From Sphingomonadales bacterium (GTDB taxonomy: Bacteria > Pseudomonadota > Alphaproteobacteria > SMXS01): a stretch of 42,958 nt of DNA. Made by a program: the position numbers and the translations under genes. Where the stretch lies: the NCBI GenBank assembly GCA_022844405.1, contig JALHLV010000034.1, positions 1-42,958 on the forward strand, given 5' to 3'. Position 1 is the first letter of the stretch; every line of letters begins with the position of its first letter. Shown here one piece after another: positions 1 to 42,958 of this stretch. The notes under the pieces were generated by a model. It was given only the letters and a program-made list of their open reading frames with translations. It was not told where the DNA came from and made no database searches.

Positions 1-138
1 GTAGTCGTCGCATTCGCGTGCAACTTCACAAGCATCGGCGTTCCTCCACCCAGCGGATGCCACAGGCTACACCAAAGCTATCAACCCAACCCTCCGGGAC
101 GCAACACGAAGGCCGGGATGACGGCAATTAGAGATGAC
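1..138. other. Gene-free left edge
   Basis: These bases lie downstream of the DUF6285 gene, which is read leftward and stops at 139. I see no start with a ribosome-binding site, no hairpin with a T-run and no RNA gene. In known lvaABC operons an acyl-CoA dehydrogenase follows the kinase pair; any such gene here would begin beyond the left edge. Confidence 0.4.
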
Positions 139-510
139 CTACCCCTTCAGCCGCGCATAAGCCGAGTATTTGGGGTTATCCACACCCAGGTTCTCCACCG
201 CGACCTGGCGCAGGTGCTCCAGCAGGGCCGGATCGTCCAGCGACGTCCTGCCGTTCCGAATATCCTCACAAAGCTCGCGGTTGAGGGTTTCCCAGTCGCC
301 GTCGTGGCCCAGCAGCCGCATCAGCCGCTCACGCTGATCCTGCTCGATGTCCGGCGACTGGCCGATCTCGCGGCGGACCGAGGCGATGACGTTGGCGGCG
401 ACGCGGGCGTGGAAGTTGAGGTGGCCGGTGACGGCGGGCATCACCTTGTCGCGCAGGAACTCCTCGACGGCTTCGAGCATCTCGTCGGCGGTGGGACGGT
501 CGGGACGCAT
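139..510 (-). CDS. DUF6285 protein, LvaB-like partner of the upstream kinase
   Basis: A 123-residue protein with no signal peptide or membrane segment, largely helical in appearance and rich in charged residues. It matches the small DUF6285 proteins encoded beside aminoglycoside-phosphotransferase-like kinases. In Pseudomonas putida the equivalent small protein LvaB is needed with LvaA to phosphorylate 4-hydroxyacyl-CoA; carrying that over here is inference. The start at 510 is chosen because its ATG overlaps the kinase stop by one base (TGATG), the mark of translational coupling. An in-frame ATG at 549 would run 40 bases into the kinase gene and is less likely. Confidence 0.75.
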   Translation of the reverse strand: MRPDRPTADEMLEAVEEFLRDKVMPAVTGHLNFHARVAANVIASVRREIGQSPDIEQDQRERLMRLLGHDGDWETLNRELCEDIRNGRTSLDDPALLEHLRQVAVENLGVDNPKYSAYARLKG

Positions 511-1508
511 CAGTTTTTCCCCAGCAGGATCATCAGGTCGGCCTCGCATTCGGACGAGCGGCGGCCGATGGCCGGACGCTCGACCGAGCGGTCGTGACCG
601 GTCAGGTGGGTGAACGCCATGGAGCGGCAGGTGATGCCCCAGCGCAAGCTGCCGAAGATTTCCCAGAACTTCACCCGCTCGGGATCGACCTTGATGCCGG
701 AGACCTTCTCATAGCCCTCGAACATGTCCTCGCGCCGGCCGAAGCCGCCGACCGGCTTGTCGATGTTACCGAAGCGCCAGGAATTGATGCAGATCCAGGC
801 CAGGTCCTCCATCGGGTCGCCGAAATGGGCGATCTCCCAGTCGAGGATGGTGCGCAGGCCTTCCGGCCCCCAGATGATGTTGCCATTGCGGAAGTCGCCG
901 TGCACCAGCGTCACGCGGTCGCGCGCGGGCACCCGCTCCTTCAGCCAGCGCAGCGCATAGTCGAACACCGGGGACGGCGACCATTCGAGGAAATACTTCT
1001 CGTAGGCGTTCCAGGTGTTCTGCCATTGCTGCTGCGGCGTGATCTCCTCGAGAAAATCCAGCTCGGCCGTGGGCACGTCGTGGATCGAGGCGGCCGCCTC
1101 GCCGCACTGGCCGGCCATCTTCGGCCGGGCGTCGGCGTAGAGGTCGTCGCGCAGCACGCGCGGCGCCAGCGTCTCGCCGGCCACGCGGTCCATGACGAAG
1201 CCGACGCCGAGGCCGTCCACGGGCTGCAGCACGTAGCGCACGTTGGGCGCCTTGACGCCGTGACTGTGGCAGATTTGTATCAGCCTGGCCTCGCGGACCT
1301 GGCCGATGGCCGTGGACCGGCTCTCCGGCACGCCGCCCGGCGCGCGGCGCAGGATCAACGGTTCGGCGCCCCTGTCCGTCAGCGCGTCGAACGACCAGGT
1401 CTCCTGGGACGCGCCGGCCGACAGCCGTTTCAGGTCGGCGATCCCGGTCGCCGACAGATGTTTTCCAGTCGCGGCCTCCAGCGCCGCGTCGATGCTACCA
1501 CCCGCCAT
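510..1508 (-). CDS. Phosphotransferase family protein (APH fold), LvaA/ACAD10-like kinase
   Basis: A 332-residue soluble kinase of the aminoglycoside phosphotransferase/choline kinase fold. The catalytic loop HGDFRNGN is at residues 203-210 (Asp205), and the metal-binding DWE at 223-225 (Asp223). Relatives beside DUF6285 proteins, and the N-terminal domain of ACAD10/11, phosphorylate 4-hydroxyacyl-CoAs rather than antibiotics. I infer such a lipid or organic-acid role, not drug resistance. The start at 1508 overlaps the preceding isomerase gene by 14 bases. An upstream ATG at 1613 would add 35 residues of shadow-frame composition and is rejected. Confidence 0.8.
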   Translation of the reverse strand: MAGGSIDAALEAATGKHLSATGIADLKRLSAGASQETWSFDALTDRGAEPLILRRAPGGVPESRSTAIGQVREARLIQICHSHGVKAPNVRYVLQPVDGLGVGFVMDRVAGETLAPRVLRDDLYADARPKMAGQCGEAAASIHDVPTAELDFLEEITPQQQWQNTWNAYEKYFLEWSPSPVFDYALRWLKERVPARDRVTLVHGDFRNGNIIWGPEGLRTILDWEIAHFGDPMEDLAWICINSWRFGNIDKPVGGFGRREDMFEGYEKVSGIKVDPERVKFWEIFGSLRWGITCRSMAFTHLTGHDRSVERPAIGRRSSECEADLMILLGKN

Positions 1509-2199
1509 CAGCCAGCCACTTCTCCACCATCCAAAGCCTGTCCGAGCCCCAGAACGGCTCGCCGTCGACGATGATATAGGGAGAGCCGAACACGCCCCGC
1601 TCCATCGCCTCATCCGTGAGGCGTTTGTAGCGCGCCTTCATTTCCGGGTCACCTACGCTGTCGCGGTAGGCATCGGCGTCCAGGCCCATTCTGGCGATCT
1701 CCGCTGCGATCCAGTTCGGGTCGCAGGCGTCGGCCGCCGCGCAATAGAGCGCATGGTAGATGCTCAGGGCAAGCCGCTTGGCTGCCGCCTCATCCCGGTC
1801 AGCCAGCCAGTAGAACGCCCGGCCGGCGACCGCGACGTTGGCGCCCCGCACGTCGGCTACGTTCCATGGCTCGACGCCGTAAAGCCGCGCCAGCCGGGGT
1901 ACGTCGCGCTTGAAGTACTCGCCCTTGATGGGATAGGCGACCATTGGTTTGTCGAAGCCGGTCGCGGTGGCCACGGTGCGGAGGTTAAACGGCAGCCAGC
2001 GAACCGACCTGCCGTATTTTTCCGCCAGCGCATCGATCTGTCTCGCAGCGAAGAAGCCGAACGGCGAGATGAAGTCGAAATAGAAATCGATGGGCGTGCT
2101 GATCGGTGCCTCCCCTGGCCGGCGGTCATCCTGTAGCAGGTTTGCATCAATGCAAGAATATTCTGCAACACACGCGGTGGCGCGCCTTGTCAGGGCCAT
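1495..2199 (-). CDS. 2-hydroxychromene-2-carboxylate isomerase family (DsbA-like, kappa GST)
   Basis: The protein has the DsbA/kappa-GST fold: it opens with IDFYFDFISPFGFFAA, has a helical insertion, and ends with the cis-proline stretch GVFGSPYIIVDGEPFWG. Family members isomerise 2-hydroxychromene-2-carboxylate in naphthalene breakdown or act as glutathione-dependent isomerases. The substrate here is unknown. The ATG at 2199 gives 234 residues, but the first 33 are not family-like. An ATC codon at 2103-2101, five bases after AGGGGAGG, would give the family-typical 202 residues. The gene leads the minus-strand operon with the kinase and DUF6285 genes, divergent from the MFS gene. Confidence 0.75.
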   Translation of the reverse strand: MALTRRATACVAEYSCIDANLLQDDRRPGEAPISTPIDFYFDFISPFGFFAARQIDALAEKYGRSVRWLPFNLRTVATATGFDKPMVAYPIKGEYFKRDVPRLARLYGVEPWNVADVRGANVAVAGRAFYWLADRDEAAAKRLALSIYHALYCAAADACDPNWIAAEIARMGLDADAYRDSVGDPEMKARYKRLTDEAMERGVFGSPYIIVDGEPFWGSDRLWMVEKWLADGGW

Positions 2200-2243
2200 A
2201 CGGGACCCCTACAACAACGGCTGCTTGCCGCCGGGTTCCCATA

Positions 2244-3602
2244 GTGTCGAAAGTGTTCACCGCCGTTCCGTCCGACGCCCTTGCGAAGAGGCGGGCCGAC
2301 CTGTATTCACCGCGCTATCGCTGGTATGTGCTCGCGCTGCTGACGGTGGTGTTCGCGTTCAGCCACATGGACCGCAACATCATCGCGATCCTGCTGAACT
2401 CCATCGCCGCGGACCTGAAGCTGACCGACGCCGAGGCCGGCGCCATCTCTGGCCTGGCCTTCGCGACCACCTACATCGTGTTGGGCATTCCGCTGGCGTG
2501 GGTCGCCGACCGGCACAAGCGCAAGCGCATCATCTCGGCGTCGCTGGCGGTCTGGAGCGTGATGACCGCCCTGTGCGGCATGACCCACAACATGTGGCAG
2601 CTGTTCCTGGCGCGCATGGGCGTCGGGCTGGGCGAGGCAGGTTGCGTGCCGGCGGCCCAGTCGATCATCTCCGACTACGTGCCGCGCGAACGCCGGGCGC
2701 TGGCCCTGGCGATCTTCGGCCTGGGCGTACCGATCGGCACCCTGGCCGGATTCGCGATCGGAGGCCTGATCAACGACGCCTATGGCTGGCGCATGGCCCT
2801 GTTCACCGTGGGCCTTCCCGGCCTGCTGGTCGCCGCGGTGCTGCAGAGGACCCTGCGCGAGCCGCCGCGCGGGATGTCCGACAAGGTCGAGGCGGCAAGC
2901 AAGGACTCGCTGCCCACGTTCCGGGAAACCCTGGCGTTCCTGGTGAAGCGGCGGACGCTCGTCCACCTCACGATCGGCACGTCGTTGATCGCGTTCGGCG
3001 GCTACGGCTCGCAAACCTGGATTCCCGCGTTCTTCGAGCGCTCACACGGACTGACGTCGGGCCAGATCGGCCTGTGGCTGGGCCCGTCGCTGGTAGTGGG
3101 CGGCGTCGGCGGCACGCTGCTGGGCGGCTGGCTGGCCGACAAGCTGGCCGTGAAGGATGCGCGCTGGTATGTGTGGATTCCGGCCATCGCGATGATTCCG
3201 GCGATTCCGATCTCGGCTCTCGTCCTGCTGCTGCCGGCCACCATCTACACCGTGTTTGGCATCCCGGTGCATACCTACGTCCTCTCCATCGCCCTGATGG
3301 CGCTGCCGGGCGCCGCCTATTCCTGCTATCTGGGACCGGTCAACGCGGTGATCCAGCAGATCGTGGCCATTCGCATGCGCGCCACCGCCGTCGCCATCTT
3401 CCTCACCTTCACCAACCTGGTGGGAATGGGCCTGGGACCCTACGCGATGGGCGATGTCAGCGACTTCATGGCCGCACGCTTCGGACAGGAATCGCTGCGC
3501 TACACCATGCTGTCCTTCCTGTTCATCTATGCCTGGGCGGCGTTCCATTTCTTCCGCGCCGGCAAGCATATCCGGGCCGACCTGACCGCCCTCGACAGCT
3601 AG
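2244..3602 (+). CDS. MFS transporter, Spinster-like
   Basis: A 452-residue inner-membrane transporter with about 12 hydrophobic segments. The N-terminus RYRWYVLALLTVVFAFSHMD and the DRN motif at the end of the first helix are typical of the Spinster/hexuronate-like MFS branch. The loop between helices 2 and 3 has ADRHKRKR. The substrate cannot be told; many bacterial members sit beside catabolic genes and import organic acids or lipids. I chose GTG 2244 because the open frame upstream to 2106 crosses the divergent promoter region; GTG 2253 is an alternative. It lies 39 bases before hpnC but need not share its role. Confidence 0.8.
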   Translation: MSKVFTAVPSDALAKRRADLYSPRYRWYVLALLTVVFAFSHMDRNIIAILLNSIAADLKLTDAEAGAISGLAFATTYIVLGIPLAWVADRHKRKRIISASLAVWSVMTALCGMTHNMWQLFLARMGVGLGEAGCVPAAQSIISDYVPRERRALALAIFGLGVPIGTLAGFAIGGLINDAYGWRMALFTVGLPGLLVAAVLQRTLREPPRGMSDKVEAASKDSLPTFRETLAFLVKRRTLVHLTIGTSLIAFGGYGSQTWIPAFFERSHGLTSGQIGLWLGPSLVVGGVGGTLLGGWLADKLAVKDARWYVWIPAIAMIPAIPISALVLLLPATIYTVFGIPVHTYVLSIALMALPGAAYSCYLGPVNAVIQQIVAIRMRATAVAIFLTFTNLVGMGLGPYAMGDVSDFMAARFGQESLRYTMLSFLFIYAWAAFHFFRAGKHIRADLTALDS

Positions 3603-3641
3603 CAGTCGACCGCGTGGCGGAGCGCTGCTATCACGGCGGGC

Positions 3642-4487
3642 ATGACCGAGGCTGAAACCCCATCCGGCAAGGGCGCGGCGGACGAGAACTTTCCCGTCGG
3701 CTCGTTCCTGCTCCCCAAGGCGTTGCGGCCTCACGTGGCGGTGTATTACGCCTTCGCCCGCGCCATCGACGACGTGGCCGACAACCCGCTTCTGCCCGCC
3801 GGCGAGAAGATCGCCCGGCTGGAGGGCTTCGCCCGGGCGGTGCGCGGGGAGACCGACGATCCTGCCTATGCCAAGGCCCACGCCATCCGGCGCAGCAACC
3901 AGCAGACCGGCGTCACCGGAAAGCACTGCCTGGACCTGATCTCGGCGTTCACGCAGGACGCGGTGAAGGGCCGTTACGAAAGCTGGGACGAGTTGATCGA
4001 CTATTGCGACCGTTCGGCCTCGCCGGTTGGGCGCTACCTGCTCGACCTGCACGGCGAGGACAAGGCGGGCTACGCGCGCTCGGACGCGCTGTGCAACGCG
4101 CTGCAGGTGATCAACCATCTGCAGGACTGCGCCGACGACTATGCCGTGATGGACCGCGTCTATCTGCCGCAGGCCTGGCTGCGCGAGGCGGGCGCCGCCA
4201 CCGAGGATCTGGCCAGGCCGGTCACAACGCCGGGCCTGCGCCGCGTGATGGACCAGTGCCTCGACGGTACCGAGGCGTTGCTGCGGGAGGCCAGGCGGCT
4301 TCCCGGCGCGCTGCGAAGCCGGCGGCTCGCCCTCGAATCAGCGGTCATCATCCGCATCGCGGAGCGCCTGACCCTGCGCCTGATGCGCGAGGATCCGATC
4401 GCCACGCGAGTCGAGCTGGGCAAGCCGGCGGCCATGCGCTGCGCCGCGTCGGGCGTGCTCGACGTGCTGCTGGGCCGGAAGCGGTGA
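3642..4487 (+). CDS. hpnC: Hydroxysqualene synthase HpnC
   Basis: A 281-residue member of the squalene/phytoene synthase family. The first Asp-rich motif DDVAD is at residues 43-47 and the second, QDCADD, at 161-166 (Asp162 and Asp166). These bind the Mg-diphosphate of the substrate. In the HpnCDE route HpnC converts presqualene diphosphate to hydroxysqualene. Assignment as HpnC rather than HpnD rests on the opening ENFPVGSFLLPKALRPHV, the less canonical second motif and the presence of a separate HpnD-type gene at 7.7 kb. Its stop overlaps the hpnB start (TGATG), so the two are translationally coupled. Confidence 0.9.
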   Translation: MTEAETPSGKGAADENFPVGSFLLPKALRPHVAVYYAFARAIDDVADNPLLPAGEKIARLEGFARAVRGETDDPAYAKAHAIRRSNQQTGVTGKHCLDLISAFTQDAVKGRYESWDELIDYCDRSASPVGRYLLDLHGEDKAGYARSDALCNALQVINHLQDCADDYAVMDRVYLPQAWLREAGAATEDLARPVTTPGLRRVMDQCLDGTEALLREARRLPGALRSRRLALESAVIIRIAERLTLRLMREDPIATRVELGKPAAMRCAASGVLDVLLGRKR

Positions 4488-5626
4488 TGCTGGCGGGGCT
4501 GGGCCTGCTGACGCTGGCCATCTGGGCCTGGCTGCTGCTGTTCCACCACCGGTTCTGGCGCGCCGACCAGCGCCTGGCGAAATCGGGCGAACCGGACGGC
4601 TGGCCGTCGGTCGTCGCCATCGTGCCGGCGCGCGACGAGGCGCCGTCGATCGGCGCCTGCGTCGCGGCGCTCGCCCGGCAGGACTACGCCGGCGCCCTCG
4701 CGATCGTCGTCGTCGACGATTCAAGCACGGACGGCACCGGCGACATCGCCCGCGCCGTCGCAGGCCCCGTCGAGGTCATCGCGGGCGAGGCGCTGCCCGC
4801 GGGTTGGAGCGGCAAGCTGTGGGCGCTCGATACCGGCCTGCGGCACGCGGCCGCCCTGCCTGCCGACTATGTCTGGTTCTCCGACGCCGACATCGTCCAC
4901 GAACCCCATGTGCTGGCCGACCTGGTCGGATTCGCCGAGGCACGGCGGCTGGACATGGTGTCGCTGATGGCCCGGCTTCACTGCCGGTACTTCTGGGAAA
5001 GGCTGCTGGTCCCGGCCTTCGTCTTCTTCTTCCAGATGCTCTACCCCTTCCCCGCCGTGAACGACCCCAGGTCGAAGACCGCCGGCGCGGCGGGCGGCTG
5101 CGTGCTGCTGCGCCAGGACGCGCTCGAACGTATCGGCGGGATCGGCGCGATTCGGGGCGACCTGATCGACGATTGCGCGCTCGCCGCCGCGGTGAAGCGG
5201 TCGGGCGGTCCGATCTGGCTCGGCCTCGCCGACGGCACGCGGAGCCGGCGCGCATCCCCTGGGCTGAAGGACCTCTGGCACATGGTCGCGCGGACCGCCT
5301 TTACGCAATTGCGGTATTCCGCCGCGTTGCTGGCGGCTACCATGGCCGGGCTGGCTGTCACCTTCCTGGCGCCGCCGCTGCTGGTGCTCACCTGGCCCGT
5401 TCACCAGAACATGATCGCGGGATTGGCCGGACTGCTGGCCTGGGCGGGTATGGCGGCGGCCTACTGGCCGACCCTGCGCGATTATGGCAGGAGCCCGCCG
5501 GAGGCGCTGCTGCTGCCGGTCACGGCGGCGCTCTACGGCGCCATGACGCTGGATTCGGCGCTCAACTACTGGCGCGGCACGGCCAGCCGGTGGAAAGGCC
5601 GGCAGTATCAAAAAGGTCACACCTGA
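4487..5626 (+). CDS. hpnB: Hopanoid-associated glycosyltransferase HpnB
   Basis: A 379-residue family-2 glycosyltransferase anchored in the inner membrane. A hydrophobic N-terminal segment (about residues 1-20) precedes the GT-A domain: VPARDEA 46-52, VVDDSSTDGT 75-84, GWSGK 106-110 and the metal-binding SDAD 132-135. A GDLIDD acceptor-site motif and two or three C-terminal membrane segments follow. It is found only in hopanoid clusters and is thought to glycosylate a hopanoid head group, though its reaction is not well established. The ATG at 4487 overlaps the hpnC stop; the longer open frame from 4004 lies inside hpnC and is not used. Confidence 0.9.
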   Translation: MLAGLGLLTLAIWAWLLLFHHRFWRADQRLAKSGEPDGWPSVVAIVPARDEAPSIGACVAALARQDYAGALAIVVVDDSSTDGTGDIARAVAGPVEVIAGEALPAGWSGKLWALDTGLRHAAALPADYVWFSDADIVHEPHVLADLVGFAEARRLDMVSLMARLHCRYFWERLLVPAFVFFFQMLYPFPAVNDPRSKTAGAAGGCVLLRQDALERIGGIGAIRGDLIDDCALAAAVKRSGGPIWLGLADGTRSRRASPGLKDLWHMVARTAFTQLRYSAALLAATMAGLAVTFLAPPLLVLTWPVHQNMIAGLAGLLAWAGMAAAYWPTLRDYGRSPPEALLLPVTAALYGAMTLDSALNYWRGTASRWKGRQYQKGHT

Positions 5627-5681
5627 TCGGCGATTCGGCTACGCTGTGACAACGCGTTGGCGTGAGGCTGGTGATGGACTA

Positions 5682-5691
5682 CCATATATGG
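5682..5691. promoter_or_regulatory. Palindrome upstream of dxs
   Basis: The perfect 10-base palindrome CCATATATGG sits in the 173-base gap between hpnB and dxs, an AT-rich break in GC-rich surroundings. It could overlap a dxs promoter or bind a regulator. No strong -35/-10 pair is evident, so this is suggestion only. Confidence 0.25.
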
Positions 5692-5799
5692 AATAGGATG
5701 AAGGATTGAGGCGTTTCGTGGCGCATATTGCTATGCAAAACGGCCGCGGCGGTGTAACCGTCCCATCCCACGGACCATGACCACCAACGACTTGGACAA

Positions 5800-7716
5800 A
5801 TGGCGTTAAAGACTCCGCTACTCGACAGGATCGTCACTCCGGATAACCTGCGCGTTCTCGAGCCGGGCCAGCTTCGGCAGGTCGCCGACGAACTGCGGGC
5901 GGAGATCATCGACGCGGCGTCGCAGACCGGCGGCCATTTCGGCGCGGGACTGGGCGTCATCGAGCTCACCGTCGCGCTCCATTATGTGTTCGACACGCCG
6001 GCCGACCGGGTGATCTGGGACGTCAGCCACCAGGCCTATCCGCACAAGATCCTGACCGGCCGGCGCGACCGCATCCGCTCCATCCGCCAGAAAGGCGGTC
6101 TCTACGGCTTCACCAAGCGCAGCGAGAGCGAGTACGATCCGTTCGGCGCCGCGCACAGCTCCACCTCGATCTCGGCCGCGCTCGGCATGGCGGTGGCGCG
6201 CGACATGAAGGGCGGCGGCAACAACGTCATCGCGGTGATCGGCGACGGCGCCATGAGCGCCGGCATGGCCTACGAGGCCATGAACAACGCCGGCGCGCTG
6301 AATGCGCGGCTGCTGGTGGTGCTGAACGACAACGCCATGTCGATCGCGCCCGCCGTCGGCGCGCTGAGCCATTACCTGGCGCGCGTCGCCGACGAAAACC
6401 CGCTGCTGTCGCTGGCCGACATCGAGGCGCGGCTCGAGGCCGCCTTTCCGGCCGATTTCGCCGATGCTCAGGCGCGCGCCAAGGCCTATGCGGTCGGCGC
6501 GAGCAAGCGCACCCTGTTCGAGCATCTGGGCTTCACCTATGTGGGTCCGGTCGATGGCCACAACGTCGATCACCTGGTGACCGTGCTCGACCGCATCCGC
6601 GACAGCGAGACGCAGGGTCCGGTTCTGCTGCATATCGTCACCGAAAAGGGCCACGGCCATCCGTTCAGCGCGCCGAACACGGAAAAGTATCATTCGGTCG
6701 CCAAGTTCAACCCGGACACGCTGGAGCAGGCCAAATCATCCCCGAAGGCGCCGAGCTACACCGCCGTGTTCGCGCAGGGCCTGATCGAGGAAGCCGAGCA
6801 CGATCCATCCATCGTCGCGATCACCGCCGCCATGCCGTCGGGCACCGGCCTCGACATCTTCGGCAAGCGCTTTCCCGAGCGGACCTATGACGTGGGCATC
6901 GCCGAGCAGCATGCGGTGACCTTTGCCGCCGGCCTCGCCACGGAAGGCATCAGGCCGGTGGTGGCGATCTATTCGACGTTCCTGCAGCGCGCCTACGACC
7001 AGGTGGTGCACGACGTCGCCATTCAGCGGCTGCCCGTGCGCTTCGCCATGGACCGCGCCGGTCTCGTCGGCCAGGACGGCGCGACCCATGCCGGCAGCTA
7101 CGACCTGGCCTATCTGTGCTGCCTGCCCGATTTCGTGGTGATGGCGCCGGCGGACGAGGCCGAGCTGAAGCACATGCTGGTCACCTCGCTCGCCATCGAC
7201 GACCGCCCTTCGGCGCTGCGCTACCCGCGCGGCGAAGGCGTCGGCGTTACCCTGCCCGACCGCGGCCAGGTGCTGCCCATCGGCAAGGGCCGCATCCTGC
7301 GCGAGGGCAACCGCATCGCCCTGCTGTCGCTGGGCTCGCGCCTGCACGAATGCCTGCGCGCCGCCGATGAGCTGGGCCATTACGGCCTGCGCCCGACGGT
7401 GGCCGACGCCCGATTCGCCAAGCCGCTCGACACCGCGCTGATCCGCGACCTGGCCTTGGAGCACGAGGTGCTGGTGACCATCGAGGACGGCGCCGCCGGC
7501 GGTTTCGGCGCCCATGTGCTTCAGCACATGGCCGGCGCCGGCCTACTCGACAAGGGCCTGAAGGTCCGCACCATGACCCTGCCCGATTTCTTCGTCGGCC
7601 ACGGCACGCCCGAACAGCAATATGCCGAAGCGGGCTTGACGTGGTCCGATGTGGTCACGACAGTGCTGGGGGCGCTCGGCCAGCCGCAACTCGTGCGGGA
7701 GGTGGGTGCCAACTGA
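5800..7716 (+). CDS. dxs: 1-deoxy-D-xylulose-5-phosphate synthase
   Basis: A full-length 638-residue thiamine-diphosphate enzyme that condenses pyruvate and glyceraldehyde 3-phosphate, the first and often limiting step of the MEP isoprenoid pathway in the cytosol. Seen are GGHFGAGLG (44-52) with the proton-relay His46, [12 protein letters not shown] (77-88), and the ThDP/Mg motif GDGAMSAG (148-155) with NDN at 176-178. The transketolase pyrimidine-binding domain and C-terminal domain follow. It sits between hpnB and hpnD, so isoprenoid supply is linked to squalene synthesis. A 173-base gap precedes it, so it may have its own promoter as well as read-through. Confidence 0.97.
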
Positions 7717-7730
7717 CCCCCGGTACCGAC

Positions 7731-8612
7731 GTGGCGCTCGCTCAACAGATATCATCCCATACGCCGCCGTCCGCCGCCGACCTCACGCGGGTGCGCGAGA
7801 CCGTAACCGCCGCCGGATCGTCATTCTACTGGGCGATGCGCTTCCTGCCGCCCGAGAAGCGGGACGCCATCTTTGCCGTGTATGCTTTTGCCCGCGAAGT
7901 GGATGACATCGCCGACGGCGATGACCCCGACGACGTCAAGCGCGCCGGCTTGGAAGCCTGGCGGGCTGAGATCGACGCGCTGTACCAGGGTTCGGCCGGT
8001 CATCCGATCACCCGCGTCATCGCGCCCGCCATCGATGCCTACCGGCTCGAGAAGAAGGACTTCATCGCCCTGATCGACGGCATGGAGATGGACGGCATCG
8101 GCCCGATCCGCGCGCCGGCGATGGACGACCTGATCCTCTATTGCGACCGCGTCGCCTGCGCCGTCGGCCGGCTGTGCGTGTGCATTTTCGGCGAGCCCGG
8201 ACCGGCCGGACAGGCCGTCGCCGATCATCTGGGCCTGGCGCTGCAGCTCACCAACATCCTGCGCGACATCGAGGAGGACGCAGCCATGGGCCGCCTTTAC
8301 CTCCCGCGCGAACTGCTGGCGGAGGCGGGCATCGACTCGTCCGATCCGGCGGCGGTCATCGGCGATTCGAGGCTGCGCGAGACCTGCCGCGCGCTCGCGG
8401 TGCGGGCCGACGAGGAATTCCGGATGGCGGACGCCGCCATCGCCCGCTGCTCGCGCAAGGCCATGCGGCCGGCGATCATCATGATGATGGTTTACCGCAA
8501 GACCCTGGACCGGCTGCTGGAGGAGGACTGGAACTACCTGCCCAACAGCCCGCGCAACGGCGTTTCCAAGCTGGAAAAACTCTGGATCGCCGTGCGCTAC
8601 GGCCTGTTCTGA
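7731..8612 (+). CDS. hpnD: Presqualene diphosphate synthase HpnD
   Basis: A 293-residue squalene/phytoene synthase family enzyme that joins two farnesyl diphosphates to presqualene diphosphate. The Asp-rich motifs are intact: DDIAD at 58-62 and NILRDIEED at 175-183 (Asp179, Asp183). FYWAMRFLP and GRLYLP are HpnD-like. There is no ATG near the family start. GTG 7731 is chosen. A CTG at 7713, which overlaps the dxs stop and lies eight bases after GGAGGTG, is a real alternative adding six residues. The gene is four bases from hpnE. Confidence 0.92.
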   Translation: MALAQQISSHTPPSAADLTRVRETVTAAGSSFYWAMRFLPPEKRDAIFAVYAFAREVDDIADGDDPDDVKRAGLEAWRAEIDALYQGSAGHPITRVIAPAIDAYRLEKKDFIALIDGMEMDGIGPIRAPAMDDLILYCDRVACAVGRLCVCIFGEPGPAGQAVADHLGLALQLTNILRDIEEDAAMGRLYLPRELLAEAGIDSSDPAAVIGDSRLRETCRALAVRADEEFRMADAAIARCSRKAMRPAIIMMMVYRKTLDRLLEEDWNYLPNSPRNGVSKLEKLWIAVRYGLF

Positions 8613-8616
8613 TCCC

Positions 8617-9879
8617 ATGGCGCGGACCTACGTCATCGGCGCGGGCCTTGCCGGCCTGAGTGCTGCCCTCGCCCTGTCGCGCGGCGGCCGGGCGGTGAGC
8701 CTGATCGAAGCGACAAAGCGCGCGGGCGGGCGCTGCCGGTCGTTCCACGATCCGGCGCTCGACTGCGTCATCGACAACGGCAATCACCTGGTGATGAGCG
8801 GCAACAAGGCCGCCATGAGGTTCCTCGACGAAGTCGGCACCCGCCACCGCATGGTCGGGCCCAAAGGCGCCGCCTTCCCCTTCGTCGACGTGGCGAGCGG
8901 CGAGCGCTGGACCGTGCGGCCCAACTGGGGGCCGATCCCGTTCTGGGTGTTCGCCCCGTGGCGGCGCGTGCCCCGCTCGTCGTTCCTGTCGTTCCTGCCG
9001 GCGCTGAAGCTGCTGACGGCGGGAGCGCGCCAGACGGTAGCCGACGTCATGCCGGCGAAAGGCGCGCTCTACCGGGGCCTGTGGGAGCCGCTGGTCGTCG
9101 CGGCGATCAACGCCAAGCCGGATCAGGCCGCCGCGGTGCTGATGAGGCCCGTACTGCTGGAGACGTTCGCGCGCGGCTCGGCCGCCTGCCGGCCGCTGAT
9201 CGCCAAGGTCAGCCTGGCGGAATCCTTCATCGATCCCGCCGTCGACATCCTGGAGTCGCGCGGCGTCGACATCCGCTTCGGCGAACGGGTGCAGGCGCTG
9301 GCGACGGACAACGGCGCCGTCAGCGGCTTCACCATCGGCGACGAACCGGTCGTGCTGGAAGACGGCGACACCGTCATCCTGGCCGTGCCGCCATGGGACG
9401 CGGCCGCGCTGCTGCCCGACCTGGAAGTGCCGGCGGCGGGCGAGCCCATCGTCAACGTCCATTTCCGGCTGCCCCGGCCGCCCAGGGGCGACGGTTCGGT
9501 GACGCTGATGGGGGTGGTCGGCGGCTTCGCCCACTGGATCTTCGTGCGCGGCGACATCGTGTCGATCACCATCAGCGCCGCCCGCGACGAGGCCCAGCTC
9601 GACGCCGACGAGATCGCCGCCCGATGCTGGACGGACGTGCAGGTGGCGCTGGGCATCGACGGACCGGTGCCGCCATTCCGCGTGGTCAAGGAAAGGCGCG
9701 CCACCTTCGCCCAGGATCCGGCGACCGTCGCCAGGCGGCCAGAACCGGCGACGAGCCTGTCCAACCTTTTCCTCGCAGGCGACTGGACGAACACCGGCCT
9801 GCCTGCCACCATCGAGGGGGCGATCCGGTCCGGCACCAAGGCCGCCGGGCTGGCATCGAAGCCCCAGAAAGGACGCTAG
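8617..9879 (+). CDS. hpnE: Hydroxysqualene dehydroxylase HpnE
   Basis: A 420-residue FAD-dependent amine-oxidase/desaturase-like enzyme. It carries the Rossmann motif VIGAGLAGLSAA at its N-terminus and the C-terminal FAD motif FLAGDWTNTGLPATIEGAI. HpnE reduces hydroxysqualene to squalene, the last step of the HpnCDE route. No signal peptide is present; peripheral membrane binding is likely since the substrate is a C30 hydrocarbon alcohol. It follows hpnD by four bases and precedes hpnG by two, so all three are co-transcribed. Confidence 0.93.
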   Translation: MARTYVIGAGLAGLSAALALSRGGRAVSLIEATKRAGGRCRSFHDPALDCVIDNGNHLVMSGNKAAMRFLDEVGTRHRMVGPKGAAFPFVDVASGERWTVRPNWGPIPFWVFAPWRRVPRSSFLSFLPALKLLTAGARQTVADVMPAKGALYRGLWEPLVVAAINAKPDQAAAVLMRPVLLETFARGSAACRPLIAKVSLAESFIDPAVDILESRGVDIRFGERVQALATDNGAVSGFTIGDEPVVLEDGDTVILAVPPWDAAALLPDLEVPAAGEPIVNVHFRLPRPPRGDGSVTLMGVVGGFAHWIFVRGDIVSITISAARDEAQLDADEIAARCWTDVQVALGIDGPVPPFRVVKERRATFAQDPATVARRPEPATSLSNLFLAGDWTNTGLPATIEGAIRSGTKAAGLASKPQKGR

Positions 9880-9881
9880 GC

Positions 9882-10580
9882 ATGACCCGGCTCGGCATCG
9901 TCACCGGCATGCAGTTCGAGGCCGATATCCTCATGGCCGAACTGGCCAAGGCCGGCGCGCCCGACTCCATCGCCGTCGCCTGCGCAGGCCCGAGCTACAG
10001 GGCCGCCAAACGCACCGCCGCCAGGCTGGTCGACGACGGCAGCGAGGCGCTCATCAGCTTCGGTATCGCCGGGGCACTGATCGAAAGCGTCAAATCGGGG
10101 ACGCTGCTGATCGCCGGACAGGTGATCAACTGGAACGACACCGTCGAAACCGACCCAACCTGGATGGCGCGGATGCGGCTGGGGCTGGGGCAGCCGCGGT
10201 TCCCGACCGAAACCGGCAACCTGGCGCATAGCGACCCGCCGGCGGTGTCGCCCGCCGACAAGCGGGCACTGCACGTCAAGACCAAGGCACTGGGCGTCGA
10301 CATGGAGAGCTTCGGCGTGGGCGAAATCGCGCGCGACCGTGGCGTGCCGTTCCTGACCCTGCGCGTGGTGGCCGACGGCGCGACCCGCATCCTGCCGACG
10401 GCGGCGCTGGACGCCACGAACGCGGACGGCAGCGTCAGCACCGCACGGGCGCTGACCACCCTCGCGCTCCGACCTTGGGAGCTGGGGGATATGGTCCGGC
10501 TGGGCATTCAGACCGGCGCGGCGCGCAGAACCTTACGCAACCTTGCTCTTCTCGGGGTTCCGCGGCTTTTCTTCATGTAG
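9882..10580 (+). CDS. hpnG: Hopanoid-associated phosphorylase HpnG
   Basis: A 232-residue nucleoside-phosphorylase-fold protein. The motif SFGIAGAL (59-66) and the purine/ribose-site stretch DMES (140-143) are typical. HpnG removes adenine from adenosylhopane to give ribosylhopane, acting after HpnH. ATG 9882 lies two bases after the hpnE stop. The 3' end runs 48 bases into the convergent hpnH gene, so the last 15 residues are antisense to the hpnH C-terminus. The open frame starting at 8958 is a shadow of hpnE and is not used. Confidence 0.9.
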   Translation: MTRLGIVTGMQFEADILMAELAKAGAPDSIAVACAGPSYRAAKRTAARLVDDGSEALISFGIAGALIESVKSGTLLIAGQVINWNDTVETDPTWMARMRLGLGQPRFPTETGNLAHSDPPAVSPADKRALHVKTKALGVDMESFGVGEIARDRGVPFLTLRVVADGATRILPTAALDATNADGSVSTARALTTLALRPWELGDMVRLGIQTGAARRTLRNLALLGVPRLFFM

Positions 10581-11684
10581 GTCGTGCATGAAGTTGGTGA
10601 CCTGCTTCTCGAACACGTAGGTCGCCGGGCGCTGGTTGTGCAGCGGAATGTCCGGCGCCATCGGCGCTTCGGTCGAGACGCCCTTCATGAACACCTTCAG
10701 CGCCTTGAGCGGGTTCGACACCGTGTCGGTGACGGCCGTCGGCTCGTAACCGCAATGGACCATGCAATTGGCGCACTTTTCGTACTTGCCGGTGCCGTAG
10801 CTGTCCCAGTCGGTGGTTTCCATCAACTCCTTGAAGGTCGAGGTATAGCCCTCGCCCACCAGGTAGCACGGCTTTTGCCAACCGAACACGTTGCGCGCCG
10901 GGCTGCCCCAGGGCGTGCATTCATAGGTCTGGTTGCCGGCGAGGAAATCCAGGTACAGGGTCGACTGGTTGAACACCCACTTGCTGCCGCGCTTGTCGCC
11001 GAGGCGGAAGACGTTGCGGAATAGGTCCTTGGTGTCACGGCGCGACAGGAAATGATCCTGCATGGGCGCCCGCTCATAGGCATAACCCGGCGAGACGGTG
11101 ACGCCCTCGACGCCCAGCGTCTTCACATAGTCGAAGAAGTCGGCGACGCGCTCGGGCTCGGCGTTGTTGAACAGGGTGCAGTTGACGGTGACGCGGAAGC
11201 CGCGCTTCACCGCTTCCTGGATCGCCTCGACGGCGCGCTCGAACACGCCTTCCTGCGACACCGACTTGTCGTGCTCTTCCTTCAGGCCGTCCAGGTGGAC
11301 CGAGAAGGTCAGGTAGGGCGACGGCGTGAACAGGTCCATCTTCTTCTTGAGCAGCAGCGCGTTGGTGCACAGATAGACGAACTTCTTGCGGGCGATGATG
11401 CCCTCGACGATCTTGTCGATCTCCTTGTGCAGCAGCGGCTCGCCACCCGGGATCGACACCATGGGCGCGCCGCATTCGTCGACCGCCTGCAGGCATTCCT
11501 CGAGCGACAGGCGCTTGTTGAGAATCGCGTCGGGATAATCGATCTTGCCGCAGCCGGAGCACGCCAGGTTGCAGCGGAACAACGGCTCGAGCATCAGCAC
11601 CAGCGGATAGCGCTTATTGCCCTTGAGCTTCTGCTTCACGATGTAGCTGGCGACGCGCACTTGCTGGATCAGAGGGACAGCCAA
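10533..11684 (-). CDS. hpnH: Adenosyl-hopene transferase HpnH (radical SAM)
   Basis: A 383-residue radical SAM enzyme that adds the 5'-deoxyadenosyl group to diploptene, giving adenosylhopane, the first step of C35 side-chain synthesis. The [4Fe-4S] ligands are CNLACSGC at 38-45 (Cys38, Cys42, Cys45), with the SAM-binding GGEP at 80-83 and a C-terminal Cys cluster (CANCMVHCGYEPT) for a SPASM-like or extra metal site. Translation starts at a TTG, seven bases after AAAGGAT. It lies 36 bases downstream of ispH, so the two form one transcript. It overlaps hpnG tail-to-tail. Confidence 0.95.
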   Translation of the reverse strand: MAVPLIQQVRVASYIVKQKLKGNKRYPLVLMLEPLFRCNLACSGCGKIDYPDAILNKRLSLEECLQAVDECGAPMVSIPGGEPLLHKEIDKIVEGIIARKKFVYLCTNALLLKKKMDLFTPSPYLTFSVHLDGLKEEHDKSVSQEGVFERAVEAIQEAVKRGFRVTVNCTLFNNAEPERVADFFDYVKTLGVEGVTVSPGYAYERAPMQDHFLSRRDTKDLFRNVFRLGDKRGSKWVFNQSTLYLDFLAGNQTYECTPWGSPARNVFGWQKPCYLVGEGYTSTFKELMETTDWDSYGTGKYEKCANCMVHCGYEPTAVTDTVSNPLKALKVFMKGVSTEAPMAPDIPLHNQRPATYVFEKQVTNFMHDLHEEKPRNPEKSKVA

Positions 11685-11720
11685 GGCTTTATCCTTTCAA
11701 AAAGATTCGCTCCGGCCATC

Positions 11721-12662
11721 TCACGCGGCCGGCCGCTGTACGTTGCGGACCTGGGACGGCAGCTTGAACTGCACGTTCTCGATCAGTCCTTCGAGCATCT
11801 CCACGCCTTCCGCCCCCAGTTCGCGAAGGCGCGCGATCAGTTCCCGGACCAGTTCCTCCGGCGCCGACGCGCCGGCGGTGATGCCGATGACCGACTTGCC
11901 GTCCAGCCACGCCGGATCGAGGCAGGTCGCGTCGTCGATGAGGTAGGACGGAATGGTCATCTCCGCGCCGATCTCGCGCAGCCGGTTGGAATTGGAACTG
12001 TTCTGCGCGCCGACGACCAGCAGCACGTCGCAGCGCTCGACAAGGTGGCGCACGGCTTCCTGGCGGTTCTGCGTGGCGTAACAGATGTCGCGCACGTCTG
12101 GACCCTTGATGCTCGGGTAGCGCTGCTTGAGAGCGGCGATGATGTCGCGCGTGTCGTCGACCGACAGCGTCGTCTGCGTCACGTAGGCCAGTTTGCTCGG
12201 GTTGGCGATTTCGAGCTGGCCAACCTCGACCACGCTGCCCACCAGATGCGCCGGCCCATCGATCTGCCCGAGAGTGCCGATGACCTCGGGGTGGCCGTGA
12301 TGACCGATCAGGATGATCTCGTGGCCGTTGCGGGAATAGCGCTGGCCTTCCATGTGCACCTTGGCCACCAGCGGACAGGTGGCGTCGATCACCTCGAGGC
12401 CACGGTCGTCGGCGTCCTTTTGAACCACCTTGGCGACCCCGTGGGCGGAGAAGATGGTGATGGCGCCGGCCGGCACCTCGTCCAGCTCGTCGACGAAGAC
12501 GGCGCCCTTGGCGCGTAGATCCTCGACCACCCGCTTGTTGTGGACGATCTCGTGGCGGACGTAGACGGGCGGGCCATACTTGATCAGGGCCCGTTCGACG
12601 ATGTCGATCGCGCGCTCCACACCGGCACAGAAGCCGCGGGGTTGCGCCAGAAGTATCTTCAT
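11721..12662 (-). CDS. ispH: 4-hydroxy-3-methylbut-2-enyl diphosphate reductase IspH
   Basis: A 313-residue [4Fe-4S] enzyme that makes IPP and DMAPP in the last MEP step. The three cluster ligands are Cys12 (RGFCAGV), Cys96 (DATCPLV) and Cys194 ([10 protein letters not shown]). Substrate histidines lie at His41, His74 and His124. Start 12662 gives the canonical [15 protein letters not shown] opening with GGGAGAAG upstream; the in-frame ATG at 12767 adds 35 non-family residues and would overlap the candidate promoter. Placement with hpnH links precursor supply to hopanoid output. Confidence 0.96.
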
Positions 12663-12738
12663 GCGTCCGCTTCTCCCGGGACGTTTCCTGTCAGGCCCGC
12701 CGTTTCCAAAGCCGGCTTGGCCGTTTCGCGTGCCGTAT

Positions 12739-12767
12739 ATAGTAGATTTCATGCTGTTGCGCTGCAA
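12739..12767 (-). promoter_or_regulatory. Candidate sigma-70-type promoter for ispH-hpnH
   Basis: On the minus strand TTGCAG (12767-12762) is followed after 17 bases by TACTAT (12744-12739), about 77 bases before the ispH start. Spacing is ideal and the hexamers match the housekeeping consensus only moderately. The segment is more AT-rich than its surroundings. Confidence 0.4.
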
Positions 12768-12795
12768 CCAATACGCGGGGCCAACCCGAATATCG

Positions 12796-13008
12796 TCACT
12801 TCCCCGCCCCGCGCCGCACCGCCTGCAGGATACCGATCGCGGTCATGGCGATGCCCGGCCAGAAGGTGAAACCCGCCAGGATGCCCGGTCCGATCGGATT
12901 GGGGTTGGGGTCGCTGGTCAGTCCCACCGCGGCGGCGATCATGATCGCGACAAGCGGCCCGGTGCCGAGCACCAGCACGGCGACGCCGATCCAGAACAGC
13001 TTGGGCAT
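12796..13008 (-). CDS. Small two-helix membrane protein, unknown
   Basis: A 70-residue protein with two hydrophobic segments, about residues 3-30 ([20 protein letters not shown]) and 42-64, joined by an Asn/Pro-rich turn ([10 protein letters not shown]). A basic C-terminus (RRGAGK) suggests both ends face the cytoplasm. ATG 13008 has GGGAGG just upstream; the in-frame ATG at 13083 is less likely. I do not recognise the family. It lies upstream of ispH on the same strand, 133 bases away, but the candidate ispH promoter between them argues against a shared role. Confidence 0.6.
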
Positions 13009-13121
13009 GCGGCCTCCCTTTCGCCCGTGGCCAAAGCCTACCAAAGGATGGCGCCGCTGGACAGCCGCCTGGAGTCCTGCCACCGTTCTCGGCGCATGCG
13101 GGGAAACGGGAGACCTGAGCC

Positions 13122-14525
13122 ATGATGACGGGCGAGCAGTACAAGGCGTCGCTGTACGACGGACGCGCGACCTATTTCGAGGGCGAGCGGATCGAGGACG
13201 TCGTGAACCACCCGATCCTGGGCAAGACCGTCGCCGATACGGCCGCGTCCTACGACCGGTTCTACAAGCCCGGGAAGGACGCGATCAGCGACTACATGAC
13301 CGTGCCGGGATCGGTCGCCGAGTTACGCGCCAAGGTGGAGATGCATCATGAGGTCGACCTGCTCACGCACGTCACCTACGCCTCGATCATGACTCTGCTG
13401 ACCGCCGCCGACCGCATCGGCGACATCCGGCCGCAGGGGGCCGAGGCGATCCACCGCTACGTGAAATACGTGCAGGAAAACGACCTGCGCATCACCGAGT
13501 GCATCACCGACGCCAAGGGCGACCGCAGCCGCAAGCCGGGGCAGCAGGACGACTCCGACGCCTATGTGCATGTGGTGGCGCGCAAGCCCGGCGGCGTGGT
13601 GATCCGCGGCGCCAAGCTGCACATCTCCTGCGCCTCGATGGGCCACGAGCTGATGGTGATCCCGACGAAATCCATGCATGAGGGCGAGGAGGAATACGCC
13701 ATCGCCTGCGCCGTGCCGGTCAACGCGCCGGGCGTGAAGATCGTCAACACCACCTATGCGCCGCGCCACGGCGACCCGCGCGACTTTCCGATCTCCAGCA
13801 ACCGGGTGGTGCCGGAAGGCTTCGTGATCTTCGACGACGTGTTCGTGCCCGACGACCGCATCTTCCTCGACGGCGAATGGCGCGCGGCGGCGGTGTTCGC
13901 CCATTCCCTCGGCCTCTGGGAACGCCTGGGCGGCCTTGCCTCGATGGCCGACGGCGCCGACCTGCTGGTCGGCTTCGCCCAGCTCATCGCCGAGGCGAAC
14001 GGTCTGGAAAAGGTCGGGCACATCAAGGAGAAGATCTCCGAGATGATCATCCACGCCACGCTGGTGCGCGCATCGCTGGAGGCGGCCATCGCCCACAGCG
14101 AGGTGACGGCCGACGGCGCCGCCTTCCCCAACGAGCTGTTCACCAACGCCGGCAAGTATCACGGCGCGGCCAATTACAGCCTGATGGTGCGCCACCTGCA
14201 CGACATCGCCGGCGGCTCGATCCTGACGGTGCCGTCCATGAGCGACCTGGACAACGCCGAAACCGGCCACCTGCTGCGCAAATATCTGGGCACCAAGCAG
14301 TCGGTGGACGGCGTCTACCGCGCCCGGCTGTTCCACGCCATCCGCGACCTCTCGGCCGACGCCTATGGCGGCTACCGCGCGGTGACCAACGTGCAGGCGG
14401 GCGGCGGCCTCTATGCCCAGCGCATCGTCACCCGCAACCATTACGACATGAAGCGGGCCAAGGCGCTGGCGCTCGAGATGGCCGGCATGGAGGCCGGCCA
14501 CGCCGACCTCAAGGCGGCGGAGTAG
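13122..14525 (+). CDS. 4-hydroxyphenylacetate 3-hydroxylase/4-hydroxybutyryl-CoA dehydratase family flavoenzyme
   Basis: A 467-residue protein of the HpaB/AbfD superfamily, which has an acyl-CoA-dehydrogenase-like fold and binds FAD or reduced flavin. Family signatures include the opening YKASLYDGRATYFEGERIED, the stretch ITDAKGDRS (128-136), and GAKLHISCASMGHELMVIPT near 163-182. Only three cysteines are present (127, 170, 196). The four-ligand cluster site of the [4Fe-4S] dehydratase AbfD appears absent, so an oxygenase or cluster-free role is more likely. Six bases separate it from the CoA ligase gene. The substrate is unknown. Confidence 0.8.
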   Translation: MMTGEQYKASLYDGRATYFEGERIEDVVNHPILGKTVADTAASYDRFYKPGKDAISDYMTVPGSVAELRAKVEMHHEVDLLTHVTYASIMTLLTAADRIGDIRPQGAEAIHRYVKYVQENDLRITECITDAKGDRSRKPGQQDDSDAYVHVVARKPGGVVIRGAKLHISCASMGHELMVIPTKSMHEGEEEYAIACAVPVNAPGVKIVNTTYAPRHGDPRDFPISSNRVVPEGFVIFDDVFVPDDRIFLDGEWRAAAVFAHSLGLWERLGGLASMADGADLLVGFAQLIAEANGLEKVGHIKEKISEMIIHATLVRASLEAAIAHSEVTADGAAFPNELFTNAGKYHGAANYSLMVRHLHDIAGGSILTVPSMSDLDNAETGHLLRKYLGTKQSVDGVYRARLFHAIRDLSADAYGGYRAVTNVQAGGGLYAQRIVTRNHYDMKRAKALALEMAGMEAGHADLKAAE

Positions 14526-14531
14526 CGCCGT

Positions 14532-16151
14532 ATGCTCGGTTTGATGCAGCAGCGGCCGCTGCTGATCTCGGCGCTGCTGGAGCACGCCGAGCTCAACCAT
14601 GGCGAGACCGAGATCGTCTCGTGCCCGATCGAGGGCGGCGAGCACCGCTATACCTACGCGGACTGCGCCAGGCGCACGAGAAAGCTCGCCAAAGCACTGA
14701 AAAGACTTGGCGTTGAAACCGGGGACAGGGTCGGCACGCTGGCCTGGAACACCTGGCGGCACTTCGAGCTGTTCTATGCCATCCCCGGTATCGCCGCAGT
14801 CTGCCACACCATCAACCCGCGACTGTTCGACGACCAGATCACCTATATCGCCAATCATGCCGGGGACCGCTTCCTGTTCGTGGACCTTACGTTCGTCGAA
14901 CTGGTGGAGCGGCTGATCGGCCGGATGCCGTCGGTGGAGGCGGTGATCATCCTGACCGACGCCGCCCACATGCCGCAGACCTCGCTGCCAGGCGTATTGT
15001 GCTACGAGGATCTGCTGGCCGCCGAGGACGACGACTTCGCCTGGCCCCAGTTCGACGAGAATACGGCCTCGTCGCTCTGCTACACCTCGGGCACCACCGG
15101 CGACCCCAAAGGCGTGCTCTATGCCCACCGGTCGACGATCATCCACACCTATGCGGCGTCGCTGCCCGACGTCCATGCGTTCAGCGCCTGGGACGTGATC
15201 CTGCCGGTGGCGCCCATGTTCCACGCCAATTCCTGGGGCATTCCCTATTGCGCGGCGGCGGTCGGCGCCAAGCTGGTGCTGCCCGGACGCGACGTCAGCG
15301 GCGCCACGATCCATGCGCTGATGCTGAAGGAAGGTGTGACCCATTCCGCTGCAGTTCCAACGATCTGGCTCGACTTCCTAAACCAGGTCGAGAACTCGAA
15401 AAAGGGCACCGGCAAGCTCAACCGGGTCTGCGTCGGCGGCACCGCCCCGCCCCGCAGCATGATCGAGCGGTTCCACCGGCTCGGCATCCAGGTGCGCCAG
15501 GGCTGGGGCATGACCGAGATGAGCCCGATGGGCACCTTCGCGACCCTGAAGCGCGACATGCTGGACTGGCCGGAGGAGAAGAAGCTCGACGTGCTGGTCA
15601 AGCAGGGCCGCGGCGCGTTCGGCGTGCAGATGCGCATCGTCGACGACGCGGGCGCCGTGCTGCCGCGCGACGGCAAGACCTTCGGCAATCTGCAGGTGCG
15701 CGGGCCATGGGTCACCTCGGGCTATTTCAGGCGCGACGACAGCCCGATCGACGCCGACGGCTGGTTCAACACCGGCGACGTGGCGACCATCGATCCACGC
15801 GGCTTCATGCAGATCACCGACCGGGCCAAGGATGTGATCAAGTCCGGCGGCGAATGGATCAGCTCCATCGAGCTGGAGAACGCCGCCATGGGCTTCCCCG
15901 GCGTGGCGGAAGCCGCGGTGATCGGCGCCCACCATCCGAAATGGGACGAACGGCCGCTGCTGGTGGTGGTGCCGAAGGGCGCACCGCCGGACAAGCGGGC
16001 GCTGATCGACTATCTGAGCGGCCACGTCGCCAAGTGGTGGCTGCCCGATGACGTGGTGTTCGTCGAGGAACTGCCGCACACCGCCACGGGCAAGGTACAG
16101 AAGACGGCGCTGCGCGAGCGGTTCCGGGACTACAAGCTGCCGACCATCTGA
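14532..16151 (+). CDS. Acyl-CoA ligase (AMP-forming, AlkK-like medium/long chain)
   Basis: A 539-residue adenylate-forming enzyme that activates a carboxylic acid with ATP and CoA in the cytosol. The ATP-binding signature [10 protein letters not shown] is at 185-194, [10 protein letters not shown] around 330 and the catalytic-lysine motif TATGKVQK near 523-530. The overall pattern fits the AlkK/DmdB-like fatty-acyl or organic-acid ligases. It sits between the HpaB-like and CurA-like genes, so the three probably act on one acid: activation, oxidation or dehydration, then double-bond reduction. That order is inference. Confidence 0.88.
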
Positions 16152-16161
16152 GGGGACTGCC

Positions 16162-17157
16162 ATGACCAACCGCCAGTTCATGCTCGCGCGCATCCCGAGC
16201 GGCCCGCTCACGCCGGACTGCTTTCAACTGCGCAGCGGCGATATCCCCAAGCCCGGCGATGGCGAGGTGCTGCTCAAGGCGCGCTATATCTCGCTCGATG
16301 CCGCCAACCGGGCGTGGATGCAGGGCGCCACCTACCGCGCCGCCATCGAGGAAGGCACGGTGATGGCCGGCGGCGCACTCGCCGAGGTGGTCGAGTCCCG
16401 GCATCCGGACTTCAAGCCGGGCGACCTGGCGTCGGGTGATTGCGGCTGGCAGGAATATGCCGTAAGGCCCGGAAAGAATTTGATGAAGCAGCCGCGCATG
16501 GAGCCGTTGCCGCACCTGCTGAGCGTCTACGGCATCACCGGCCTGACCGCCTATTTCGGCTTGCTCGACGTTGGCCAACCCAAGCCGGGCGAAACGGTGG
16601 TGGTGTCGGCGGCGGCGGGCGCGGTGGGCAACATCGTCGGCCAGATTGCCAAGATCGTGGGCTGCCGGGTCGTCGGCATCGCCGGCTCGGACGAGAAGTG
16701 CCGCTGGCTGACCGACGAACTCGGCTTCGATGCCGCCGTGAACTACAAGGCGGGCCCAGTCTACAAGAGCCTGAAGGCCGCCTGCCCCGACGGCATCGAC
16801 GTCTATTTCGACAATGTGGGCGGCGACGTCTTCGAGGCGGTGCTGTTCCAGATGAACCTGATGGGCCGCATCGCCTGCTGTGGCGCGGTTTCCGCCTATG
16901 ACGGCACACCGCCCGCCCATGGCCCACGCGGCGTGCCCGGCATGTTCGTGGTGAAGCGCCTGACCGTGCGCGGGTTCATCGTCTCGGACTTCTTCGCCAA
17001 GCGGGACGAAGCGCTGGCCCAGCTTCAGGCGTGGGTGGCCGACGGCAGGCTCAAGGTATTCGAGGACATCGTCTCCGGCTTCGAGAACCTGCCGGAGGCG
17101 CTGATCGGCCTGCTGCATGGCGAGAACCGGGGCAAGCGGATGGTGAAAATCGCCTGA
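16162..17157 (+). CDS. CurA-like NADP-dependent alkenal/one reductase (MDR family)
   Basis: A 331-residue medium-chain reductase without the structural zinc-site cysteines. The N-terminal groES-like domain is followed by a Rossmann domain with AAGAVG at 151-156 and a glycine-rich second half (YFDNVGGDVFEAV). It resembles CurA and the prostaglandin/alkenal reductases, which reduce the 2-alkenal or enone double bond with NADPH. ATG 16162 follows the ligase stop by 10 bases with GAGGGG between; the open frame from 16048 is a shadow of the ligase. It is likely the last gene of the three-gene operon. Confidence 0.88.
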   Translation: MTNRQFMLARIPSGPLTPDCFQLRSGDIPKPGDGEVLLKARYISLDAANRAWMQGATYRAAIEEGTVMAGGALAEVVESRHPDFKPGDLASGDCGWQEYAVRPGKNLMKQPRMEPLPHLLSVYGITGLTAYFGLLDVGQPKPGETVVVSAAAGAVGNIVGQIAKIVGCRVVGIAGSDEKCRWLTDELGFDAAVNYKAGPVYKSLKAACPDGIDVYFDNVGGDVFEAVLFQMNLMGRIACCGAVSAYDGTPPAHGPRGVPGMFVVKRLTVRGFIVSDFFAKRDEALAQLQAWVADGRLKVFEDIVSGFENLPEALIGLLHGENRGKRMVKIA

Positions 17158-17232
17158 CGGCCGGTTGAACACCGGGATTGCCATCCCCAATTGTGTCCTG
17201 AGGGAAAACTTCCGGTAACACGAGGACACCAC

Positions 17233-17952
17233 ATGGACCCGACCAAGCTGCTCGACCAATTCCTCGGCGGTGACGCCAAGGCCACTCTCGGCCAGGCCGG
17301 CGGCTTCGCCAGGGAAAAGATGGGAAACATGGGCGGCATGGGTGGTCTGGCCGGAGGCGCGGCCGCCGGCGGCCTGGTGGCGCTGCTGCTCGGCAGCAAG
17401 AAGGTCCGCAAGATGGCGGGCGGCGTGGTCGGCTATGGCGGCGCGGCGGCGCTGGGCGCGCTGGCGCTCAAGGCCTACCAGAACTGGCAGGACGGCAAGA
17501 CCGTCGCCAGCGCGCCGCGTCCGACCCCGGCGGAAATCCAGCATATGCCGCCGCTCGCCCTGCCCACCGCGACGCCGGGCGCGGACGGCCAGCCGTTCGA
17601 GTTGTCGCTGGTCCGGGCCATGATCGGCGCGGCCAAGGCCGACGGCCACGTGGACGCCGAGGAGCAGAAGCTGCTGTTCGAGCAGGTGGAACGGCTTGGC
17701 CTCGACGCCGAGGCCAAGGCATTCGTGTTCGACGCCCTGTCCGGGCCGAGCGACCTGGCGGGGATCGCCACCGCGGCAACGACGCCGGAGCAGGCCAGCG
17801 AGCTTTACCTGGTGTCACGCCTCGCCATCGATCCGGACCATCCGGCCGAGCGCGCCTATCTGGAAGCGCTGGGCCATCGGCTGAAGCTGCCCGCCGACCT
17901 GATCGCCCATCTCGAGCGGCAGGCCGAAGGCGCCCTGCAGGCCGCTACCTGA
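17233..17952 (+). CDS. DUF533 protein with TerB-like domain
   Basis: A 239-residue protein of the DUF533 (YebE-like) family. A Gly/Met-rich N-terminus leads into two short hydrophobic stretches (about 38-54 and 60-78), consistent with membrane association. The C-terminal half is an all-helical TerB-like domain with the acidic motif IGAAKADGHVDAEEQKLLFE. Function is unsettled; relatives belong to envelope-stress regulons in enterobacteria. Start 17233 follows GAGGACACCAC. It begins 75 bases after the reductase gene and probably has its own promoter. Confidence 0.8.
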   Translation: MDPTKLLDQFLGGDAKATLGQAGGFAREKMGNMGGMGGLAGGAAAGGLVALLLGSKKVRKMAGGVVGYGGAAALGALALKAYQNWQDGKTVASAPRPTPAEIQHMPPLALPTATPGADGQPFELSLVRAMIGAAKADGHVDAEEQKLLFEQVERLGLDAEAKAFVFDALSGPSDLAGIATAATTPEQASELYLVSRLAIDPDHPAERAYLEALGHRLKLPADLIAHLERQAEGALQAAT

Positions 17953-18281
17953 GACAATTCGATAGACATCGCCTCTCCCCGATGGCCGACGAGTTCCGCG
18001 GCAAGGTCAAGGGCGTGCCGCATGGCGGCGACGGCATGTACGTCTTCGGGCTGGACTACAAGCCCGAGGTGGTCTTCGCGCCGGGCACCTGGGCCGAGTA
18101 TCCCACGGACGAGGACCGGCGCGTCTCGGCCATGATGGCCGACTACTGGACCAACTTCGCCAAGACCGGCAATCCCAACGGGACCGGACTTCCCGCGTGG
18201 GGCCTGACCAGGCAGCCGACGCCGGAGACGCTCGTCATCGATGACGTCACCGCCTCGGTGCCTGGTTTCAGGAACGCGTAG
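17952..18281 (+). pseudogene. C-terminal remnant of a type-B carboxylesterase
   Basis: The 99-residue open frame from ATG 17982 matches only the C-terminal end of para-nitrobenzyl-esterase-like carboxylesterases. FRGKVKGVPHGGDGMYVFG carries the catalytic His, and MMADYWTNFAKTGNPNG with PAWGLT is the conserved tail. The nucleophile motif GESAGG, the acid residue and about 400 residues are missing. The frame is open back to the DUF533 stop at 17952, with no older esterase sequence beyond it, so a deletion probably fused the tail to this spot. It is not expected to be active. Confidence 0.75.
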
Positions 18282-18429
18282 CTGGGGTTTTGGTTCAGGA
18301 TGTGGGAGGAGAACAACGGACTGAAGGTCGAATAGGCTCGACCTCAGGCCGCTGGCCCACAACCCGGATCGCGCGTAACATCGCCTTGGTATGGTGCCGG
18401 GATACCGGAACGCTTGTTGGGAGGGTGGC

Positions 18430-19209
18430 ATGACCAGTGTCGTGCGGGGCAATCTGAACTTCGCGACCGGTTCGAGGAGCGAACGGACAACCACCGAAGG
18501 TCAGGTGATCGTTGTCTATGATTGCCTGCCACCGCCGCGCGGCAGCCGTAACAGGGCCAACCCGGAAATCCTCTGGCCGATCAGCGCCGTCAGCGAGTAT
18601 CTGCAGGACAGCGAGGTCAGCAGGATAGTCGCCGGCGCCGACCCCAGCGGCGGCACGGGTTTTCTCGACCTGTTTACCGGAGTCTGTAAAGAGCTCGGAT
18701 ACTCAGCACTCGATATCGACCTATCCAACGAGCCGCCTGACTGGAACCAGCCCACGCCCTGCTACACGACAACGATCGCGTATGTCGTTGAATGCCAAGT
18801 GTTGGAGATGGACGTGAGGGCATCGACAACCGTGACGCTGGGTGGCGAAACCTATGCGACCGGCGATTCCGTGGCCAGCTTCAGGGTGTCGGTACCGGTT
18901 CGATACAAATTCATTCGCTGGTTCGAGCGGAATTACGAATGCTGCACTCTCAAGCATCCAACCCCGCCCGCAGGCGCGACATCAACGGACTGGTATCCGG
19001 TAGAAGAGCGCGACATCAGCTTCAGCAACCCAGGCATCATCATCGGCACCGTGGAGGCCAAGCTGAAATTCTCGCACGACTACGCGGACCCGCCGCACGA
19101 CCCCAACGCCGAGGAACGCGAAAGATATGAAGCTGCCATCGACGAACTGCAGCGTCACATCAAGACGCTGGGGGATCTGATCGGCCGGCTTTCAGGCACC
19201 GGTCAATAA
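18430..19209 (+). CDS. Orphan hypothetical protein
   Basis: A 259-residue protein I do not recognise. ATG 18430 has GGGAGG upstream. There is no signal peptide or membrane helix. The middle (about residues 120-210) is rich in Thr, Val and aromatic residues and looks like beta sandwich; seven cysteines include a CC pair (YECCTLKH). The last 35 residues (ERERYEAAIDELQRHIKTLG) should form a coiled coil. Codon use is looser and more AT-rich than in neighbours, and it sits beside an esterase fragment, so it may be acquired DNA. No function is proposed. Confidence 0.6.
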   Translation: MTSVVRGNLNFATGSRSERTTTEGQVIVVYDCLPPPRGSRNRANPEILWPISAVSEYLQDSEVSRIVAGADPSGGTGFLDLFTGVCKELGYSALDIDLSNEPPDWNQPTPCYTTTIAYVVECQVLEMDVRASTTVTLGGETYATGDSVASFRVSVPVRYKFIRWFERNYECCTLKHPTPPAGATSTDWYPVEERDISFSNPGIIIGTVEAKLKFSHDYADPPHDPNAEERERYEAAIDELQRHIKTLGDLIGRLSGTGQ

Positions 19210-19231
19210 GGCTTGCCATGCCCAGAAGGCG

Positions 19232-19251
19232 GCGGGGACAAAGCTCCCCGC
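19232..19251. other. Hairpin in convergent gap
   Basis: The perfect arms GCGGGGA and TCCCCGC flank a six-base loop between the orphan gene and the convergent mutase gene. No T-run follows on either strand, so it is at best a weak terminator. Confidence 0.3.
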
Positions 19252-19273
19252 GACGACGTCTCGGTCTGGAGCA

Positions 19274-21424
19274 TCACGCCGCCGCGCGCTTCTTATCCAG
19301 CAGGCCCAGAATCTCCGCCGCGGCCTTCGGGATGTTGGTACCCGGGCCGTATACCGCCGCGACGCCGGCCGCGTAGAGCGCGTCATAGTCCAGCGGCGGA
19401 ATGACGCCGCCGCAGACCACCAGGATATCCCCTGCGCCCTGCTTCTTCAGCTCGTCGATCAGCGCCGGCACCAGGGTCTTGTGGCCGGCCGCCTGCGACG
19501 ACACGCCGACGACGTGCACGTCGGCCTCGACGGCCTGGCGGGCCGCTTCTTCCGGCGTCTGGAACAGCGGGCCCACGTCGACGTCGAAGCCGATGTCGGC
19601 GAAGGCGGTGGCGATGACCTTGGCGCCGCGGTCATGGCCGTCCTGGCCCATCTTGACGACGAGCATGCGCGGACGCCGGCCTTCGGCGGCGGCGAAGGCG
19701 GCGATGTCCTTTTGGATGGCCATGAACCCTTCATCTCCCTCATAGGCGGCGCCATAGACGCCGGAGATGGAGCGGATTTCGGCGCGGTGACGGCCGAAGA
19801 CCTTTTCCATGGCATCGGAAATCTCGCCCAGCGTGGCGCGGGCGCGGGCGGCGCTCACCGCCAGCTCGAGCAGGTTGCTGTTGCCGGCCGCGCCTTCGGT
19901 CAGCGCCGCCAGCGCCGCCTGGCAGGCGGCCTCGTCGCGGGTCGCACGCACGCTTCTCAGGCGGATCACCTGGGACTCGCGCACCTTGGTGTTGTCGATG
20001 TCGAGCACGTCGAAGGGCTGCTCGCTGGACGGCTTGTACTTGTTCACGCCGACGACGGTTTCCTCCCCCCGGTCGACGCGCGCCTGCTTGCGGGCGGCGG
20101 CTTCCTCGATCTTCAGCTTGGGCATGCCGCTGTCCACGGCCTTGGTCATGCCGCCCAGGCCTTCGACTTCCTGGATCAGCTCCCAGGCGGCGTCGGCCAG
20201 CGACCTGGTCAGGCTCTCGACATAGTAGCTGCCGCCGAGCGGGTCGATCACATGGGTGATGCCGGTCTCTTCCTGCAGGATGAGCTGGGTGTTGCGCGCC
20301 AGCCGGGCCGAGAAGTCGGTGGGCAGCGCGACCGCCTCGTCGAAGGCGTTGGTGTGCAGCGACTGGGTGCCGCCGAACGCCGCGGCCATGGCCTCGACCG
20401 TGGTGCGGATGATGTTGTTGTAGGCGTCCTTCTCGGTCAGCGACACGCCCGAGGTCTGGCAGTGGGTGCGCAGCATCAGCGACGACGGCTTCCTGGCGCC
20501 GAAATCCTTCATGATCCGCGCCCACAGCAGCCGCGCGGCGCGCAGCTTGGCCACTTCCATGAAGAAGTTCATGCCGATGCAGAAGAAGAAAGACAAGCGG
20601 CCGGCGAAGGCGTCCACGTCCATGCCTTTGGCCAGCGCGGCGCGGACATATTCCATGCCGTCGGCCAGGGTGAAGGCCAGTTCCTGGAGCTGGGTCGCGC
20701 CGGCTTCCTGCATGTGATAGCCGGAGATCGAGATCGAGTTGAACTTCGGCATGTTCCTGGCCGTGTACTCGATGATGTCGGCGATGATCCGCATCGAGGG
20801 CGTCGGCGGGTAGATGTAGGTGTTGCGGACCATGAACTCCTTGAGGATGTCGTTCTGGATGGTCCCGGCCAGCAGATCCGGCGTCACGCCCTGCTCTTCC
20901 GCGGCGACGATGTAGAAGGCGAGCGTCGGGATGACCGCGCCGTTCATGGTCATCGACACCGACATCTTGTCGAGCGGTATCTGGTCGAACAGGATCTTCA
21001 TGTCCTCGACGCTGTCGATGGCGACGCCGGCCTTGCCGACGTCGCCGACGACGCGCGGATGGTCGCTGTCATAGCCGCGGTGGGTGGCCAGGTCGAAGGC
21101 GACCGACAGGCCCATCTGGCCGGCGGCCAGGTTGCGGCGATAGAAGGCGTTGGATTCCTCGGCGGTGGAGAAGCCGGCGTACTGGCGCACGGTCCACGGC
21201 CGGTTGGAATACATGGTGGCGCGCACGCCGCGGGTGAACGGGAAGAAGCCGGGTAAATTCTCGTCCTCCGCCATGGCCTCGAGGTCCGCCGAGGTGTAGA
21301 GCGGCTTCACGGTGATGCCTTCGGGGGTGTGCCAATCGAGATCGGACAGCGGCGTCTTCTCGCCCAGTTCCTTCTGGGCCAGCGCCTTCCAATCCTCGAC
21401 GGTGGGCTTCTTCTGCTCGGACAT
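19274..21424 (-). CDS. scpA: Methylmalonyl-CoA mutase, single-subunit (ScpA/MutB type)
   Basis: A 716-residue adenosylcobalamin enzyme that interconverts methylmalonyl-CoA and succinyl-CoA, used in propionate and odd-chain or branched-chain breakdown. The N-terminal barrel holds [13 protein letters not shown], whose Tyr82 is the mutase-type substrate residue rather than the Phe of isobutyryl-CoA mutase, and [10 protein letters not shown]. The B12 domain at the C-terminus has DGHDRG at 595-600 (cobalt ligand His597), then [10 protein letters not shown] and VCGGVIPP. Start 21424 has GGGAGACCGGG upstream; ATG 21445 is less likely. No MeaB/ArgK chaperone or epimerase gene is in the window. Confidence 0.95.
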
Positions 21425-21559
21425 CCCGGTCTCCCTGCGTTTCACCCGTCAGAATACCATGACAGGGCAATGGCAACCTATATGGGCGGCGGCATATCGC
21501 CAAACGGGGGCGCGTGTCAAATCGCGCCGTTGCATGGGTGATTCGCGCCGCCGCGTGGC

Positions 21560-22864
21560 CTATTGCGCGGCCGCCAGTCCCATGGCGGCCTGGCGCCTTT
21601 CGTTGGTGGCGGCCTCGTTCTCGTCATAGGCCCGGGCGGCCTCCAGGCAGGTCATGTCGAGGGCCGGTTCCCGGCCATCGCCCATGCGGACGATGTTGAC
21701 GCAGAACCAGCCCTGCTGGCCGTGCTGCTGCAGCATGGCGCGGTGCGACGGGCTGAGGTCCGGGGCGTCCTCCTCGCGGACGACGAGGTTGTTCTCATAG
21801 GCCGGCATGGCGTCGATCTCGCCGCGTATCAGCTGGCCGGGGCATTCGGTGTCGCCGCACAGCGGCCGGGCGACGCCGACCACGTCGAGCGCCCCCTCGT
21901 TCAGCGCTGCTTCCATGGCCTCGCGGGTGCGGAAGCCGCCGGTGACCATCAGCGGCATGGTCGCCGCCGGGCGGATCGCCTTGGCGTATTCGACGAAATA
22001 GGCCTCGCGGGCACGGGTCGAGTCCTTCAGCGGGTCCTGCCAGGTCCTGGCGCTGCCGCGCTGGCCGACCATGGCCGGCTGCTCGTAGGTGCCGCCCGAG
22101 ACCTCCAGCAGGTCGATGCCCGCCTCGCCCAGCCACGACACCACCTGGCGGCATTCGTCGAGAGTGAACGCGCCCTGCTGGAAGTCGGACGAGTTCAGCT
22201 TCACCGAGATGCCGAAGTCCTTGCCGCAGGCGTCGCGGGTGCCGCGGACGATCTCCAGCAGCAGCCGGGCGCGGTTCTCGATGGGGCCGCCCCAGCGGTC
22301 GGTGCGACGGTTGACCACCGGCGACAGGAAGTTGCTGAGCAGATAGCCGTGCGCCGCATGGACCTGCACGCCGCCGAAGCCGGTGGCCTTGGCGGTCTCG
22401 GCTACGTGGACGAAGCGGCGGATGATGTCGGTGATTTCCTCATGCGACAGCGGGATCGGCGTGCCGAATACCGCCTCGTTGCTGCCAAGCCGCACGTCCG
22501 ACGGCGCGCGCGGGCGGGCGCTGATCGACGCCGGCTCCTGGCGGCCGGGATGGTTGATCTGCATCCACAGTTCGACGCCGCCGGTCTTGCCGGCCTCGGC
22601 GTATTTCTTCAGCGCCTCGATGCCGCCATTGCCGTCGATGGCGACGTTGCCGGGGCGCTCCAGATGGTTGCGGTCGATCTGCACATTGCCGGTGAGCGAC
22701 AGCCCGATGCCGCCTTCCGCCCAGCGCTTGTAAACCGTCACATGCCGCTCGGTCGCGCGGAGCTGCGGATCGGCCAGTCCCTCGGTCATCGCCGCCTTGC
22801 ACAGACGATTGGGCAGCGTGATGCCGCAAGGCAGATCGAGCGGCGTGGCAAGCGAAACTGGCAT
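21560..22864 (-). CDS. NADH:flavin oxidoreductase, Old Yellow Enzyme family
   Basis: A 434-residue FMN-dependent (beta/alpha)8 barrel enzyme that reduces activated C=C bonds. Seen are ITLPNRLCKAAMTEGLADP at the N-terminus, VHAAHGYLLSNFLSP (168-182), and the OYE signature NRRTDRWGGPIENRAR (185-200). The length fits the single-domain class; there is no extra Fe-S/FAD domain as in 2,4-dienoyl-CoA reductase. It is upstream of the mutase on the same strand with a 135-base gap, so co-transcription is uncertain. It is divergent from the toxin-antitoxin genes. Confidence 0.88.
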   Translation of the reverse strand: MPVSLATPLDLPCGITLPNRLCKAAMTEGLADPQLRATERHVTVYKRWAEGGIGLSLTGNVQIDRNHLERPGNVAIDGNGGIEALKKYAEAGKTGGVELWMQINHPGRQEPASISARPRAPSDVRLGSNEAVFGTPIPLSHEEITDIIRRFVHVAETAKATGFGGVQVHAAHGYLLSNFLSPVVNRRTDRWGGPIENRARLLLEIVRGTRDACGKDFGISVKLNSSDFQQGAFTLDECRQVVSWLGEAGIDLLEVSGGTYEQPAMVGQRGSARTWQDPLKDSTRAREAYFVEYAKAIRPAATMPLMVTGGFRTREAMEAALNEGALDVVGVARPLCGDTECPGQLIRGEIDAMPAYENNLVVREEDAPDLSPSHRAMLQQHGQQGWFCVNIVRMGDGREPALDMTCLEAARAYDENEAATNERRQAAMGLAAAQ

Positions 22865-22923
22865 GATATTCTCCCTGTTCGCCCCGCAGAATGGCGGACC
22901 ACTTCCTATCGAGTCAACGCAAC

Positions 22924-22957
22924 CCTATCTTGATGCATCATGAAACATCATGATAGG
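22924..22957. promoter_or_regulatory. Operator-like inverted repeat of the toxin-antitoxin operon
   Basis: The 12-base arms CCTATCTTGATG and CATCATGATAGG match at 11 of 12 positions around a 10-base spacer. Inside lie the direct repeats CATCATGA (22936 and 22946). The element ends nine bases before the antitoxin ATG at 22967, where autoregulated antitoxins bind their own promoter. It also lies between the divergent OYE gene and the operon, so it could affect both. Confidence 0.6.
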
Positions 22958-22966
22958 ATAGCTCCC

Positions 22967-23194
22967 ATGACCGATATGAAGCAGAAATTCTCGACCCAGG
23001 TGGACCCAACCATCCTGCAGGAAGTGCGGGCGCTTGCCGATTCAGAAGGTCGGCAGCTTCAGGCCCTGATCGAGGAGGCGCTCGCCGACCTGATCGAGAA
23101 GCGCAAGCAAAGCACGCCGCGCAAGCATATCCTGGCCCACTACCGCACCAGCGTCGAAAAGTTCGGGCCGCTTTACGAGCGCCTCGCCAAATAG
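22967..23194 (+). CDS. Antitoxin, ribbon-helix-helix type, partner of Doc-like toxin
   Basis: A 75-residue protein. Residues 7-47 (KFSTQVDPTILQEVRALADS and on) look like a CopG/Arc ribbon-helix-helix DNA-binding domain: one short beta strand and two helices. The tail (about 50-75, RKHILAHYRTSVEKFGPLYE) would wrap the toxin. This is unlike the Phd fold usually paired with Doc. Start 22967 is chosen over ATG 22940, which lies inside the operator palindrome. The stop is eight bases before the toxin start. Expected role: neutralise the toxin and repress the operon. Confidence 0.75.
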   Translation: MTDMKQKFSTQVDPTILQEVRALADSEGRQLQALIEEALADLIEKRKQSTPRKHILAHYRTSVEKFGPLYERLAK

Positions 23195-23202
23195 CCTGAG
23201 CC

Positions 23203-23571
23203 ATGACCGATTACCTGACGATCGCCGATATCCTGGCGATCCACGATGACCAGATCGAGCGGTATGGCGGCTCGCATGGCGTGCGGGACATGGGCGCGCT
23301 TGAGTCCGCGCTGTTCCGGCCACAAACCGGCTACTACGCGGACCTTATCGAGGAAGCCGCCGCGTTGTGGGAAAGCCTGGCGCAGAATCACCCCTTCATC
23401 GACGGCAACAAGCGCATGGCCTTCGCAGGCACCTATGTGTTCCTCGCCGCCAACGGCCTGACCATCGACGCCGATCCGCTGGAAGCCTATGACTTCATCA
23501 ACGGACTCTATGAAAACCGGGATTTTCGGTTCGAACATCTTGTCGTCTGGCTGCGCGCTCACACCACATAG
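23203..23571 (+). CDS. doc: Death-on-curing (Doc/Fic) family toxin
   Basis: A 122-residue Fic-fold toxin. The catalytic motif HPFIDGNKR is at 63-71, with His63, Asp67, Asn69 and Lys70. Lysine in place of the second glycine of Fic AMPylases is the Doc mark. P1 Doc phosphorylates EF-Tu and halts translation; the same activity here is inferred. YGGSHGVRDMGALESALFRP at 21-40 is the conserved Doc N-terminal stretch. It is complete and in frame, so probably active. It is co-transcribed with the RHH antitoxin just upstream. Confidence 0.88.
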   Translation: MTDYLTIADILAIHDDQIERYGGSHGVRDMGALESALFRPQTGYYADLIEEAAALWESLAQNHPFIDGNKRMAFAGTYVFLAANGLTIDADPLEAYDFINGLYENRDFRFEHLVVWLRAHTT

Positions 23572-23685
23572 GCCGCGTCACAATAATTTCTGTTGCCTGC
23601 GCCGCCTGATGGGCAAATATAGAGTCCAGATGACTCGGCTCCCCCATATATGCCCGCCGGGCCGGATAAAGGGCCACGGAGCGGG

Positions 23686-26238
<2,553 letters not shown>

Positions 26239-26250
26239 AACGGAGACCCC

Positions 26251-26562
26251 ATGCACGAAACCGCCCTGCGCGTCGACAAATGGCTGTGGTACGCCAGATT
26301 CTTCAAGAGCCGCTCGCTGGCGGCCAAGCACGTGCAGGCCGGAGAATTCCGGGTCAACCGACAAAGAATTTCCAAGGCGAGCGCGGTGCTGAAGGTGGGC
26401 GACGTTCTGACCTTCGCGCTGGGCGACACCATTCGCGTCATCGAAGTCGTGGCACTGGGCGACCGACGCGGACCGGCGCCCGAGGCCCGGACGCTTTATC
26501 ACGACCTGGCCGAACAGGTGGCCGCGACCTGCGCCCAGGGCGCCGTCGCCGCGGCGGAATAG
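26251..26562 (+). CDS. S4 RNA-binding protein, HslR-like
   Basis: A 103-residue protein with an S4 RNA-binding domain at its N-terminus: LRVDKWLWYARFFKSRSLAA, then GEFRVNRQRISKASAVLKVG. It resembles Hsp15/HslR, which binds stalled 50S subunits carrying nascent chain and helps recycle them. An RBS-like GGAGACCCC precedes the ATG. Its position between a helicase and stress genes fits an RNA-quality or heat-shock role. The C-terminus is short, lacking the long basic tail of E. coli Hsp15. Confidence 0.88.
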   Translation: MHETALRVDKWLWYARFFKSRSLAAKHVQAGEFRVNRQRISKASAVLKVGDVLTFALGDTIRVIEVVALGDRRGPAPEARTLYHDLAEQVAATCAQGAVAAAE

Positions 26563-26607
26563 AAGCCGGGCTTGCGGGGAACCAGTCTGGCGTGCTACCG
26601 CCGGGAG

Positions 26608-27063
26608 ATGTTGGAACACCTGAAAGCACTGCTGGGAGCTGGCGCCCCGAGCGCCGGGCTCGACGTCGGCGATCTGCGCCTGGCGGCCGCCGTGTTGATG
26701 GTCGATGCGGCGAGCATCGACGGTGAGTTCGGCGAGTATGAGCGCGGAATCGTCGCCAGCGTCCTGAAGCGCCATTTCGGCCTGACCGACGACGCGCTGG
26801 CCACGCTGGTCTCGCTCGCCGTCGGCAAGCGCGACACGGCCTCGGATCTCAATCGCTATACGCTGACAATCAAGGATGAATTTTCCGAGGCGCAACGCAT
26901 TGAACTCGTTGAACTGCTTTGGGAAGTGGTGTATGCGGACGGCCAACTCCACGACTACGAAGCAAATCTGTTGCGCCGAATCGCGGGGTTGCTCTACGTT
27001 TCCGACCGTGAACGAGGGGATGCGCGCAAGCGGGTACTCAGCCGCCTGGGTGTGACGGAATAA
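26608..27063 (+). CDS. TerB-like (tellurite resistance) family protein
   Basis: A 151-residue all-helical protein with the TerB pattern: paired acidic motifs [19 protein letters not shown] near 33-51 and [16 protein letters not shown] near 112-127. These are typical metal-binding or protein-interaction helices. Family function is poorly known; despite the name there is no ter operon here. The ATG at 26608 abuts GGGAG; TTG 26611 or ATG 26572 are possible. It lies 45 bases after the S4 gene and 20 before fdxA, in the same operon by spacing. Confidence 0.75.
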
Positions 27064-27083
27064 GAGGCTCTAAGGAGACCGCG

Positions 27084-27416
27084 ATGGCTTACGTCGTGAC
27101 CGAAGCTTGCATCAAGTGCAAGTACACAGACTGCGTCGAAGTGTGCCCGGTGGACTGCTTCTACGAAGGAGAGACCATGCTCGTCATCAATCCCGACGAG
27201 TGCATCGATTGCGGCGTTTGCGAACCGGAGTGCCCTGCCGAGGCGATCGTGCCGGACACCGAGGACGGCATCGATCAGTGGGTCGAGCTCAATGCCAAGT
27301 TCTCGAAGGAATGGCCCAACCTGACCGAGAAGAAGGAAGCCCTCGCCGGCGCCGACGACGCCAAGGGCGAAACCGGCAAGTTCGACAAGTATTTCTCGCC
27401 CAATCCGGGCGGCTGA
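27084..27416 (+). CDS. fdxA: Seven-iron ferredoxin FdxA
   Basis: A 110-residue ferredoxin with one [3Fe-4S] and one [4Fe-4S] cluster. Cysteines are at 9, 12, 17, 21 and 25, then 40, 43, 46 and 50 ([12 protein letters not shown]). The arrangement matches Azotobacter FdI, where the first-half Cys8/16 equivalents and the last cysteine hold the 3Fe cluster. It is a cytosolic electron carrier; its partner cannot be told from here. AAGGAGACCGCG gives a strong RBS, and a clear terminator follows. Confidence 0.95.
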
Positions 27417-27422
27417 CCCCGA

Positions 27423-27443
27423 CGCCCGGACGAGCGCCGGGCG
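27423..27443 (+). other. Hairpin just after fdxA
   Basis: CGCCCGG and CCGGGCG pair perfectly around a seven-base loop, starting seven bases after the fdxA stop. It lacks a T-run and may simply stabilise the 3' end ahead of the true terminator. Confidence 0.35.
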
Positions 27444-27471
27444 CATGACGGCATATGGCTATGTGTTCTGG

Positions 27472-27507
27472 GCACCCCCGTAGCGTAAATTCGGGGGTGC
27501 ATTTTTT
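27472..27507 (+). terminator. Intrinsic terminator after fdxA
   Basis: Perfect nine-base arms GCACCCCCG and CGGGGGTGC flank an 11-base loop, followed one base later by six T residues. It ends the helicase-S4-TerB-fdxA transcript and separates it from carD. Confidence 0.88.
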
Positions 27508-27748
27508 ACTATTTTATGATAATGATCCCCTCCGCGTCGGGACACTATCGACGACAGTCGAAGCACCCTTGTCGCGGCGTTTGTCTCCCGTTTCGGTGAG
27601 AACCGGTCGTCCTTGAGACGACAGTACAGACATCACCCGGTCAATGCGGCGACGTGCCGCAGTGGGTCGGATGACATGACTGTCAACTGCTGGCAACGAC
27701 CAGCACGGCCACCAACCGGGCTTTGGAGAGAAGTTGGCGAGAGAACCC
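27508..27748 (+). other. carD upstream region
   Basis: This AT-richer gap separates the fdxA terminator from carD and should hold the carD promoter and leader. I see a small inverted repeat (GTCGTC-CTTGA-GACGAC near 27607-27623) and other short GAC/GTC repeats, but no convincing -35/-10 pair. A 90-residue plus-strand open frame across its right half has shadow composition and is not called. Confidence 0.35.
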
Positions 27749-28273
27749 ATGAGCACAGTTGTCAGCAAGAAGCCCGATCCGGCGAAGAAGAAGTTCCGCA
27801 AGGGAGAGCACATCGTGTACCCGGCGCACGGCGTTGGCCGCATCACCTCCATCGACAGGGAGACGATCGCCGGCATGGAGCTTGAGCTTTATGTTATTGA
27901 ATTCGATAAGGAAAAAATGACGCTTCGGGTTCCTGTGGCGAAGGTGGACCAGTTGCAGATGCGCAGCCTCGCCTCGCCGGACATCATGAAGACGGCGCTC
28001 ACGACGCTGCGCGGTCGCGCGCGGGTCAAGCGCACCATGTGGAGCCGCCGGGCCCAGGAATACGAGGCCAAGATCAACTCGGGCGACCCGATCTCGATCG
28101 CCGAAGTGGTGCGCGACCTGCACCGCGCCGAGGATCAGCCGGAGCAGTCCTATAGCGAGCGCCAGATCTACGAGTCGGCACTGGGTCGTCTCGCCCGCGA
28201 GGTAGCGGCGGTGGAAAAGATCGACGAACGATCGGCCATCGAGAAACTGGAAAAGACTCTCAAGGCGGCGTAA
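27749..28273 (+). CDS. carD: CarD family RNA polymerase-binding regulator (CdnL)
   Basis: A 174-residue protein. After a Lys-rich start, FRKGEHIVYPAHGVGRITSI opens the Tudor-like domain that binds the RNA polymerase beta subunit. The C-terminal helical domain (RGRARVKRTMWSRRAQEYEA and on) contacts DNA by the -10 element, including the conserved Trp. CarD/CdnL stabilises open complexes at rRNA and growth-related promoters. ATG 27749 is chosen; TTG 27734, five bases after GGAGAG, would add five residues. A terminator follows directly, so it is probably monocistronic. Confidence 0.93.
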   Translation: MSTVVSKKPDPAKKKFRKGEHIVYPAHGVGRITSIDRETIAGMELELYVIEFDKEKMTLRVPVAKVDQLQMRSLASPDIMKTALTTLRGRARVKRTMWSRRAQEYEAKINSGDPISIAEVVRDLHRAEDQPEQSYSERQIYESALGRLAREVAAVEKIDERSAIEKLEKTLKAA

Positions 28274-28301
28274 CGCAGGCGCGCACAACGCGTTTGCAGA
28301 A

Positions 28302-28327
28302 AGGCCCGCCACTCGGCGGGCCTTTTT
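28302..28327 (+). terminator. Intrinsic terminator after carD
   Basis: Perfect nine-base arms AGGCCCGCC and GGCGGGCCT around the loop ACTC run into TTTTT, beginning 29 bases after the carD stop. Confidence 0.92.
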
Positions 28328-28331
28328 CGTC

Positions 28332-28364
28332 GGGGACCACCTTAAATTGAGTGCGCGGGTCCCC
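28332..28364 (+). promoter_or_regulatory. Inverted repeat in the rpoH upstream region
   Basis: GGGGACC and GGTCCCC are perfect seven-base arms 19 bases apart, about 100 bases before the rpoH start. The loop holds TTGAGT (28347), and AT-rich ATATGATATTAGA follows the right arm, so it may overlie the rpoH promoter. Whether it acts as DNA operator or RNA hairpin is unknown. Confidence 0.35.
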
Positions 28365-28463
28365 ATATGATATTAGAATTGATCCAAACTGCTCGCCACA
28401 CCGTAAGAATGGTTGTCGGTTACCCGCACCACCGCAGGAGGGAGCGACAGTAGGAGGTCCGTC

Positions 28464-29357
28464 ATGGATCTGAGCCCGCAGAGAATCGATCAGCGCCTCG
28501 TAAAGGCAGCCACGGATGCCCGCCTCCTCGGCAAGGAGGAGGAATTCGAGCTCGCCCACCGCTGGCGCGACAACCGCGACCACGAGGCGCTGCAGCAGTT
28601 GATGTCCGCTTATCTCAGGCTGGTCATCAGCATGGCGAGCAAGTACCGCCATTACGGCCTGCCGGCCAACGACCTGGTGCAGGAAGGCTGCCTTGGATTG
28701 ATCCAGGCCGCCGACCGGTTCGAGCCGGAACGCGACATCCGCTTCTCGACCTATGCGAGTTGGTGGATCCGCTCGGCGATCCAGGACTATGTGCTGCGCA
28801 ACTGGTCCATCGTCCGCACCGGCACCACGGCGGCGCAGAAGAAGCTGTTCTTCAACCTGCGCCGGCTGCGCAGCCTGATCGGCCAGGATACCGGCAACGA
28901 CAGCGCCGCGCCGATCTCGTCCGAAACCCGGCGCCGGATCGCCACCCAGCTTGGCGTCAAGCAACAGGAAGTGGACTATATGGAGGCCCGCCTGTCGGGC
29001 GGCGACCAGTCCGTCAACGCGCCCGTCGGCGAAGAAGGCGACAGCGAGTGGCAGGATTACCTGGCCGACGACCGCGCCGTGCCGGAAGAAGCGGTGATGA
29101 ACACCCACGACACGGAAATCCGTCTCGGCTGGCTGAAGGAGGCCATGGAGACGCTGACCGAGCGTGAGAAGCTGATCATCCAGGAACGGCGGCTGGGCGA
29201 GGAATCGGTCACCCTGGCGGTACTGGGCGACCAGCTCGGCATCAGCAAGGAACGGGTGCGGCAGATCGAGCACCAGGCGCTGGGCAAGCTGCGCAAGGCG
29301 CTGATGCGCCTCGTCGGCGGCGACCCGCACCGCGTCGGCCTGATCCCGTCAACCTGA
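28464..29357 (+). CDS. rpoH: RNA polymerase heat-shock sigma factor RpoH (sigma-32)
   Basis: A 297-residue group-3 sigma factor. Region 2 has DLVQEGCLGLIQAADRFEPE (70-89) and RFSTYASWWIR (93-103); the RpoH box QKKLFFNLR is at 125-133, distinguishing it from RpoD and RpoS. Region 4 has the helix-turn-helix GISKERVRQIE. It directs transcription of chaperones and proteases; one of the paralogues in many alphaproteobacteria also serves oxidative stress. Which paralogue this is cannot be told. TAGGAGG nine bases before ATG 28464 decides the start. Confidence 0.95.
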   Translation: MDLSPQRIDQRLVKAATDARLLGKEEEFELAHRWRDNRDHEALQQLMSAYLRLVISMASKYRHYGLPANDLVQEGCLGLIQAADRFEPERDIRFSTYASWWIRSAIQDYVLRNWSIVRTGTTAAQKKLFFNLRRLRSLIGQDTGNDSAAPISSETRRRIATQLGVKQQEVDYMEARLSGGDQSVNAPVGEEGDSEWQDYLADDRAVPEEAVMNTHDTEIRLGWLKEAMETLTEREKLIIQERRLGEESVTLAVLGDQLGISKERVRQIEHQALGKLRKALMRLVGGDPHRVGLIPST

Positions 29358-29376
29358 CGAACGGCCCATCGCACGA

Positions 29377-30207
29377 TCAAGGGAAGGGTTCGCGCCCTTC
29401 CCTTTTCTCTTCCGGCGCCGCTTCCGGCAGCTCGAGCTGCTCGGCATGGGTCAGTTCGATCATCGGCCCGTTGTACTGTTTGAGCCAGCCGCGGACCCGG
29501 ATCGTGCGGCCCTTGAGGGCTGCGGGGTCCATGCCCTGCCGCGCGAGCACCTTGCGTGCCTTCGCCGGCACCAGCACGGTGAAGTCGGTCTTCCAGTCGG
29601 CACCGAAATTGAGATAGACGCGGCCCTTCACCTCGGCCGCATCCATTACCGTGCCCTCGACCAGCTGGAACGTGTTGATCACCTTCCCTGCCCGCTCGGG
29701 CGTGACGATCGAATAATAGGGATGGCGCCAGATACCGCGCCGCGCCGCGCGCGCCTCGCGCTCCAGCGCCAGCATGTCGCCCGCAAGCGCCCGGTTGTCG
29801 GCAAAGGTATAGACCCGCGCCCAGCCGAGACGAAGCATCTCGCCCTGCAGCCACAGCCCATCGTCGCGCGCCAGATGGGCCAGCGTCCTGCCCCAGCGGT
29901 CGGTTGGCTTCGAAGCCGGGTGAAGGGTCAGCGTGCGGCCCAGCGCCATCTCCTCCAGTGCCCGTTTCGCCTCCTTTGCCAGCGGCCATTCCTTGAAGTC
30001 GGGCCGGTCGAGCGGCAGCTTGGGCGCCTGGATGCCGACCAGACGGACAGTGACCTTGTCGGAGAGGATGAGCGTGTCGCCGTCGGTCACCTCGGCGACG
30101 GTGGCGCTGCCGGACGCTTTCGAAGCCTGTGGCGGCAGCGTGACGGCTGCCCGCGCAGTGAGCGGCGCCGCCACCAGAAGCAGAACGAGAAACAGCCGGA
30201 TTTTCAT
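29377..30207 (-). CDS. Secreted thermonuclease family protein (SNase domain)
   Basis: A 276-residue protein with a signal peptide (about residues 1-20, MKIRLFLVLLLVAAPLTARA). A staphylococcal-nuclease OB-fold domain follows: EVTDGDTLILSDKVTVRLVG with the metal Asp, IQAPKLP, and RWGRTLAHL with the active-site Arg. A second, weaker OB-like region fills residues 175-255. Expected activity is Ca-dependent cleavage of DNA or RNA in the periplasm, though many bacterial relatives are uncharacterised. The C-terminus is charged and the final codons overlap the rpoH terminator. Confidence 0.85.
   Translation of the reverse strand: MKIRLFLVLLLVAAPLTARAAVTLPPQASKASGSATVAEVTDGDTLILSDKVTVRLVGIQAPKLPLDRPDFKEWPLAKEAKRALEEMALGRTLTLHPASKPTDRWGRTLAHLARDDGLWLQGEMLRLGWARVYTFADNRALAGDMLALEREARAARRGIWRHPYYSIVTPERAGKVINTFQLVEGTVMDAAEVKGRVYLNFGADWKTDFTVLVPAKARKVLARQGMDPAALKGRTIRVRGWLKQYNGPMIELTHAEQLELPEAAPEEKREGREPFP
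29379..29406 (+). terminator. Intrinsic terminator after rpoH
   Basis: AAGGGAAGGG pairs with CCCTTCCCTT around a six-base loop, ending in TTTT, 22 bases after the rpoH stop. It lies within the last codons of the convergent nuclease gene and works only rightward, as the other strand has no T-run. Confidence 0.8.
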
Positions 30208-30238
30208 GAGGGCAGCGTATCACCGCGCCGCCAGGGCG

Positions 30239-30337
30239 TCAGGCGAAGACCGCGCCGAGAACCAGATAGGCGAGGACGATCACGACGAGGACGGGAAGCA
30301 CCAGCCCCCGCAAGAATGAAAACACTGCCGAGTCCAT
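30239..30337 (-). CDS. 32-residue single-span membrane peptide
   Basis: Not seen as a long frame. ATG 30337 is preceded by GAGGGAA, and the 32-codon frame runs to TGA at 30239. After MDSAVFSFLRG, residues 12-32 are almost wholly hydrophobic (LVLPVLVVIVLAYLVLGAVF) with no charge, ideal for one membrane span. It lies 31 bases upstream of the thermonuclease gene on the same strand, so the two may be co-transcribed. Function is unknown. A chance frame is possible, but a ribosome site, a compact start-stop and a clean helix together argue for a gene. Confidence 0.5.
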   Translation of the reverse strand: MDSAVFSFLRGLVLPVLVVIVLAYLVLGAVFA

Positions 30338-30533
30338 TTCCCTCAACCCCAGAGGCCGCTTCAACATGGCGGCGCTTTCAATTCTGGATAGCGTTCGAGT
30401 TCGGCAATATTAAGGCGGCATTACGCTGGCATGACGCAGACGGCGCAGCGATTGCGAGGGTTTTCGCATCTGGCAGGTTGTCATGGCGCGAGCGTTGTCC
30501 GGGCGGGAGATTTCCGGTATCAGTCTCCCCGGA

Positions 30534-30610
30534 GCGCCCGTAGCTCAGCAGGATAGAGCACAGGATTCCTAATCCTGGGGTCGTGGGTTCGAATCCCGCC
30601 GGGCGCACCA
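30534..30610 (+). tRNA. tRNA-Arg (anticodon CCT)
   Basis: A 77-base cloverleaf. The acceptor stem GCGCCCG pairs with CGGGCGC, followed by A73 and an encoded CCA. The D-arm has TAGCTCAGCAGGATAGAGC. The anticodon arm CAGGA-TTCCTAA-TCCTG gives anticodon CCT, reading AGG. The T-arm has GTGGGTTCGAATCCCGC. All stems are complete. Confidence 0.97.
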
Positions 30611-30833
30611 TTTCAGAACAATCTCAGCACCGCTCAGAGGCCGGACGCCTACCGGGAACGCCGGCAAACGGCGGACGCTGGACGTCGAGGGCCGAGGAAG
30701 GCCATCAGCGTATTGGGCTCGCCCCTCCTCACGCGACTTCTCGCCCGGTCCGAAACCAAGCCCGCGGCACAGCCGTTAGTGCGTTGCGGAGCCCGCGACC
30801 ACTCTCGACCGTGCCTCGGAACCAGCCCGCCGG

Positions 30834-30860
30834 AGGCCCCACCTGGCGGGGCTTCTTTTT
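30834..30860 (+). terminator. Terminator-like hairpin downstream of the tRNA
   Basis: GCCCC pairs with GGGGC around ACCTGGC, followed by TTCTTTTT. Alternative pairing of GCCCGCC upstream with GGCGGGGC is possible. It lies about 225 bases past the tRNA and just before the convergent zinc-ribbon gene. The gap 30611-30833 otherwise holds nothing I can support. Confidence 0.55.
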
Positions 30861-30869
30861 CGGTACGCG

Positions 30870-31055
30870 CTACCCGCCGCCGCCGGCCTCGTCGAGGATC
30901 GCGTCCGCCCGGGACCATCTATGCTCCCGGCCGCATTCGGGGCACGGCAGCGTCTGGGCGCCGAACCTGTATGATTCGAAAGTCTCCCAGTTGAGATTGA
31001 TGCCGGTGTAGACCTGCTTCCCGGTGTCGGGGCACTCGATCAGCACTCTGGGCAT
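30870..31055 (-). CDS. Small zinc-ribbon-like protein
   Basis: A 61-residue protein with two cysteine pairs spread over its length: CPDTGK near residues 8-13 and CPECGREH near 43-50, suggesting a zinc ribbon (the first knuckle has only one Cys). TGINLNWETFESY is a conserved-looking core. Short proteins of this pattern are common in alphaproteobacteria; their function is unknown. GGAAAGGACC precedes ATG 31055. The longer in-frame ATG 31184 would cross the divergent promoter region and is rejected. Confidence 0.65.
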   Translation of the reverse strand: MPRVLIECPDTGKQVYTGINLNWETFESYRFGAQTLPCPECGREHRWSRADAILDEAGGGG

Positions 31056-31234
31056 GGCTTGGTCCTTCCTTTCGAACGACACGCCTCGCCTGCGGACGAG
31101 CATAGCATATACGTCCGGTTCCGGGCGCCGGTTCCTGGTAGGATTCGGGTAAAGAAGACAAATAACCGCACGGACAGAAACCAATTACCCTCGGCTGAGT
31201 TTAATGATGGAGAGGAAGAAAGGTTAACGACGTC

Positions 31235-31390
31235 ATGCACGACAACATCTCATCGGAAAAGGATGCGCTCTACAGGGTCGTGCCAAATGATGGAGATCTG
31301 ATCCGCAACCTGCATCAGCTATATGATTGCGTCTGCGACGAACCGGTGCCTGAATACCTGATGAATTTGCTTCAACGGCTGCCCCTGTAG
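31235..31390 (+). CDS. NepR-like anti-sigma factor, isolated
   Basis: A 51-residue frame from ATG 31235 to TAG 31388, too short for routine gene calls. The last 30 residues (NLHQLYDCVCDEPVPEYLMN then LLQRL) fit the NepR core, L..LYD.V..EPVP..L..LL..L. NepR holds the stress sigma factor EcfG until the response regulator PhyR binds it. It usually neighbours phyR and ecfG, and neither is in this window, so this would be a lone paralogue. An AGAAAGG lies 11 bases before the start, slightly far. Base composition is more AT-rich than nearby genes. Confidence 0.55.
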   Translation: MHDNISSEKDALYRVVPNDGDLIRNLHQLYDCVCDEPVPEYLMNLLQRLPL

Positions 31391-31562
31391 CCGGCCCTGT
31401 TGGCGCCTATTGTTTTGGTTTCTATCGCATCGCGGTCGCCGCGGACGCGAGTCGGGTCGCGGCGGGCGCCACAAAACCCCGACTTCAGGCCGCATTCCGG
31501 TTTTCTTCGTCACCGCGCACTCTATAACAAGACTCGGGAAGACTTTCGCGCCGAGGACCATC

Positions 31563-32384
31563 ATGCCCATCCGTCGTCTCTGCATTCCGCTGTTGGCCGC
31601 GACGGCCTTGCTCGCCCTGTCCGGGCCCGCCGCCGCCTGGTCGCCGGAAGGCCATCAGGTCATCGCCCGGATGGCGGCGCTGTATCTGACCAAGAACGCC
31701 AAGGCGCAGGTCGAGGAGCTACTGGGCGCAAGCGCCCCGGCCGCCATGGTGAAGGCGTCCACCTGGGCCGACGAGATCGCAGCCCGGCGCCCGGAGACCA
31801 AGGCCTGGCACTATGTCAACATTCCCATGGCCGAGGGCAAGTACAACGCCGCGCGGGACTGTCCTGGCGGCAATTGCGCCATCGCCCGCATGGCCGCCGA
31901 CATGAAGATTCTGGCCGACAAGACCCAGCCGGCGGAGAGGCGCGCCGAAGCGCTCAAGTTCCTGATCAATCTGATGGGCGACATCCACCAGCCGTTGCGC
32001 TGTGTCGACGACGGACAGGACCATGGCCGCGACGTGAAGGTCCAGTTCGGCGACAGGAGCACCACCCTGTTCGACCTCTGGGAAACCGACATGCCGAAGA
32101 GCCTGCAGGGAACCGTGGACCAGGTCGTCAGCCGACTGAGCGGCAAGATCAAGCCCGAACACCGCAGGGCGTGGGCCTCCGGCAGCCTGATCAAGTGGTG
32201 CGAGGAGTCGGCCGGTCACGCCAAGGTGAACATCCACGACGATTTTCGCGGCGCCGCGCGGCTGTCCAACGGCGAACTGCTGGTGAGCCTGGAATATCCG
32301 GATGTGAAGCACCGGCTGGCATCCGAGCAGATTTCCCGCGCGGCCGTGCGCCTGGCGGCGGCGCTGAACTTTTCGCTTAAATAG
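31563..32384 (+). CDS. S1/P1 nuclease, secreted
   Basis: A 273-residue zinc nuclease with a signal peptide ending in GPAAA. The mature chain starts with Trp26 (WSPEGHQVIARMA), whose free amino group and carbonyl bind zinc, as in P1 nuclease; His31 is a second ligand. DIHQPLRCVDDGQDHGRD and FDLWETD hold further ligands. It degrades single-stranded DNA and RNA and can dephosphorylate 3'-nucleotides in the periplasm or outside, perhaps for phosphate salvage. The in-frame ATG at 31410 would remove the signal peptide from the start and is rejected. Confidence 0.92.
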   Translation: MPIRRLCIPLLAATALLALSGPAAAWSPEGHQVIARMAALYLTKNAKAQVEELLGASAPAAMVKASTWADEIAARRPETKAWHYVNIPMAEGKYNAARDCPGGNCAIARMAADMKILADKTQPAERRAEALKFLINLMGDIHQPLRCVDDGQDHGRDVKVQFGDRSTTLFDLWETDMPKSLQGTVDQVVSRLSGKIKPEHRRAWASGSLIKWCEESAGHAKVNIHDDFRGAARLSNGELLVSLEYPDVKHRLASEQISRAAVRLAAALNFSLK

Positions 32385-32403
32385 GTCGGCGCGCCGTGCC
32401 GCG

Positions 32404-32808
32404 CTAACCCGGGAACCGTTCGAACGCCGGGAGGCCGTCCGGAATGCTGTGGAACGGCTGCTTGTCGATGGTGAAAATCGCCATCTCCGGTCCGCCGAAC
32501 AGCGTGGGATCGTCGAAGGTGCCGACCTTCAGGATGACCGCCGGGAAGCCTCTGGCGCGGGTCAGGATGTGGGTGCCGCAGTTCGGGCAGAACTCGCGGG
32601 TCACCGGCCGCTCCAGGTCGGTGCGGGCGAACTGCTTCGGCTCGCCCTTGGTATAGGCGAATCCGTCCAGCGGCATGGCGACGATCACGTTGGGCGAGCC
32701 GCCCGAAATATACTGGCATTCCCGGCAATGGCACTGGGCGCGCATCATCGGATCGCCCTCGGCCACATAGCGAAGCCCGCCGCAATAGCATCCACCTTCG
32801 ATCTTCAT
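32404..32808 (-). CDS. GFA family zinc protein (glutathione-dependent formaldehyde-activating fold)
   Basis: A 134-residue Mss4-like-fold protein. Zinc cysteines are CYC (7, 9), CHCREC (26, 28, 31) and CPNC (74, 77). The family is named for a Paracoccus protein once thought to speed S-hydroxymethylglutathione formation; real roles are mostly unknown. GGGAGG precedes ATG 32808. A decayed copy of the same N-terminus lies 480 bases upstream at 33184-33279. Confidence 0.92.
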   Translation of the reverse strand: MKIEGGCYCGGLRYVAEGDPMMRAQCHCRECQYISGGSPNVIVAMPLDGFAYTKGEPKQFARTDLERPVTREFCPNCGTHILTRARGFPAVILKVGTFDDPTLFGGPEMAIFTIDKQPFHSIPDGLPAFERFPG

Positions 32809-32833
32809 GGCATCCTCCCTGGTTTCCTGAATT

Positions 32834-33187
32834 CTAGCCCCGCCCGCCGCGGATTTCCATGGAGCGGATCAGGCCGCTCATGATCCGGTAGACATGGATG
32901 ACGTCGCCGCGGGACAGGACGGCGCCATCCAGCCCGCGAACGACCTGCCGGACGTGGACGGCGGTGCGGCCATCGGCCTCGATCGTGTGCCCCATCGGCG
33001 TGACCGACGGATCGATCGCCGCCCATTGCCGCAGCCAGTAGTCGCGGACCGCGTCGCGGCCATAGAGCATGCCGCCCTCCCAGCCGTTCGGCCACATCAC
33101 ATCCGGATCGAGACGCGCCAGCACCGCTTCGATGTCGCGCGCATTGAAGGCGTCGTAGAGCGCGTCGAAATCGACCGCGCCAGTCAT
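32834..33187 (-). CDS. NTF2-like (SnoaL-type) protein
   Basis: A 117-residue single-domain NTF2-like protein: DFDALYDAFNARDIEAVLAR, then PNGWEGGMLYGRDAVRDYW and a C-terminal beta sheet. Such folds serve as small isomerases, dehydratases or binding modules; the substrate is unknown. The start at 33187 overlaps by ATGA the stop of the short GFA-like frame upstream, which implies translational coupling; it has no good RBS of its own. ATG 33199 is possible. The gene is 25 bases upstream of the GFA gene. Confidence 0.78.
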   Translation of the reverse strand: MTGAVDFDALYDAFNARDIEAVLARLDPDVMWPNGWEGGMLYGRDAVRDYWLRQWAAIDPSVTPMGHTIEADGRTAVHVRQVVRGLDGAVLSRGDVIHVYRIMSGLIRSMEIRGGRG

Positions 33188-33279
33188 CCGGGGAAGCATT
33201 CAAAGGCGCTGCGGGCCATGGGCTCGCCCTGCGATATGTGGCGCGGCGCGGCGTGATGGCATCCACCCTCGATCTTCAT
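33184..33279 (-). pseudogene. Decayed GFA-family N-terminus, now a 31-codon leader
   Basis: ATG 33279, with GGAGGG upstream, opens a 31-residue frame starting MKIEGGCHHAAPRHISQGEP. It aligns with the start of the intact GFA gene (MKIEGGCYCGGLRYVAEGDP), but the second cysteine and the CHC..C set are lost and it stops at once. The first 21 bases of both genes differ at one position. Its stop overlaps the NTF2-like ATG (ATGA), so translating this remnant may be what loads ribosomes on that gene. Confidence 0.6.
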
Positions 33280-33393
33280 TTTTGCCCTCCGATTTACCAC
33301 CCGAGTCTAATGGCCCGCGGCGAAGAAAGCAGCCTTGCTTATTCGAGTTGGCCGCGACAGGCTACCGCTTCACGAAACTGGGGAGTGCGTGGC

Positions 33394-34179
33394 ATGGGAC
33401 AGCTTGACGGCAAGGTGGCGATCGTCAGCGGCGCGGGGCGCGGCATCGGCAAGGCGACGGCGATCACCTATGCGCAAGAGGGCGCCAAGGTCGTGGTGGC
33501 GTCGCGGACGCAGGCGACGCTGGACGGCGTGGTGAAGCAGATCACGGACGCGGGCGGCACCGCCATCGGCATCGCCTGCGACGTGGGCCACAAGGACCAG
33601 ATCTTCGCCATGGTCGACAAGGCGGTGAAGGCGTTCGGCCCCATCGATATCCTGGTGAACAATGCGCAGGGCTTCGGCACCGAGGCCAACCCGCAGAAGT
33701 CGACCGTGTTCGTGTCGGTGCAGGATACCGACGACGTGGAACTGGAATACACCTTCCGCACCGGCGCGCTGGCGAGCCTGTGGGCCATGCAGGCGGTCTA
33801 TCCGCACATGAAGGGCCGCGGCGGCAAGATCATCAATTTCGCCTCGGCGGCCGGCATGACCGGCGATCCGGGCAACACGTCCTACAATATCGCCAAGGAG
33901 GCGATCCGCGTCATCACCCGCACGGCGGCGCGCGAATGGGGGCCGGACGGCATCCAGGTCAACACGGTCAACCCGTTCCTGCGCACCGACGCCTGGGAGA
34001 ACTGGGAGAAGGCCCGGCCCGAGGACGTGAAGAAATACGCCGATTCGGTGCCGCTGAAGCGGCTGGGCGACCCGATGAAAGACGGCGGGCCGCTGATGGT
34101 GTTCATCGCCAGCGACGCCAATTCCTACATGACGGGCCACGACTTCAATCTCGACGGCGGCTGGGAGATCCATGCATGA
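33394..34179 (+). CDS. Short-chain dehydrogenase/reductase (SDR)
   Basis: A 261-residue classical SDR. The cofactor motif SGAGRGIG is at 12-19 (TGxxxGIG type), NNA at 89-91, catalytic Ser151 and YNIAK with Tyr164 and Lys168. The C-terminus FNLDGGW is family-typical. It should oxidise or reduce an alcohol/ketone with NAD(P)(H); the substrate is unknown, and steroid or bile-acid type substrates are common near NTF2-like partners. ATG 33394 follows GGGGAG; the frame from 33238 is too long. Its stop overlaps the next gene by ATGA. Confidence 0.9.
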   Translation: MGQLDGKVAIVSGAGRGIGKATAITYAQEGAKVVVASRTQATLDGVVKQITDAGGTAIGIACDVGHKDQIFAMVDKAVKAFGPIDILVNNAQGFGTEANPQKSTVFVSVQDTDDVELEYTFRTGALASLWAMQAVYPHMKGRGGKIINFASAAGMTGDPGNTSYNIAKEAIRVITRTAAREWGPDGIQVNTVNPFLRTDAWENWEKARPEDVKKYADSVPLKRLGDPMKDGGPLMVFIASDANSYMTGHDFNLDGGWEIHA

Positions 34180-34643
34180 GCACCGACCTGATCATCCGTG
34201 AGCTGGCGGAGAAGCAGGCGATCCACGAGCTGATGGCGCACTATGCCGACCGCATCGACGCCAACGACCCGGCCGGTGCGGCGGCGTGCTTCGCCGAGGA
34301 TGGGCTGGGCGTCTACTGGCAGGATTGCGTCGGCCCCAAGGCCATCGAGGAACGGCTGATCGGCATTCTCGACCGCTTCCACGCCACGTCGCATCATTTG
34401 AGCAACGTCCAGATCCGGCTGAATGGAGACCGCGCGACGGCGCAGTCCTATGTCTATGCCTTCCACCGGTTGAAGGCCGACATGGAAAACCCCATGCATT
34501 ACTGGGGACGCTGGGTGGACGAGCTGGCCAAGGTCGACGGCCAATGGAAGTTCAAGCGCCGCGAGGTCGTCGGCATCGGCAGCATCAACCGGGGCGCCGA
34601 CGATCTGGACCATCCGGGCCATCCGGGACGGTTGGCGCGGTAA
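34176..34643 (+). CDS. NTF2-like (SnoaL_4) protein coupled to the SDR
   Basis: A 155-residue NTF2-like protein: IIRELAEKQAIHELMAHYAD at the N-terminus, then RIDANDPAGAAACFAEDG and a C-terminal sheet ending in WKFKRREVVG. The pattern fits the SnoaL_4/bile-acid dehydratase-like group. ATGA overlap with the SDR gene shows translational coupling, so the two products probably act in one pathway. No catalytic residues can be assigned with confidence. A palindromic repeat follows the stop. Confidence 0.82.
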   Translation: MSTDLIIRELAEKQAIHELMAHYADRIDANDPAGAAACFAEDGLGVYWQDCVGPKAIEERLIGILDRFHATSHHLSNVQIRLNGDRATAQSYVYAFHRLKADMENPMHYWGRWVDELAKVDGQWKFKRREVVGIGSINRGADDLDHPGHPGRLAR

Positions 34644-34657
34644 GATTCCTTACTATT

Positions 34658-34755
34658 CGTCATTGCGAGCGTAGCGCGGCAACCCAGTCTCTCGACCGGG
34701 CGACCGCGTGGTGGAGAGACTGGGTTGCCGCGTCGCTTCGCTCCTCGCAATGACG
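34658..34755. repeat. 98-bp palindromic repeat element
   Basis: Long arms begin CGTCATTGCGAGCG and end CTCGCAATGACG; the inner arms GGCAACCCAGTCTCTC and GAGAGACTGGGTTGCC pair perfectly. The ATTGCGAG/GCAA-CCAG wording is that of a dispersed intergenic palindrome known from many alphaproteobacteria. It would fold as a long hairpin and probably ends or protects transcripts. No transposase is near. Confidence 0.8.
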
Positions 34756-34868
34756 GGCAATTTACCATCTGGTAATCTCCCACCGCGGCACTACCTCCTG
34801 TAGCCTTCGACCATTATTCCGCGCGTCCGTGGAAATTTTCGGGGAGCACGCCGCCACGGCGCCGTCAC

Positions 34869-36038
34869 ATGAACAAAGCCCTGACCGTCATCCTGGCCAC
34901 GGTCATGCTCGATGCCATCGGTATCGGGCTGATCATGCCGATCCTGCCCAGTCTGCTGCGCGAACTGGGGCATACGTCCGAGATTTCGGCCCAGTACGGG
35001 CTGCTGCTCGCGCTTTATGCCGCCATGCAGTTCCTGTTCGGGCCGGTGATGGGCATGCTCAGCGACCGGTTCGGGCGCCGGCCGGTGTTGTTGATCGCAC
35101 TGGGCGGCGCGGCCATCGACTACACGATCATGGCCATGACCGATCACCTGGCGATCATCTTCATCGGCCGCGCCATCGCCGGGATCGCCGGCGCCAGCTT
35201 CGTGGTCGCCACCGCCTATATCGCCGACATCTCGCGGCCGGATGAAAGGGCGCGCCGCTACGGCCTGATGCAGGCCTGCTTCGGCATCGGCTTCGTCGCG
35301 GGGCCGGTGCTGGGCGGACTATTGGGCGAGCTGTCGCTGCGCTATCCCTTCCTGCTGGCCGCGGCGCTCAACGGCATCAATTGCCTGGTCGGTCTGTTCG
35401 TGCTGCCGGAATCCCACCCGCCCGAGCGGCGCCGGGCTAAGCTTTCGACCCTGAACCCGTTCGCATCGTTTCGCTGGGCGCTGGGCATGCGCTCGCTGGT
35501 GCCGCTGATCGCCATCTTCTTCACCATGCACCTGGTCGGCCAGGTGCCGGGTTCGCTGTGGGTGATCTATGGCGAGGACCGGTTCGCCTGGAGCACGTGG
35601 ATGGTGGGCGTGTCGCTGGGCATTTTCGGCCTGTTCCACGCCGTCGCCCAGGCGTTCCTGACCGGGCCGGTCACGGCGCGCCTCGGCGAGCGGCGGACGC
35701 TGGCGCTGGGCATCGCCTGCGACGCCACCGGCTTCGTGCTCATGGCGCTCGCGACGCAGACCTGGATGGTGCTGCCGGTGCTGGTGTTCCTGACCCTGTC
35801 GGGCGTGGGCATTCCCGCCCTTCAATCCATGGTATCGCGCCAGGTCGAGGAGGACCAGCAGGGCGAGCTGCAGGGGACGGTCGCGGGCGCCATGAGCCTC
35901 GCCTCGATCTTCGGTCCGCTGGCCGCCACGTGGTTCTACGCGGCGACGGCGGCGACCTGGAGTGGCATGGTTTGGGTGGCGGCGGCCGCGCTCTACGTTC
36001 TGGTGATCCCGGCCCTGCTGGCGATCCGGCGGAATTAG
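34869..36038 (+). CDS. TCR/Tet-type MFS efflux transporter
   Basis: A 389-residue 12-helix proton antiporter of the DHA1 family. LDAIGIGLIMPILPSLLREL opens the first helix, and the loop 2-3 signature GMLSDRFGRRPVLL is intact. IAGIAGASFVVATAYIADI is the helix-5 region seen in TetA pumps. The family includes tetracycline exporters, but many chromosomal members have other or unknown substrates, so a resistance role is not claimed. No divergent TetR-type repressor gene is next to it. Confidence 0.85.
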   Translation: MNKALTVILATVMLDAIGIGLIMPILPSLLRELGHTSEISAQYGLLLALYAAMQFLFGPVMGMLSDRFGRRPVLLIALGGAAIDYTIMAMTDHLAIIFIGRAIAGIAGASFVVATAYIADISRPDERARRYGLMQACFGIGFVAGPVLGGLLGELSLRYPFLLAAALNGINCLVGLFVLPESHPPERRRAKLSTLNPFASFRWALGMRSLVPLIAIFFTMHLVGQVPGSLWVIYGEDRFAWSTWMVGVSLGIFGLFHAVAQAFLTGPVTARLGERRTLALGIACDATGFVLMALATQTWMVLPVLVFLTLSGVGIPALQSMVSRQVEEDQQGELQGTVAGAMSLASIFGPLAATWFYAATAATWSGMVWVAAAALYVLVIPALLAIRRN

Positions 36039-36143
36039 CCGCCCTCGCCAAAACCAGCGCGCATGACGCTTCCATCGGGCGCCATCCGATGCTTACATAG
36101 GAGCCGCGCAGGGGAGAGCGCGATTCAGCCCGAGGGAGAGACC

Positions 36144-36728
36144 ATGTCCGCGCCGAATGACCATGAAGTCGTTTCCGTCTATCCGTACACGCCCGAGCAG
36201 CTCGACCGGCTGATGACCGACGCGCGCGAATGCGTGCTGATGTGGGCCACCAAAGACAACTGGCCGGTCGGCGTCTATCACTCCTTCGTCTGGCGCAACG
36301 GCCGCATCTGGATCACCTTCGCCGCCCACCGTCACCGGGCCAACGCCATCAAGCGCAACCCGAAAGTGGCGGTCGCGGTCAGCGGCGTGGCCGGCGTCGA
36401 GCCGGACTGCCCGTTGGGCTCGGCCACCGCCAAGGGCATCGGCATCTTCCACGACGACGACGAGACCAAGGCCTGGTTCTACCGGGCGCTGGCGGACAAG
36501 TCTCACCGCAACGACAAGGCGCGCGCCGACCGGTTCGTCGAGACGCTGAACTCGCCGCTGCGCACCATCCTGGAGGTGATCCCCACGCAATGGATCACCT
36601 TCGACAGCGGCAAGTCGGCCCGGCATATGGATGGCCAGCTGAACGATAACGAGTTGGGTCCGCGCCTCACGTCGGACGCCGAGCGGCTCGCCAAGTTCCG
36701 CAAGGAACGCGGCCTCGGCGAACGGTAA
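36144..36728 (+). CDS. Pyridoxamine 5'-phosphate oxidase-like FMN-binding protein
   Basis: A 194-residue split-barrel flavin-binding protein. LMTDARECVLMWATKDNWPV and HSFVWRNGRIWITFAAHRHR match the PNPOx-like group, followed by KRNPKVAVAVSG. The family covers F420- or FMN-dependent reductases and haem-degrading enzymes. It is not PdxH, since the PLP-binding C-terminal signature is missing. GAGGGAGAG precedes ATG 36144; the longer frame from 36063 lacks support. It stands alone. Confidence 0.8.
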   Translation: MSAPNDHEVVSVYPYTPEQLDRLMTDARECVLMWATKDNWPVGVYHSFVWRNGRIWITFAAHRHRANAIKRNPKVAVAVSGVAGVEPDCPLGSATAKGIGIFHDDDETKAWFYRALADKSHRNDKARADRFVETLNSPLRTILEVIPTQWITFDSGKSARHMDGQLNDNELGPRLTSDAERLAKFRKERGLGER

Positions 36729-36797
36729 GCGTCATGCCGCGCCAGATCGTGCTTTACAGGGAATTCGTCCGGACCGTGTTCTCGCCCGCGTGAGCCA

Positions 36798-38282
36798 TTA
36801 GAGGCTGGCGGTGGCGGTGCCCGGAGCGACGATGATGCAACTCACCTTGCCGCGCTTCAGCACGGTGCAGGCATCCTGCGCCTCGGTGCGGCTGTTGAAG
36901 CCGATCAGGCGCGAGCGGTAGAGCGTCTTCTTGCCGCCGGCCGCACTGACCGACGCGGTGACGTGATCGAGCGTGTCCGACAGCTTGCCGGCGACCTTCT
37001 GGGCGAACTCGCGGGCGGCGTCGCGCTTGCTGAACGCGCCGACCTGCACGGCCCAGCCCGGCGGCGGCGATACGTCGTCCGCATCGCTCTGCCCGGTTTC
37101 GATCGCGGCCGAGGCGACCGTCTTGGTCGAGACCTCGGCGATCCGGGGCGACGAGACGTCGGCCGGCAGCGGCGCGGCCAGCGAGGCCGGCATCACGACG
37201 GCGGGCTCCTGCGCCGCGAGCTGATCGTTCAGCGTCGCCATGGTGACGGCGCCGGCCTTGGGCGCGGAGTCCTCGGGGAAGCCGGCGACCTTCACCCGCA
37301 TCACCGTCGGCTCGGTCTGGGCGGCGGCGATCGTAGTCGGGCCGTTCGGTTCGTCGTCCTTCACATACTCGACGCCCGGCAGGTCGTTGCCCCTGGCGCG
37401 GGAGAAGCTGGCATCCATGATCTCGCCCATGTAGCGGTCGCGCGAACTGGCGGTCGACCCACCGAACACCACGCCGACCAGACGGGTGCCGTCGCGCTGG
37501 GCGGCCGCCAGCAGGTTGAAGCCCGACAGGCCGATGAAGCCGGTCTTGATGCCGTCGGCGCCCTTGTAGTTCAGGGCGAACCGGTTGTGGGTGGTGTGGG
37601 TCACGCCCTTGTAGGTGAAGCTGCGGGTGCCGAAATAGGCATAGTATTTCGGGAAATCCCGGTGGATGGCGATGCCGAGCAGGGCCTGGTCACGCGGCGT
37701 CGACACCTGTTCCTTGTTGGGCAGGCCCGAGGCATTGCGGTAGATCGTGTTCCTCATGCCCAGCTCGCGGGCCTTGGCGGTCATCAGATAGCCGAAATCG
37801 TCCTCGGTGCCGCCGATGCCTTCCGCCAGCACGGTCGCGGCGTCGTTGGCGGAGCGGGTGACAAGGCCCAGGACGGCGTCCTCGACGGAAATCGACGAAC
37901 CGGCGGTCAGGCCCAGCTTGCTGGGCGCGCGGGTTGCGGCATAGCGCGATACCGGCAGTTTGGTATCGAGGGTCAGGGAGCCATTGTCCAGCGCCTGGAA
38001 GGTCAGGTACAGCGTCATGACCTTGGTCATGGACGCCGGATAGAGCTTCTTGTCGGCATTGCGTGCGTAAAGAACCTCGCCGGTCGCCTCGTTGATGACA
38101 ATGGCGCCGGTGCCGATCTTGTAGGTGGAGGCCTTCTTGGCCTTGACGGACTTGCTCTTGTGGGTGCGGGCTTCGACCGGGGGCGCGGCGGCGATACCGA
38201 CCGTCAAGAGCGCGGCCAGCACCAGTACGTTCACCCTGATCAGCTTTTGCGCGAAACGCCGCCCGAATGCCTTGATCAGCAC
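36798..38282 (-). CDS. dacA-like: D-alanyl-D-alanine carboxypeptidase with SPOR domain
   Basis: A 494-residue periplasmic serine peptidase (S11). A signal/anchor segment (about 15-35) precedes the penicillin-binding domain with SMTK at 84-87 (nucleophile Ser84), SAN at 144-146 and KTG in GIKTGF. A linker rich in Ala, Pro and Thr leads to a C-terminal SPOR domain (WAVQVGAFSKRDAAREFAQK on), which binds denuded glycan at the division site. It trims pentapeptides in peptidoglycan. GTG 38282, six bases after GGGAGG, is preferred to TTG 38288, which directly abuts it. Confidence 0.93.
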   Translation of the reverse strand: MLIKAFGRRFAQKLIRVNVLVLAALLTVGIAAAPPVEARTHKSKSVKAKKASTYKIGTGAIVINEATGEVLYARNADKKLYPASMTKVMTLYLTFQALDNGSLTLDTKLPVSRYAATRAPSKLGLTAGSSISVEDAVLGLVTRSANDAATVLAEGIGGTEDDFGYLMTAKARELGMRNTIYRNASGLPNKEQVSTPRDQALLGIAIHRDFPKYYAYFGTRSFTYKGVTHTTHNRFALNYKGADGIKTGFIGLSGFNLLAAAQRDGTRLVGVVFGGSTASSRDRYMGEIMDASFSRARGNDLPGVEYVKDDEPNGPTTIAAAQTEPTVMRVKVAGFPEDSAPKAGAVTMATLNDQLAAQEPAVVMPASLAAPLPADVSSPRIAEVSTKTVASAAIETGQSDADDVSPPPGWAVQVGAFSKRDAAREFAQKVAGKLSDTLDHVTASVSAAGGKKTLYRSRLIGFNSRTEAQDACTVLKRGKVSCIIVAPGTATASL

Positions 38283-38481
38283 CCACAACCTCCCTTGGAT
38301 CGCCCTACTCCACGAGCAAATTGACGCTAACCGAAAGAGTCTTATTTTTCGCCATGTTGTGCAAGCTAAAGTTAAAGTGAAGACTCAAGAAGCGTCACAT
38401 TTGTGCCAATTTACACTGCGGCCTGCCGCGCGAGCGGCACCCAGATACCGGAACGAGGCTCCTTTCGGGTCCAGAGCGCGG

Positions 38482-38928
38482 CTATTCGCGGAACGCATGC
38501 ACGTCGCGGCTGGGCCAGAGGAAGTGAATCCGGGTGCGGTGAATCAGCCACTCGTCGCCCTGCTTGCGATACTCGTCATCGTAGATACCGAACAGAATCA
38601 AGGGGTTCTCGGTCCCGACCGCGGTCCGCAGATCGAGCAGATACCACCGGCCGATGGCCCGGTCGGACCCTTTCAGGGTGATCCAGGGGTTCGTCACCGC
38701 GTGCATCACGTTGAAGATGCCGCCATAGCGCGACATGAATTTACGATAGTTCCTATGGATCGTTTCGCGGCCGACCCAGTCGCCGCCATAGTTCGGGCCG
38801 AACTCGCAGACCGCATCCTCGGTGAACAAGGCAGCGAGCTTGTCGACTTCGCCGCCATCGTAGTAGTGCGAGTAGAGATGGCGCGTCGTCTTGATCTTCT
38901 CGATTTCCAGCAGGTCTTCGACGGTCAT
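38482..38928 (-). CDS. NTF2-like (SnoaL_4) protein
   Basis: A 148-residue NTF2-like domain: DLLEIEKIKTTRHLYSHYYD, then VDKLAALFTEDAVCEFGPNY and a sheet with HAVTNPWITLKGSDRAIGRW. The His in MHAVTNP and the early Tyr/Asp residues could form a small active site as in scytalone-dehydratase-like enzymes, but this is not proven. GGGGAAC precedes ATG 38928; ATG 38949 is less likely. It is the third protein of this fold in the window and is not adjacent to the others. Confidence 0.8.
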   Translation of the reverse strand: MTVEDLLEIEKIKTTRHLYSHYYDGGEVDKLAALFTEDAVCEFGPNYGGDWVGRETIHRNYRKFMSRYGGIFNVMHAVTNPWITLKGSDRAIGRWYLLDLRTAVGTENPLILFGIYDDEYRKQGDEWLIHRTRIHFLWPSRDVHAFRE

Positions 38929-39065
38929 CGTGTTCCCCGTTAGCGGCATCGCCGCAGATTACCGCAGGCCACACCCCGCGCCGCAAGCCTTTTCGTTCAT
39001 GCGTGCTTGTTGATCCTTCACAAGCGGCCGCCGATTTGGCAGGTTGGCGCGCAAAGGAGCCAGCA

Positions 39066-39692
39066 ATGCCTTACGATTTCCACGACAGCCTGCGCGACAC
39101 CGTCGCCGCCAACCTGCAGACGTTCCCCCACGAGTTCATCGACGGCGAGGGCTTTCGCCACGCCGCCGTCGCGCTCACCATCGTGGCGGGCGATACGCCG
39201 GACGAGGGCGCGTCCATGCTGCTGACCCGGCGCACCTCCAAGCTGAACAAGCACGCCGGCCAGTGGGCGCTGCCCGGCGGCCGGGTCGACGCGGGCGAGG
39301 ATCCGCTGCACGCGGCACTGCGCGAGATGCAGGAAGAGGTCAACCTGGTCCTCGACGACGGTCACTTCCTCGGCCGGCTGGACGACATCTCCTCGCGCTC
39401 GGGCTATGTCATCTCGCCCTTCGTGTTCTGGGCCGAGGATACGTCGTCGATGACGCCCAATCCGGACGAGGTCGCCTCGATCCACCGCATTCCCCTGCGG
39501 CTGTTCGAGGGTGTCGATGCCGTCCAGTTCATCGACGTCGACGGCCAGACTGAAAAGCTGCTGCGCCTGCAACTCGGCGACAACCGCATCCACTCGCCGA
39601 CCGGCGCGTTCCTGCTGCAGCTCTGGGAAGTCGGCGTGAACGGACGCCACACCCGCGTCAAGCAGCACCTGCATCCCGACTGGGCCAAGTAA
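39066..39692 (+). CDS. NUDIX hydrolase (CoA/nucleotide pyrophosphatase-like)
   Basis: A 208-residue hydrolase. The Nudix box spans residues 72-94: Gly72, Glu78, REMQEE at 86-91. The glycine normally found after the EE pair is Asn93. Metal-binding Glu87, Glu90 and Glu91 are kept, so activity is likely. LLTRRTSKLNKHAGQWALPG resembles NudL/NUDT7-type CoA diphosphatases, but the family UPF0035 motif is not clear. AAAGGAG precedes ATG 39066. Confidence 0.85.
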   Translation: MPYDFHDSLRDTVAANLQTFPHEFIDGEGFRHAAVALTIVAGDTPDEGASMLLTRRTSKLNKHAGQWALPGGRVDAGEDPLHAALREMQEEVNLVLDDGHFLGRLDDISSRSGYVISPFVFWAEDTSSMTPNPDEVASIHRIPLRLFEGVDAVQFIDVDGQTEKLLRLQLGDNRIHSPTGAFLLQLWEVGVNGRHTRVKQHLHPDWAK

Positions 39693-39774
39693 CCTCCGGG
39701 AAAGCCGACGCTTGCGCCGGCCGCGCTGATCGTGGCTAGCTGCGGGAAAGGTTCATTGCGGAACGAGAACGGCC

Positions 39775-40497
39775 TTGGGACATCGCGGCTATCTGACCAT
39801 CCTCGGCATCCTGTTCGCCATCCTGTTCATCGCCCTGGCGATCCATCCGGTCGACCGGGCCGACTGGCTGCTGGAGAACGCGCTGGTCGGCGGCTTCCTG
39901 CTGGCGTCCGTGCTGATCCACCGGCACTTCGCCTTCTCGAAACTGTCGGCGACGCTGATCTTCCTGTTCCTGTGTCTGCATGAGGTCGGCGCCCACTATA
40001 CCTATTCGCTGGTTCCCTACGACGCCTGGTTCAGCGCCCTGACAGGCCGCAGCTTCAACGAGTTGGTCGGCTGGGAACGCAACAACTTCGACCGGGTCGT
40101 GCATTTCAGCTACGGGTTGCTGCTGGCCTATCCGGTACGCGAGATTTTCCTGCGCGTGGTCAATGTGCGCGGCTTCTGGGGATACTTCCTCCCCCTCGAC
40201 GTCATGATGTCCACGTCCATGCTCTACGAACTGATCGAGTGGGCCGCCGCCGCCGGGCTGGGCGGCGAGCTGGGCATGGCCTATCTCGGCACCCAAGGCG
40301 ATGTGTGGGACGCCCACAAGGACATGGCGCTGGCCAGCACGGGCGCGCTGATCGCCATGCTGGCGACCCTGGCGATCAACGCTGCGCTGCAGCGCGATTT
40401 CGCCCAGGAATGGGCGGAGAGCTTCAGGATAAGCAACGACCGTCCGGTCGGCGAGGCCGCGGTCGCCGCCCTGTTGCGCCGCCGCCGGACGGACTGA
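39775..40497 (+). CDS. DUF2238 (YjdF-like) integral membrane protein
   Basis: A 240-residue inner-membrane protein with about six hydrophobic helices. Conserved-looking polar stretches are CLHEVGAHYTYSLVPYD, WERNNFDRVVHFSYG and the acidic GTQGDVWDAHKDM before the last helix. These match the DUF2238/YjdF family, whose biochemical role is unknown. The start is TTG 39775; no ATG lies in frame nearby. The next gene on the other strand begins only three bases past its stop, so the genes are tail to tail. Confidence 0.85.
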   Translation: MGHRGYLTILGILFAILFIALAIHPVDRADWLLENALVGGFLLASVLIHRHFAFSKLSATLIFLFLCLHEVGAHYTYSLVPYDAWFSALTGRSFNELVGWERNNFDRVVHFSYGLLLAYPVREIFLRVVNVRGFWGYFLPLDVMMSTSMLYELIEWAAAAGLGGELGMAYLGTQGDVWDAHKDMALASTGALIAMLATLAINAALQRDFAQEWAESFRISNDRPVGEAAVAALLRRRRTD

Positions 40498-40499
40498 AA

Positions 40500-40877
40500 T
40501 CAGGCCGCGGCGGGCCGGTCCAGCACGTCGTCGCGCACCGAGTTGGCCAACGCGCCGACCTGCGCGATCTCAGCTTCGGGCACGCCCAGCTCACGCAGGG
40601 TAGCGGCCAAGTTCTCGATCACCGCGTCCACATGGCCGTCGTTCAGGCCGCGCGCCACCAGGTGCCGGTGCCCGTCGCGCATGTTCTGGCCAGTATAGGC
40701 GTTGGGGCCACCCGTCACCATGGTGAGGAAGCCGCGCTGCTTGGCGCGTTGGCGCTCCATGTCCACGCCATCGAAGAAGTGCCGGATGCGGTCGTCGGCC
40801 AGTACCTTGCCATAGAACGCATCGACCGCCGCCTTGATGGCCGGTGCACCGCCTAGCCGCTTGTAGAGAGAGTCCAC
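40500..40877 (-). CDS. Group 1 truncated haemoglobin
   Basis: A 125-residue globin of the trHbN class. SLYKRLGGAPAIKAAVDAFY holds the start of helix B with Tyr, RHFFDGVDM is the CD region, and YTGQNMRDGHRHL carries the proximal-His region. Such globins bind O2 and NO and detoxify NO by dioxygenation. GTG 40877, five bases after GGAGG, is chosen; ATG 40889 lies two bases from the operator, where transcripts may barely begin. It is divergent from nsrR and shares its operator. Confidence 0.88.
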   Translation of the reverse strand: MDSLYKRLGGAPAIKAAVDAFYGKVLADDRIRHFFDGVDMERQRAKQRGFLTMVTGGPNAYTGQNMRDGHRHLVARGLNDGHVDAVIENLAATLRELGVPEAEIAQVGALANSVRDDVLDRPAAA

Positions 40878-40891
40878 GTCGTCCTCCATTT

Positions 40892-40910
40892 GATGTATAA
40901 TAGATACATC
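40892..40910. promoter_or_regulatory. NsrR-type operator between trHb and nsrR
   Basis: GATGTATAATAGATACATC has perfect seven-base arms GATGTAT and ATACATC around a five-base centre. It fits the published NsrR half-site GATGyAT. It covers the AT-rich divergent promoter region, so NsrR should repress the globin and itself until NO destroys its cluster. Confidence 0.75.
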
Positions 40911-40970
40911 TTTAATCAATGCGGGATCGCGCTTCAAATGCGTATTCCCGTCGATAACGAAGACCCGGCC

Positions 40971-41426
40971 ATGCGCCTGACGCAACACACCGACTATGCG
41001 CTCCGCGTGCTGATCCATGTGGGATCGAAGTCCGGCGGCGCGTCGACCATCCGCGAGATCGCCGAAAGCTACGGCATCTCCAAGAACCACCTGATGAAGG
41101 TGGCTCACAGGCTGGGACAACTCGGCCTGCTGGCGCCGCGGCGCGGGCGCGGCGGCGGCCTCGCGCTTGCCCGTGCACCGATGGAGATCAACGTCGGCGA
41201 CGTGGTCCGGCGCATGGAGGAGAGCCTGGCGCTGGTGGAATGCTTCAGGGGTCCGGACAACACCTGCCCGATCGCCGGCCTGTGCCGGCTCGAGACCGCC
41301 CTCGCCCAGGCGCTGCAGGCGTTCCTCGCCGTTCTCGACGGCCTGACCCTGGCCGACCTTCTGGACAACCGGGCCGCCCTCGCGGCGCGGCTGGGGATCA
41401 TTCCGCAGGCGGTCACATCGTCGTGA
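40971..41426 (+). CDS. nsrR: Rrf2 family NO-sensing repressor NsrR
   Basis: A 151-residue Rrf2 regulator. MRLTQHTDYALRVLIHVGSK is the classic NsrR opening, followed by the winged helix (TIREIAESYGISKNHLMKVA). Three cluster-ligating cysteines occur as ECFRGPDNTCPIAGLC (C-x7-C-x5-C), the NsrR arrangement rather than IscR. It holds a NO-sensitive Fe-S cluster. Start 40971 is chosen; the frame upstream to 40890 lies within the operator region. It is divergent from the truncated haemoglobin. Confidence 0.92.
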   Translation: MRLTQHTDYALRVLIHVGSKSGGASTIREIAESYGISKNHLMKVAHRLGQLGLLAPRRGRGGGLALARAPMEINVGDVVRRMEESLALVECFRGPDNTCPIAGLCRLETALAQALQAFLAVLDGLTLADLLDNRAALAARLGIIPQAVTSS

Positions 41427-41515
41427 TTGTGGTATTTGGCGCTGCATGACGCGGATCCTTTGCGCTAGGCTTGTCCTTCAGCACCCAAGCCCCCTCAAGC
41501 TGATGTGCTGACGGT

Positions 41516-41550
41516 CGGACGGGGAACGACTGCAGCGTTGCCCCCGTCCG
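41516..41550. other. Strong hairpin upstream of the DksA-like gene
   Basis: CGGACGGGG pairs with CCCCGTCCG, and inside it AACG pairs with CGTT, giving about 13 base pairs with one bulge. It has no T-run. It lies 90 bases after nsrR and 80 before the DksA-like gene, so it may damp read-through or sit in the latter's leader. Confidence 0.4.
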
Positions 41551-41631
41551 GCCACACCTATCCCAGCGAATGGCACCGTATGACGGCCTGATTTGGTGGC
41601 AAAGCGCGTCCGTTCGCGATAGGCTCGCCTC

Positions 41632-41955
41632 ATGAAGGATCATCAGCACATCGCGGAATCCCTGCGGGCACGCATGGCGCGGTTGTCCGAGCGTGTCGAA
41701 CGGCTGGAGGAGGATTTGCGCCAGCCGCTGGACCCGGACTTCGCCGAGCAAGCCACCGGCATGGAAGCCAGCGAGGCCAACGAGGCGCTGGAAGGCGCGA
41801 GCCGGGCCGAGATGGCCCAGATCCGCGCCGCGCTTGGCCGGATCGAGGACGGTACCTACGGCATCTGTGTCAGCTGTGGCGAGGCCATCGCGCCGGCAAG
41901 GCTCGAAGCCCTGCCCTTCGCCCAGCAATGCATCGATTGCGCCCGCGGCCGCTGA
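41632..41955 (+). CDS. TraR/DksA family zinc-finger protein
   Basis: A 107-residue protein. A helical N-terminus (about 1-65, charged, coiled-coil-like) precedes a four-cysteine zinc finger, CVSCGEA then CIDC with 17 residues between (residues 79-103). Full DksA has an acidic coiled-coil tip with two Asp that reach the polymerase channel. This shorter member has an acidic stretch (LDPDFAEQATGMEASEANEA) before the finger instead, as in YbiI/TraR-like proteins. It may bind RNA polymerase, but the target is unproven. Confidence 0.85.
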   Translation: MKDHQHIAESLRARMARLSERVERLEEDLRQPLDPDFAEQATGMEASEANEALEGASRAEMAQIRAALGRIEDGTYGICVSCGEAIAPARLEALPFAQQCIDCARGR

Positions 41956-42068
41956 GTTCACTGAAATCGCTGTTTCCGCGCGCCATCGTTTGCGCCGTGG
42001 ACGGAATGACTTAAATCTAATCGACCATGGGCCGGGGGCGGCACCCGAATACCGAGGAGATAGATGAC

Positions 42069-42791
42069 ATGCTGAAACTCACGCGGCGCGGTTTCCAAGT
42101 AGCGGCGCTCTCCGTGGCGCTGGCCACCGGCGTGGCGACCGCCGCGCTGATACCGTCGCAGCCGGTCCTGGCGGCGTCCGAGTCCGACGCGCGGGAGCTG
42201 GTGATGTCCGCGCAGTATGCCTTCGACGACCTGACCGACAAGGGCACCAACGCGACCGTCCGTGCGCTGCTCAAGGACGCGCGGGGCGTGATGATCTTTC
42301 CGTCCGTGGTCAAGGGCGCTGTCGGCATCGGCGGCGAGGGCGGCAGCGGCGTGCTGCTGGTGCGCGGCGAGGATGGCGTGTGGAGCTATCCCGCATTCTA
42401 TCACATGAGCTCGATCAGCATCGGCCTGCAGCTCGGCGGCCAGGAAACCCGCTTCCTGCTGATCCTGATGACCGACAACGCGGTGCGCAAGATCATGAGC
42501 GGCGACACCCAGTTGGGCGGCGACGTCAGCGCCGTCGCGGTCGAGAGCGGCATCGACAAATCGACCGGCACCACGACGGGCCGCCGCGACATCTATTATC
42601 ACGCGGAAACCCAGGGCGGCCTGTTCGCCGGCGTCAGCCTGGAAGGCACCAAGATCAAGGCGCGCAACAAGATGGCCGAAAAGTATTACGGCCAGGAAGC
42701 CACCACCCGCGACATCCTGATCGAGCGCCGCGCCGCCAACCCCCAGGCCGAAGACCTGCGAACCACGGTCGCCTCTCAGACCGGCTATTAG
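42069..42791 (+). CDS. Secreted SYLF-domain (Ysc84-like) lipid-binding protein
   Basis: A 240-residue protein with a signal peptide, possibly Tat-like from RRGFQ at 6-10, ending near LAAS at about 35. The SYLF domain follows: LLKDARGVMIFPSVVKGAV, then GGEGGSGVLLVRG and YPAFYHMSSISIGLQLGGQE. Eukaryotic Ysc84/SH3YL1 SYLF domains bind phosphoinositides; bacterial members are periplasmic or outer-membrane-associated with unknown ligand. GAGGAGATAG precedes ATG 42069. Confidence 0.88.
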   Translation: MLKLTRRGFQVAALSVALATGVATAALIPSQPVLAASESDARELVMSAQYAFDDLTDKGTNATVRALLKDARGVMIFPSVVKGAVGIGGEGGSGVLLVRGEDGVWSYPAFYHMSSISIGLQLGGQETRFLLILMTDNAVRKIMSGDTQLGGDVSAVAVESGIDKSTGTTTGRRDIYYHAETQGGLFAGVSLEGTKIKARNKMAEKYYGQEATTRDILIERRAANPQAEDLRTTVASQTGY

Positions 42792-42804
42792 TCCGATGGC
42801 CTGT

Positions 42805-42835
42805 CCTGCATTCGGGTAAACCGCCTGAATGCAGG
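42805..42835. other. Inverted repeat after the SYLF gene
   Basis: Perfect nine-base arms CCTGCATTC and GAATGCAGG are 13 bases apart, 13 bases past the SYLF stop. No T-run follows, so any terminator role is weak. Confidence 0.35.
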
Positions 42836-42840
42836 ATGGC

Positions 42841-42958
42841 CTAACCCGGATTTCTCACCCCGCCGATGATTGTTGATTTGAGGTTGTCGAGGGTTGTGCG
42901 GGTTGGCGGATGGGCACGACCAGACCACCGGCGAGATTGCCGCTGGTTTTTGTGAGTT
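42841..42958. mobile_element. Possible insertion-sequence edge, cut by window end
   Basis: The sequence from CCTAACCCGGATTTCTCACC to the window end is more AT-rich and its wording changes abruptly. A minus-strand frame ending STIIGGVRNPG with a stop inside that opening could be the tail of a transposase. This rests on resemblance to insertion-sequence ends recalled from memory, not on a match, so it is tentative. Confidence 0.2.

Follow-up and report, generated by a model that had tools for sequence, protein, structure and literature searches.

What does a NepR-like frame of 51 codons do on a contig that carries neither phyR nor ecfG? The window, meaning the whole stretch of 42,958 nucleotides analysed here, is the entire contig C34 of a Sphingomonadales genome (G000; 3.78 Mb, 41 contigs). 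The initial annotation had pointed to a 51-residue frame containing the NepR core, and to the lack of phyR and ecfG nearby. Both observations hold: the list of open reading frames has a 51-codon ORF on the + strand, from ATG at 31235 to TAG at 31390, and profile and protein searches of the contig gave no phyR or EcfG-type match. The frame, here called nepR2, and its surroundings are:

30534-30610, + strand: tRNA-Arg (CCT), upstream neighbour, found with ARAGORN
30870-31055, - strand: small gene, divergent from nepR2, whose product has CPDTG and CPECG motifs; kept in the four-genome alignment
31177-31201, + strand: putative ECF-type promoter GAAAC-N16-AGTT (-35 at 31177-31181, -10 at 31198-31201)
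31218-31223, + strand: putative ribosome binding site GAAAGG, 11 bases ahead of the ATG and the same in four genomes
31235-31390, + strand: nepR2, a 51-aa NepR-family protein (profile match at residues 24-49; predicted helices at 19-31 and 40-47)
31563-32384, + strand: S1/P1 nuclease gene (Pfam PF02265, 153.8 bits), constant downstream neighbour, after nepR2 in G000, G001, G002, G003 and G005

Family membership and conservation of nepR2

The profile search that the annotation had proposed gave a match, narrowly: against Pfam PF18557 (NepR; curated cut-off 25.7 bits) the protein scores 26.4 bits (E 5.5e-6, residues 24-49), and it is the sole match at E<=10 in G000, where all first-look candidates were scored. 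Weaker support comes from the NCBIfam equivalog model NF051865, which bears the name of sigma T (16.8 bits, below its cut-off of 100), and from the PDB chains 2lfw_B (E 0.22) and 5uxx_B (E 1.5). The predicted model, which is of low confidence (mean pLDDT 66.7, pTM 0.29), places EPVP (36-39) between the two helices. In architecture the protein has the NepR core and an N-terminal tail, the C-terminal tail being almost absent. In an ungapped alignment with 2lfw_B, L26 and Y30 correspond to L32 and Y36 of S. melonis NepR, H27 to R33, and L42 to M48; L26 and Y30 are invariant across all five aligned nepR2 orthologues.

The frame is also kept in relatives, so that the second outcome by which the annotation would have been refuted, a frame lacking conservation, did not occur. 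When the protein was searched against 60 related genomes, its own included, matches at E<=0.1 were found in nine, with strong ones in three of the same genus. These syntenic orthologues are 61-65% identical when aligned (66% in G003, 64% in G005 and 62% in G001 by the search itself), and each precedes the same S1/P1 nuclease gene as in G000. Among the four genomes pS (0.53-0.77) exceeds pN (0.22-0.29) in all six pairs; dN is 0.26-0.36 over the six, and dS, finite for five of them, is 0.93 or more in each of those. By these substitution patterns, nepR2 is under purifying selection in the four genomes. An ORF found at the same locus in three relatives, with low dN relative to dS, is more than chance, and 31235-31390 is a real, conserved NepR-family gene.

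Profile scores for the other copies vary: PF18557 gives 24.3 bits for the G001 orthologue, below cut-off, and no match at E<=10 for that of G005. In G002, a 71-codon NepR-type frame (31.6 bits) lies between tRNA-Arg and the nuclease gene, and is divergent, only 28% identical. In G006, inspection by eye showed no nepR2-like frame ahead of the nuclease gene, and that nuclease is only 49% identical; the G004 contig begins within the nuclease, so the place of nepR2 there lies outside that contig. This makes five of the seven genomes of the genus, G000 included, that carry nepR2. G007-G009, of the same family but outside the genus, gave no NepR above cut-off; a full phyR and such a nuclease (at E<=1e-10) were likewise not found there. 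That the frame is decayed or non-functional could be argued from its shortness, its score barely above the Pfam cut-off, the divergence in G002 and the place seen empty by eye in G006; with dN low against dS in four genomes, the frame open in five, and the promoter-like and ribosome-binding blocks conserved, decay is a very improbable account of this gene.

The AT-richer stretch of the annotation exists at the gene itself (GC 0.52 at 31100-31400, against 0.66 for the whole window), but not directly after the tRNA gene, where GC is 0.64-0.71 (about 30600-31100). The tRNA-Arg gene also adjoins nepR2 in G002 and G005; it was not found in the examined nepR2 stretches of G001 and G003. A 54-base piece reaching just past its 3' end recurs at 96% in G001 (L070:4901-4954), on a contig that has no complete tRNA; an element integrated at tRNA-Arg could leave such a trace. 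The small CPDTG/CPECG protein has no Pfam match at E<=0.001. A sigma-70 family factor with regions 2 and 4, RpoH-like by eye (28458-29357, + strand), lies near nepR2 in G000 and G002.

The canonical locus in relatives and in G000

A canonical nepR is present in G001, G002, G003, G005 and G006 (46.5-50 bits with PF18557; 47.8-50 in the first four), divergent from phyR or from a phyR start. Full-length phyR occurs in G001, G002, G005 and G006; in G003 (L066:14131-14336) it keeps 8 codons and then gives way to unrelated sequence, which runs to the nearby contig end, and no other phyR was found in that genome at E<=1e-6. An ecfG gene precedes the locus in G001, G002, G003 and G005, and in G001 and G002 a sensor kinase gene lies between ecfG and nepR/phyR, assigned to the HWE type by eye rather than by profile. 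All four relatives with nepR2 also carry canonical nepR, with an intact phyR beside it in three (G001, G002, G005). Because four genomes of the same genus carry both genes, nepR2 is a paralogue of canonical nepR. The canonical NepR of the genus (L023, L063-L066, L071) shares the core LYDxVxxEPVP..LL..L with the window protein, which is 40% identical to that of G001; the canonical gene is beside phyR and its product keeps the C-terminal tail, whereas the window protein is without it. To this extent the second anti-sigma protein suggested by the annotation is confirmed: it is of the NepR family, and a second, unlinked copy.

A search of G000 for the canonical locus, also proposed there, recovered only part of it. 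An ecfG gene lies at C20:76822-77352, its DNA 83% identical to G005 ecfG; neither canonical nepR nor phyR turned up in the assembly, all first-look candidates having been scored. The phyR query gave three matches at E<=1e-6, covering the receiver part only. Among the other candidates for PhyR, L013 scored 13 bits; six were rejected, since profiles place L002, L003 and L004 with the ECF sigma factors, while by eye L005 and L011 are ECF-like and L012 resembles a LuxR-type regulator. L003 (C10:113664-114251) is the second of the EcfG-like sigma factors and shares 52% identity with the product of ecfG, with no NepR match beside it in the whole-genome PF18557 search; G000 has further ECF factors besides these two. 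When four G000 ECF proteins were compared with 29 NepR loci of the class (two of which, L021 and L120, are the same place), 25 loci gave an ECF match, and at 23 of them the ecfG product scored highest, L003 outscoring it at L122 and L123; the remaining four loci had no ECF match.

Contig C20 stops 115 bases after ecfG, within the end of a repeated insertion sequence. This end (115-119 bases) occurs at five places in G000, all of them contig ends (C8, C12, C20, C21, C23; L131-L135), with C20 and C8 ending in the same 119 bases in the same sense, and it is absent at E<=1e-5 from six relatives. The insertion sequence is probably a recent multi-copy element in G000, and its shared end accounts for the contig breaks; it leaves unexplained why most of the roughly 24 kb after G005 ecfG (C3, about 138354-163010) was not found. 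Most of the DNA following ecfG in G001 and G005 was likewise not found in G000 (40 candidates scored of 490, 555 and 365 per search, so that absence is not proven). Two stretches of it match elsewhere, about 0.6 kb on C29 (81-84%) and C10:52825-54075 (87%), and the next shared gene run lies near the end of C8. The missing locus may equally reflect an assembly gap, with the piece unassembled or unbinned, or a deletion. One possibility is that the insertion sequence removed the kinase, canonical nepR and phyR, leaving the unlinked NepR2 as the only NepR restraining EcfG, under PhyR-free, EcfG-driven negative autoregulation alone, and that G003 is a second case. This is unlikely; if phyR is truly gone, the genome would show, as an experiment of nature, whether a brake of this kind is able to assume all of the control.

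The promoter-like block upstream of nepR2

Of the last 100 alignment columns before the nepR2 start, 28 are invariant in the four genomes, and 17 of these fall in the runs AGAAAC, GAGTT and GAAAGG; three runs this long appeared in none of 20000 column shuffles, a control that ignores relatedness. The first two runs are spaced as GAAAC-N16-AGTT, which has no other match in the window (0.04 expected). Published EcfG promoter consensus sequences are GAAC-N16,17-C/GGTT (PMC4814048) and, in Rhizobium etli, GGAAC-N16-CGTT (PMC3892343), and the commonest -35 boxes reported for Sphingopyxis granuli are GGAAC or GCAAC (PMC7083833). The window block differs from the consensus in two core positions, having GAAAC instead of GGAAC and AGTT instead of CGTT, and AGTT is absent among the -10 boxes named in section 11 of PMC7083833. 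The exact form GAAC-N16-CGTT does occur upstream of nepR2 in G002, at a similar distance, as well as upstream of ecfG in G000, G001, G002 and G003; it was not found upstream of G005 ecfG. The 13-kb G002 locus has three consensus matches against 0.66 expected, and at least three also occur in 12 of 200 shuffles. The other four genomes have an invariant variant, AAAC-N16-AGTT, before nepR2. These motifs make it likely that EcfG controls nepR2 in G002, and plausible that it does so in the other four genomes.

The two departures from consensus, invariant as they are in four genomes, might instead mean that nepR2 belongs to another sigma factor or pathway, the block being the promoter of a non-EcfG sigma factor; the further ECF factors in G000 would offer candidates. 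Against this are the exact EcfG motif found at a comparable position in G002 and the ORF lists around nepR2, in which no ECF gene was seen by eye. Another sigma factor is thus an improbable owner of the gene, and the part of the initial annotation in which the protein joined one finds no support.

Possible function of NepR2

Two extra NepR proteins that lower the general stress response have been described. In S. melonis Fr1, NepR2 binds PhyR and exerts negative feedback under the control of EcfG; changing L32/Y36 of NepR or L31/F35 of NepR2 weakened activity, and the NepR2 changes R32A and M46A, at the positions that match R33 and M48 of NepR, did not reduce it (PMC6599016). MexAM1_META2p0735 of Methylobacterium extorquens AM1 is EcfG-controlled and stress-induced and binds PhyR, and its overexpression raises stress sensitivity (PMC4814048). 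Like META2p0735, nepR2 of the window encodes an additional NepR homologue and has a putative EcfG-type promoter; with S. melonis NepR2 it has in common a second NepR-family protein, the key Leu and aromatic residue (here L26 and Y30) and likely EcfG control. There are differences as well. S. melonis nepR2 (#1448) adjoins ecfG (#1447), whereas the window gene is unlinked, and PhyR binding has been shown for the S. melonis protein (PMC6599016) and is a prediction for that of the window. M. extorquens AM1 has six EcfG paralogues (PMC4814048); G000 has two EcfG-like factors, with no phyR found in the assembly.

Because of these precedents, and because L26 and Y30 match the key residues, nepR2 is read as a second NepR that probably serves as an EcfG-induced feedback brake on the general stress response, of a type already described in other bacteria. 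Active EcfG would transcribe nepR2, and the small two-helix protein would then damp the response, limiting or ending it rather than starting it. The most likely route would be for NepR2 to occupy the sigma-like domain of PhyR, the main NepR going back to EcfG; NepR2 may also hold EcfG directly. In the relatives PhyR is the likelier partner, with EcfG as the alternative; in G000 a role as PhyR decoy cannot be assumed, since no phyR was found in its assembly. The annotation's suggestion that the protein sets a threshold fits both the promoter-like block and the published NepR2 regulators.

The threshold could also be set more directly, NepR2 being a second anti-sigma factor for EcfG (C20) or the EcfG-like factor (C10), with PhyR binding secondary, in the manner of Sinorhizobium meliloti RsiA1/RsiA2. 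The complete NepR core, the presence of two EcfG-like factors in G000 and the failure to find phyR in its assembly are all compatible with this, and both S. meliloti NepR proteins bind the sigma factor (cited in PMC4814048). META2p0735, however, bound PhyR and no EcfG (PMC4814048), and S. melonis NepR2 bound PhyR, the EcfG test having failed with unstable proteins (PMC6599016). Direct action on the sigma factor is a less likely alternative to the feedback brake acting through PhyR.

How common such genes are was surveyed in 241 genomes of the class (requested completeness >=95%), taken to be Alphaproteobacteria because ecfG, nepR and phyR are present. A NepR match at E<=0.001 was found in 47, ten of them with two or three, which is a lower bound since PF18557 misses the second copy of G005. 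The 29 class loci examined reduce to 28 distinct ones, mostly best-scoring (L120 repeats L021), and only L117 is without phyR and ecfG in the examined flank of about 1.5 kb; these counts exclude L022, a weak match (E 0.07) within a protein of 253 aa whose gene adjoins an ECF-like one. Extra NepRs are fairly common, and unlinked ones less so. Among the papers listed for "orphan" NepR, or NepR "without PhyR", none deals with such a case, judged by title and abstract opening. With the window gene there is one more lineage where selection maintains, apart from the main locus, an additional NepR whose promoter is likely of the EcfG type; this supports the view that the general stress response repeatedly includes a feedback brake of its own. 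Outside the class, L006-L009 (one Deltaproteobacterium, three Planctomycetota) were rejected as NepR, being 199-429 aa and methyltransferase-like by eye; they share the string IVCDEPVPEHL among themselves, and part of it with the nepR2 protein.
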